Source of the DNA: Isoetes taiwanensis
Taxonomy: Eukaryota > Streptophyta > Lycopodiopsida > Isoetales > Isoetaceae
Length of the DNA stretch: 64,000 nucleotides
Assembly: GCA_021234155.1 (NCBI GenBank)
Contig: JAJEKV010000057.1
Location: forward strand, 5,549,821-5,613,820
Direction: 5' to 3'
Both the position numbers and the translations under genes were made by a program. Position 1 is the stretch's first letter. Every line of letters begins with the position of its first letter. Below, in pieces: positions 1 to 64,000 of this stretch. The notes beneath the pieces were generated by a model that worked only from the letters and a program-made list of their open reading frames with translations, was not told the DNA's origin and ran no database searches.

Positions 1-530
1 TGGGATATGACCAGGCACGAGGCTTTTGCCGACGCCAATGACCATTTATGGCAGATCTTTTATGCTCTAAGACGCCTCTTCAATCTCCTTATCATTAGCC
101 CCACGTTGGACTACCAGCCTGTTATCATCCAGGCACGGGCTCGCTACAAGTTGGTCAGGGCTGTACGCGAGAGCGTTCGCTACTCCATCCTGTACCCTTT
201 TGCACAGCCCTAGTCCAAATCTCTTCAGTTTGTCTTCTATGGTTAACTATGTGTGACTAAAAGTGTCTAATGTACAACCTTATGGCTAAATATGTGTATA
301 ATCGCTACTTTTGTACGATATAACCCTAAGTTTTGTTAGAGATGTATTTCTAATGTAACTGCTGCTTGGACTTAATAATAAAGATCCTTTTTTTCATTCT
401 CTTGTATTGTCTTTATTATTCTTTCCTAGCACTACTTAAAATGATCTTCTTTGTGACACTTCGTATTATAATAATTCTCCTTATACCCTCTTATGGTCAA
501 TATAGACGGTGCACGTAACGACCCATGGCA
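1..530 (+). other. Leader region of the gypsy element, no gene recognised
   Basis: A 68-codon open frame at 7-213 matches nothing I recognise. The rest is AT-rich with many stops. By position it is probably the untranslated leader between the missing 5' LTR and gag. Confidence 0.35.
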
Positions 531-536
531 GAGACC

Positions 537-1700
537 CTCGAATGCCAGCAGATTAACACCTGAGCAAGAACTCATGTTGATGAAGCGGCAGTTAGTAGAG
601 CTGCAAGCTTATGTGTTGAATGCCAACCTACCGCAGCATATGTAGGAGGATGGGCCGGAGTTACCTCCGTTACCGCCCAGTCCCCCACCACAACATCCAC
701 TTGCACCTGAACCAGGCCCTGTACCGGCACAAAGGAGGCACCGTTCCAAACGTCATCGAAGTTCCTCAAGTGATAGTGCCACATCCTCACAATCAGCCAC
801 TTCTGAGTCCTTTGAGTTGTCTGTATCATCTGGTGATCATCCAAAGCGCCGGGACAAGGAACACCGTAAGACGGTTGATACGGCCATAACCAGTATATGG
901 AAAAATAGAAAATTGGCCCAGTTTGATGGGAAATCTAGAGGCGGGCTGAATGCAGAGCCCTGGTTGGACGAGATGAAGGAGTTTGGAAAATCCTATGGCA
1001 TGACAGAAAAGGATACAGGAAAGGTTGCCACCACAAACCTTACAGAGCCGCCAGATTTGGTGGAAGGGCTATGCCGAGCCAAGCATCCGACGTAGCGGAT
1101 GCAAATTCGTAAAGTTTGCCAAAGCTTTTAAGTCGCATTATGTGCATCGTGCGCACAAATGCCAACAGATTCAGACTTTCTACCGGTTAGAGCAGACGGG
1201 TATGTCAGTTCAGGCCTACACTGACGAATTCATGCGCTTGAGGCTGTATGTCCCAGGAATGAATGAGAAGAGGGCGGTGGAGGGCTATATTGAAGGGTTG
1301 GCCCCATCAATTAAACGAATGGTTAAGGCCATAGACCAAATCGCTTGTCGAGGTCGAGGCAAAGGCATTGAGCCTTGAAGAGGACGCACTACCTAAAACA
1401 AAGCATCAAGCAGTTCCCCTCTTACTCGCTAAACCACGCCGCACACACCTTATAAGGGCCGTTCATCGAGTCCGGCCCTCTCGCCAGGTAACTCTAATGG
1501 CCGCCAGGAAAAGAAAGTCACCTTCAACATAGCCGACAAACCGAACAATGTCGGTAAGGAAGTTCGGAACCTCTTATAGTCTATTCCCAAAGAGGCCCGA
1601 GAGCGCAGAGATAAAGCATGTTACAGGTGTATGCGGCCCGGGCCGTTATGTCACGCAGACTGCCCAGCTGGCCATGGCCGACCTCGATTGGGACGATCTC
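537..1700 (+). pseudogene. gag: gypsy gag (capsid and zinc knuckle), frameshifted
   Basis: Gag forms the particle that packages the element's RNA. The pieces fall in different frames. First comes a charged, proline- and serine-rich start (about 540-880). A capsid-like part follows at 1,025-1,378, with the typical run ending in VQAYTDEFMRLRLY. A remnant of a CCHC zinc knuckle (CYRCMRPGPLCHADC) lies near 1,614. At least two frameshifts and a stop at 644 break it. Family assignment rests on position and on the capsid and knuckle patterns. Confidence 0.65.
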
Positions 1701-2159
1701 GAGTCTACACTACATGTCGAGGAGGAGGCTCCCGAGTATATACACGGTGCATCTCATATCCTTGCAGCCATAGAAACCGGCAATGCTGAAAGTCAGCCTG
1801 CTGTTATTTCCACCATAGGTCAAGTAGACAGTAAGCCTTTTATAATTCTTATGGATACGGGAAGTACACATAATTTTGCCTCTCCTAGAATGGCCCAGGT
1901 ATTGCAGCTTGAGACTTTGAGGTCCCGACCGAAACCTGTCACCTTGGCCAGTGGTAAAATCGCATACTCATGGTCGCCGATTAACCTTAAAATGCAATCG
2001 CCAGTGCACCGATTGCATTGGGTGCCGAAGTTAATGGATATTGGCAAATATGATCCGATTGTTGGTATGGAATTCTTGGCCTCCGCAAAAAAGCCAATAT
2101 TGATCATGAAAAGCGGAGGTTACCTTCAACGCAGCCTAATGGAGCCCGCAGAACTATAA
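1700..2159 (+). pseudogene. pro: gypsy aspartic protease
   Basis: Within the open frame 1,548-2,159 the motif ILMDTGSTHNFAS is the retroviral-type aspartic protease active site (D-T/S-G), which matures the polyprotein. The downstream VGMEFLA near 2,065 fits the second conserved block. The frame closes before the reverse transcriptase, and 2,160-2,446 joins the two only through further frameshifts. Confidence 0.75.
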
Positions 2160-2446
2160 AAGGTGATCCATTAAACCCCATTATGCGATCTATTTCCATC
2201 AAGCAGGTTAAGTAAAGCTATACGCTAAAGATAAGCTACTGCGGCCATCGGACTTGCATCCATTGAGTCCGATGCTAAAACGTATAAATAGTTGATGCTT
2301 TGCCGTAAAGCATTGCTAATCTTCTTAGGGAATTTAGTGATCTCTTTCCGCATCGAGATCCGTAAACTTCCTCCATTCAGAGGGGTAGAATGTGAGATAG
2401 CTTTGGAACCAGGTACTAAGCCTACCAAGAAGGCCCCCCGCATCGT

Positions 2447-3742
2447 ATGAGTCCCCCTGAATTGGCCGAGCTTAAGAAGCAACTTCAAGAGCTACTAAAC
2501 CTAGGCTTCATTCGACCTAGTGTTTCGCCTTTTGGCGCTCCTATCCTTTTTGTTAAGAAGAAGGATGGCTCCCTGAGGATGTGTATTGACTATCGGCAGC
2601 TCAACAAGCATACGATCAAGAATCGCTACGCTTTGCCTAGAGCAGACGATCTTATGGACCAGTTGCAAGGGGCCAGGTACTTCTCAAAGATTGACTTACG
2701 CTCCGGATATCATCAGATAAGAATTAAAGAGGAGGACATCCATAAATCTGCTTTTCGTATGAGATATGGGCATTATGAGTTTACCGTTATGCCTTTTGGA
2801 CTAACTAATGCCCCCGCAACTTTTATGCGGTTGATGAATGATGTCTTTCGACAATACTTGGATGATTTTGTTGTTATTTTCTTTGACGACATTCTCATCT
2901 ATAGTAAGACTCTGGAGGAGCATGAGAAACATCTTCGGTTGGCCCTACAAAAGCTAAGACGTCACCAGCTCTTTGCCAAGTTCTCTAAGTGCAAGTTTGC
3001 CACTCCCAAGGTGGACTATTTGGGACATGTCATTTCAGCAGAGGGAATTGCTACAGACCCAGCGAAGATAGAGGCAGTAAAGGATTGGCCCATTCCGGGT
3101 AATGTCTCAGAGGTCCGAAGTTTTTTAGGCTTGGCAGGGTATTACCAGAAATTTGTTAAGGATTTTGCAAAGATTGCAGCACCTTTTACTGATCTTATAA
3201 AGCATGAGAAAGTGAAGGATTGGATTGAACATTGGAAAGCAAAGGTCCAGAGAAGTTTTCAGAAGCTTAAGGATGCTTTAATGTCAGCACCAGTCCTCAC
3301 ATTGCTGGACCCCGAAAAGGATAAACTAGTAGCGACGGATGCCAGTAGGATTGCTACCGGTGGAGTCCTAATGCAGGAGGGGAGGGTTATTGCCTATGAT
3401 TCAAAGAAAATGAACGAGACCGAGCAACGATACCCTACCCATGACCAGGAGTTGTTAGCCGTTGTACGTGCTCTGCGTATATGGAGACACTACCTTCTTG
3501 GTAGAAGGTTTCAGCTTGATACAGATCATCAAAGTCTCCGTTATTTGTCAACCCAGCCGAATCTCAACCTCCGTCAGAGAAGATGGATGGAATTTCTGGA
3601 GGAGTATGATTTTGAAATTACGTATAAGCCTAGGAAACACAATGTGGTTGCGGATGCATTATCATGCCATCCCTTGGTAACTCGAACCCATTGTAACGCG
3701 ATTTCCACACTCACCAGTGAGTTCGAAAAACAGATAGAGTAG
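2447..3742 (+). CDS. pol: gypsy reverse transcriptase-RNase H, 431-codon open frame
   Basis: This is the intact core of pol. It shows the RT blocks in order: [11 protein letters not shown]-type block (residues ~45-55), [11 protein letters not shown] with the first catalytic Asp (~80), [12 protein letters not shown] (~115-126), and [12 protein letters not shown] holding the catalytic Asp pair (~144). RNase H follows, with [30 protein letters not shown] and LDTDHQSL giving the acidic residues. The frame ends at the TAG at 3,740. Integrase resumes two bases later in another frame, so this was once one polyprotein. The listed ATG is only the first Met of the remaining frame. Confidence 0.92.
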
Positions 3743-3745
3743 ACC

Positions 3746-4787
3746 TTGGCCATGGATCCAGAGTTCCGTGAGGTGTGGGATAGCTTGGCTAAGGAGGCAC
3801 GCACGGATAAAGAACGTGAAGCTTTCCGCCTGTATAAGAAAGAGGGCAATTTGTTATATCACAAGGACAAGTTGTGTGTGCCTGAGACTTCAGGAGTGCG
3901 TAAGCTCATTCTCCATGATACACACAACAGCCCTATAGCTGGACATGCAGGTTTTATGAAGACCTATTTTAAGATCCGCTCCAGTTATTTCTGGCCTTCT
4001 ATGAAGAAGGACATTGCCACGTACATTAAGCAATGTCAAGTGTGTCAACAAACCAAGGCTGAGCAACTAAGGATTCCAGGAGAGTTGCAACCTCTGGATA
4101 TGCCCAACGCTAAGTGGGAAGTCATAACCATGGATTTCATTGTGGGCCTTCCACGTACTCTCCGTGGATATGATGCATTGATGGTAGTGGTCGACAAATT
4201 GTCGAAAATGGCTCATTTCTTGCCATGTCGCACCACCGGATACTGACCTTCGATAACCGCTTTGTCGCTTGCAAAAGAGATCTTCAGATTGCATGGAATG
4301 CCATGAGTTATTGTATCCGACAGAGATCCCAAATTCGTAAGTGCATTCTGGAAAGATTTCTTTGCCACCATCCAAACTAAGCTTGCTATGAGTACGGCGT
4401 ATCATCCTCAGACGGATGGTCGGGGATTTAACGCACTACCAATCGCATTATAGAGGATATGCTACGGGTTATGTGTGGAGTAAACAATCACAATGGGCTG
4501 ATTATATTTATCTCGCCGAGTTTTTGCCTATAAAGATGAAGCGTGAGTCTTCTAGAATGTCTCCCTTTATGATAAATTATGGCTATCAATGCCTTACTCC
4601 AGACACATGGCATAACCCCGTTTCTAAAGTGGAGGTTTCTCAACAACTCCTCTTGGAAATGCAAGCTTTGGTTGAGGAAGTTCGTGGTTACTTATTGGAT
4701 GCACGCAGTCGTCAGAAGAGTGTAGCAGATAAGCCTGTAACCCCACGAGTCTTCGGGTGGGGTTTTAATCAGTTTATTGAAGATTAA
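3746..4787 (+). pseudogene. int: gypsy integrase, broken
   Basis: Integrase inserts the cDNA into the genome. The HHCC zinc domain (HDTHNSPIAGHAGF then CQVCQQTKAE) and the first catalytic Asp region (ITMDFIVGLP) are in the frame 3,746-4,246. A TGA near 4,244 ends that frame. The next blocks ([10 protein letters not shown] near 4,307, AYHPQTDGR near 4,396) continue in changed frames, and 4,416-4,787 gives the C-terminal part in yet another frame. Several lesions make it inactive. Confidence 0.85.
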
Positions 4788-4862
4788 GGTAAAACAAGCC
4801 TGCTTAAGATTGGTAAATCGTGAAGAAGCCGGCACCCGGATGGGCCGGGTTGTTCAAGATTA

Positions 4863-5200
4863 TTGAACGCGGTTGGAGAACAGGCATATCGTTTGGAATT
4901 GCCACCCCGCTTGAAGATCCACAGGGTCTTTCACGTGAGTCTTCTGAAACAACACACCCCAGATCAAGAGGAGATCTTGGATACACCCACCCTTCTTGAG
5001 ATGACAGAAGAGCATCTAGATATAGTGCCTGAAGCTCTTCTTGATCGGGCCTATAAGCAACCAGGAGGAGTCAAATGCTACAATACTTGGTTAAGTGGAA
5101 ACACTTGCCAGCTGAGGATGCTACGTGGGTGATGAAGATAGACCTTGAGAAGCATTATCCGGACTTCATGCGAGAATCTCAGGGACGCACCATCAACGAT
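4863..5200 (+). pseudogene. gypsy integrase C-terminus with chromodomain
   Basis: The frame holds PPRLKIHRVFHVSLLKQ, the usual segment after integrase. It then continues, shifted, into LQYLVKWKHLPAEDATW, the core of a chromodomain. In chromoviruses this domain targets insertion to particular chromatin marks. A frameshift near 5,090 separates the two parts. Confidence 0.8.
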
Positions 5201-5855
5201 GCTATCAACCCCGCTCCCGGCGGTAAGCTTCAAGGCTTGATTCGCCGAGAATCATGCAGTAGAGGGGTAGATGCATCGTGGTTGATAACAGTTACCGATG
5301 ATGAGATCACCTTTGTGTTCTCTAGGACATGGTGTATTGTCAATGTGGGAATGACCGCGAATTGCTTGGGAAGCATGTAGTTGACAGGTCGCATTCATCC
5401 CGGCTATAATAGGAACTTGGCCATTCCTTACGCCGCAATGAATTGCGAACCATAAGCATGATAGGTTCCCTTGTAGATAGGTTTTTCTTTTATTTCTTAT
5501 AGGGGGTGGTCCCTTCAACCACAACCTATTTATATTATCTACATATACTAATGTATTGACATGTGCAGGCCAGTGAGCAGTACGTGACCTGCCCATGTAT
5601 AGAGGGTTGCTGATGACCCGACTTCTCCAGTTTTATTTTGTCTACATGTGTTGCCTTTTTGTTACTGTCATGTTGATATCGGACTACGGTCCTTAAACCT
5701 TTTTATGATAAGTATGTGAAATGCACCTCGGTGCTTAAACTATTTCAAACTTTAAATTTTAATGTTATTGCCTTCGGAAATAAGGAATTACCTTCCTTCA
5801 TAATGTAATTCCTATCTTTTTGACTAACCCTAATGCTGAGGACATCATTATTTCT

Positions 5856-5870
5856 AAGGAGGGGAGAATG
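5856..5870 (+). promoter_or_regulatory. Polypurine tract of the gypsy element
   Basis: The purine run AAGGAGGGGAGA sits directly before the LTR start TGATGT. This is the expected plus-strand DNA priming site. Confidence 0.75.
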
Positions 5871-7157
5871 TGATGTTCCAAGTATTTATATGGTATACGT
5901 ATAAATACACTGAGACGTCACCCAGTAAAGGTACGCCACCATGGGGTATTGTAACCTAGGGGGTTGACCTAAAAGGGATTAAATTAGCTATGCTAATTTA
6001 ATTATTAAGGATAATAACCTATAATTAAGGAATTAATATCTAAGTGGTTTAATTAAGTTAATTAATTACTTGGTAAGGCACCACCTGGCCAAACTCGATT
6101 GGCTAGCATGGGGAATGCTAATTTGAGCCATCAAGGTGGATCACTATCCCACTTAACCCCCAAATTGACTCGAGTGAGAAGGGCGGTGGCCGAAGTACCA
6201 AGTACTGTTCTTTTGAACACCCCGCGGGTTGCCGAACACCGATTTCGAGAGATGGAGGCCTCATGACAATGGATCAAGTCGAAACTCGGGTTAGTAGATA
6301 ATCTAGTTGATATCTCTAAGGCTAGCGCTTCAGTTAAGTTCTTTGAGTCTTCTTTGGTTGTTCTTACTTAGGATTAACCCTTCTTTGGTGTTTAGGATTT
6401 ACATTTTGATTATGGATTATTTATTATGAATGGATGGATGTGTTTATGAAAGTAGCTCTATTAAGCTTCCATAAAGCCGGGATTAGAGGGGGTAGAGACC
6501 TCTCATTGCCATATGCTTTAGTATGCTCCTAGTAGCTCCTTCAATTCCCAATATTTCGCCCAGGCTTAAGAGACCACCGAAGTCGGATGCTATGGAATGG
6601 CTTAGCACCAAATAAGGGACGCAGCTGGTGAAGTGGGGTGGGGTCTTGCACCTAACATACAAGGCTCTTGGGACTCCTACAATGGGCTAGGCCCGACAGC
6701 CGGCCACGAGGGTCGGGTGGGGGACACTCCCGGGTCGGGTGCAGGTGTGACCCGTGATGGGGCACCCCCCGCACTTTGAGTAGATTTAGGTGAGTAAGCT
6801 CGCATGGATGCGGGGTCGCTGATGCGCACGTATTCTCTAGCTCACCCATGGAACCACCGCGGATCCCGAAGGGGACACTTCCCCACCGCCTCATCTGGAC
6901 GGGCGCCATGAACCCCCGGAGTAGGCTCAAGGGTGATACCTTGAGTTCAAGGCTCCCGAAGGCTATAGTGATGCCACAAAGATGATTCGACTCATCCGCA
7001 AAGTGTGCAACGTAAGGGGCGGATGGAGTGGACAACCCTAGCCGATGTTCTATGCCGCCCAACGCCATGCCAAGATTCTCGCCTCGCGATCTCTTGAGAC
7101 CTAGCCGCCGGTCGATCCTCACCGAGTCCGAGCCGGGTAGAACCATGGGTTTGGGGT
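5871..7157 (+). repeat. 3' LTR of the gypsy element, first part
   Basis: It starts TGATGT just after the polypurine tract. The matching end ACATCA is at 11,641-11,646, and the LINE between 7,158 and 11,322 (plus one copy of its target duplication) interrupts it. Removing the LINE gives an LTR of about 1.6 kb. The part at 6,660-7,145 is GC-rich and carries only chance open frames. Confidence 0.75.
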
Positions 7158-7374
7158 TTTTTTTTTTTTTTGAAGAACGTGATTTACTTCATATTATACA
7201 CTCAAAATATTACAAAGTACTTCCGTATAAGAAATGTCCCTGAAGCATCAATCACTTTTAGATGATCACTCCATATTGGAATTTTAATATGATCAGGCCA
7301 ATTGGAGATCCGAAAGCAATTATACAACTTCTTTACTTAATTTCTTGAAGCACCACCGAGATTTAATACGCTTA

Positions 7375-8680
7375 TCATAAAAGACCTTTCTTCTTTCGCT
7401 TCCATACACTCCATATTAGCCAAGACTTTGCCATGTGAAATGCAATCCTTTTAGAAGAAGGGCCCAATCGATTTGGATAAATACCCAAAAGAAAGTGCCG
7501 ACTATCCAAAGATACTCCAAAAAGAGAATGCACCAGACCTAAGACTACTTCACAAGCAGACACAAATATAAACAAGTGCTCCAATGTTTCAATGCACCGC
7601 CACACATTGGGCAAAGTGGGCTTACTCCCGGCTTTAAAGCGATGAACCATCTCATTAACTCTCAAAGAGCGATGAATCACCCGCCAAAGTAGAACATTTA
7701 CCTTTGGAGGATTATATTTAGACCAAACAAGGTTCCGTGATGGATTGCCATTGAGAAGGCAAAGTCCGAAGTGCCATTTTCGAGAAGGTGATAAAGTATT
7801 TGAGGAGGTAAGCAATCAGTAGCATGAACCGACTAGCTTCTTGCCTTCCTTAATACCTTGAACAAAGTTCCAAAGATCTCTTGTTACCCACCTTCTTAAT
7901 TAGAGGAAGAGCACTTGCTACATAAGCCCATATATCGATATCTTTATCCAACAATCCATATGTCTCCTCAAACCATTGCCAAGGAGCAATGTCAATACCA
8001 AAATACCATCGTTCAATAGAAATAATACCGCTCTCCTCCACCTCGCTTTGGGAATGCGCATGCATAAATTGACAACCGGGTGTAGTTGTCCATGAGTATA
8101 CAAAGGCAACCACGTGAAGGGGAAGATGCCCCGAGACAAGCTTCCCAATCAAATGTAATCACCATTGGACTACCTTCCAGCCCAAGCAAGCCTTTCAAGA
8201 TCGAGAAGCATGTGAAGAAGCTTTCAATAGATATAACAATGCCCAAGGGAGCTCAATTCTCACACCTCGCTTATGAAAAACCACACACTTCTTTACTGAT
8301 TGTTTAAGTAACTTCATACCTGGTGATGCACAATCATCTTTCAACAAACTGAACAATAGCTTAGAAGCTAAGACCTTACCCTGTAAAGAAAGATCCAACA
8401 TACCAAGACCTCCTTGTTGTTTAAACAACATACATTTCTTCCACGCCACCTTCACAATTGCCTCCTTGATCGGCATAACCGCACAAAAATCTCTTACAAT
8501 CTTTTTTATCTCTGCAAACTTAGAAGCTGGAGCCAATAGAACCGAAACCAAATAAATATGCGTATTGTTCAATACTGACTTATCTACTTGAATTCTACCT
8601 GCCAAGGATAACTTTGAACCTCTCCACCAAATCAGTTGCCTTTGTAAATTTAAGATAATTTCATCCCATGCTGCATTCAT
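7375..8680 (-). pseudogene. LINE C-terminal thumb and zf-RVT zinc-binding region
   Basis: The frame 8,195-8,680 has the usual post-RT sequence (QLIWWRGSKLSLAGR, then GGLGMLDLSLQGKVLASKLL). Around 7,550-7,730 the zf-RVT block VWSKYNPPKVNVLLWR is followed by a degraded zinc site ending LEHLF. Both are typical of plant LINEs. Frameshifts separate the parts. Confidence 0.8.
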
Positions 8681-8889
8681 GTCAATATCTAAACCAAAGG
8701 GGACTCCTAGAAGCTTTTTGTCTTTGCAGATGGTACAACAACCTTCCGTGCATACTCATATAAAAATGCGAATTGCTTCCTTCCCCACCCATAAAGCACT
8801 ACACTTAGCCCAATTAAGGAGACAAAATGTGATGCAATTGAAAATATATCCAAAATCTTATTGATTATCTCAAGACATTATTCTCTTCA

Positions 8890-10259
8890 CCATCCACTAG
8901 CAAGAAGGTATCGTCGCAAACCGATTAACCAAAACCTCGCTTTCACCTTCCTCCAATAATAATCCTTTTACCAAACCATCCTTTTCAGCCTCATGCAATA
9001 GTTGCGAAAGTCCTTCTGCCACTATAGTAAACAAAAAAGGAGCTAGAGGGCAACCTTGCCTTATGCCACGTTCAATTGGAAAAAGCACCAATGGTTCTCC
9101 ATGATACAAGACTACCCCCTTAGCGTAAATCAACGCTTTTGCATCGAGATCGGAAACCAGACCCAAATCCCAATTTCAAAAGCATGGCATCCAAGAAAGT
9201 CCACTTCACACTATCATAAGCTTTAGCAAAATCCAATTTTAAATATAGAAGATTTTGACCTGAACATTGGGCCCAATGAACTCCTTCATATGCTGCCACT
9301 ATATTATGAAAAATTTGCCGACTGAAGAAAGCCCGACCGAGCCAAGATCTATTCTCAAACCCAAAACCTGTTTAAGTCTTTTCGCGATAGGCTTTTGCAA
9401 TAATTTTATAGATAGTAGATAGAAGAGTTATTGGGCCAATCATGAATGCTCATGTGTGTTCTTTCACTTTAGGAATAAGAGAAATCAAACCCAGATTCAA
9501 AATCCTATCAAATTGATGTGAAGTACACAAATCTTTGTAGGCCTCCATAATGCTTACATCGACGCCCATTCCCAATACCTTTTAAAAAATTCTCTGTGGA
9601 TACCATCCATACCGGACATTTATCCGGGCCAACTCAAATGTTGTCGCCGTGAATTCAAACATGGAAAGTGGGGCCTCTAACAATTGAGATTCCTCTTGTG
9701 AAAGAATTGCATGAACCTTAGAAAGCACAATATCCTGCATACATCTTATCCTGCATACATCTTCATAAGGCAAGTGTTTGACCTTAAAAAAATTTTCAAG
9801 TATTGAGTAAGGGACTGCTTAATCTCATTTGGCTCTGTCATTACCCTCCCATCCGTGAGAGATAAAGAGTGCATAGTAGCTGCATACCTCTTCCGCTTTG
9901 AAGCTCTAAAAAACAAGCTTATTACAACGATCTCCATCTTTTCGGCCCGAAGTTAATCCCATTTAACTCGTCTTTGATTGAATTTGGGCCACTTCAAGAC
10001 CACGAATAGCATCAATAACTTGTTGCAATCTAAAAGAGTCCGTACCCACTTTCTTAAGCTCCTCTAATTCAGCATATAACTTACTCAATGTCTCTTTTTC
10101 TTCACGCACTCGTTGCGCTCCCCACCTTTTCGCAAAAATCTTGACATTTGCCAAAGCCTCAACAATTCTTCGCATACCATGTTGTTGAGATGAAGCCTTT
10201 TGCCAAGCCTCCTGACATCCTGCTTCAAACTCCTCATTAGGCAACCATCTAATATTCAA
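8890..10259 (-). pseudogene. LINE reverse transcriptase, decayed
   Basis: LDFAKAYDSVKWTFLDAML near 9,235 contains the first catalytic Asp. IRQGCPLAPFLFTIVAEGL near 9,060 is the next RT block. The F-A-D-D catalytic site near 8,915 is broken by a one-base change, so the frame reads NRFATIP. Several other frameshifts are present. Non-functional. Confidence 0.85.
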
Positions 10260-11083
10260 TTTAAAGACCGTTTTTCTCTTTTGTCAACTATGAGTAAGTT
10301 CACGATTTTCAAGAATTTGAGGATTATGGTCCGAGACTGCTTGTGCCAAATAATTAAGCCTCCATAACCGTGGGCATATATCACAAAACACACTATTTGC
10401 ATACATTCGATCATGACGAGCCTGTGACAATCCTGGGCCAACCCAATTATTAGTCCATCCATAAACCCATGTTGAAAGAGTAACTTCTGCCACTGCTGCC
10501 GTTCAAAGCCGCTTACAATCTGGCCACCACCTAACCTGTCTTGTGCTGATTCGACCATATTGAAATCCCCTACTAAAAGCCAAGCCACATTTTCTCCCCA
10601 TTTTGGTATTTTATTACATAAAGAAGCCCATAAAGTTGCTCTTTTTCTAGGAATATTAGATGCATATACATTAATGATACCACATTCTTGAAGTCCTTGC
10701 TCGCCATTTAATGATTGGTCCACCTTCCAAATTTATCTTTTGTTTGTAAATGTGACATGAACATCCATACTCCGTGCTATCATTGTACCACCCCGAGCCT
10801 TGCCTCAAGTACTTATTATAGCGTAAGTTTGCTTCCCAAACAAATTCATCATTGGAACAACCCCGCTTCTATCACATTTATGCTCTTGAATACATAAAAT
10901 ATCCGGATTAATGTGTTTAATTAAATTAGCCAACCTCCGCCGCTTTTGAGGAGATGAACGTGCTCCTCTCACATTCCAAGACATGATCTTAAGCATGAGG
11001 TATTTTGGATTTCTTCTTCCTCCTCTTTTTGATGAGGCTTTTCCCACTTTTACCTCAGTTTCCGTGGGCTTATATAATACCAA
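10260..11083 (-). pseudogene. LINE APE-type endonuclease domain
   Basis: The domain nicks the target DNA for target-primed reverse transcription. IMSWNVRGARS near 10,980 is the N-terminal block, and PDILCIQEHK carries the metal-binding Glu. WLLVGDFNMVES near 10,575 is the conserved GDFN block. The two parts are in different frames with a break around 10,730-10,800. Confidence 0.8.
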
Positions 11084-11334
11084 GTTCGGTCCATGTTATG
11101 CTCACTAAGATCACCAATATCCTTGTGCCTTTCTTCCTCCTCGTGTGAATGAATCGTCCCAGCCCTCGACTCTATGATATCACCGTTATCCGTGTTATGC
11201 TTCACCCTTGCTTTACTTTTTACGCTTTTTAGGACTTTGCCATGCCAACTCATCATTGGAACATTTTACCATCTCTTCATCGGTGATGAATCATGAACAT
11301 CCTCACCAACCACCATTGGAACTGGGTTTGGGGT

Positions 11335-11646
11335 GTTTTCTCTAGTATTAAATGTATCTTCTCTGTTGTTATCAGTTGGATGGATGTGCCACCCTTCGAG
11401 TGGTGGTATTTATAATATGGTTATGCTGTATGCTAACCTTGTATTCACGCTTCCGCGACCTAGGAGCCCCATTGAAGGCGTGGGCCGAATGACCCCTCTG
11501 TGTCCTTCACTCGAGCATCTTTCTATAGATGGCCCGAGTTAGACGGAGGGCCCCCGCTTTCGCGGGCGAAGTTGGTTGCCATGGGAGAGGAAAGTCCCCG
11601 TATGTATACGTCCGAGTGTCGTATATGTTCTGGGAGCGTCACATCA
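11335..11646 (+). repeat. 3' LTR of the gypsy element, second part
   Basis: This is the continuation of the LTR after the LINE and its target duplication. It closes with ACATCA, the exact inverse of the LTR start TGATGT. No coding content is recognised. Confidence 0.7.
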
Positions 11647-11968
11647 TGGGCAACTAGGAAATAATCAACACGTTGCATTAGAAGGTGATAACTATATTAT
11701 ATAAATGCATTTTCGAGGTATGAGATGCATGTTTGAGATATAGAAAAGTTGTATAACAATGTTGACAAGGAATTTGACATCATTTGTAACACTCATGGAG
11801 ATGCCCCAGGATGGAAGTGTAAATTACATCAAGTGATTTCTGCCTTGATTGAAGCCTCAAAGGACTAAGGGGAAGGCTCTCATGCTTTGTATGGGCATTG
11901 CATGAGAGGCGAGGACTGATCATCTCGCATTGTTGATGATGAACTAACTAATATTGCAAACTTCACTT
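11647..11968. other. No gene seen
   Basis: This short AT-rich stretch lies between the gypsy LTR end and the inverted repeat at 11,969. Nothing recognised. Confidence 0.5.
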
Positions 11969-12002
11969 TATAAACAAGGTTTAAAATGAAACGCACTTAT
12001 TT
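11969..12002 (+). repeat. Left inverted repeat of the 16.9-kb block
   Basis: This arm pairs with 28,838-28,871 on the other strand. It is followed by a perfect 10-bp hairpin stem, AAACGCACTT ... AAGTGCGTTT. Confidence 0.7.
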
Positions 12003-12199
12003 AAGAAGTGCGTTTGGAAGATTCCTTTATAAAAATTGAAAACTTAAAAAAAACACGCAAAATAGGGAGCAAAATAGATTGTTGAGCAATTAGCATTCGG
12101 GATACGGTGCTTCGAATGGCACCCGAAAGGAAGTTGGCCATCCAACTGGGTTCGCCCAAGCGAACCCTGAGAATTCGCCCAAGCGAACCCCGAACCCAA

Positions 12200-13200
12200 G
12201 CGAAGTCGCAGACGTGGCTATGGCGGCCGGCTCACTTGGCATTCTTTGCGGGTTCGCCTGCCACCCCCTAACCCGGTTACCTGCGCAGGGCGTCGGTGGT
12301 GCACTCGCCACCCTACCGGGTTAAGCCGCTTCAGCGAATCACGGGCGGCGTGCATGATGGCAGAGCGTCGGTGCGTCGGTGGAGTGCCCGCCACCCTACC
12401 GTTCCCCAGGGATTTATCCCGGGTGGCAGGCCCACACGGTGTGGCCATTATGGCCTGGTATGGCCCGGTGGGGATGACTGCGTGCCTTTTACCGGGTTCG
12501 CCAGCGAACTGTGGTGGTAGGTCTTTCGCATAACAGCCCTATTATGGTCGCAAGTCGGTGGCAAGATCGCGTGCACTGGCACCCTACCGGGTTCGCCAGC
12601 GAATCCAGGGCCTCCGCTGCACTGACCGCTTGGTGGAGGAAATCCAACTTTCGGTCTTCTTTGAATCCAACTTTTCGGTGCTGCAATTCACGAAAAGGAA
12701 TCTATGAATTTTGAGTGTAGCCTCTCGAGTATATATTCATACCTTCGAGGCTTTTGAGTTTGTATGTGAAGCGGTGGCGCCGAGCGGTTCAAGTTCGGGC
12801 TGATCTTGAAGCCAATCTCCGCGGCAACGTCTATCCGCCAAGTGAGTTTCTATCCGCTTGGTGGGCAATTTTTTTCTTGTTCTGGTCCATATTTTGTTAA
12901 AATGTTTTATTCTAAAATGGCGTGGAAATTGCTTGATATTGTCATTTTTTCGTGGAAAATCGTTGCCATTCTTCTTGCCCATCTTGTTACAATGGTCCGC
13001 CGGGCTTGAAGACCGTTTTGCGACGTTGTGTCCCTTCTAGCGAATAATGCTCCTCCTCCTCTTCCTCCTGTGGACATCTCCAGCAATCCCCGCCTCCTCC
13101 TCCTCCTCCTCCTCTTCCCCTACTCCTTCCTCCTTTCCTTTCACCGCCGTTTAAACGATGAGTGAAAGGGAGCTTCGATTGCGTCCGTGGGCAAGTCGCG
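12200..13200. other. GC-rich 5' part of the MULE, repeats only
   Basis: This stretch has several copies of ACCCTACCGGGTT and GGTTCGCCAGCGAA-like units and a CTC-rich tract at 13,049-13,130. No coding sequence is convincing. Confidence 0.5.
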
Positions 13201-13541
13201 GGAACGATCGGTAGAATGGCTCACCGAGCCAAATAATGATGAAACAATGTTGGATGTGCAGATAATGATGCAAGTCGTTGCATCCAATTGTCAAGTCCTC
13301 AGAATGGACAAAAACAATGTATAATATTTTATATGAATGGGAAACAAGTAGTATAATGTGTTGCTTTATAATTCATATTTGTGTTTTGTGAAGACCCCAA
13401 TGTATCTATAGCTTTGTACTCAGGCTTGTGTTCATGTTCGACTGTACCTCAGATATCTATTCGAGATCGTCGGTGCTAGAGCAGGCGCAGTTGCTATAGC
13501 AGGAGAATGGCTGAGGTAGTCACTGGCGACTCACCGGTGAG

Positions 13542-16500
13542 ATGTCAGATGAAAATGATAGTGAGTATGACCTTCCTGACAACGAGGATGACACAATGTT
13601 GGAGGAGGACACCGGGGATAATGTAGATGACGGGTGGAACCCGCCTGGTCAGGTTGCTCCAGAAGTTACTCCCAGCCAAAATTCCCAAGAACTGCTTGTA
13701 CATGAAGTGGCCGGTGTCTACCCGGACCCAGTTCAATGGCTCCGTGTTGCCCCCCAGGGTGGTTATGCCCTCAACGAGTCTGTGTATGGGTTGATGAGGC
13801 TGTGCCTACAGGAACACTATGTTCCCCACCCGGCCGAAATAAGTGCTGCTGATCCCCTCTTGCCCCCGGTCTCGCAGAGAAGCGGGAGGCCACCCATCGA
13901 GCACCATGTCAGGTTGATGTACCGATGGGCTGCATATTGTGAGGAGTTTGCAGTTGACGATGACTCCAACGGCTGGTTGTACCGGCGCGTAACTGGGCCT
14001 CATAAGTTAGTCCCTTACGTGGAGTTTTGGAGCCAGTTGGTTGCCATGGGCCACTTGAATGGAAGCACCCATCGGTCCCCCACTGCCACGTTTGAAAAGA
14101 TTTCAGAGGAATGGGAAATTGGTCTGCGGCGCCATGGCATCCCACAGGAATACATAACTGCATGCATGGAAGTGTGCACGTGCAAAAGTGGTCGCACCAT
14201 GAAGGACAACGACTTCAACTACGCGGAGGAGACCACCGTGGACCTCCTCGAGCAAAGGGTGATTGAGCTTCAAACCACTCATCGTGTCCGTTTGGTCCAT
14301 GGACATCAACGTGTCAGGGCGGCGACGGGCGAGATTGTGGATGACTATGCCTGCCACCGATGGAGGCAACCACGCAGGAGAGGGACCCGGGGGGATAGGC
14401 AAATCAGACGGTCCCACCGCAGAGGTTGCTTGTTTCGTTTGCGGACAGTGAAAGATAATGGAAATGGTGCACGGATATACGTTAGCACCGAACACACTGG
14501 CCATGATCCTTTCACCAATGCGGAAGATTGGTCCATGCGTGCATCCCGAACTCCCTTGGCGGCCGCCGACTAGAGCTTAGAAGTATTGGAATGACCCGTG
14601 CTGCGTGGGACATCGCAAGAGCACGGGGACCACAAATACGTACGACGGTGAGCCCAGTTGAGAGAGTCACATACCGCTTCACGATGGCGCAGGAGGATGT
14701 GTGGCAATTGGCCTACCGGCAGAGAATACTCGGTAAGCTCCACTGATAAATCTTTTACTATGGAACAGTGACGTTGTTGTAGATTTATGAGAATGCTTAG
14801 TTCGCTGCGAATAGTAATGAATTTGAAGTAAATATTTTATCATTTTATGCATCGTAGGCGGGAGTTTGGGTACGGACTGGGAAAGCCTCGAGAGCGGGAT
14901 TGACGATTGGAAAGCCTCCGGGAAGGTGATTTTTCACCAGCCTTGGAATCCGCGATGTCGCCGAAGCCGTTGGACCGACCATGGATCCTAGTCATCCAAG
15001 ATGACAGGATGTTGGAGGCTACTGTGAGATGGAGCGCTGGCGGTGGTTGGGCCATGGATTCAACCTTCTGTACAAATCTGTGGAAGTTTCCCTTGTACGG
15101 AGCGGTTGTACCGATTGCCGGGGGTGTGGGGTACCCAGTGTTTTACATGCTATGCAGCGTGGAGGCCGACGAGGGGCACCAACGACATGCCCTCGAAGAT
15201 AGCGCCACGCCTTGTCTTCGGTTTAATGGGCACAATCAGACCGAGGTCAATCACCATTGACATGGACGGTACTGTGGAGAGACGGGCTATCACCGAGGTT
15301 GTGTCGGGAAGACTAACATTGTTGGGAAGATGGCGAAAGCGTGTATGTCGACCCGTGCATTGATTGTATCAACACATTGGTAACAATAGCCTCGGTTTTG
15401 CAAAAAGGTTGCGGTGCAATGTTCTTGCATGTTGGTTCCATCGGCGTCATGGGCAAAATATCCGTTCCGCGCTGGCCGAGATGCTAAGGAAAGACGTGGC
15501 CTTGCGGCTGTCGAGGTTGATGACTGAGCCAAATGCCAACGCCTACAATGCCCAGCTGGCACAATTTCAGCTTCTCTATGGACAAAACCACATCATCCAA
15601 GGGTACTTGAATCACAACTGGTTGAATGGGGCGACGTGGGATGGTAAATGGCAGAGACACAAACGGCTGTTCAACCATGCCAACGCCGACACAACAAACT
15701 ATTGGAGTCACACCGAAAGTTTTGAAGACTCAAACCTTGCAATTGCAAAGTCAATATAAGGATGTACACACTAGTGTCTCATCTCATTGGTTTTCGGGAC
15801 GGACGATGCAGTAGGAGGCACAATCCTAACTCGGTGCGAAGAAAGATGGAGTCTTGGTAAGTACAAAAGGGTGTAACTCTCTCGTGTGTTGGTCGTAACC
15901 TCTCTTTTTCCATGCGTACCGAAGTTTGGGACGCTTATAGCACGCTCATATCCAAAGAGACATGCTTTGGTGCTCACTCCATTATCCAATCATTGCACGA
16001 TAACCCCAACGCCATCCGGTTGGAAGATGCCGCAGACGTCAGTTATCTATGGCTAGCCACCAATCGGAGGGACCGAGATACACTCAAGATATGAGGATGC
16101 GATATTGCGACGCCCATGCCCTCATGCCGTGTGCAAACATCTCATAGCGGAGACTATTTCCTTACCCCGAGCCACCCCCGCATTGTACAATGAGCTATTT
16201 CCCAACCGACAATTCATTCCGCCCATGCCTCCGCGACCGCCCGCACCAATGAACGACGTCGATGTCCTCATGCCGCTGCTACAACAATGGGATGCGTTGC
16301 TCATGGCCGAACGTCAGACTGTGCAAGCCACTATGCAAGATGCTCATGCTCTTGACCCAGGAGATGTGCGTGAAATTATATCCAAGGTTCGCAGGCAGAT
16401 ACGATTCTATAGAGACGCAGCCGGCCCCCCGGTTCACGTCTTTCATGGCGGTTACGATAGGCAGCAAGAACATGCCCGCAGTGGAGTCCACAGATGGCGT

Positions 16501-16572
16501 GCAAGGCCGACCGCAGCGAGGGACCAACCACCACGACCTCGCGCACGAATGAGAGGCCACACAGCAAACTGA
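13542..16572 (+). pseudogene. MULE transposase with SWIM-type zinc finger remnant
   Basis: The first frame (13,542-14,573) is an acidic N-terminus followed by a domain of unknown role. A probable intron lies around 14,750-14,860. The DDE core follows. AMDSTFCTNLWKFPLYGAVV (near 15,060) has the first Asp, ITIDMDG (near 15,255) the second, and CWFHRRHGQNIR (near 15,430) is the C-x2-H block of the MULE family. LCL-poor linkers precede VCKHLIAE at about 16,131, matching the C-x-H end of a SWIM finger that binds DNA in these transposases. Frameshifts between 15,260 and 16,090 break it. It cuts and pastes DNA carrying the matching terminal repeats. Confidence 0.75.
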
Positions 16573-19500
16573 TATGCCATCACTCATAGCATTGTCACAT
16601 AAATAATGTCGCATATAATGTTACATACATGATTACATGATTACGGAGAAAAGCTTCTAGCTAGATAGATCCCAAACAAAGACTAACAAAGGACCATCGA
16701 AGTCTTTGTTGGTACCAAGACACCCTACAATAAAGCGGCCGACTACTACGGGCCACTCACTCCTAAACAAGCCAAGACATCGCCGCACCGTGGTACCAAC
16801 CCCGGCTTATCGGTATAACAAGATCCTACGGGTTTGCCACACGTCCCGCACGAGGTGGCGCATGATGAAACCAATGTGCATGCCACAGGTATTGTTGTCG
16901 ACCTGCAGCGGGCACAATGCAGGCCGCACATTTGAGGCAGCACCCCATCGATGTAACACCGGTGCCCCCATTCGCCAAGACCCAAGCGGTCGCTACTGCA
17001 CAAAGAGAGTACAGTCGATCACTAGTGGCGGGCACAAATGGGAAAGACAGGGGACTAGAAACACTCACGAGTTTAAGCGCCGGTAGGTTGATGCGCTCCG
17101 AAAACCCCGCCGCGGAAGGCATGTTGTCGAAGTACCACCAGCCCACGTGATCGTCATCTCCGAGGCCTAGGCGAAAAGCGCACGCCGGCGGATCGTATGA
17201 GAGCAACAAGCATCCAATGACCATCGCGACACGCCAAAGATGTATGACTTTCGCTTCCCTTAAGTCGAGGATTGCCTCGGAATTGAAAGTAAAGCAAAGA
17301 ATCGAAAGTACTTACCCCTCGGGACGATGGGCCGTAGCACTGCACGTAGTGCACCCGGTCGGGATGCGGGTGGGAAGAAGGTGGGAGACGACTCCTCGGG
17401 AGGGACGTTTCGACACCGAACAACATAGTCGTGATAGTAACGGGGTCTATCATCAACAACTCACGACGCCCTCTCCAAGCATCCGCCGCGAACACGCTAC
17501 ATATAAGCACACGCCAAATATCGATTTTGTCGATCCATACAAACTAAACATAAACCCGACACGCACCTCATCAACACTCGAATGTGCCCCTCCTCCCATC
17601 GGCCCATCGTGGGCGACGCCGAGGAGGTCGATGTTAGTCACGACGCATGCTTTGGCCCGCCCTCTTGCAATATCCAAGTCGCCGCACCATCCGGACGCCT
17701 CGCCGCAACCATGGCAAGGTGTTCTAAGTGATCCGGGCCGTAGTAGTGCGCGCGGAACACCCTAACCTCTTTCCTTAAAAGGATTTGAAGATGTAACCCA
17801 GCGGGATCCGTAAGTGCTCGGGAACTGCGGCCGACCGGCCCGTGGGCCGAGACCATCCTCGAATGGGTACACACACCGTAGCTCCAGATGGTGTGCCCGT
17901 CCGAACTCTCCGCAAAGCGGGTACATGAAAAACCCGTGCTCGGTCTCTTATCCATGCCTCGCTCCCTCGACATTGCGATCAGCGAAATGGGGAAGTCAAT
18001 GTGTGTGCCATGCCCGCGGTGCCCGCCATCGCCGCCCTCATGATATCATCGAGGACCCGGGCGACTTCTGCTGGTCAGCCTCGCCACCGCAGCGCCCCTA
18101 TGGAAGGAGGGGTGGCCATGTACGATCGGCCGGCGGGGACGGTCTCATGATCGGGGCTGGATCGGACGCGGGTCCCTACCTCGACCGAACTCTTCCCCTC
18201 GCCGCCTCGCAAGCCACTCACCTCCCCGCAATGGAGGGATCGGGTTGGAGTGTGGATGCTCGTGGCAAAGATGACTGGCCAGAACTCGGGCCGAGACTCC
18301 CCGTGATCCCTGTGGAGCTCGGCTAGCAACTCCTCCTCCGTGGGAAAATGGCCACCGATCCTCTCTCAGGCAATGGCCCGGGCCATTGAGCATAGCATGT
18401 GCGGTCCAGTCTTCTGTCGAACGCCACACTGTGCTAATTAGCTCTTACTCTAATGCGACCTTCATGATAGGGCTGCATCCTCTCAAGGCCCCGCTACCAG
18501 GCGGTGTCGGCTGGCCTCATAAAACATGGCGCCCCGGCCCTCGGGGAAGGCATCTAGGGCCGCCTCGGGGGTAAGGACATCTTTGTAAGGCGATCGTTGT
18601 TGCTCCTTGTCTCCTCGCCTCTCTATGTCGCCCGCGGCCTCCATCATACGTGCGGCTTTTGCGGGATCTTTCGACGCTTTTGCAGCCCCCTCCCCGCTTC
18701 GGACACCACTCTCTCAGAATTGCGGGGTTGCACCCCTTGGCCGGGAATGTCCATGCGTGGGCCACCATTGATCCGCATGGTGGCTCGATGGTGCCCCCTA
18801 AGCTCCATGTGGGTCAACCCCGGAACCGGTCAGCGGCGACTTCTATCCACAAAGTGTGTACACCTGTGTCTTTGTGCAAATCCACCGCATTTGGGCAGCG
18901 GTGTGGGGCCCGACCGCTCTCAACAGGCGTGACCACATGCGCACGGGCACCAAATGCCATGGTATTCCACGTCTACAAAACAAATCGGTTAACAAGCACA
19001 CAAAACATACCTAGCGGGATAAGATTTGGTGCGGTTGGGGTACCATTCAACAATGCTACCGATCGTGGGGGGACATCAAAGCCGCTTGAGCCAAATGGCA
19101 AGGGACGGCATCATCCATGCCGATTTGGGGAAGCGCCTGGGCCGGAGACATGGTCTTTGGCGGATAAATGTAGATTGCTCAAATAGATATCCGAATTCCG
19201 TGTGATTATGAGTCGACGTAAGAGAAGCTTTAAGAAAAAGGAGAAGCTTCAACAAATAAAAAGAAGCTTCAACAAATAAAAATAAGTTCAACGTTCAAAG
19301 AAATAAAAATAAGCTTCAACAAATATAAATAAAGCCCACCTAAGGAAACAAACTTTATTATGATGGGCAACTCTCACCAATCAGAAAGCAATAGGGATGG
19401 CAATAGGGAACCTAGATGCACTTGTACGAGCACACTTATAATTTTGTCAATGGAGCTCAAAACAAGACTCAAAATCGCTCAATGCAACTCAAAATCGTTC

Positions 19501-19640
19501 CAAACAAAGAAAAAAGGAAGGCGAAATACTTGTTTTTAACAGGCTAAGGAGCCACGTTCTCCAATCGATCCAACAAAGGAGCCAACAAAGTGGCCACGTT
19601 CACAATCGATCCAACTGGAGTTGCTTCTGGAGCTTCTTCT
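16573..19640. other. GC-rich 3' part of the MULE, unresolved open frames
   Basis: Several overlapping open frames of 70-180 codons exist on both strands (for example 17,217-17,765 plus, 17,154-17,510 minus). None shows a domain I recognise. High GC content inflates chance frames. Donor-like GTAAG signals on the minus strand leave room for a decayed second MULE gene. At 19,215-19,325 there is a short tandem repeat built on AGAAGCTTCAACAAATAAAA. Confidence 0.4.
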
Positions 19641-20884
19641 TGCTTCAGGAGCTCGTTCTACAGCTGCACAAGGAGCGTCCGAGCCGAAGCGCAAAAAATT
19701 CTCTAGAAAAAAATTTTGCTTCCATTGTTATAATCCTGCAGGGCACGATTCCATGGGCCCGATGCTCACGGGCTCACGAAACCCGGGGTGACGGCCGACA
19801 GCGTCAGCCGGTCCGCCACCCGGCCCGTAAAATGACGGTCAGACTTTCCGTGCCGAGGGTTCGCCAAGCGAACCCGGTAGCAGAACCCTAAACCCACCTG
19901 AGCGCCGTATTCCCTCGCAGCTGGGCCTGCATCGCTAACCCGGGGTTCGCCCGCCAGCAACTCCTAGGCCGGGTCCGCCCAGAACGGCCAGAGCCGCCAA
20001 GCCCTCTCCGCACTGCCAAGCCTCAAGAATCATCCCGTAGCTGGTTAGCCCCAAGCGAACCCCGTGAGGGGAGACACGCCGATCCGCCAAGCCCCCGACG
20101 CCCACGCCACGCGGGCCCTCGCGAACCAAGTGGGTTCGCCCAAGCGAATTTTCCGGGTTCGCCCGGGCGAACCCACTTGGTTCGCGAACTTGGATTCGGG
20201 AGCCAATAAAGTGCGCGTTCGGGATACCCCCAAAAAAGCAATATTTTTAAAGCTTTTTCATTTTAAAAGAAGGGCAAAAAAAAAAAAATGCTTGTTTTAA
20301 GGAGAGAGACATTAACTTTGATAACTCAAGAAGTATTTATTGTTAAAAAACAGAAGAAAATATAGATTGTTTTTTGCAAGCTTAATAGAAGTACTAAAAA
20401 AGACAAACATTGGAAAGACAAAGAGTGTGAAACTCGAGCAAGAAAAGAGTTGTTTCAATTAAGCATTGTTAGAGAGACAAAGCTTTCAGTTTAAAAATCT
20501 TCATCAAAATAAATTATAATATTACTTAGCACATAGTTTACAATGAAAGTGGTTAAGAACTCATTCAGATAAATTTATACGAGAGGTGGTTTCTTCTTCA
20601 ATCCACAGGACTCTCGCACCCTTTAAGATCCGGGCTCTTTGCGAGCTTACAAAAGAAGGGCGCCTCCTTACGATTCCAAACCTATTGGCACAGCGGTTTC
20701 TGCGGCTCGGGCACCACAGCTCCAAGTCAACAAACTCCACCTCCTCATCTCTTCTTCCCGTAAGTGGAGGTCAGATTTTACGTAAGTGCCCTTAGCATCG
20801 GCCGGCACCGTTCTTTGCTCCCGGTTTCCCGTTTTCATCGTGAAAGGATTCGCAAGAGCTTATCCCGGTCCCGATGAAGCTTAC

Positions 20885-21252
20885 TTTATCCGGGTCTATG
20901 TCGACGGAGGCGACATTGGTACCGCTTAAGGGCGAAAGCTGGCCGCGGGTGCCCGATCCGGAAAAGGCATCTAGGATCCGCCTCTGCCGAGAAAACCATC
21001 AGATCAAATTATTAATAAGCCGTGGCTTCGATAATGGGACACCACAAATAGCTTTGTCGCCATTTGTGGGTCTTTAATTTCGCAAAAACAATTTGGGGAA
21101 CCGAAATGCATTGCGGGGAGGAGTCTTTTTCATTCGCGTGTTAAAATGAACCATGGTTTTTTGGCGTCCGACTGTAAAAAACCTATATGAAAATGCTCGA
21201 AAACACTCACTAAGCGGACCACCACCATGACCCTTGACGTTTGTTTTAAGCC
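20885..21252 (-). pseudogene. Methyltransferase exon with motifs X and I
   Basis: Acceptor TTGGCAG opens the exon and donor GTAAGC closes it. HFNTRMKKTPPRNAFRFP, then LSKPRLINNLI, then ILDAFSGSGTRGQL and VASVDIDPDK lie in one frame, with two stops between them. F-x-G-x-G-T is the S-adenosylmethionine loop, and the D-I-D after it would bind the ribose. Confidence 0.75.
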
Positions 21253-21529
21253 TGCCAAGCAATATAGAAATTAGAAATTAGTAAAAAGAAAACAAGGAAA
21301 ATAAGTTAGCCCAGTTAGTGTGGCGGTATAAACTTATACCACGGTTGCCTTGCTGTATAAATTTATACCACGGCGGCAAGCCGTATAAATTTATACAGAC
21401 ATTGCCTTGCTGTATAAATTTATACCACGGTTGTTCCAGCCTTTAAAATTTAAACCTTAAGACAGATGTGGTATAAATTTATACCAGGGAGTTACCGTAA
21501 AACAAAAAAACGTTAATTGTGAAGCTTAC

Positions 21530-21931
21530 CAAACGTTTTTGCCGGGCTTCTGCCAAGCATGCATCCGCTCCCATAGGTTTAAGCACCGACATCGTCTGAA
21601 GGTCGAATGAAAAATGATGACCCTCCAGTTTTCAGATGTCGTGACTTCTTTGAGGCCATCCAGGAAAGACCGGACTTGCACGTGAGTGAAAGCCTCCTCA
21701 TCAAAAGCGCTATCCTTTATTTTAAATCCATAAGGAATATCTGCAATGCATAATGTAAAATGTTGCTTGTCTAAAAGAGTCCCCAGCCTTGTACAATCAC
21801 CCTCAACAACCCTGTATTGGACGTCCCGACCAAATGTGGTAAATCTCTCATATGTACAGTCAAAACTGGAAGTGGCGACCTCTCTACCCTGTTCAATTGC
21901 CTTTAACCTTTGCCTCTCTTCCTTGGCCCTA
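21530..21931 (-). pseudogene. Methyltransferase exon with catalytic motif IV
   Basis: This is about 134 codons without a stop on the minus strand, from a CAG acceptor to a GTAAGC donor. The block GDCTRLGTLLDKQHFTLCIA followed by DIPYG matches the strand-plus-catalytic loop of amino-methyltransferases, where D-P-P-Y is usual. Here the second residue is Ile, as in related D-x-P-Y variants. WRVIIFHS fits the next conserved strand. Confidence 0.75.
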
Positions 21932-23696
21932 CTGAACCAGGTTCAAAAATCCAAAGTGGGTAGCCCCTTCTTCTTGTTTCTTAAGAGTAATGTGAGACAA
22001 AGGCACAAACACATAACATATTTTTGCAAAACTTACCCAAACCATCGGGTTAAGCTGCGTGCTCTCGATGATACTTGTCACGTGGTACAACTTGGGTACA
22101 AAAGTTTGCACTCCTCGATCTTCTAGGTTGAGCTGCTTCATTAACTCGGCGGGCAAGTGACAATGTCTTTTCCGATCGCAAAGGGAAAAATATTGTAAGA
22201 CAAAAAGGTAGAAAAAAACATGGCATAGCAAGTGAGGCTTACGTTTTAGCTTCCTTGGCCATCTCGCCTAATGTGAATTCTTTGGCAACTACTTTTTCCA
22301 ACAAAGTAACAAATATTTCTTTGCTTTTAAGACTCAGAATCAAGGCCCGAGGGTACAATGCTCATATTTTTTGTTTTGATTCACCACCTTTCTTTGGTTT
22401 CTTTCCCGCGTCTTTAGCTTGTTCTTTGAGCTCCCCATCTTGAACATACAAAAAATTCTTTCTTGAAGATCCCACACCGTAAAGCGGTCAAACGAAATTT
22501 AGTCTTTGAATGGCGTAAGAGGATGGGCACGGCGACTCAACACGGTATAAATTTATACCGCGGTTCGGTCATGATATAAATTTATACACAAAGTGCACGT
22601 TCACAGGTAATTTATATCGCGATTTGCACTGTGATAAATTTATATCAGAAGCCGTCAGCGCATATAAATTTATCACGTTCGTCTCATTGTATAAATTTAT
22701 ACCGCGACCGGTGCACTGTGATAAATTTTATATCGCGGCAGCTTCCGTATAAATTTATACCGCGGCCAGGCACGGTATGAATTTATACCGTCAGTAGGCT
22801 ACTACAAGATTCTAACCACGCTAAACATACTACAAAAGATTGAATTGAATCTTTTACTTACTTGACCATCTCTCGAAAAGCGAAATGAAAGTAGTTATCG
22901 TATTGTTTGACGTACCATTATGGGCTTCTTATCAGAATCATAGCTCAGGCAACACTCCGTCACACAGGCTTCTCGAAGCTCTTGAAGCTTATTCTTCTGT
23001 TTTTTGAAGTCCTCTCCATGCATTTGTTTGAACTCCACGTACTCTCGATGCATGAATCGGATCTTATCTATTAGGCTCATTTTTAACCGAAAAGTCATTG
23101 TCAAGATTGTGACTTTACGGCAATGACTTTTGCCTCTTAAATGCTGTGATACCCACGTAAATATGGGCTTCCACGCTTTTCCACACCTCGTTACGGGTTT
23201 CCTCCTTTGAGAGTTCTTTTCTAGCCTTGTAGCTGTGTGTGCCTCCAAGGACGTAGTAGGTGTAATCTTCGAAGTCTGCTTTTTGTAATCCTGCAATCGA
23301 TTGCATTGACTTCTATCAACCATAACAACTAGAGGCGACACATACGCGCATGAGGATTTCTTCTCATTCTTTGCTTAAGAATGGCCACATGTGCCGCGTA
23401 CAACTTTTCGGACTGGCAAGCACTCGACCCCATCTTCATTTTTTGGTGGCCTCTTGATAGTGCTTAGTGTCAAAGAAATGGTTTGTTTGAGCAGTTTGGT
23501 TTCATTAACCCGCTTGAGAATAGCACTTGACTTATCTGCGGGCTTCACAACGATGTCTGCTCCAGGAGCCTTCTGAAGAGCTTCTGCTGACTCCTCTATA
23601 GTCAAGGGCTTTGTTTTTCTAGATTTTTTCTTGGTAGGAGGCTGTGTATCTAGTACCAGGGAATGCTTCCTACCCTTTCCCTTTGTGTTGCCTGGT

Positions 23697-23775
23697 TCCT
23701 CCTCTTCCTCTTCCTCTTCCTCTTCCTCTTCCTCTTCCTCTTCCTCTACCTCTACCTCTTCCTCTACTACTTCCT
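23697..23775 (-). repeat. CTTCCT-type microsatellite coding poly-glutamate
   Basis: A CTC/CTTCCT hexamer-like repeat encodes about 20 Glu residues on the minus strand inside the acidic exon of the methyltransferase gene. Confidence 0.85.
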
Positions 23776-25679
23776 CTTCGATACTACGGGGGTACCATAG
23801 ACCCTTGACCAACACTTTTTCGTCGCACAGCACTATTGACATCAAAATTTCTACTACGTCCTGTAATGCAGGGTTATGTTAAGAGACCCGATGGTATAAA
23901 TTTATACCTGAAAGCACCTAAGAATAACTTACAAAGCCGCTCTTGTAATTGTCCGAAATGTAATCGTGCACGTCTTTAGGCTTGCACATGCTTATTTTAA
24001 ACATTCTAGTATTGAGAACATAGTAGAGGCGGGCCCCTTGTCATGGTTGCCTTCGCATTAGAACTTCATCATCGTTCTCTGTAGCAACAAGTTTCATAAT
24101 TTCGCCAAATAGGTAATAATCATCGACTTGAACTTGCCCTTCCCTCGATTTATTGCACAAGTAAAGGTGCGTGATCGATTGGGTTTGCTCTCTCTGCGCC
24201 CCGTGGACGCGTACCAAGTCCGATCCTTTAGTTCATAAGTCTGTGGCTCGGTGGTGCAGCCTTTGATGATGACCGCCGAGCACAAACTTGATCTTAGGGC
24301 TGGAAAACGAAAAAAAACCATTTTACATAAGAATATTAACCTTTTTCGAAGTTTTTGAAACACAAAACAAAAGAGAAAAAAGAGGATGAAAGGGCATAAA
24401 ATCCACACTAAATTAACACTTTATTTGTGTCATTTAAGCTAGAAACACAACAATATTACGAAAATATTAAGGTTGGGGACCATTCGTTGAGAGCTTTGGA
24501 CATCAAAAATCTGAAATAATTTCGAAGCGGTATAAATTTATACGGCTCGAGCAGCGGTATAAATTTATACCATTTCCAGTACGGTCGGTATCGACCGTGC
24601 TCGAGCTGGTATAAATTTATACCGCCTCGTGCTCTTTCCGTGATACCGATCAGGCTCGGAGGGGTATAAATTTATACCGCCGTGCTCAAGCCGATAAATT
24701 TATATGCTTTTAACCGAAGCGGTATAATTTTATCGGCCTCCGAGCACTTGCGATAGATCGCTAGTGCTCGAGCCGGTATAAATTTATACTTTCGAAAGCA
24801 CAAAGCTTATAAATTTATACCGATCCGAATCATCTCCGGTATAAATTTATACCGTGGGGCTTACACTCTAAATGATTAAAACAAAAGAGAAACTAAAAAC
24901 GATGCGGAAAGTAGACTTACATTGGCCATGACCGTATGAACTAGCGTATAGAGGTTCAGGAGAGCAAATAAGAGGGGGGTATATAAAGGCGGACCGCCGA
25001 CCTTCGACTCTAGCCAAGGCGTATATGGGAAAATAGGATTGGCGTGCCACGCTTAAGTACCCTCGCTAAGTGCCGCGTTTAGATAGCGTTTCTCCATAAA
25101 GATTCCAATACAAGTGTTCGTGAGTTTTCGTATATAAATTTATAATGTCTTCCTCCCCTCTGTATAAATTTATACCATCTCTCAGATAAATTTATACGGT
25201 CTGCAGGCTACAAGTTTGCCTTCTCTCAGATAAATTTATACCATCCCCTGTAAACTTTTTAGATACCGCTATTCATGTCGTATAAATTTATACAAATTGT
25301 GACGCTACCTTTTCGAGTATGGCTCGAGAAAAAGAACTGCAGAGCCTCCAACTCCCCGCTCGCGGGCTTCCTCCTGCGGTGACATTCACACCCCTCAATC
25401 GACACACGAAAGTAGCCTCGAAATTTACGCCTCGATATTCAAACCCCCACTACTGTTGATCTTACTCCAAAGACGACCACCTCGGCTTCCACCACCAGTT
25501 CAATTTACTCCACCACACCCGCCCTCAACGCCGTTTGCCCCCACCAATGCGCGTTTTACTCCACCACAGCCCTAGAGAGGTCGGACTACCTCCTCCACTT
25601 CATTTTAGCATTAAGCCCTTAGTCCACCATAGGCTAAATCCGAGGAGGCAAATCACGCCAACTCCATCAATTTCGCTAA

Positions 25680-28410
25680 ATGGTACTACAACAAGTGGGG
25701 CGGTCGGCAAATGACATGCAACTCCCTTTTTTCACGACACCGGGGAGCTGGTCAACTACGCCACCAACCTCGATTACTTTTTTCCTAGGGAGGGAAAGCA
25801 CCTCCCCTCGGGACTTGCACACACTAAACCTATCGGCATCTACAAGTACACCTCAAGTTGATCTCTTAGGCTAAGAAACACCTCATGTTGATGTCTCGGA
25901 CGAGGACCTACCAAAGCCACAAGACTCTATGTTCAATTCAAAGCCCCCCGCAAGTAAGAATCTTAAGCGTATTAACTTACACAAGAAAGCATGTACAACT
26001 GTTAGAAGAAAGAAACTCATGGAGGAGGCTCACTTGCGGGCAACACATACAAAGCATTGTTGTTCTCAACGTTGTTTGCTTAAGATTGGACTAAAGGAAT
26101 TGAGGTTGATTCGTGATAGTTACAGAGTTCAATGACTCGCTAGACCAAAGGGGCTACTTAGCCTTCAATATTAGGGCGGATGATGGTGAGAAGTTTACTT
26201 ACACGGCTGGTGGCCACACCGCCCTGGTCAAACGGCCTTCAAATTGATTCATGCTTTAGGCGTGAGCGACGACTTGACCGCCTAAAGAAAAGGCTTGACA
26301 AGAATCCGGGCATTAATGACTCGCCATTCGGGAGGCATAACCGTAATTCATGCCCTTCAATGTGTCTCCGGATGGAAGGTTTCTTTAAGGAGTCTTGTGA
26401 GAAACTCCCTAATAGCCCTATGTACCACTTGAGTGACAATTTCACGAAACAAGAAGTCTACGATAATTATAAGGAGATGTGTGTTGAGGCTGAGAACGCT
26501 TTTATCCGCTACTCTTACTTTTCTTGTGCTACGGAAAAAAGAGTTTTCTCGTGGCCATTCCTAGAAAGCATAGGATGTCTGTTTGTGCTACATGCTCAAT
26601 TAAAAGCTCAGAGACAAAATGCAAGGACACTTCACACTAAAAGTAAGCTTCGGGGCGTGTTCTTGCCTAGTTCTACTTAAAAGTAGGTTTTTCCTAAACA
26701 TATTTTCATTTCAGATGCATTGAAGGAGAAACCGAACAAGCACGAGAGAACAACAATCTTTGGAAAGGAGAAAATTGACAAAACATAGGAAGAAAGCACT
26801 GGAACAACCACTCAACTACATATCAGTTGTTATTGATGGAATGGACCAGAAGAAGACCACCCTACCACATTTTGTCAATGTGCCTAAGGATGCTGCTGAA
26901 GAAGATTTCATACATCTGCATGTTGTTGGTGCTATGGTATTTAATGGAAAACTATCTTGCAAGGCATTTTTGAATTATCCAAACATTCATGCTGATCCAA
27001 ATCTCACTATCACAATATTGAATAAGCTTCTTTCCAATCTAGAACATATACCACCGGTTCTCAGATATCTTGACTAGACAACACGACAAGGGAAAATAAG
27101 AATCAAGCGTTGTTTGCTTATCGCGGCTATGCTAGTAGAGAAACAAATCTTCAAGAAGGTGAAGATTGGTTTCCTGCTTGTTGGTCATACACACGACCAA
27201 ATTGATCAGATGTTCAGTAGGTTCTCTAAACGTCTTGCACGAAAAAAAGCTCTCAGCCTACCAGCAATGATTGAGGTTATCCAAGATTCCTACAATCCTC
27301 GTCCAGACATCGAGTTGTTGGAAGAAACTTATGATTTCAAAGAATGGATTTTTCGAAGAGATCAACTGGGTCACTGTGCTATTGAGCCCTTGAGAAATAT
27401 TACATTTCAGCATCAGATCAAAATTTCACTTGTAGATGGCAGGGCCATCTTACAAGGAAAGAAATATGCCACATCTTTGCAAAGATGGCCGGCAGTGTGT
27501 ATTCAATTCATTCGCACCATCCCCAATACTAGTTCCATGCTCTGCAGAGAGCAAATGCCTCTAAAAAGCTTGAAAGAAATCACAAAGAGTAAAAAGGAGG
27601 GAAGAGCATTTGACTCAAGCAAATCATTGGATTTTATTGAGACAAGTATCAAACGTGCTCTAACCACTTTGGGGAGGCAGATGCTTTATGGTGGCCTCAG
27701 GTTTTTTTTCTCAAGAACGTGATATTTTGCAAGCTTCATTACAAGGTCGAAGACCAGTTACATTCAACTGGCCATCTAGGCAAACTCTCCCTGTGCAAGT
27801 TGATAATCAAGAGGAACATGTAGAGATATTGGCTAGCTCAGATGAAGATGACAGAGTCATGTACACTGGCCCCAGACGCACAGCACAACAAGTTGCTCGA
27901 GTATCTGGTTCAGTCTCAGAGATTCAGAAAGGAATGCTCATAGCTGTCCCAGCTGATAATGATGAGTCTGGGAAGCCGCTCGGCTAGCTAAAAAGTTTGG
28001 AGGTAACAAGAGAGGATGGAATTCCCACTCAACTAAAAGTGCAATCGGATGAGAACAAATGCTTTGCCGGTGCAAGCTTTGGGAGTTATACTTTGGAGAT
28101 GGTAAAAACAGGAGTGGGAAAGAGAGCAAAGTCCAAAGCAAGTACTGCTGTCATAGATCTATCTGAAGTGAAGGTTCTTGCATATGACTTTGTTTTGACT
28201 GCTGCTAATAAGTTACGTATGGTCACTCAAACTTTAATAAGGTCAGCATGTGGATTAGACAAACAACCTAGAAAGGTGGCCAAAAAGGATGATGATGAGG
28301 ACTCACTTGTAGACAGTGAGGAAGAAGATCGTTCGAGTACATCCAGTTTTGAGAGTGAAGCTGAGGATGAAGGCTCAAGTGATCAGGGATTAAATGAGTC
28401 TGGAGGATGA
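25680..28410 (+). pseudogene. DUF7869-type protein, possible transposase, frameshifted
   Basis: An N-terminal zinc-like segment (ATHTKHCCSQRCLLKIGL, ~26,040) is followed by linking blocks. HRKKALEQPLNYISVVIDGM (~26,785) ends in DGMDQKKT, LDNTTRENKNQALFAY spans ~27,070-27,117, and LLVGHTHDQIDQMFSRFS lies at ~27,178. I recognise this set as the family catalogued as DUF7869, found in repeat-like proteins of many eukaryotes. The three acidic blocks resemble the spacing of an RNase H-like DDD/E core, which is inference. The C-terminal frame (27,997-28,410) ends in a Ser/Asp/Glu-rich tail. At least three frameshifts (near 26,245, 27,075, 27,120) break it. It is transcribed divergently from the methyltransferase gene. 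Confidence 0.65.
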
Positions 28411-28837
28411 GATGCATCCCGATCTTGTTTGCAAAATGTAAGTTTGTCCGATGACTCAAACATGTAAAAAACAGAAAGAGCAGGTGATGACTGTCTGTCA
28501 AAATGTTCTATATTTTTGACAATTTTGTTCATAATTTTGTACAATTTTCACAACCATGAATATATCACTTCTTTGTCACTCTATTACCCTTGCTATTTTT
28601 TTAATTGCCCCTTTTTTGCTACACTTTATAAAAGTAATTATTTTTTGTTCTAGTTTAGGAGGATGAAAATTGCTATTTGAAATTTTTGCATGAAAGTTAT
28701 GTTCAATCAACCCCTCAAAAATGGTACCTAAATTACTTAAATTGTCACACCTGTCACAAAAAAAATCTTAAAAATGGACTTTTTTAAGGGAATTTTAGGG
28801 AATCTTTCAAAGATTCCTTTTGAAGTGCGTTTCCAGC
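28411..28837. other. No gene seen
   Basis: AT-rich tail between the DUF7869-type stop and the right inverted repeat. A 70-codon frame begins at 28,774 but looks like chance. Confidence 0.5.
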
Positions 28838-28871
28838 AAATAAGTGCGTTTCATTTTAAACTTTGTTTATA
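28838..28871 (-). repeat. Right inverted repeat of the 16.9-kb block
   Basis: Inverse copy of 11,969-12,002. It lies about 430 bases after the stop of the DUF7869-type frame. Confidence 0.7.
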
Positions 28872-28947
28872 TTGCATGAATGATTTTAATAACTTTTGCC
28901 TACAAGGCTTATGTAGTCACTTAGAACTTCTGTGCTTCTGTCCACTT

Positions 28948-29668
28948 CCATTAGGAAATATAGAAGTGGACCTAAATGAATTATAGGTGCATTTGGAGGG
29001 ATGTTGGAGAGCATGGTCAAAGATGAATCTTTTGGTTGGTTGTCAAATTTCTTCTTGAATAAGATTGTTAAATCTCACAAGATTCTAGACTCTTTCTAAG
29101 GACAGTTTGACATTCTGTTGTGATGCTAATGGTTATTTCTATGTAGAAAAAATGAAATCTAAGTCTATATCTCCTAAAGCTTCGAAATATAAAGAACCAT
29201 CAAAATCTTTGAACTTAATGTTGGGAAAGTACTATTAAGTAAATTTCGAATTTTACTTTAATGATTTCGCAAGTCTATGGGTTGGTAAGTTTCCAAATAT
29301 GAAACCGCTAAAAGCTGTTGTAAGTTCATTCTATCTACGAACTTGTTAAATTAAAATAAAATTCAAAATTTATTTAATCGTACTTTCCCAACTTTTAAAT
29401 TCAAAGATTTTGATGGTTGTTTATCATCGGAAGCTTTCTGAGACATAGACTTAGATTTCATTTCCTCTACACAGAAATAACCGCTAGCAACACATCAGGA
29501 TGGCAAACTGTGATTAGAAAGAGCCTAATGAGATTTAACAATCTTATTCAAGAAGAAATTTGACAAACAACTAAAAGATTCATCTTTGGCCATGTACTCT
29601 TGGTACATCCAACACCCCTCCAAATGAATCCATAATTCAGCTAAGTCCATTTCTATCTTTCCTAATGG
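28948..29668. repeat. Long foldback (inverted-repeat) element
   Basis: The left arm (28,948 to about 29,260) and right arm (about 29,345-29,668) are near-complete inverse copies, roughly 85% alike by eye, around an 80-base loop. The arms begin CCATTAGGAAA and its inverse. No coding capacity. It resembles a MITE or foldback transposon. If transcribed, the RNA would form a hairpin of over 300 bp. Confidence 0.85.
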
Positions 29669-30680
29669 GTAATTATGAGCCATTTTCTACAATCAAGAAA
29701 CACACAACTTAGACTTATGTCCAAATCAGTATATATGCCTTGTATTAAAAAAAAAAATGATAAAGCAAATCCATGTTATAACAATTCGTACATCATCACT
29801 TAACAACGCGGGATGACCAATCCGTGCTTCTCCCGCAATGCCCATACAAAACACGAGAGCATCCTTGTTAAAATCATTTTAGGCTCCACTCAAAAGGCAG
29901 GTTGAATGACGCAATTCACACTTTCATCTTGAGGCATCTGTTAAGAGTGCTCCAGATGATGTCCAATTCCTTGTCAAGTTATGATACAAGTTTTCATATT
30001 TCAGACATGCATCACATATCTGAAACATGCATCAATAGCCTATGCGACATGTTAATCCTTTTCTTAGTCTATGAGGAACTAATATCCAACATTCTCTATT
30101 GGGCAATATTCAATAACATTACCGCATGTACTCACTATTTTTTTTTGCAAGTAATCGTCATTTTCAAAACATATATAACTCTCCTACAAATATTGCCTTT
30201 GGGATATACTTAATTGATACTTTCTCCTAAAATCGACACGTACCTTTTTGAGGAAAAAATAGGATTTTAAAAAATAGAGAAAAAAAAACAGCAAAATAAG
30301 GGATTTGGCTCGGCTATAGCGCCTTGCATCGCCATCGCCGGAGCTGGGAAGCATCTATTGCAGAGCCCAAAGAGGATTTTAGCCTAGTGAAGAATCCCCT
30401 GTTTAAGGGCACCGACCAACATAAGGCATGGATCCATGACCACGGATCCTCGAATAGGGAGGCTTGGAGTTTGGCTGCTTCAAATTTTGCCGGCTTCAAA
30501 TTTGTTTGGAGGCTAGGCGATGCATGCCCTCAATTCAACAATGCGGTTTTCACAAGCATTATTGGGCCGTGTTTTTGTTGGAAGCAAACACAGGCAAATT
30601 GGAACAGGAAAAAGGGGGGCAATAATCCGAACGGTCTGGGACAGTAGAATTAGGGGCAGTTGAAAATCTTCAAGCTTGGT
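29669..30680. other. No gene recognised
   Basis: Only short open frames are present (for example 29,902-30,213 and 30,324-30,647), with no family match that I can see. Confidence 0.45.
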
Positions 30681-30682
30681 TT

Positions 30683-31140
30683 TTGCTGGGTTCAACGGAA
30701 ATCTAGGGCAAAAGGATTTTTAGGAAGACTGCACGATGCATTCTTTGTAGCTCGACGAAATCGGGTGGTCCCAAACTGCAAAGCCTATAGTGTAACAGAG
30801 ATTGCAGTCTGGGCTCTTATGACTGTAGTGGTCATCTTTGAATTCTCAGTTGGTAAAGAATTGATACCTTAATCTCTGTACCTTTCCAATTTAATTAAGA
30901 TTATTTTTTGTAATCAAATAAAACTTCGGGAAAAATGTATGTTCCTTCTTGCAGGAGCAACTTTGAGCAAGGGGTTAAACAGAGGATTTGGAACATTCAT
31001 AGCTGCACTTGTCGCATTAGGGGTCTCATATTTAGCCGACTGGCGGGATTTCTGATCAAATGTCCACATGGTGGTATCCTGATCCAATCGATAGCAATGA
31101 GATTGTGGGAACTGTTGCGGTATTTTTCACAATCTATTTA
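30683..31140 (+). pseudogene. ALMT: Aluminium-activated malate transporter (ALMT) gene fragment
   Basis: ALMTs are plant anion channels in the plasma membrane or tonoplast. The exon ending at 30,852 encodes AVWALMTVVVIFEFSVG, the conserved ALMT transmembrane block. The exon starting at 30,955, after TTCTTGCAG, continues in phase as GATLSKGLNRGFGTFIAA and then LVALGVSYLA. GT donor and AG acceptor are intact. After about 31,050 stops appear, but EIVGTVAVFFTIYL at about 31,105 may be the next block. The upstream N-terminus and the long C-terminal cytosolic domain are not found. Probably a relic, or a few exons of a gene with lost parts. Confidence 0.7.
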
Positions 31141-31144
31141 GAAG

Positions 31145-32850
31145 TCTGTTTGGCTAAGTTTTATAAATGCTTGATATAGTGAAGTGACATGTGTGATACA
31201 GAAGGCCAAAACGAAGGCATTGATTATAAATTCTTTGAATAGCTTTCCGAACTGAATCATTTTCTATTACTGACTGAGGTTTAGTGTAAGTTTTTTTCAT
31301 TTGTTTGCAGACTTTGGAGGTTTACTTCTTTGAGAGAGACTGCAGATCACACATAGTTGCCCATGGGGCACAAAGATTCTGGTTGTTGACCAACGGTTAG
31401 TTTAGATTTTGGCGAAGATTAGAGGGCATATTTTGGTACAGTTAATTTGATAATATGAAGAATTGTTAACATTCAAATTTTTTTTTTCTACTCTAGGTTA
31501 ATAGGTCATGCTGGTTGTTTGTACATAGGGATGTGTTGCTTACTATTCATATATCTATTGAAGATGCTTTTAGCCTTTCCCTTGATGAGTTTATTGACGC
31601 AAAGCATTTCATTTGAACAGAATCGATGTACAACCTGGTTCCTTTGGTCTAAATATTGGAAAGGTAGGAGGCAATTTATTAGCTTCAAGTCCTAGAAAAT
31701 TGAATGTTTAATCCTTACATGAACGGCCATATTCTTTCGTGTTCAGTTCTTTGATGACAATGAGTGTGAGAGCTAGGGCCGAGAGAGACATGAAATCTTA
31801 GAACTTGCTAAACACGTTGTACAATGCTGTAAGCAGCTTATTCTAGAGGTAAAGCCATTCTTTTTTCACAGATCAAAGAACTATTTGATACTGTTTCGAT
31901 GGATCCGGCCTTTTCCATCTGTAAAAAACATGCACATTTTCTGGTTTAATGAGTTTTCCGGATACATTCCATCAATTCTTTTGGTTTTGCCTGATCTAAT
32001 GTCATTCCTTGGATAGGTAACTTCACCTCTGCATTATTGGAAAATCCCTCACTCTCCCTACCGTATTTGATCAGGATATTTGATGATGTCTCTAAGAGAG
32101 TATAAGCTTCCTTGGAATGACGCTGAAATAAGAAGAGTATCCTGGTTGCAGACAAGCTTAGGGCTATTTTCCTGTGATGGTCATAGGTATTTACAACCTT
32201 TTATGCATGAAGGCCACTCAGGAACAGTTTACAAAAAGAAAGAGAAAATGGGTAAGAACGATGGTATTTTAGTCCATTTAATCTGGAGCATTGATTCTGT
32301 ATTTTTTTTTTCTATATTAGAATTGTAGGAAACGTCGAAAGCTAAACTGTCTCAAGCTATAATGTAGATCATACAAATCATGTTCTAGACTGTTTTTTCT
32401 TATTGATTGTCCTCGTGTTTTGGCAGATACACTATTGTTGTTCTTCTGATGGATTGCTGAAGATGGCCATTATGCCTTTGAAGCGAATCTGCATGAAAAA
32501 TAACATTGTTGAGAAATCCGATGTATTTCTAAGAAAATACCCACATTTTACCATTCTGTAAGGATGATCATTTTTAATTTTAGGTGTGCTCATTTGGGGA
32601 CAATCGACCTAGCAAGTGGTACTCAAAACGTTTGAAATTACCATCAAGCCATTACAGATAAAGTGCACACCTCCAACATAGTAACAATGAAGCCAAAAAT
32701 TGGTTTGTGTTTTCTTTTGCTATTGCAGTACATGGCATCCTTGCATTGCATTATCCCCCTTTTCAATTGTTCTAGGTGGTGGATACTGCCTATAATGCTA
32801 TTCTATTCTAATAATGTTCTATTCGTAGTAACAAGAAAGTTAAAATAACA
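31145..32850. other. No gene recognised
   Basis: AT-rich with introns-like T runs. A short frame at 32,080-32,328 and possible exon-like pieces such as TLEVYFFERDCRSHIVAHGA near 31,312 follow the ALMT exons but match nothing I know. Confidence 0.4.
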
Positions 32851-32859
32851 TAGGGTCAT

Positions 32860-33175
32860 TACACACTGGCCATTATGTTAGGTTAAATTGCTAAGATAAC
32901 GGAATTTTTTTTATGTTAGGGTAACATAACATAAAGATTTCACTTCACACTCGTCGTTAGATTAAAATTTAAAATAACAGAAACTATTAAATCTTGCTTC
33001 ACACCAATTGTCACGCCGTTAGGTTAAAAATTGGTACAACAAAAACCGTTAAATATTGCTTCACATTGATTATCATGCCATTATGTTAGGAATTAACATA
33101 ATGGAAACCATTAAATATTGCTTCACACTAACTGTCACGCCATTAGGTAAAAAATTGAATTGCCTTAAATTTGAA
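32860..33175. repeat. Degenerate ~75-bp tandem repeats
   Basis: Units of the type CTTCACAC-x-GTCACGCCATTAGG followed by ACCATTAAATATTG recur about four times. AT-rich, non-coding. Confidence 0.7.
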
Positions 33176-33182
33176 AGGCAAA

Positions 33183-33600
33183 ATCATGGCGCGTCAAGTC
33201 CGTCATTAAAATTTAACGTCACGAAATACAGTGTGAACCCCAATTAGTGTGAAGCACACTTAAGCTAAATTTTTTAACCTAGGGGCACGTTAATGGCCAG
33301 TGTGAAGCGACCCTTAATTTGTAAACTTTGAGTCAAGATCTAAATTTATATGGAGCAAGATAGTACTTGAACTCAGAGTTTGGAAATTTAAGGGAGAATT
33401 ATGACCCGTTAAGTTCGTCGTTAAAATTTAACCTCACGGAATACAATGTGAACCCCAATCAATGTGAAGCACATTTAAGCTAAAGTTTTTAACCTAACGG
33501 CCCTTTAACAGCTAGTGTGAAGAGGCCATTAACTTGTAAATTTTGGGTCAAGATCTAAATTTATATGGAGCAAGATGGTAATAATGGACTTGAACTCGGG
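33183..33600. repeat. Tandem duplication of about 215 bp
   Basis: The first copy begins near 33,183 and the second near 33,398. Shared blocks include TTAAAATTTAAC, GTGAACCCCAAT and AAGATCTAAATTTATATGG. Non-coding. Confidence 0.75.
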
Positions 33601-33671
33601 TCTTAGTTGTAGACTTTGGATCAAGACCAATGGCCAAAGATTTTAATAATACCCCCACATGGGATTAGAAA

Positions 33672-34080
33672 TTGGGAAAAAAGATAAACATGGCTAGGAA
33701 AGAAAGACAAGCATGGGAGTCTCTAATGGAACTATTCTCATACATTCCCCCCTCATCCTCAAACATGTTCTCTTGGAGCAATAAAAGGAAGAAAGAAGAG
33801 AGAACATATTGCATATTGGACAGATTTTACATTTGCAATAAGAACCTCTTTACATGGGATGATGTGATCATAATTGGAGATATGGGAAACTCAATTTCAG
33901 ATCATTACCCCCAAATATTATAAGGGAGAGTACAAGCAAAAAAAAGTAGGTTTAAATATTCCGTTCAAATTCAACATGGGCTTGTTAAATAATAAGTTCT
34001 TTATTGATGAATACAAGCTATTCAATTCCAGCCTCAATCCGGTTAGCAAAACAGAGTCAATGAAATCCTTTGTCCAGGGG
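33672..34080 (+). pseudogene. LINE endonuclease C-terminal fragment
   Basis: MFSWSNKRKKEERTYCILDR, then a frame ending ISDHYPQIL, matches the last blocks of the LINE APE endonuclease (SWSN...RLDR and SDH, with the catalytic Asp-His). PFKFNMGLLNN follows, like the linker to the RT. It is cut off before the RT and abuts the next LINE, so it is a separate insertion. Confidence 0.7.
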
Positions 34081-34529
34081 GAGATGAATGTTATGCGCTT
34101 CGAAACACGCCTCGGATTCCGTGCGAAACCCAGACCTAATGGATGAGACCTTCTTGGAGGTTGTTCTCCAGGGACTGGGTTTCCCCCTTATTCCATCAGA
34201 CTTTGATGTGACAGTGTCAGCTTTAGATAGTCTTATAATCCAATCTTACAGTTCTAGAATTAAACTAGGATTCAGTAGATCAAATTTTAACAGTCATTAT
34301 CTAAGCATTATGTGTTTTGACAGAGTCGGATCTTTAAGGATCTCGGCTCATAATTCGGGATATCTCGCCTTAGGAAGATTTTCACGCAACCTCTTTCAAA
34401 TTTTGGTGCTTGAGAGATTTGGGATTGAATCAATTCTACATTGGACGGATTTCTTTGATCTTCGCCCAGCCTGGTTTTTTTCAGACCTTCAAATCATAGT
34501 GTGGAGATTTGCGGGGGAAAACTAAAAAT

Positions 34530-36490
34530 GACCAAAAAAGGGAAAAGCAAATCGGTTCTTATTCAGAACCAAAAAGAAATGGAAAAAGAACTTAAAAACA
34601 TCGAAGATGAGGAGTGGACAAATATTTTATGGGTGGAAGATAGGAGGGATCAGGTATGGGACAAGATGAAGACCATGTATATCACCTTCGAGCTTATAAA
34701 AGATCAACAGAGGGCAGCAACTGTCTGCATGGATGTTTGGAAGATGGGATTATTTCCGACATTCTGGAAAAGCTAAAAATCTTGGAAAAAGACAACAACT
34801 CTGGAAGGGCAAATGACAGGGACTGGGCCTGGAACACCCTAGAATTGCTTCAGGATATGGACAGAAATCTCTACAAACTGATCATGGCCAAGCAAGATCA
34901 TACAGAAATGTATTGCTGTAGCCTGAAGAACAATATTTTCCAGAAATCTATGAACGAACTACTCAATCTTGTCAAGATGTCTCTGGTGGACCTAGAAAGT
35001 CTCCAATGGAACTCGAAAGCCTCAATCAAGCTGATTAAAAGTTGGAAAGAAGCAGAAGATCATGTCGTTGAAAGGCACCGGAAATAAGTTCTAAGCTCCA
35101 TCAGGAGCAGATCAGGTTCTTGGGGAGGTCTCTCAGAAGTATGAAACTTTTCAAACAAGGCCCAAAAAAGATACCTCTGCATGCAAAATCAGGGATTCCA
35201 ATGGTTATTTCAATCCGTTAGAAACAGAGCAGTGCAAATGCAAGAACTGCGAAGAGATCAATGGTTCGGGGCTGAACAAAATAGACACCAAAATTGGGGA
35301 CCATCGTATTAGCAACCGGATTCCTGTTATAGGCAAGAGCGACAAGGCTAAAGGTCAAATTCTTTCTTCTTAGAATGCTTTGCTTAATATTGTTTCTTGT
35401 GATGTTCCGGCTGTTAACCAACCCTCTGAAAACTTGGATTTCATTGATTGCTCGAATATTAAAGATCCCACTGCTGCTAACCTATATTCCGAGAAAGGGC
35501 TTCTTATCCATTTCCCCATCAAATGCCCTTCAATTGGCGAGGTTAAATTCTGGATTACCAAGACGCACAGAGTTCCAATTCAATCCCTGCGTAAAGTTGA
35601 TGATGAAACCTTTCAGATCTTGTGCAGGGGTAATTATAGTGTGAATTATATGCTAAAAAAAGGGGGGGGGCAAAATTAGCAACAACGTTTTCTATAGTAT
35701 GAGATGGAGCCCTCTGTTCACCCCTGATAATCCCAAACATATCTCGACATCTACTTGGATTACCTTCTCTAATTTGCCGCCATCCTTATGGACTTTATCC
35801 CACCTTAGGGCCATATTTGGCAATCTTGAGCAAATTATATGCATTAACATCCCGCAAACAAATTTTTCCTCCATCTGTATCTCTAAGGAAATCGACTCTA
35901 AATGGTTAGATGCTGTTAAGATCAAACTGTCTAAGGACAGAATTCTTAACCTCAAAATTATTACTCTAAATATCCAATTCAGAAGATTTCTAAAAAGGAT
36001 TCGGAAGATTGTGAACACAATCTCTACAGCAAACAGCCTCCCCTTATTATCCGGCAGGAATGGCGTCCAAAAAAGAAAGAAGACGGTAAGGGGACTGGTA
36101 TGGACAACAAGGAAATTCAAAGTGCTGAGGTTAAAGAATGCAACAGAATAAAGGGTATCGATAACATGGAGTATTTCTTGGACACTGAGCCTAACTCTTT
36201 GTTTTTAGACAATAATTGGAATCTCATATTTATGTCAACCTTGCTGTTAAGTTTAAGATAGGTGACTCTTTCCTTCCCTCTCAAGGGAGAGAATTATGAA
36301 GAGACTGATACAAAGGATCATAATTCAGAGAGTGAATTCATTCACTCATGTGATGAGAGGGGATGGAAACAGATTACTTCAAAGAGAAGAGGAAGAGGTC
36401 AGAAAAAATCTTATATTGGACCTGTCAGACTTAGCCCGAGAAATTCAGCCATTCAATATAGGATGGCCAAAGGTTTGTACAAATGTTAAT
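34530..36490 (+). pseudogene. LINE ORF1-like region with DUF4283-like block
   Basis: The frames 34,530-35,087 are charged and helical. In 35,699-36,151, MRWSPLFTPDNPKHISTSTW and NLPPSLWTLSHLRAIFGNLE match the DUF4283 pattern found in the gag-like ORF1 of plant LINEs, which binds RNA. The earlier part (GLLIHFPIKCPSIGEVKFW, ~35,497) may belong to the same protein in another frame. Broken by frameshifts. Confidence 0.55.
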
Positions 36491-37180
36491 GATCAACTCT
36501 GTTAAGATAATCACTTGGAATCTCCAGGGTATCAACAATCTAGTCAAAAGGGATCGTCTGAAGGTCTGTCTTTCTACTCTTAACCCTGATATTTTATTTA
36601 TCCAGAAACATAAGATTCATGACCCTGACCATGGTAATATTATTTCCAAGGCCCTCCCCCCTAATTTCAAAGTTTGGTCAATTAGTGCTAATGACTCCTC
36701 TGCAGGAATTGCTATTGCTTGGAATCAGAAAATTAATTTGGAAGTGAACCACATGATCTATGATAACAATGGGAGGTGGCAGATCCTTGTTGGCAGCATT
36801 GAATCTTGTAAAATTGCCTTAGCAAATGTCTATTCTTATCACAACCCCTCTGATAGGATTATTGTGTGGAACAAAATCAACCAGAGCCTGGCTAATCTGG
36901 ATGTTGATGACCTGGTCCTCGAAGGAGATTTTAACATGGTTACTGACAGTTTCATGAAGAACAGGAACTTCAAGGCTCTTCTCCCTCAGGAAAACTGTGC
37001 TTGGTCGAATCTTCTGACTGCTCATAACCTCACTTTAGCTAGGACTAAGCCCAATGCCTATAGCTGGTCTGAGGTTTTATATGAGTGAGAATCTTTGGGA
37101 TAATTGTAGCAGAGTTGAGAATCTGATAGGTTATACTCTTTCGGATCACTAGGATAACAAAGGGAAAAAGAAATCCTATT
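36483..37180 (+). pseudogene. LINE APE-type endonuclease domain
   Basis: VKIITWNLQGINNLVKRDRL opens the domain. PDILFIQKHK carries Lys where the conserved Glu is normally found, a probable inactivating change. DLVLEGDFNMV is the GDFN block. The frame stops at 37,086, and the SDH motif (TLSDH, near 37,140) is in another frame. Confidence 0.85.
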
Positions 37181-37185
37181 TTAAA

Positions 37186-38660
37186 ATGAATGTTAGCCTT
37201 TTAGACCAGGAAGATTTCTTGACCAGATTGCAAGACATCATTAATTGTCATCCTATGCCTTGTGGTGATTTTGGTTGGATGTGGTGGTGGATTAATTTGG
37301 CAAAGCATATCAAGAATTGGCTTAAAGAATGGAGAAGAAGCATTTTTCACCAGAATCAAGCTCATCTGTTAGATCTGAGAAAAAGACTGAGCAATGCTCC
37401 CATAGAGCAGCAAGATAATATTAGAATTCAGATCGAGAAAGAGGAAATTAATATAGCCAAGGGATGGAGGATGAAAGCCAAGATTAAGGGGCTTAAGGAA
37501 GATGAAAGGTGCAACTCCAAATATTTCTTCATCAAGACCAAGACGATAATTAAGATGAACCAGATATATGAAGTCAAGAATGGGGATGATCTCATTTCAG
37601 GGGACCATTATCTTAAAAGGGCTGCAGTGGACCATTTCACTACTATTACGGGAACTAATATGGATTGTTCAGGGGAGATGATCAACACGTTCATAAATAT
37701 GAGGAAAAAGATCAATGGCAATCAGAATGACATGATTACCACCCCCTTTGTCAATGATGAGCTCAGGGATGTGACCAAAGGTATGGATAATGGGAAAACC
37801 CCTGGACCAGATGGTTTGCCAGCTGAATTCTTCAAGAAAGCTTGGCCCATTTTAGGGGATGGTATTACCAGGCTGGCCAATGAATTCAGACTTTGCAAAC
37901 GTCTGGATGCTAGAATTAATACCAGCCTAATTGCCCTTATTCCAAAAATTGATTCCCTCACATCCTTTGCTGACTATAGACCCATATCTTTGACTAATGT
38001 TATCTACAAGATTATTGCAGGTGCTCTTGCTGCTAGACTTAAGAAGGTTCTGGAATCCACAATTAGCAGCTCCCAATCAGCCTATCTCAAAGATAGATAT
38101 ATCCTTGATAATGTTGTCACTACTATATTGGGTCTGCAATGGGCTAAAGACTCCAAACAAGAGATGGCTCTTCTCAAATTAGACATCACCAAAGCCTTTG
38201 ATACAGTGAGCTGGAACTTCCTCTTCAAAAGCTACAGAGCCCTGGGTTTTAATGAAGAATGTATTGGCATATTCAGAGCCATCCTCAGTAACTCAAGATT
38301 TGTTGTTCTCATAAATGGTGAATGTAGCCCTTTCTTCTCTATTCAGAGGGGAGTAAAACAAGGTTGTCCTCTTGCACCCTTTCTTTTTTTGATTGTTATG
38401 GAGGCTCTTCACATGTTGCTAAGCTTACTAACTCAATTAAGGGTCTTCAACTTCCTGAGAACTTTCAGACAGACCAAATCCTTAACGGACATTTTGCAGA
38501 TGATACCTTCATTTTAATTTCCATGGATCATAACTCGATCATCAATACTCAGCAGATCCTCCATGATTTTAGACATGCCTCAGGATGCAAAATCAACCCT
38601 CAAGTCAGCAATTCAAGCAAGAGATATAGACAAAGGTACACAGGTCGCCAGCCTCCTAGG
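37186..38660 (+). pseudogene. LINE reverse transcriptase
   Basis: The long frame 37,186-38,517 has GKTPGPDGLPAEFFKKAW, PISLTNVIYKIIAGALAARL, LLKLDITKAFDTVSWNFL with the first catalytic Asp, and IQRGVKQGCPLAPFLF. The catalytic pair GHFADDTFILIS at about 38,488 is intact but lies in a different frame after a frameshift near 38,410. Otherwise well preserved, so this insertion is younger than the minus-strand LINE at 7-11 kb. Confidence 0.92.
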
Positions 38661-39840
38661 CTGTAAGTATAACACCCCCTGTACTAAATCTAAGATCTTG
38701 GGGATTCCCTTTGCTATAAGAAGTAATGCATCTGACTTGTGGAGTGACGTTATTGATAAATTCTATAAAAAGGTTGATTCTTTGAACTCCAAATATCTAT
38801 CCAAAAATGGTAGAGATATTATTGCTAATTTTGTGATCTCATCTTCTCAGGTTTATCAATCCTCTGTTATTTTGGCTCCCAAAAAGGTTTCTAACAAATT
38901 CCAGAGTATTATTGGCAGGTTCATTGCTTGTGGTCAGAATAAAAGATGCCGGCACCCTGTGTCTATGGAAGAATGCTGTAAATCCAAAAAGGAAGGTGGT
39001 CTTGGCACTATGAATATTGGGAAACAGGGATTGGTCCTAACTGCCAAGTACTTCTACAAAGCTTGCTATGATAGAATCAAGCACCCTATCTCTATTCTGA
39101 TCAGATATTACATTAGCAAATGTCATCCCTATGGTTGGAAATCCCTGAAGATGGAGCTTCCACATTTGATTTATTTTCCTTTCTCTGTCCCAGCAAACAC
39201 TCCCGGAATTATCAAGAAGTGGATAAAGGCTTGGCTTGAAATCAGGAACATGTATACATGAAAGAATGGGCTTCCATTGGAGCAGTCAATTTTTTGGAAT
39301 CCGGCTCTTATCCTCGACAATCCTAGTATGTGCCTTGCCTGCCATTTTCCTGAGCAAGCTAAGCTGTGGAAAGCGAGGGGGGTAATTCTTATTAAGGATC
39401 TTTTCGACAATATTGGAATTATTATTTTTAAAACGTTGTCCTCGCTGAAGCAGATCACCACACAAAAATGCTCTATGAGGTTATCACTAATATTATCTCT
39501 CATGGCAGATGGTCAAATTCTATGGACTCCTGGCAGCATAATGGTAAAAATGGTTACTCAGTAAAAATGGCATATAGTTTTCTGATGAGTAATCGGGAGA
39601 TTACTATCCATTTAAAATGGAGGGTCTCCCCTGATACTGCTAGAAGGAACCTGAAATTTATGTGGAATAGCCCGGTCAACCCAAAAATTAAAGCCTTTAT
39701 GTGGCAGCTCTGGCATAGAGGCCTGACAACCATTGTAAGAGATACAAATTATCAATGACCAATTCTGATATTTGTGACAGGTGTCTGACTGATAAAGAGG
39801 ATGAAAATCACCTCTTCAAGCTATGCCTCTAGTCGGAATG
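38563..39840 (+). pseudogene. LINE thumb region and zf-RVT zinc segment
   Basis: The frame 38,563-39,261 includes GRDIIANFVISSSQVYQSSV and KKEGGLGTMNIGKQG, typical post-RT blocks. 39,468-39,758 has FMWNSPVNPKIKAFMWQLW, and ICDRCLTDKEDENHLFKLC at about 39,765 is the C-x2-C...H...C zinc site of zf-RVT. Stops separate them. Confidence 0.85.
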
Positions 39841-40374
39841 GATTTTGGAACTTGCCTCCGACATCTTTGGCTTGAATTTGGTAGCTTTGAATGAAACTGA
39901 ATTCTTTATGCCCTCAAACCCGGGTGACTGGAGGATTTCCATCCTCCTCTGGAGAATTTGGAAAGGAAGGAATGCTTTCATCTTTAATTGTGAAATTATC
40001 CCCCCTGAAGGAATTATTAAGCAGGTATTATATGATATCAATTGGATCCAGAGTATTAATGGTTGACTTGGTTTTGATTTCAGATACATTATTCTTGTTG
40101 ACAAGGAAGCTCAAATGGAGGAGAATAAATATCAGTGCTAACAACGATTGGACAAAACTCTTTGGAGCTGCCAACACTGTGGATCATGGGAAAAATACCT
40201 GTGGCTGTTGCTGTGATCAGAACTACAATGTTCGAAGAGAGCTGTTGTGTCAGGCCAAAGACTCCAAGGCCAGATTTAACATGGCTAAGTCAGAAATCTG
40301 CATGTGCATATACTGCACTTTCCATATAGTATTTAAAGGAAAAGAAAAAGTTCACTATTTTGAAAGACTCTAAA

Positions 40375-40760
40375 TTTTATGGAAAGATGTCTAAATGTGC
40401 TTTTGCCCAACAAGAATTTGATTTACCTTCGGCATGTGATCTCAAACAATGGAATTGAACCAGATCCATCAAAGTCTGAAGCTATTCAAAGTTGGCTCAT
40501 ACTCAAATCTATCAAGGAAGTAAGGTCTTATTCATGAAGTAAGGTCTTATTCATGAAGTAAGGTCTCAAGGGAGTGGATTGGCATAAAAACAGTCATGGG
40601 CATTACTCGCCATCTGCTCCTCCTATGCACATTATGCAGACTGAGTCAGGTTATGCTATGTGTTGGTTACAACCTATCAAGGAAGTAACTCAAGGTCATT
40701 CTTGAGGGGCCTTACACTCTCAAGCTCGATGAGGAAGGAAACAAGTGATATTCATCTAGA
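40375..40760 (+). pseudogene. Ty3/gypsy reverse transcriptase scrap
   Basis: KMSKCAFAQQEF followed, one frame over, by HVISNNGIEPDPSKSEAIQS and IKEVRS is the connection region after the RT of gypsy elements. The DNA then degenerates through a 20-bp tandem repeat (GAAGTAAGGTCTTATTCAT, 40,518-40,565). A later GPYTLKLDEEGN at about 40,708 may be the integrase C-terminus. Confidence 0.75.
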
Positions 40761-42180
40761 TAGTATGCTTGTACTAGTAGTAAATTGGGGTGTAGACCCA
40801 TCGTATTTGATTTATTCAATCGAGGAAATATGCTACTTCCAAAGAAATGTCAAGTCCATACTTAGCTCTCTATCGGTGGCTAACTATTACCAGTCTACTA
40901 TGGAGCCCTAGTAGGCTCTACACACCAAGGCTTCTTCCACATTGCAACCATCCTCTTTATTTAAATCAACCAATGAATAGTGCCTATAACAAGTGTTTGG
41001 ATCTTGTGCGTATGCCAAAATTAATTGAGTGTGACCATCCAAACAAGCCACTAGATTGCGACCTCCTAAGGATGAAACACAAGATTACTTGAGGACACCT
41101 TATCTATCAGCAACAAAAGTGACATGGAGAACAATATCATATGAAATAATAAATAAGGCTGTTGCTATCAAATTCTACCTCTACATATGGCATATTCAAA
41201 CACGTGGTCATTGTTAGATCAGTGTCTCCCCCCCTCCCCCCAAAACATCATTTAGACCTCGAGTTTGATGCCTTCACATTCAATATTACGACCAATACAT
41301 GTTAATTGTATACAATCCAGCATTGGAAACCCCGAATCTAAAATCCATGTGTAACGAGAGTTAGAGGGGTTCATGAGGAACGTACTGAATAAGAGGGTCA
41401 AGAACAACCATCTACTTCGACAATATATGGACATCTAGGATCTGGATCTGCGAGGACATGGGATGAGCTAAAAATCGTCAATAAACAATGGAACATACCA
41501 GAGGCGCAAGAGTTACTCACATAAAGAGGTAGTATTGGTAATGGAAGAAGAAATTTCCCTATCATTAGGCCTTTTTGCCATGCTATTGCTCGATCAAGGT
41601 CCAGCAATTGAGCTATGGACTAGGTTCAAGATACCAATAAGTGTCCAAATGACCAGACAATTGGCGTTAATGATTAATAACATTCTAACACAACACAATA
41701 CCAACATCATGGCATTTGGTCTTCAACGAAAGCCTTCTCTTGGAATGCATGAATTACAAACTTTTTTTTTTACTATGGGACATACTTAAATATGATGATG
41801 CAAATGACAAGCAAAATGAATACCCAAGGGATTCACCTATATGTAGTGGACATCATGACATCTGTGTTCCTAGGTCCATGTAAGAACTCCTTATCTGCCA
41901 CTGTATATAATGAACCCCTTATCATATGCTCCACCAATTGTCTCACATGTACACCTGTTAAACACCTGAGAACAAGAAAGAGTTGTATATGTCTTTTTTG
42001 AAATATTTTACTGATAGAGCTCTCTTGGTCTCCGTGGACGATAAAAAATCTATTATACTCTATTCTATTCTCAATCATTTCCTTTATAGTTTTATATCTT
42101 CATTTACAACTTTATTATTTGTACTTAGATCTTTTACTGTTATCATATTGCTTACAGAGATCTTAGTATAAAGCCGCATT
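40761..42180. other. No gene recognised
   Basis: Only short open frames occur (40,847-41,092, 41,535-41,789). No family recognised. Confidence 0.45.
42025..42075 (+). repeat. Terminal-repeat-like end, inverse copy at 47,588-47,635
   Basis: TTGGTCTCCGTGGACGATAA, then AAA and an AT-rich AGAATAGAATAG-type tract, appears in inverse form at 47,588-47,635. A looser match (TTTTTATC...GGTCTCCGGAGAC) lies at 56,916-56,950. These look like ends of one transposon family. Confidence 0.6.
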
Positions 42181-42186
42181 CTTATT

Positions 42187-42568
42187 ATGCTATCCATTCT
42201 ATTGCACACCAACACTACCTTAAATTACAATACAAATATAATTCTAGGGAACAAATCTATATTCATAATTCGTGTATCCATTTTATAAAATTGAATCAAG
42301 GTATGTTATTCACAGAAATGGAGTTTCCTACATTCATTGATTCTCCATGATATTATACAAATTTTGAATCAATCTTACTATGCTATCCATTCTATATTGC
42401 AGATCAACACTACCTTAAATTACAATACAAATATAATTCTAGGGAACAAATCTATATTCATAATTCGTGTATCCATTTTATAAAATTGAATCAAGGTATG
42501 TTATTCACAGAAAGGAGTTTCCTACATTTGTTGATTCTCCATGATATTATACAAATTTTAAATCAATT
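42187..42568. repeat. Tandem duplication, period about 194 bp
   Basis: Two near-identical copies start TGCTATCCATTCTAT at 42,187 and 42,381. The second ends near 42,568. Non-coding. Confidence 0.9.
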
Positions 42569-42577
42569 TGTTGTTTT

Positions 42578-42748
42578 CTAAGAGTCATTTGAAGCTTTAC
42601 TATGTCATATTATATAAGAACCTTATCAACTTGCATGTTGTTTACTAAGAGTCATTCGAAGTTTTACTATGCCATATTTTTTTTTTAAGGATCAAATTAA
42701 TTAGGACCTTAAATAAGGACCTTATCAACTTGACGCTTCTTGATTTTT
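42578..42748 (+). repeat. Flanking direct repeat, left (two copies)
   Basis: TAAGAGTCAT ... TTTACTATGTCATATTATAT ... CTTATCAACTTGACGCTTCT occurs here (42,578-42,634 and, interrupted, 42,644-42,748) and again in the same direction at 55,571-55,642. Confidence 0.75.
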
Positions 42749-42840
42749 GGGTTGCCCCTAGGGGGGCAAACCCTCGTTTATGTGGGTATGTGGGCATATC
42801 CAGGTATATGCCGGCATATGCCTAGCATATGCTGGTGACT
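42744..42840 (+). repeat. Left arm of an 11.85-kb inverted-repeat pair
   Basis: It starts TTTTTGGGTTGCCCCTAGG and runs through GTGGG, a GGTATATGCC block and TGACTGCTC. The inverse is at 54,496-54,593. About 95 bases align at roughly 75% by eye. The tip forms a hairpin of its own (GGGTTGCCCC...GGGGCAAACCC-like). Confidence 0.7.
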
Positions 42841-42844
42841 GCTC

Positions 42845-44032
42845 CAAACTGCCTGCTGCCCCATTCCTTCGCAGGCGTGGCTATGCAGCCCCATTCCTTC
42901 GCAGGCGGGGCTATGCGCAGCTCGACCCTTCTTCTTCTTCCAAGCATTTTCCTCTGGCTTCCAAAAGCATGGTGGTTCTATTTTGTTGCTTGTTGCAAAT
43001 GCAGATATGCCGAGAAAACAACATTTTATTGAGCATAAACAAGGAAGGCTATGGCGAGCTAGTGGTTATGGTGAGCTTTTTATTGCTCCATCCATGTAGT
43101 TTGGAATCTAGCCTTGTTCTTATGCACAGCTATGGCAGCCGACTATAGAGGTCCTGAAGGTTTCTTGAGAGCATCATGCTTTGGAAGAAATGTCTATGGC
43201 CGAAAATATTGTGGCTGTGGTTGTTGGGTGCAGAAAGCCCTGTGCAGAAGCCAACAGACAAGGGAGGCGGCCATTATCTGAAGTATCGTTTTGTGAATCT
43301 TATGTAGGCCGGCTAGTTCAAAGCTATCTCTTATATCTTGCCGAGGTGCTAAAAGGGCTTTTTTGCAGCCAATTGGTCCTACAGAGAAGCCTGCAAAAAC
43401 CAAGGAGGAAAATTTTTTAGCCCTATTATCAGCTCAGCCTAGGACCGTCCGCCCAGGTACGAGCTAGTTGCCATAGTTGCCAAGATGTTCTAATGCATCC
43501 AAGGTTGTGCTGCATGTATCCAAGTAAGTTATCTTCAATCCTTTTAAACTGGTCTTGAGGTCTTTTGTGCTATGTTTCAATCTTGTATTCATGTCCTCGA
43601 CATCTTGATTCAATGTATTAATGCATGCAAGACTTCAGTTATCATACATAGTTATCTGTGCTAGAAGACATCCTATTACTGGAAAAGAACAGACTGCTAA
43701 TTTTTTTGCATCACTGTGATAAAGCTCTTGACAGGCATAAAAGGGAAGATGCTTAGAGTTATGTAAATTCGATATATTTGATCACCTAATAGAACATTGA
43801 TATGTCTCCAAATAGCTTTTTATAAGATGTTTAGCATATTTACACAAGGAAACAATTTAATTTCGCATGCAATATGACCGTTTGATGGTCTACAACATAG
43901 ACACCCTTAATGGATGCCCAAATTGGATCATTGAGTCTTCAAACACTGAACTAAGTATGCTTTGAGTCACTTCGTTCTTTTGGTCCGTTGTCCTTCTCTT
44001 TGTTATCCTTACTAGTGTATTTGCAATGGCAG
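42845..44032. other. No gene recognised between the repeat arm and the phosphoesterase relic
   Basis: A frame at 42,780-43,148 contains a 21-bp direct duplication (CCCCATTCCTTCGCAGGCG twice, near 42,860-42,910). It and the frame 43,181-43,420 show no known domain. Confidence 0.4.
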
Positions 44033-46880
44033 GTGTTGAGCATAGCATGTTGCGTGTTTTACAGTCACTGTGGTAATCGTAGGCCTTTAAAGGGCGGTTA
44101 ATTTAAGTCGCCAGGCTTCCTCTGCTCTGATCTTTGAGACTGCGATGAAGTCTAACTTAACAGGCTTGCTAAAGAAATGGCCTCAGATTCACGAATTTAA
44201 GGAGCAAGTTTGTAAATTTTGGTTGGCTCCAGTAGATTCTGCAAGTGATTATCCCATTTTCTCCAAGTGGGTTCTGTATGACGAAGTGTGTGGTCATTTT
44301 CTGACTCAGGTGGCAGTTTTTGTTTCCTATGGAATGTTATAGATTATAACCTGAATTTTTTTTCCAGCCAGGATGCACTGAAAATTGCACGGAACAATCA
44401 GATAACATATCTTCGGTTTATTCTTTCTGGGCAAAATTTATTGGACTATACATTGCAAACTATGTGGTGGAACGAACAACTGGGTGAGGGAATATATGCA
44501 GTTTAAGAGTTGAGTGGTTTCTAGATTTCTCTTTTCAGCCAGAAGTAACAGAGTAAGGGAGAAATTAATCACTTACACTCTGCAAAAATATATAACATCA
44601 CATAATGAAACAAAAAAGATTAGATTAACGTCTACAATAGACCGGTTGGGTGTATGAGACCAAATATACACCAATCATGTACAGCTAGGGGCGCATTTGC
44701 AGCCTCCTAGATGTTGCATAAAAAAGAAAAACTAAAACGATGAAATCATGAAACTTTTGTCTTCTGTTTATGGTTTTCCTTACTGTCCACTTTCTTCTTC
44801 TGGAGACTTTCATGGTTACTTCTTTTGAGATCGGATGAGATGGTCCAAGAAGAGGACCTAATTTCCATTTATTATCATTATTACCGCCAATGAGAAAGAG
44901 AGCAATCTGCCTTTGTGTAGGGTCATTTTCATGTTCCGCTCTTCCCACAGCCTGCTCCTTCAACAGAGAAAAAGTATTGTCATCCAGAAGCGGCCTTGGT
45001 ATTTTTCTGGTAAAAAAGTAAATACGTTGATTTACTATGTACATTAACAAGACTTTGTAATGTGGAATCCAGTCTGTAATTTATAATATGAAATAAGATT
45101 GGAATTCAGGGCACGACATTCAAAATGCTAGAGAAGTTGGCACATACAGTATCCAAGTTCATGAACATTTGGAAAATGGTCTTCAAAAACTAATAGAGGC
45201 TACCAAGAAGTCATTAGGTCATACATTATGTGCTAGTTCTATAAGTGCATTAGTTAACGTTAGTCGACTACCTTTCTGATTAACTCTAGATGCACGATAT
45301 ATTTTTGGCATACTGCAGGTTTTACTTCTACATTTCTTAATATAGATGGGCATTAGTGCATCTGCTCCTTCTGATTATAGGTGTACAATGTTCTGGCAAA
45401 TTGTATTGATCGTCCTGCTTTGTTTTATCATAGTTGGGTTCTTACCCATCCTCAACCATGTCCTGAATCAGAGCAGCACAAGGTTGTCACAGCTCCTGAA
45501 TTTCTAGACATGGTGCCATGGTATTCTGGGTGAGTACATTCATAAGATGCATTCTTGCAGGAGCTCCTGCAATCTTTTACTTACTGTGATTCTGAAGTTT
45601 TGTACAAAACATCAGCAGATTTATTCAAAACTGTGTTTGATCTTGTTAGATCTGTGACAGTATTTTTGTGTCGTTTTGATTTGCTTATGATGCAGGTCAC
45701 TAACTATTTGCAACTGCAATGAGAAACATGTTTAACTAATTAGTTTTTTTAGGCTGCAATGAACCAGGCACAATAGAGGGAAGGCAAGGAAGGATTTTTG
45801 TACACTCAATTTTTAAAGAAGGATGAACTTTGATTTGACTTTATGGCCGATACTGGAGATGGTGGCAATGCGACTTACTGCATAGCAAGGCTCCTTGCAC
45901 AGCCTCATCTTAAAGTTCGTCTTAAAGGTCAACTCAAGGACTTGCCACAAAGCAGTTTACTTCTAATTGGAGGTGACCTGGCGTGAGTTCTCTTCCCTGT
46001 CGATCTATATGTGAATATATGGCAACATCTACCACCTTAACCAAATTTGTACTTTTGTTTAGTATTTGCGTAGATTAGCTGGTTGTGTCACAAGAAGTTC
46101 CAAAGTGTCTGATTACCTACTTCAATATGAAATATTTGTACTTTTGTTTAGTATTTGCGTAGATTAGCTGGTTGTGTCACAAGACTAGTTTCAAAGTGTC
46201 TGATTACCTACTTCAATATGAAATATTTGCTTAGTCTTGCAGTACCACAGTCGAGACTCTCGTGCTGATAGTTGAAATTTGCATTTTAATTTTTTGTAGA
46301 TGTATTGCGATGTTTTATTGTATTCCGAGAATGGTTATAATTTATTCAACGTTTAAAAATCATAGTCCTCCTTCTTGGGACCACGAGGCCCTCTACTTTC
46401 TTGTCAGAATCATGTAGTTGCCGCTTGTTTATATGATGGATTTCTAGGTACCCAAATCCCTCACAGTTTCATATGAGGAACGCCTATTTCGTCCATTCGA
46501 ATATGCGATGCAACCACCGGCCTTTTATAAGCCAGAATATATTGCAACAAAGAAGCCCGAGCGTCCAATGGCGATTGGATCCCTTGAAGCTTATGATGGA
46601 CCACAGTGTTTTGCAATACCAGGCAACCACGGTGAGTTTCTACTTATAATTGAGAGGCGGCTCCTACAGTTGACTTATTTCATGAACATCTGCAGACTGG
46701 TTCGATGGGCCAGAGACATTCTTAATATATTTGCCATAAGAATTTGCTAGGAGGTTGGCTTTTACCACAGGAAAAGAGTTACTTTGCTTTGCAGCTTCTT
46801 GTAAATTTTTACCCAAAGCTTCCCACAACATGATTGTGACCATTGTTTACAGTGGATTTGTGTTTTAGCTATTAGTGACG
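44033..46880 (+). pseudogene. Calcineurin-like metallophosphoesterase (large plant membrane type), partial and decayed
   Basis: Exons are collinear with the roughly 1,000-residue plant metallophosphoesterase family that has multiple membrane segments. 44,033- has LSIACCVFYSHCGNR, then EQVCKFWLAPVDSASDYPIF. 44,368-44,483 has SVYSFWAKFIGLYIANYVVE. 45,434-45,529 has PEFLDMVPWYSG. 45,609-45,695 has TSADLFKTVFDLV. 45,753-45,982 has FMADTGDGGNATYCIARLLA and LLLIGGDLA, and 46,448-46,631 has EYAMQPPAFYKPEY and GPQCFAIPGNH. 46,696 on has DWFDG, YICHKNLLGGW and KSYFALQL. GGD and GNHDWFDG are metal-binding blocks. Splice phases still fit, but single-base losses occur near 44,100, 46,468 and 46,720, and TAG interrupts the exon at 45,775. 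Both the N-terminus and C-terminal half are missing. Confidence 0.88.
46044..46228. repeat. Tandem duplication, period about 88 bp
   Basis: Two copies of the block ATTTGTACTTTTGTTTAG ... ACTTCAATATGAAAT lie inside an intron of the phosphoesterase relic. Confidence 0.9.
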
Positions 46881-48700
46881 GCTAAATGCAATAAGCATCA
46901 AGTCCGCAGCCTAGTCTTGTAAGTCCTCATGAATAAATATGTTGATAAACATCATTATCCGTTTGCTTCAAAGATCTGTGTCCATATCTTGCTTTTCAGT
47001 TTTCATCTGTACGAATTTGAAGTATGGGAAGTATAGGATGTAACTACATTGCCATTTTTTTTTTAGTTTAGCTCTCTATTCGTGCAAGAAAATTTGGGGA
47101 ATTGGTTGGATAAAAAGGGCTAAACTGATATATTTGATTTCCTCCAATGTGGCATGTCTTAAATGCATAGGGTGGCATCTGTCTATTGCGAAGTCCACCT
47201 TTATGATTACCATTTTGCCGTTTTATCAATTAGTGGCCATCACATGCATGCACTAATAGAAGTTTAGCCCAGTCGTGTAGGATTTAATGCTACCATATGA
47301 GAAACATTTCGTTATGGTCTAATTGGTACTTTGAAATGCCATATGAAACTTTTAATACCGAGGGTTTGCACAAAACAAAATGACATCAGTTTGGGTTTGT
47401 TGTTGATCAAAAATAATATCACAATTAATGGCGTTCAACTTTTACATAAGCTCTTAATTCTAACGCATATCAATGCCACAAAATGCCATTCTACACGTTC
47501 AAATTGACATTTTAGCATTTTGGAGTATTAAATAAACTACTCGATTTAACTGTTGCATTGTTTTGACTTTGGCCATAAGTGTGATCTTTTAGAATAGAAT
47601 AGAAGAATAAAGTTTTTATCGTCCACGGAGACCAATTGGCCTATGTGATCGTTTAGAGAGGTTTTTGTGTCAAAGCCTTCTCTCCATGTAAGGGATTTTC
47701 TTATGTCTTAATGACGACCAAATTGTAACTCAAAATTTTGCTAGCATGCATGACCTAATAGCCCTTGGTCAGACATGCATCTCAAGGCATGAACTACACA
47801 TGACATTATCGAGGCAAACAGATTGAAATGAGAAATATCATCGGTTAGGGCTTCCGCCCAAGGCGGCGGCCCTGTTTTTCGTGCAGAGCTACGATCGAGT
47901 GGAAGCTGGAAGGGCCTGGAATTTCGGCCAGATCTGCTGCTGCCCCTCTCTTGATTTGTTTTCTGATCAGTGGCTGTGCTTCGTCTCTGTTCAGAAGTTC
48001 CTGAGAACCAGCAGCAAATCACAGCAAGAGGTAACTCCAACTTGGTTTCCAGCTCTATTAATGCAGGCTAGTTAGATGAATAAGCCTCTGAGAATCGGCT
48101 GCTGCACTCATTGTAGCTGGGAAAGCCCGCACCCATTGCGGGCTGCCATGCTCATGAAGGCACTCCAGGTGCTACAGGGATTTTTTTCATTGCATCCTGT
48201 GTATGTTTTGCTGTTAGTTGTAGCTACTTCTTGGTCTGAACGGTAGATGCCCTCCTTGTCCCAGCAAGGGGAGGATTATGAGCAAATGATGGCTGCTCCG
48301 ATCACTCTGGAAAATGCTACTGGTGGTTTGCCATGGGATTCCCTGGGCGGGAGACTAGGGAGGCCCGGGCATTGTGGGAATGAAGCCCATATTCTTTGCA
48401 CGAAGGGATGAGGTTCAGCAGGCCTGTCTTCTTTTCTTATTGCTCGGAAGAAGGCTATACCTATAGTACTGCAGTAATGGAATCAGGCCGAGTTAATGTG
48501 TTGGAGCCTCGCCTTGGATGCTAGGATATTCTTCGGAGAATGCTTCAAGTGGTTCTTTCTTACTAAGATCTCTAGATGGCCATTCTATAATGGGAAGTTG
48601 CAGCCTGAACCTTGCTCTTGATCCTGGGCGATCGAGTCAGGATTAACTCTTATCTGGTGACCAGGTGCTTAAAATTACTTATTAGGCCTATTGTGGAGCC
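46881..48700. other. No gene recognised
   Basis: AT-rich to 47,600. The part 47,740-48,700 is less AT-rich and probably belongs to the retroelement whose 3' end is at about 48,930. No domain seen. Confidence 0.4.
47588..47635 (-). repeat. Terminal-repeat-like end, inverse copy of 42,025-42,075
   Basis: The TTTTTATCGTCCACGGAGAC and ACCAA stretch is an exact 23-base inverse match to 42,025-42,047. The flanking AGAATAGAATAG tract extends it. Confidence 0.6.
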
Positions 48701-48739
48701 GTTGTAATAAGGTCTTAGACCGTGTTTTTATTAAAATTT

Positions 48740-48930
48740 AGCCTAGGAACGGAGTTCTTCTCTCCTATAGTATCCTATGGAGAAGAAGTTGAGAGAGGCT
48801 CTAAGTACTGGGTCTAGAGTCTGGACTCATGGATTCGAGAAGTGATAGCACCTCTGGACTCACTGTATGTGTAAACATTCTTATCCTTTGAATACAATAC
48901 AGATCATTCTTGCCTTAAAAAAAAAACAAG
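48740..48930 (+). mobile_element. Non-LTR retroelement 3' end with poly(A)
   Basis: The block from CTCCTATAGTATCCTATGGA to ACAGATCATTCTTGCCTT ends in an A-run. A related copy in inverse orientation is at 62,098-62,300 (tip AAGGCAAGAATCTG). Shared tail plus poly(A) indicates a LINE or SINE family. Confidence 0.6.
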
Positions 48931-49050
48931 GTGCTGCGCACGGAGGGTTGCCCTCCGTGACTCGAGGGTGAAGTGGCTTAAATCATACTTCAAAGTCATG
49001 ATTCACAATCAATCAAAAATGCTACTTCAAAACAATACAATACTTGATAC
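48924..49050 (+). repeat. Left arm of a 6.6-kb inverted-repeat pair
   Basis: About 127 bp, roughly 90% identical by eye to the inverse of 55,430-55,557. It starts AAACAAGGTGCTGCGCACGG and has an internal hairpin CGGAGGGTTGCCCTCCG. Confidence 0.85.
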
Positions 49051-49484
49051 TTGATACTTGATTCTTGTTTTCAACAAGAATTTGACCCTTGATCCCTAAA
49101 ATGTTATTCTAGGTCTGGAAAGGGCCAATTCAAGCCTCACGCATTTACCTCTTTGCGCATTGAACTGCTCCTTGTTTCTCTCGATCAATAACTCAAATGC
49201 CCGCAGCCTTTGGCAGCCCCAATGCCACATTATCATCTAATAATCTTATGTACAGTCGCATCCTTATCCTTACAACTCCTCCTCACCTGTACCTACTTGT
49301 GCTTTACACTAGTTTAAATTCACAAGACCTTCTTGAGCATATCTACTTGCTTTGATACCACTGTTAGTTCTCAGTAAATAGCCTAGTCACAGTCATATCC
49401 CTCAAGAAATCACACAGGATCTCCGTGGATATTATTGGATGTGTTGTCGCAAAATCTAGTCAAGTAATGATCACTTATAACACA

Positions 49485-49552
49485 TCTCTCCCTCCCCCTC
49501 CCTCCCTCCCTCCCTCCCTCCCTCCCTCTATCTATCTATCTATCTATCTATC
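49485..49552. repeat. Microsatellite (CCCT)n followed by (CTAT)n
   Basis: Pure tetranucleotide runs are visible directly. Confidence 0.97.
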
Positions 49553-50595
49553 GTCATATGTCCCTATTAGATGCCGCCACGTGGTATGACGAAAAATATC
49601 TATCCCACGAGCACCGTAAAACATAGCAGAACACAAGGTAAAAAATGGGCTCAAATCCCGCATGTTAAAGAATGCGGACACAAATACATTACTAGCATTA
49701 TCAAACGTATAGTGAGTGCAACCCCACTCTACATATTTAGAACCAAAGGAATATTCACTGCAACTCAACTGTCACAATAAATTTCTTGTAGGGGTTGTTA
49801 TAGGGGTAATTAATGTATGATAGCAAACATCATCAATTCTCAAAGACCATTTTTGCCCTTTCAAATCCGTAAGGTATTTCTTGAAGGGATGCTTTTACGA
49901 GCACAAGTTATTTTGATGGGCTTAATTGGGATAAAACTGATTGTTCAACTGGAGACCTAAATTCTTGGTAGGCTGGTGTTTGCAAAGCCAATCTTGAATC
50001 TGGGAATCATGATTAGTAGGTTGGTTTGCATAAAAACAGTTTCATAATGATGCTTAAATAGAAATTCTACAAATTCTAATGCTTTTAAATACAAATTTTA
50101 ATGAGACTCTTCAATTCCCAGATGCTACCAGAAATCTACTATAAGATTGCAATATAAAAAATTATCTATGCAGAAAGAATAACACATGAATTGAATTGAG
50201 GCATGGACTAATATAGAGGCCTCCACTACATTTGAATTGAATTGAGGCATGGAAAAATATCCAGAGGCCTTCATTACTAGATTTGACAGGTTTGAGAGTT
50301 ATCCATGCAAGTGAGGCTGGATAGCAGGCGTTTCAGACACTGTTCTCTTAGTTCCCAACGTGAGGATTTGCTGAGGCAGCAGATGGAACACCCAAACCAA
50401 ATGCGTGTGCACCTGCAACTTCTGCAGTACTGGCTTGATATGTCGTTGGTTCTTGATCTCCTTGTTCACCATTGAACTTGACCATTTCATCAATCTTTCT
50501 AAACTGCCAAGGCCATTGACTATTATAAAGAAATTGACGTAAATCAAAGCGGTTGTTCTAACACCCTCTCAAGAAATTTGAGAAAAATAGTCTCC
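49553..50595. other. No gene recognised
   Basis: Lies downstream of the last F-box/LRR exon on the minus strand. Short open frames only. A GAATTGAATTGAGGCATGGA block is repeated at 50,192 and 50,230. Confidence 0.45.
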
Positions 50596-50599
50596 ATAC

Positions 50600-53418
50600 C
50601 TCCAGATAAGGGCATGCTGCAAACACGGGTGATAGATCTGTTAGAAAAGTATACGATAAGTCCAACACTGTCAATGAATGCAGTCTGTCCAGCGCCAACA
50701 GCCCCACTGGTCCCACAGACGGGCAAGAAGCCAATATAAGTGATTGTATCATCGGACATGCATTTGCAGTGGCTGCTAAACAGTCATCTCCTAGTTGACT
50801 GCACAAGGATCAACTGTATTAGATAATGTCGAGCAGCTGTGTATGCTGGCTTGTTCATCCAAAAACTTACCTGCAATAAGAGGCATCAAGGCTTAACAAC
50901 CTAGGACAACATAGAGCTGCCTGAGATAATACCCCACAACCCCTCAAATCAAGAACTGTCATTTCCGTAGCTTCAATCTTCAGCTTCGATAAATGGGGGC
51001 AAATCCCAAGATTTAATGACTGTAATCCCACACGCAGAATTTAATAGCTACAAATGTAAGAAATAGGACCCAAAACAGAGATGCATTTACTTGCATTTAC
51101 TGCCAACGTTACCGGGGAGAAGGATGCAGTTGTCAGATGATCACAACCATCCAATTGAAGCTTCTCAAGGTTCGGGCAGACAAGGTCAAGTGAACACATT
51201 TTTTGACAACCAACTAAGGACAACCTGAGCAGTGATTGGGTACTCAGGGTCACCGCTGTCAAACCCTGCAAAACCCTCGTAGTGCAATAATATTATTATT
51301 GATAATAATAATAATGGTTGTTAATTTCCTCATTCTATCAATCAACTAGAGAAAATATAAAGACTTAGAAAGGCCGGCTTTAAACGAAAACCAAATACAT
51401 CCTTGCATCACGTTTACCTCACAACTGTCAAGGATCAAAGTGCTAAGCCTGGGACATCCACCACCCTCGCTGAATACCTTGCACAACGCATTCGTCAAAG
51501 AGTCGCACTCTGTTAAGTCAACCTCTCGTAGCCAAGGGCATTGCAATGCTATAGTTGTCAACCCTTGCTGCTGACTTAAGGCAAGCTTCTGCACAAGCCA
51601 AGTGAGAGGAAGTTAATGCCACATCCAGGCACAAAAACTAGACAATAAATGCACGATACCTCAAAAAAATAATACCTGATTTAACGAAATTGTACTATCA
51701 TATCTGGACTTGTTAAGTAATTTCTTAGCGAATTAACGTTTCTTTTACAAGCGACTGCATAGAAAACAAAATTCTAACTTTATATATATGCAGGTATTCC
51801 CCAGTAAAAACAAAATGCCATGGATGATACAGCAGATCCACCAGAACTGATAGGTGATTCAATTGATATAAACATATAAATAGTGACTTTCCATTGCAAG
51901 GTCATCATCAAGTGGCAAGGCTGTTGTAAGGAAGAGTTAAAATAAACTAAACTTGGCATACAGGCATGTCTGAATTCAAGAGAATGTACAACATATCCAA
52001 ATTTTAAATCATCCCATGATATACCATACCTTGATGCTGGTTGAGGTGATATCAATGCGGTTTAAGCTGGAACAGTTTTCGACATTAATCTCCATTAAAG
52101 ACGGAGTTCGAAGAGTAAGCTCTACAAATCTGCATGTAGATAATGTTATTTCAGCCAGATGATGAGTGTCACTTTCAACACAAAAAGTAGGCCTGCTACC
52201 TCTTACAACTACTCAAACTTATGCTCCGCAGATGAGGTAAATCAAGGACAACTGATGTCAGCCAAAAGCAAGAATCAAGCTCCAATAACTACAATATAAA
52301 CTTCCACATTAGAAATCAAACAGAAACAAGGAAACGAACTAAACTAAACAAGGACACTCAAAAAAAACCTCGAGCATGAAACAGTGTGATAAAGCTGCCA
52401 TTGAGGAAGAATTAATTCCTTCGCAGCTCTGAAGCCTTAGTTCAACTAATGCAGGCATTCGCACTCCCTTTACCAAAATTGAAAAGCATGTTAGCAGGCA
52501 AGAGTATGAGCTATATCGGCAGTTAGAATATTATTGATAACTAACCTCCAACGAGATGTTTGGGCAAAACGAAGCATTCAACGAACGCAAATTGGTGCAT
52601 GTAGAAGAAATCTCACGAAGAGTTTCATCACTCACATATGAACAAATAGACATGTCTAAATTTATAAGAAGAGGACATGCTGTTGCTGCTGCACAGACAC
52701 CTGCATCTGACAACTTGTGGCATGAAGATACGTCCAGCTTTAAAAGCCGCGGACAATTCAGCATTGCAGAAGCTGCCCCTGTGCGTTTCAGTGACAAAAC
52801 CTCCAACTGTGGGCACCTGTAACAAACTTATACAAGAAAGCCTAATGAGGAACCAGGTCAGCTAATGAGGAATTAGGTCATTGCTTAGACGTAGAACTAC
52901 CTGATTGCAATGCGAAGAACACGACATCTTAAAATATGAAGGTTTTTTAAAGAATCGTGTCGCAACTGAATTTCTTGAGAACCTCCATAGCCAAGGGTTG
53001 CCTCATTAATACTTAGAGTATGCAAGCTGCGGCATTCACTGGATAATGCAAGAAAGAAGCTGTCGCTGAGTGTAGCTTTCCCCAATATCAACGCCTCCAA
53101 TCGCCTGCAACAAACAAATGTTTATTATCACATGCAGGTGATAGCACTAGAGTAATCAAACTCAGACTACATAAACTGCTCTACCTTAATGAATGCAGTG
53201 CATCCTGTACAACTGATTCATCTACAGATGGAGTAATCCGTAGATTTAACTCCACAGCATTGGGATATCTTGAACATACGCGGCTGACTGCAAAATCGAA
53301 AAAATCCAATGCTCAGTTTAAGTACCTGCATTTTATTTAAATGATTGACTATGTAAAAAGCTCTGACCTTGCTGAGGAGAAACTTTGCGTCCTTCAAAGT
53401 TTAAAGACTTCCAAAAAT
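50600..53418 (-). pseudogene. FBL15: F-box/LRR-repeat protein 15-like, N-terminal-to-middle exons
   Basis: Eleven exons on the minus strand encode leucine-rich repeats matching plant FBL15 from just after the F-box to about residue 770 of 990. From 5' to 3' they are 53,418-53,368, 53,287-53,185, 53,104-52,901, 52,816-52,546, 52,467-52,369, 52,288-52,200, 52,129-52,030, 51,588-51,418, 51,265-51,101, 51,019-50,871 and 50,798-50,600. Key blocks: FWKSLNFEGRKVSPQQ, CRVLRIAIR, LNCPRLLKLDVSSCHKLSD, CPWLREVDLTECDSLTNALC and SLTVLDLSYTFLTDLSPVFA. All show GT-AG borders and no stop was noticed. FBL15 is a substrate receptor of SCF ubiquitin ligases. The first piece lacks an acceptor, so it begins at a break. 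The continuing C-terminal exons are not downstream but upstream at 53,569-54,412. Confidence 0.85.
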
Positions 53419-53568
53419 CAACAGTATGAATTTACAACTCGGTCTTTGCAGATTGCCTTTCTCAGCTGAATTTTCTGACCTCTATCAGGATAGCAGAAAC
53501 ATAGACAAGGGAAGTACTAAGGACCCAACAAATAATTCGTTCACACAAAACTACACAAAATGCTATAC

Positions 53569-54412
53569 CTGCAAACATAGACTGATCAATCGAGGACAGT
53601 CTAACTTGAGCTGCAATAAAGCCACGCAGTTGCTGGAAACATTAACAAGTCAAATGTCAATTCTAAGTTTATTGACCAACACATTTGACATGGAAAAAAA
53701 AAGCTAACAATATGTCTCCAAGAGTATCAGGCGAAACAACTTGTAAAAACTGTTTCCTTCTTTATTTAAGCAAACCCCTGCACATGTTATATATGCAGGA
53801 TAAGAAAGCGTTGCACAAACCTTAAGTTCAGTTGAATCAAATTGGAACATTCCAGTTGAACTTCTCGAACATTTGTTGATAATGAAAGGTTGAGAGAGGA
53901 TAGATTAAAACACTGAGCAGATCCTGGGATAACTACTCTCTTTATGTTAGGGCATCCAACACAATTCAATGTCTGAAGTGCTTTGCAAGAATAGCCATCT
54001 TCCCAATCCTGACATGCATTTCCAGGTTGTATCATCAAGTCATCTACAAGAATCGGTAACCCACTCCCAAGTGCCCCATTATTAAAGGATGCCAATGGAC
54101 TCTTTTGTAAACTAGTGTGCACGTCAGTAAACATGCCCACTCCCCCAAGCCAAAAGCAACCTCATCATCAGCAAGGTCATGCATATGTACATCGTCCAAT
54201 GATATTTTATCAACAGATTCCATATGGGTATCCCAATCAGCTGCCTTGCCAAAACTTCCGGGAACCCATTCAATATCATGAACATTTGCACAGCCATTGA
54301 GACTGATGTGGGTAAGATGTGGGCATCGTGAAAGCAATCCTTCAATTGCAGAGCGATCAAGGCTACCATAAGACAGGTCCATCCATCAATGCCCGAGCAA
54401 GGAGCGAGCACC
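53569..54412 (-). pseudogene. FBL15: F-box/LRR-repeat protein 15-like, C-terminal exons in the wrong place
   Basis: Exon 54,412-53,821 encodes MDLSYGSLDRSAIEGLLSRC, LTHISLNGCANVHDIEW and, after a one-base shift near 54,130, LNCVGCPNIKRVVIPGSAQ and SLNLSLSTNVREVQLECSNL. Exon 53,632-53,569 encodes NCVALLQLKLDCPRLISLCL. These match about residues 800-940 of FBL15 proteins, which should follow the exon ending at 50,600. They lie instead before the N-terminal exons on the same strand, about 150 bases from them. The upstream edge is cut by the repeat arm at 54,496-54,593. The last C-terminal exon is missing. Confidence 0.82.
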
Positions 54413-54495
54413 GGTTTCCCGGTTTCCACAGTTCCTCTCCAGCAACAGGGGCAACCTAACATTTACAGCCTATGATGGGTTTTTAGCAGTCATTG

Positions 54496-54593
54496 GCAAT
54501 ATTTTGGGTATATATTGGCATATACCTAGCATATGCCACAAACCCACCTCAACAAGGGCTTGCCCCTTAGGGGCAACCCAAAAAAAAAAAAAA
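54496..54593 (-). repeat. Right arm of the 11.85-kb inverted-repeat pair
   Basis: Inverse partner of 42,744-42,840, ending in GGGGCAACCC plus an A-run. It cuts off the upstream end of the F-box/LRR C-terminal exons. Confidence 0.7.
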
Positions 54594-55429
54594 TGAGAAA
54601 TATGCCAAGGTTGTGTGTGGAATTCAGGGCCATACATGTTGTAGGGTTGGCTAACAAGACAATTAACGAGACAAATGCACCACATAAGGTTGTTTTTTTA
54701 AAGCTAATTCTTATCGTCCCCCAACAATCAAACATCTATATCATCATGACCACAATCACAACCCACAACTATCTATACACATCCAATATAATGTACCTAC
54801 ATATATCCAAATTCTTTTGCAAGATCTATAATAACATCATAACAGTGGTAGAATCACATGAACATGACCAAAATTTTTCACATCCAACCCACTTTGGAAT
54901 AAAACTTTGCACTCATATTTTCAGACAGTTATCTGAGTGAGTGGCCAAGTAAGCAGGGATATTAGTGCAGCAACACCGAGCCCACGTTTACTAGGGTTAA
55001 AACTCATCTATATTAGAATATGTAATGGAATGCATTTTAGGATCTACGAATTGTTTCCTCCCCGAGGTATGCTATTTGATTCCATTATATGAGCCTACCT
55101 TTATGAGTTGCCTCACGCGCTTGATAGTCATGAAACATCGTGGGCAGTTCAAATCAATGACTCGCACGTGCATTCCACTTTTACCCCTACTAAGATGTCA
55201 TTTGTAGGAGAAGTGAAGATATCACGGGAGCATCCAACAAAGTAACATTAGATCCTTGGTGATGTGCTCTATGTGGATGTATAATTAGAATTCCGTCATG
55301 AAATAAAGTACGCCAACATGAAATAAAGTATGCCAATGAACCAGGATAGAATTTCGTGTTATGCTTTTGCAATCCTTGTTCTATGATAAAGACCAAAGAT
55401 TTCTTCAGGCCAATCTTCATAAAGTCATA
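54594..55429. other. No gene recognised
   Basis: AT-rich DNA between the two right-hand repeat arms. Short frames (54,533-54,940, 55,190-55,420) show nothing known. Confidence 0.45.
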
Positions 55430-55557
55430 GTATCAAGTATTGTATTGTTTTGAAGTAGCAATTTTGATTGCTTGTAAAAACATGACTTTGAAGTATAATT
55501 TAAGCCACTTCACCCTCGGGACACGGAGGGCAACCCTCCGTGCGCAGCACCTTGTTT
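55430..55557 (-). repeat. Right arm of the 6.6-kb inverted-repeat pair
   Basis: Inverse partner of 48,924-49,050, ending GTGCGCAGCACCTTGTTT. The arms enclose the whole rearranged F-box/LRR gene. A MULE-like or other long-TIR transposon is likely. Confidence 0.85.
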
Positions 55558-55570
55558 AAGTAGTTTTATA

Positions 55571-55642
55571 AGTAAGAGTCATACAATGCTTTACTATGTC
55601 ATATTATATAAGAATCTTATCACCTTGGCGCTTCTTAATTTT
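55571..55642 (+). repeat. Flanking direct repeat, right
   Basis: Same-direction copy of 42,578-42,748. Together they bracket the whole region of captured gene pieces. Confidence 0.75.
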
Positions 55643-56185
55643 CTAAGTCGTTTTCTAAGTAGTGGTCATATGAAACAATATGTGAAATCCACCCATTGAG
55701 CTCTTGCCATAAATGCGCAATATATAGAGAGTTTTGCTCGAATATTTATATTATATTATAATAATTGGTGCACGCTCATTTGCATAAATTATTTAGATAA
55801 GCTCATTTCTAATGGAGTATCACAAGCAGTGATGCTTAAAATGTTTTTATTTTTTTTATTGCGTTCAATTTTATTTTATTTTTATATGTATATGCCATGC
55901 AATGCATGCCAATTGCATCTTATCATAAATATCAAGTAGCCCTAGAATATGGCGTCGTCACAGTGTAAATTGCCTCTATTGAATATGAATTGTAACACAC
56001 GTATATCAAGAGTGATTTTTAGTTTTTAAAAGTAGTTTGACTTAGAGAGAATTACTTTACTAAGAAGGCTTTTTATTAATTATTGTTTCTTGTTTTTGGG
56101 TAGATGGTTCACAATATGCTACATTTAATGACTAGTAAAAACGACATACATGTTGCAAATGATCGAGTTTCTTACTAAAATAGAA
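55643..56185. other. No gene seen
   Basis: AT-rich 3' flank of the membrane-protein gene. 55,655-55,805 resembles its last exon in part (a GTGAAATCCACCCATTGAGC block also seen in similar form near 56,290), suggesting a decayed partial copy. Confidence 0.4.
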
Positions 56186-57902
56186 TTATGTCACTGTATG
56201 GATCTTGTTCAAATGGTCAAGTTGCCAGCCACTTAGTTTTCTAAGCAGCGGCCATATAAAAAATTGGACAGCACCAACCAAGATTGTGTAGAATCCACCC
56301 ACTTGAACTATTGCCATAAATGCACGATATATTGGAGAACTTTGTTTGACTATATCACAGTACGATGGTGCACATTCATTTGCATAAACAGGCCATGATA
56401 TGCTCATTCCCAATGCGGTATCGTTACCGATGACATTTAATACACCTTCATTCTTGGCAGCATTCCAATAGTCATCATACGTACTCCCATGCTTAGCTTG
56501 AAACTGTGCTATCATGGTGCGCCATACAGTATACAACAATCGCATCTTATCATAGATGCCATCTGTCCCATTGATGACCCTTAGAATATCATAGTTCCAT
56601 AAAATTTGATCCAAGTTTCCTGTTGCATGATAAATGTTAAGGCTACTAGTGCTTCAAAAGTGACAAGAATATTGGCATATGTATATGTTAATAAAACATT
56701 AAAAAGAAGGTGAAAGAGCTGTTAAGCACGCATGTATGATTAGGTTAGGGTTATATAAGTAATTAAGATCTGGGGTAGGCAGAGTAGAAGTTGAAATTAT
56801 GGCTAGGATAGGGCCTCAATGCTCTCAACCAAAGTCTTGTCTTAGATGTAAACAATTGATTAAGATAAGCACGCAAGCATGAACACATGCATGAGTTTAA
56901 AATAGGCTTGAATGGATTTAGTTTTTATCATCTCCGGTCTCCGGAGACTAAATAGGCTATGGGACCCAAACAAACAAAGGAACAAACAAACATAAGCAAA
57001 CAAACAACAATCGACCTATGGGAAACCGACCTATGGGAGAGGGGGCAAGGAGGCTAAGGTTATAAGATTTGAGGCAGAAGCTTTGACCTAGGGTAGGTTT
57101 ATTTGGCAACGATAAGGAAAGAAAAATAAAGAAAATGATTTGGCAATGAAAGTATGGAGTAAGTTGAAGATAAAAATTGAAAATTAATTTTAACGTCCAT
57201 GAAAACGACATGGAAGACAAGATGGCCTATGGTTTGTCCTAAATGTAAAGAGACCAGATGGCCTATGGGATAGAAGCTTTGTCCTAAATGCAAAGACTTG
57301 ATTCACATGGTCTTACACTAAGAATCGAGAAAAAGAAACTATTGTTGTGGGGGTGCGGAAAAAAAATACTGAAATCGAGAAAAAGCCTTACCTAGAACTC
57401 GACTGGCAATAGTATCGTTGAGCTGCTGAGGACCCATAAGGCTAGAATCAGCCAAGCAAGTCTGAGAAATATTGTTAAGAACAACCGAATCAACCATGAG
57501 TTTGCAGCCCCGCAGATCTTTATAAGCAGGCAGATCTTGGCAAAAGTCCAGGCCGTTGGTAACATTTTGTCCTCTTTGGATCTGTCCGGAGATATTCACA
57601 AGCGGAAAAAAGGCGACATAATCTGGCCAGTTGATGTTGAGTCGGGTGCAGACGCAGATGCTGGTCAGTTTTCCATTGAAATATTTATCCCCATCCTTAT
57701 CTGTAAAAGCAAACTGTTTTAGGTTCGAGCCTTCCTTTTTCTGGTCTGCCCATGCTCTGTCGGTTCTTGAAGAAGATGAATATATTGTGATAAAAAGCAC
57801 CAACATGGCTACAAATGCTAGTGCTCCTGCCCCTGCTATTACTACCCTCCCTACATTTCTGCCCTTGCCTCCTTCGTATGTTTTTGGCCTATACCATTGC
57901 AC
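56186..57902 (-). CDS. Two-membrane-segment protein of unknown function, two exons, 314 residues
   Basis: Exon 1 is 57,902-57,392 and exon 2 is 56,619-56,186, joined at GTAAGG and TGCAACAG splice sites. The total of 945 bases is in phase, with no stop before the TGA/TAA end. An N-terminal membrane segment (VVIAGAGALAFVAMLVLFIT, residues ~19-40) is followed by a long loop with several Cys and likely N-glycosylation sites (NIS, NVT, NGT). A second membrane segment (AFMAIVQVGGFYTILVGAVQ and on, ~270-298) comes before a short Lys/Arg-containing tail. That implies both ends in the cytosol and the loop outside or in a lumen. I do not recognise the family. The start ATG is the first in frame and follows non-coding DNA. 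This is the only gene in the window that reads intact. Confidence 0.75.
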
Positions 57903-58751
57903 AAAAATAACATCAACACAAAGAAAGCCTAAAAAAATGAAGGAAATAAAAACCCAATATATGTCCCAATATATGTCCCCTACTTACTGCTCTTTATCTC
58001 CCACAAATCCTGCACTTAAGTCCACCAATCCCCTCCAAAACACATCGCGCACTATATTTCCCATATGTGCTCTTCTTCTTCGTCTCCGCTTTCATTTCAA
58101 TCCATACATATTGCACCTTCAGAACTCATCCGTGTCCATTCTGTCACTTTCGCGAATGCTTCCATTGTTTAAAGTCAATTTATGTGACTTTTGTTTACAT
58201 AACCCAATTGCATTGGTTTTGGAGTATTGTATGATATTTAGACTCAGTCTTTGTCCGCATGTTACTTGTTATTGATTTACATTTTAGTTTCCAGTTGTAA
58301 AGAGCAATCCTTTATTCGTGTTCTAATGTAACTTTCCCTACATCCAAAACCCTTTATTCCTTTGGAACACGAACATTTAAGCATATAAAGAAATATTTAA
58401 ACATATTTTAATCAAATGTTATTGTTGATTATTGTTTGATTTCTGGCATTTAGATCATACTATGAAGCCTTTACAAAAGTCTATAGGTGTACGTAGTGGA
58501 TGTACACATAATATTTTCCATTTGACTAAAGAATATTTGCAAACACAAAACATGGTGGTTTTGGCAATAATTCCTCATCTTTGTTGAACAATAAAGAAAC
58601 TATAATCACAAACCATTTGAAGGGGTAGAAATCCGGTCTCTTGCAAGGAAAGGATTTGATATGGAACCGTGGACTTGACTCCAAGTCTTTGGGTTAGAAA
58701 GGCTTTACAGACTGTTCCAAGTCATCCCATGTAGCAAATGATGTCACTAGT
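57625..58751. repeat. Segmental duplication, copy 1
   Basis: About 1.1 kb covering exon 1 of the membrane-protein gene, its upstream DNA and a LINE scrap. It recurs in the same direction at 62,704-63,801 with well over 90% identity by eye. Confidence 0.93.
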
Positions 58752-60470
58752 AGTAGTATATATTTATAATCTCGTATATAACATTTATAACATCATTTGA
58801 TGAGGTGCTAATAGGTTCTATATTATGTACATGTGCCTCACATAACATTTATAACATCATTTGATGAGGTGCTAATAGGTTCTATATTATGTACATGTGC
58901 CTCACGAACTAGCAACACTTCTACTAGAAATTTTACAAAAGTGTTATTAGTTTATGTGGTGGCAACTAAAGAATAGTATAGACATTTGACAAGATTAATA
59001 ATAGGTTTGACATTTGACAACATTAAAATAGTATAGACATTTACAACATTAATAATAGTTTGGATTCTATTATAGGTTCATATGCTAGACAAATGGTTTA
59101 TATGCTACCCCACACATTCACATATGTGCTACCTTATTCCAATTTCCACACGACTTATTATTGTTGCTTCCTAGCAAGTTGAGCTCCTCTTGCATTGAAA
59201 ATACAATTCCTTTAAGTGGCTACGGTGCTCAAGGACTTCAAGTCAACAATTTTCATCCTGAAAATGTACTAGGACATATAGACGACATTAGCACTATGAA
59301 CTAATGTTGAACCCACAATGTGCAACTTTCTTGACTTTATTCAATATATCCTACTCATTTGCTAATCTACTCTTGAGCCAAAGTGATATGGTCACATGGT
59401 TGCTGAGTTGGCATTCCTTTGCATCAAATATTTGAAACTCTGCTTCAACATAACTAGCTGTACAATACACTGTGTAGAAACATCCACTTTGAATAGCCAG
59501 AAGCGATATAAATGTACTTTGCTGAGGGGATATATAATGCAAAATGCAATTTGCTTTAACAATCTGGAAAGAACTTCCTTTACAAGTCGTTCATCCTTGG
59601 TTGATGGTGGAGTTTTTTTTTGGAAGGAGGACAAGCTTTATTCACCAATGAGAAAACTATAACAAAATAAACTGGAAGACAGAACTATAACCCCAGTGGA
59701 CAAACTGATTCAGCTGAGCACAATCATATGTCTATGCATAAGAATGAATTTGAAGGTAAATATGCCAAATCAGTACGTTTTTCTCTTAGCCAAGAGAAGA
59801 ACAATTATAAGCCCTAACAATGTTGGAGTGCTTAGACCTAAAACCTTCTTGCGCAAATGCATGCACCTTTCTTTTCTCCGCCCATATTGTCAATTGTTGC
59901 TCAAGAATACCAGCCATAGTCTTGCCAATAATGAGCTGAAAATGATTGTGGGGGGTTGGCAGGGCAGTGTGAGTAAATTATTGCTTTATGTATTAAGACC
60001 ACTATACATTGACGGTCCATTGTGAGGGAAAGCCTTCTAGAGGGGCCATGTTGAACAGGTTGGTACGTATAGAACTATGGGTAGTCCAACCCACAGTTTT
60101 GCCTGCATGCCATCTAGGTCTGCAGCCTCGCCATTGGCGAGATGCTGCAAGCCTTTAGTAACGTTCGCCTCTTTATAACCAGTGATGGGTCTAGTTGTGT
60201 TGGCATTTTACTGCTTCCCCTGGTCTTGAGAAATGTTTCCAGCAATTTGCATAACTCTTCTCCAAAATATCTTGAGGTATTGATCAAAGAGATAGAACAT
60301 CTCCCCTTGGTGTTCTGTCACATATTGGGCTATCTTGCCATTAAAAGTTTTATATAGTTTGATCATCTGCACTGTAACAGTGGGGTCAATTCCCCTTATC
60401 CTAAGCATCAAACCACCTATTTTGAAGAGAGTCTGCCTGTGATGAAGGCCTTCTTGCTCTTCTGCTCTCA
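58560..60470 (-). pseudogene. LINE reverse transcriptase relic
   Basis: On the minus strand, LQHLANGEAADLDGMQAKLW (~60,150), LEGFPSQWTVNV (~60,040), LIHKA (~59,995) and ILEQQLTIWA (~59,905) follow one another with frameshifts. This is a LINE RT type distinct from the two plant LINEs above. The T-run at 59,610-59,620 may mark a poly(A) end. At 58,590-58,740 a shifted LGVKSTVPYQILLQETGF-like piece repeats the fragment at 63,627. Confidence 0.65.
58778..58905. repeat. Tandem duplication, period 64 bp
   Basis: Two exact copies of a block starting ATAACATTTATAACATCATT, directly visible. Confidence 0.95.
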
Positions 60471-60619
60471 AAACACCTTTCTACAGCACTAAAAAGGGCC
60501 AGGGGGAGCCGAGGCATGTGTATGTTAGCCTGACACTGGGCTTGTATAGGTTGCCAGTCTACGTCTAAAAGGAGGGGTTGGTGATTTGAACCTGCCTTCG
60601 TATTTCTGTTGTTTGTCAT

Positions 60620-62090
60620 ATTTAATGGATGTTGACATATGTTTTAGCGGTAAAAACCAACTCTAGCATATGGCATTTAGAAGCTATGTTACGAAAACAT
60701 CATACAACTATGTTCTCAGTATGTGACGTATGGATTCATCAGCTAATAATAAATGCAAAAGATTTGGATTCATGAGTTAGTAATGTTATCATAGATTCCT
60801 TTGACTCTATTCACTTTAAAAATTACTACTAATTCCAACATAGATTTCTTTGGCACTCTTCACTTTCACCACTAATAATGCTAACATACATTCCTTTAAC
60901 TCTCTTCACTTCCAAAATCCTTTCCAATCTAGGATATAACTCTTTATCTGTTCTGTTTTATTATTGTAACCACAAAAGAAAAAGCAAACTCTTTTGAGAT
61001 TTTCGAACACATTCAGCTTCAAAAGATTTACTATCTATGATACTGCTATCAAAGAAGATGTAACCATATTTTCAATGCAAGTTCTGGTTTATTGGAGTGG
61101 TAAGATTATATAGTTTTTGCGTGAACATAACAGATTAATATACTTGGTCAATCACAACCATGGCCTACTCGAGGTGAAGCTAAGCACAAAGAGCTATATT
61201 CAATTACAATGTTCACTCCCATGCAATGTTAATTTGGTTATATTTTTGTTATATATCCTTGCTATAGTTGTGGCCAGCTCATCTGCTTTTGTTTTATTGT
61301 GACTCATGCTTCTCAACAAACCCCATATTAAAAAGAAAAGACCCCTTGAAAACATTGTACATTGCATGTGTACTCTTTTATTTACTGTCCATTTTGATTA
61401 ATGCGCCTGTGTTTTCCAAGTATGTGCACCCAATGCCTAAGCTATGATGAACATTCAAAGGTTTGCATGGAAGTTTCAGGTTCTATATATTCATCAAATT
61501 TTGCATGGAAAATTTAGGTGCTATTTCCTTTCTCCCTTATGAGCATAATGCCACGATTCTATTGCTCGCATTCTTTAGATGGGGACATCCTTCCTCACAT
61601 CTCCTATTTATGCTACCTCTTATTGCGTTTCAGTCTTTGGCATTCTCTTGAGCTCCTTTCATACTTGCTCCTTTGACTCGTGAAGTTTCCCTTCCCCTTC
61701 TCCCTCCTTCAAGCTTCTTTGTCATACCTGAGGTTTTTCAGATAGTCTAGTGCTTGGTATATTTCATCCAGTGATGTGGCCCAATGGCCTCCAATTTTTT
61801 ATGCATAGTCCAGGAAAATGCTTGTAGCTACTGCATCATTTTGCACAGGGTCCCACAAGCTATGGATTGAGATAGGTAGATGGGTGCGGCCGCAATTGCC
61901 ACGAGAAGCGAGATTATGTGCATTTTGCCAGTTACAGGTTATTGAAGATGAAAGCCATATTGTTACGGTCCAAGGGCGAGTCACGCTTGCAAACCTTGGG
62001 ACGTGGAGTTGGCCTTGGAAGTGCGACTATGGCTTGGGAATGCTCCAAGGTCAGTTACCGCTTAGGGGCGGTGTTGGGTTATTTTTAATT
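60620..62090. other. No gene recognised
   Basis: AT-rich, short open frames only (61,117-61,302, 61,463-61,651, 61,818-62,189). No family match seen. Confidence 0.45.
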
Positions 62091-62097
62091 GGCATTT

Positions 62098-62480
62098 TGT
62101 TTTTTGGAAGGCAAGAATCTGTATTATATTCGAATGATAAAACATTTATGTACATACAGTTGAGTATGGAACTACTACCACTTCTCTGATCCATGAATAG
62201 TAGTCCAGACTCTTAGCCTTGTGGCTCTTAGAACCCCTCTCAATATCTTCTCTATAGGATACTACAGGAGAGGAAGACTAAGTTTCTAGACCCTAATGAT
62301 GCAAATAGGGCCAGCTACGGGATAAGAACTACCCGACCTCTTCTCTAAACAGATACTATGGGAGCACATATCTTGTCTTTCCCCATGCCCCAACTGCATC
62401 ATAGCTTCAAAAAGGTTGGCTCTAAGATAAACAGAAGAAACTAGACTTGAGTTAGAGAGCTATAGAAGAACGGAGCAGCC
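62098..62480 (-). mobile_element. Non-LTR retroelement 3' end, inverse orientation
   Basis: The T-run before GGAAGGCAAGAATCTG and the block around CTCTATAGGATACTACAGGA match, in inverse, the tail at 48,740-48,930. Confidence 0.6.
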
Positions 62481-62703
62481 AAGTGCACTGATCTGCCACC
62501 ACTATGTTAATATGACATTTTTAATATGAATATTAATGGGACTGTTTTAAAAGGCTTAACCATTGAATGTTGGGGATCCACATGGCGAAACCCCATTGGC
62601 TGTAGCCATTTAAAGGGGATTCATTCCCCCTCATACGAACAACAAACAAAGGTCACGGGATCTGTTAATAGGTTCTGGATTCTAGAAGGAGGACCGATTT
62701 GGA

Positions 62704-62984
62704 GGCCAGTTGATGTTGAGACGGGTGCATACACAGATGTTGGTCAGTTTGCCATTGAAATATTTATCCCCATCCTTATCTGTAAAAGCAAATTGTTTTA
62801 GCTTCGAGCCTTCCTTTTTCTAGTCTGCCCATGCCCTGTCGATTCTTGAAGAAGATGAATATATTGTGATAAAAAGCACCAACATGGCTACAAATGCTAG
62901 TGCTCCTGCCCTTGCTATTACTACCCTCCCTACATTTCTGCCCTTGCCTCCTTCGTATGTTTTTGGCATATACCATTGCACAAA
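62704..62984 (-). pseudogene. Truncated copy of exon 1 of the membrane-protein gene
   Basis: On the minus strand it matches residues 1 to about 92 of the gene at 56,186-57,902, including the first membrane segment. It then stops abruptly at the duplication edge (62,704). A stop replaces Gln after RAWAD (TAG near 62,822 on the coding strand). No exon 2 follows. Confidence 0.85.
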
Positions 62985-63801
62985 AATAACATCAAGACAA
63001 AGGAAACCTAAAAAAATGAAGGAAATAAAAACCCAATATTACTGCTCTTTATCTCCCACAAATCCTGCACTTAAGTCCACCAATCCCATCCAAAACACAT
63101 CGTGCACTATAATTCCCATATGCGATCTTCTTCTTCGTCTCTGCTTTCATTTCAATCCATACATATTGCACCTTCAGAACTCATCCGTGTCCATTCTGTC
63201 ACTTTCGTGAAAGCTTCCATTGTTTAAAGTCAATTTATATGACTTCTGTTTACATAACCCAATTGCAGTGGTTTTGGAGTATTGTATGACATTTAGACTC
63301 AGTCTTTGTCCGCATGTTACTTGTTGTTGATTTACATTTTAGTTTCCAGTTGTAAAGAGCAATCCTTTATTTGTGTTCTAATGTAACTTTCTCTACATTC
63401 AAAACCCTTTATTCCTTTAAAACACGAACATTTAAGCATATAAAGGAATATTTGAACATATTTTAATCAAAAGTTATTGTTGATTATTGTTTGATTTCAG
63501 GCATTTAGATCATATATGAAGCCTTTACAAAAGTCTGTAGGTGTACGTAGTGGATGTACACAATATTTTCCATTTGACTAAAGAATATTTGCAAACACAA
63601 AACATGGTGGTTTTGGCAATAATTCCTCATCTTTGTTGAACAATAAAGAAACTATAATCACAAACCATTTGAAGGGGTAGAAATCCGGTCTCTTGCAGAA
63701 GAATTTGATATGGAACTGTGGACTTGACTCCAAGTGCTCGGGCTAGAAAGGCTTTCTGTACCCGTTTCAAGTCATCCCACATAGCAAATGATGTCACTAG
63801 T
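62704..63801. repeat. Segmental duplication, copy 2
   Basis: Direct copy of 57,625-58,751 about 5.1 kb away. Small indels differ, for example a 12-base ATATGTCCCAAT unit present in copy 1 is absent here. Confidence 0.93.
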
Positions 63802-63980
63802 CCCCATACTTCTGCTCCGTACAGGTGCGTCGGCTCCACCAACACCCTGAACAAGTACGACTGGTGTGTATAAAACTCTGCTCTATGGCAATTGTCCTGC
63901 TTTGCATAGAATTGCAATGTTTCCAGATAAATCTTTTACATTTAAGAGTACTTTCTCACAACCTAGACCTCATGGACCTA
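63627..63980 (-). pseudogene. LINE C-terminal fragment
   Basis: LFRVLVEPTHLYGAEVWG followed by VQKAFLARALGVKSTVPYQI and LLQETGFLPLQ is the region after the RT in LINEs of the LYGAEVWG type. It belongs to the same family as the relic at 58,560-60,470, and part of it lies in the segmental duplication. Confidence 0.8.
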
Positions 63981-64000
63981 CTCCATCTGCTGCAATGCCA

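Follow-up and report, generated by a model that had tools for sequence, protein, structure and literature searches.

A Transposon in Isoetes taiwanensis with a Decayed, Putative ParB-Like–DNA Methyltransferase Gene and Lineage-Specific Palindromes

The window (a 64,000-nucleotide stretch of Isoetes taiwanensis; GenBank assembly GCA_021234155.1, contig JAJEKV010000057.1, positions 5,549,821 to 5,613,820, forward strand) contains a cut-and-paste DNA transposon with 30-bp inverted repeats and a 4-bp target duplication (TATA), split by an 8.1-kb insertion. It carries a minus-strand DNA methylase gene, a divergent transposase-like gene and an array of palindromes. The original prediction, placed at 20885..24410, covered the methylase gene but not the whole element (11973-28867). 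Features are listed below by window position.

11969..11972, unstranded: target-site duplication TATA, left
11973..28867, unstranded: complete transposon copy, about 8.8 kb once the nested insertion is subtracted, delimited by the terminal inverted repeats and the TATA target duplication
11973..12002, plus: left terminal inverted repeat AACAAGGTTTAAAATGAAACGCACTTATTT
12096-12105: first copy of a 10-bp duplication TTCGGGATAC
12106..20227, unstranded: foreign insertion nested in the element, including the second copy of TTCGGGATAC
20580..21251, minus: methylase exon 6 with LSKP (motif X), ILDAFSGSGTRG (motif I) and tail; broken; low end approximate
21325..25294, unstranded: span of the element's palindromes, with 22 matches to GGTATAAATTTATACC at three mismatches or fewer (7 exact) and 19 exact TATAAATTTATA cores
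21530..21972, minus: methylase exon 5 with IADIPYG (motif IV)
22037..22172, minus: methylase exon 4; ends approximate
22243..22477, minus: methylase exon 3, encoding the linker VWDLQE...EMAKEAK; start position approximate
22862..23860, minus: methylase exon 2, which encodes an acidic linker and a putative ParB-like domain (YYVLGGTHSYKARKEL), so called via the homologous domain of copy L009; frame-shifted here
23933..24299, minus: N-terminal exon, domain unassigned; two in-frame stops here
25870..26680, plus: earlier exon of the transposase-like gene, placed by homology, with approximate ends
26700..28410, plus: transposase-like gene, later exon(s) with DGMDQ and GHTHDQIDQMFS; broken by stops; ends approximate
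~27105-27473, plus: DUF7869 (PF25273) domain within the transposase-like gene
28838..28867, minus: right terminal inverted repeat
28868..28871, unstranded: target-site duplication TATA, right

Element family

Twenty related loci were picked by their DUF7869 match, and the methylase was present in 14 of them. Target duplications of 4 bp were perfect in all eight copies with both ends read, and the DUF7869 gene lay inside the element ends, divergent from the methylase gene (the loci themselves having been picked by DUF7869 match); this gene is likely the transposase. The nested insertion was missing from related copies L012, L014, L016, L017, L019, and L027 (left ends about 120 bp from the insertion point). 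The methylase was found in three sub-lineages (A, B, and C), with identities to B of 67% for A and 54% for C. A mobile-element setting, first proposed from the repeat-rich surroundings, was thus confirmed by inverted repeats at the ends, 4-bp duplications, and many related loci.

Methylase gene

The six exons form one open 935-codon frame in a less decayed copy, and homologues have the predicted GT-AG introns. In the window, stops or frame shifts were read by eye in at least five of the six exons, and this copy is a dead pseudogene. The motifs were located on minus-strand exons as first described (IADIPYG, 21747-21727; LSKP, 21034-21023; ILDAFSGSGTRG, 20977-20942), except that motifs X and I share one exon rather than occupying separate ones. 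The beta-class order IV, X, I was correctly called, since the corresponding exons of less decayed copies read ADIPYGF...HYQKPQRLINNLIQWFSRPGDWVLDAFSGSGTT. Intact D-x-P-Y and F-x-G-x-G-T motifs had been expected in other copies, and D-x-P-Y-G (as ADIPYG or ADLPYG) together with FSGSGTT was found in all four little-decayed copies aligned (14 copies have the methylase); motif IV variants among the remaining copies were ADLPYR (L022) and ADIPYA (L027).

Profile searches detected the methylase family in homologous copies (Pfam N6_N4_Mtase, PF01555, 2.8e-15 and 3.4e-15; 57 bits in L009 and L015 against a curated cut-off of 26.7) but not in the window exons alone, which fell under the Pfam cut-offs (UPF0020, 0.0015; N6_N4_Mtase, 0.14). 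A phage methylase profile matched at 1.8e-19. The best structure matches to the element's methylase were CcrM, MboIIA, and RsrI, all bacterial adenine methylases, led by CcrM (1.6e-8 over profile positions 39-245). These three enzymes share the beta-class order and motifs and are bacterial, and they are not known to have a ParB-like part or introns. An NCBIfam search of the window methylase composite gave no match, and a BAH domain suspected by eye at the N-terminus found no support from Pfam or solved structures.

The ParB-like domain is a candidate suggested by a match of the L009 domain to the PHROG profile "ParB-like partition protein" (4.3e-6). No ParB match was obtained from Pfam for the window and homologous copies scanned, solved structures gave nothing significant (sulfiredoxin at E 2.4), and phage tblastn matches of the domain were non-ParB. 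Judged by these motifs and profiles, the minus-strand gene is a decayed, permuted DNA amino-methyltransferase of the beta class, joined to a putative ParB-like domain. Each part of the original prediction that was tested here (beta-class amino-methyltransferase, intron-split, in a mobile element) held, and that reading is supported. The D in motif IV, with CcrM as best structure, suggests adenine-N6 as the methylated base.

In comparisons inside lineage A and inside lineage C, differences at third codon positions outnumbered those at first or second positions by a factor of 1.7 to 7.8 across methylase, ParB, and linker stretches, a pattern of purifying selection on the codon positions of the methylase gene. 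The only recent pair, L009-L010, had no silent-change excess (ratio 0.80 in the first methylase exon and 0.73 in ParB), the pattern anticipated for copies that decay once inserted.

Palindromes

Each of the three sub-lineages has its own palindrome (GGTATAAATTTATACC, GTATGAATTCATAC, or TGTATTCCGGAATACA) with a shared frame, GTAT-N6-ATAC, and a core that varies by sub-lineage. Palindromes occupy the methylase introns and the spacer that separates the two genes; matched coding stretches contain none, and neither does the DNA between matched transposase stretches. Outside the palindrome span, the sole window match to GGTATAAATTTATACC with three mismatches or fewer is at 12728, in the insertion. 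A chance origin was rejected, as the window has 19 cores against 0.01 expected and, in simulated sequences (60 per locus), no 12-bp palindrome occurred more than twice. Two of the palindromes were counted genome-wide, giving 7218 and 3392 exact 16-mers (reversed controls, 0). Of 18 additional regions lying upstream of DUF7869 genes, 7 had the A palindrome, 5 had C, and 6 had neither, and no fourth palindrome class was found in these regions.

Each locus has one palindrome class, with the exception of one A core in each of two B copies, and the classes correspond to clades in the transposase tree and in the ParB tree. Three lineages amount to only two palindrome changes, and co-divergence with the methylase is therefore indistinguishable from common descent; the transposase tree fits the palindrome classes as well as the methylase-gene lineages do. 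For sites ascertained in a third copy, 0.078 of columns differed versus 0.402 in flanking spacers, the low value being partly built in because the palindromes anchor the alignment. Plain pairwise conservation (0.109 versus 0.247) was dropped as evidence, as it is about what ascertainment alone gives.

Interpretation

Palindromes that are each lineage's own and that fill introns and promoter suggest a self-marking element. We propose a two-gene cut-and-paste DNA transposon in which the DUF7869 gene would be the transposase and the divergent gene would encode an N-terminal domain, an acidic linker, a ParB-like DNA-binding domain, and a beta-class adenine-N6-type DNA methyltransferase. This ParB-methylase would recognize the element's own GTAT-N6-ATAC palindromes, whose arrays lie between the genes and within methylase introns, and would methylate or occupy them. 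It counts against this reading that methylases often have short targets, so that a palindrome of 14-16 bp suits a binding domain better than a methylase core. Labelling of the palindromes would keep the element's regulatory DNA active against silencing by host cytosine methylation, and changes in palindrome and protein may let sub-lineages escape one another's control. That a ParB-methylase reads its own palindromes, labels the element, and opposes silencing is a proposal, drawn from sequence, that we consider evenly poised between right and wrong. We lean somewhat against its most specific form, a self-run, sequence-addressed 6mA system in which an adenine mark on palindrome arrays would shield the element from silencing by 5mC, and co-evolution of palindrome and protein would make sub-families mutually independent.

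The palindromes might instead be transposase binding sites, with the methylase doing another job, e.g., general protection or regulation of transposition. Transposon proteins that bind arrays of short repeats are familiar (the subterminal repeats of CACTA elements are transposase binding sites), and the DUF7869 tree, too, has the palindrome classes as clades. However, the palindromes do not lie near both ends: the 3.5 kb adjoining the transposase-side end was free of them in all seven copies measured, the nearest to the methylase-side end being at 0.5 kb (L014, L015, L017, and L019), 1.2 kb (L027), or 2.7 kb (two B copies). Many also lie within methylase introns, and we regard this explanation as unlikely.

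We give a similarly low probability to the palindromes being operators, through which the ParB-like part would merely control how the divergent gene pair is transcribed, with no silencing role for the methylase domain. In favour, the nine tabulated A-lineage copies (10-30 sites each) have roughly 50% or more of their sites between the genes, with first-intron sites in L012, L016, and L019 counted together with between-gene sites. Against this, the intron palindromes that every one of the three lineages has (up to three introns being occupied) and one palindrome downstream of the matched methylase stretches in six of the nine A-lineage copies exceed what operators need, and the catalytic motifs are kept.

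It is very improbable that the methylase came from bacteria or phage as a passenger and was retained only briefly. Named matches that reached significance are prokaryotic or phage enzymes (the collections searched being poor in eukaryotic sequences), but the gene occurs in 14 of the 20 DUF7869-picked loci and in three lineages, with third-position excess. No donor is named because matches in phage records were weak (2 records at E 0.9 in one search; 159 in a further one, best 26.8% identity, 2e-5), viral contigs gave no match in one search and one 49-residue match in another, and bacterial and archaeal genomes gave no match. Exons of an unrelated or RNA-modifying host methyltransferase, to which the weak UPF0020 (RlmKL-like) match of the window exons alone would point, are scarcely credible against the permuted order, the N6_N4_Mtase and CcrM matches, and the placing in a repeated transposon with inverted repeats; an RNA methyltransferase was rejected on profile matches and motif order.

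Were the ParB-methylase to label the element as proposed, a multi-copy plant transposon with a selected methylase and thousands of palindromes would predict sites of local adenine methylation, and transposon anti-silencing would be open to direct test, since its target sites can be specified beforehand. The problem that VANC solves would then have a second solution, the enzymatic one of the ParB-methylase.

Comparison with known systems

The comparisons below draw on parts of the cited papers. VANC is an anti-silencing protein of Arabidopsis VANDAL transposons (PMC5735166). The anti-silencing logic proposed here has a precedent, because VANC motif arrays occupy VANDAL introns and upstream regions; VANC is likewise a transposon-encoded second protein whose motifs are short, often tandem, and variable between related sub-families (PMC5735166). 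It differs as a DUF1985/DUF287 protein with no methylase, a non-palindromic motif (YAGTATTAC), and another transposase family (PMC5735166); neither DUF1985/DUF287 nor a MuDR-type transposase was matched in our element by Pfam at E up to 1.

The original prediction also regarded a DNA-modification gene in a plant transposon as something that would be new. Methylases in eukaryotic transposons are not wholly new, because two kinds of methylase-carrying eukaryotic transposable element are already published: DIRS retrotransposons, whose enzymes are Dam-like adenine methylases, and retrotransposons of dinoflagellates and charophytes, whose enzymes are cytosine methylases (PMC5890265). Those are retrotransposons with Dam-like or C5 enzymes, and a ParB-like domain or own-motif arrays go unmentioned in the part of PMC5890265 used. 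Neither reverse transcriptase nor the tyrosine recombinase of DIRS was found in the element open reading frames scanned, and the element has inverted repeats and a 4-bp duplication instead. The ParB-like fusion, DUF7869 partner, element ends, and lineage-specific palindromes go beyond that prediction.

Plants are reported as having lost the AMT1-6mA pathway (PMC12695648). The bdelloid rotifer N4CMT, described in 2022 as without eukaryotic homologs, is also a permuted N6_N4_Mtase in a eukaryote and deposits marks at transposons, but it is a host gene with a chromodomain fusion and SPPY, in contrast to a transposon gene with a ParB-like fusion and D-x-P-Y (PMC8885841). Fungal DNA transposons with TET/JBP dioxygenases likewise carry a DNA-mark-editing enzyme, which is not a methylase, and the part of PMC12730594 used does not mention palindrome arrays. 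Sola2 and other DNA transposons carry Fanzor1, for which methyltransferase action was suspected by the authors; Fanzor1 is homologous to TnpB and does not belong to the beta-class methylases (PMC3627910). By its ends alone, our element resembles Sola2 in its 4-bp target duplication and short inverted repeats (PMC3627910).

The window carries a decayed minus-strand gene whose six exons span 24299 to approximately 20580, and a DUF7869 gene divergent from it on the plus strand (102 bits in the window copy). The original prediction, an intron-split beta-class DNA amino-methyltransferase gene within a mobile element, rested in part on these motifs of the window gene:

21747-21727, minus strand, IADIPYG (motif IV)
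21034-21023, minus strand, LSKP (motif X)
20977-20942, minus strand, ILDAFSGSGTRG (motif I)

A ParB-like stretch (YYVLGGTHSYKARKEL) lies upstream in the same gene, with frames shifted, preceded by an acidic linker and an N-terminal domain. The predicted match to Pfam N6_N4_Mtase was obtained from a homologous copy elsewhere in the genome, L015 (57 bits for its methylase part; cut-off, 26.7), but not from the window exons, which scored under Pfam cut-offs when scanned on their own because this copy is broken. In L015, six exons bordered by GT-AG sites gave a single open frame of 935 codons. A script chose the acceptor sites of exons 4 and 5 so as to maximize frame length (935 or 934 codons); the first approximately nine codons are probably intron, and an upstream exon with a start codon was not located for this gene.

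The methylase of copy L009 matched a phage methylase profile (1.8e-19), and among solved structures a four-copy methylase profile matched those of CcrM (1.6e-8; profile positions 39-245), MboIIA, and RsrI, all adenine enzymes. An aspartate (D) in motif IV suggests adenine as the likely target base; motif IV is described as DPPY in bacterial N6A enzymes and SPPY in N4C enzymes (excerpt of PMC8885841). The ParB-like domain matched one PHROG profile (L009; 4.3e-6), was not recognized by Pfam, and gave no significant match in the solved-structure search; by tblastn, similarity to plasmid ParB proteins was not significant (E, 0.7-4), and its phage matches were other than ParB.

A single genome (1.66 Gb, 1110 contigs) was searched. 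DUF7869, a Pfam family without assigned function, gave at least 150 matches (all 150 scored, of 9903 candidates) and has probably undergone a very large expansion here. The window methylase gave at least 184 matches, with 146 of 3083 candidates scored; among the matches listed, many were 80-98% identical to the window and the majority lacked internal stops. Twenty loci of 10 kb, taken from the 150 DUF7869 matches blind to methylase presence, contained the methylase in 14 cases and the ParB-like domain in 15, upstream and divergent of DUF7869. Copy comparison identified inverted repeats of ~30 bp at the element ends (AACAAAGTTTAAAATGAAACGCACTTATTT), and a perfect 4-bp duplication (judged by eye) flanked all eight copies with both ends. 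In the window element (11973 to 28867), an 8.1-kb insertion accompanied by a 10-bp duplication breaks the sequence, leaving ~8.8 kb of element proper; the seven other copies were 8.5 to 10.0 kb end to end. From its place in the element and its repetition, we infer that DUF7869 is the transposase.

Four-base-pair duplications (one line per copy)
Window: TATA
L009/L029: GTAG
L010/L030: AACT
L014/L031: AATG
L015/L032: TAAC
L017/L033: ATCC
L019/L034: TTAA
L027/L035: ACCA

The window contained 19 exact TATAAATTTATA cores, all within 21356-25292 (0.01 expected). Three palindrome classes, all fitting GTAT-N6-ATAC, were found over the 20 loci and the window, one per locus except for a single A core in each B copy; L011 lacked any class palindrome.

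Palindrome classes
Class A, GGTATAAATTTATACC: window, L012, L014-L017, L019-L021, L027; fewer in L013 (5 cores) and L018 (3 cores)
Class B, GTATGAATTCATAC: L009, L010; 5 each
Class C, TGTATTCCGGAATACA: L022-L026, L028; 4-11 cores

In simulated sequences, any one 12-bp palindrome was present twice at most (60 simulations per locus). Genome-wide, the A and C 16-mers occurred 7218 and 3392 times (base-composition expectation, about 1.2 and 0.6; reversed controls, 0). Eighteen further upstream regions held A in 7, C in 5, and neither in 6, of which L038 and L039 extend less far upstream. In the transposase and ParB trees, a supported branch set each class apart (palindrome-free L011 counted as A by its transposase); a sample of three lineages is too small for a statistical demonstration of co-evolution between palindrome and protein.

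Within these lineages (A, B, and C, each with its own palindrome class), codon positions 1, 2, and 3 differed in 0.102, 0.098, and 0.357 of codons in the first methylase exon of A, 0.102, 0.050, and 0.388 in ParB of A, and 0.073, 0.074, and 0.415 in ParB of C, the weakest case being the second methylase exon of C (0.221, 0.169, and 0.367); these counts included rows with stops. With stop-bearing rows left out, the first methylase exon of A had a mean pN of 0.088 and pS of 0.501 (10 pairs). pS between lineages was saturated, and the recent pair L009-L010 had no silent excess (ratios, 0.80 in the first methylase exon and 0.73 in ParB). From the silent excess within lineages we conclude that the methylase gene was kept up as the lineages split; individual copies decay once inserted.

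Palindromes lay between the two genes and within methylase introns, and 6/9 A copies had a single further one past the downstream end of the matched methylase sequence. Positions were assigned in loci other than L013, L018, and L026, where the methylase was not found. They were absent from matched coding stretches and between matched transposase stretches (matched parts of exons scored), and the transposase-side end was palindrome-free for 3.5 kb in 7/7 two-ended copies. Their concentration around the methylase gene, away from the transposase-side end, argues against their being transposase sites. In a test of nine A copies, sites located in a third copy differed between two others in 0.078 of columns, compared with 0.402 for flanking spacers and 0.253 for other noncoding columns; the value for the sites calls for caution, as palindromes anchor the alignment. 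Spacings clustered at 28-32 bp in A (79/141 of those under 70 bp) and 42 bp in C (16/28 of those under 150 bp), roughly three and four helical turns, tandem copies not being independent of each other.

The layout matches that of VANDAL elements, which are described as encoding a second protein besides the transposase and as carrying short, frequently tandem motifs within introns and upstream regions. These motifs vary between related sub-families; the second protein binds them and brings about a loss of DNA methylation through a mechanism that is not known (excerpt of PMC5735166). In the present element the corresponding protein is a methylase that probably includes a DNA-binding domain. On the simplest reading, therefore, the ParB-methylase would bind the element's palindromes and mark them, probably on adenine. 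We lean slightly toward the writer reading the palindromes; that the marking would keep the element active, an anti-silencing purpose, is a more tentative proposal.

Methylases in eukaryotic transposons are already known: Dam-like methylases are described in DIRS, and cytosine methylases in retrotransposons of dinoflagellates and charophytes (PMC5890265). Fungal DNA transposons carry TET/JBP enzymes (PMC12730594), and Sola2 and other DNA transposons carry Fanzor1, once suspected to be a methyltransferase (PMC3627910). Among the titles and abstract openings listed from open-licence literature, none reported a beta-class methylase or ParB-methylase in a DNA transposon, and the combination is not known to have been described; no paper on DUF7869 was found in open-licence literature.

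L018 also carried a different palindrome, GCGCAGCTGCGC (5 copies, 3 of these TGGCGCAGCTGCGCCA). Variant C-class palindromes occurred in L049, L050, L054, and L055: CCAG and CTGG replaced CCGG in L049 and L055, CpG-type changes that would be consistent with past cytosine methylation, and the TCGG (L049, L054) and CTCG (L050) variants were not CpG-type. The nested 8.1-kb insertion (12106-20227; 10-bp duplication, TTCGGGATAC) is possibly another transposon; its open reading frames at 13515-14570, 15364-15756, and 16057-16569 had no Pfam match. Reverse transcriptase frames of two retrotransposons lie at 2420-3739 (with RNase H) and 37153-38514, and just beyond the element's right end is a large inverted repeat (28948-29668; arm lengths, 133, 80, and 61 nt; complementarity, 84-89%), possibly a foldback element.
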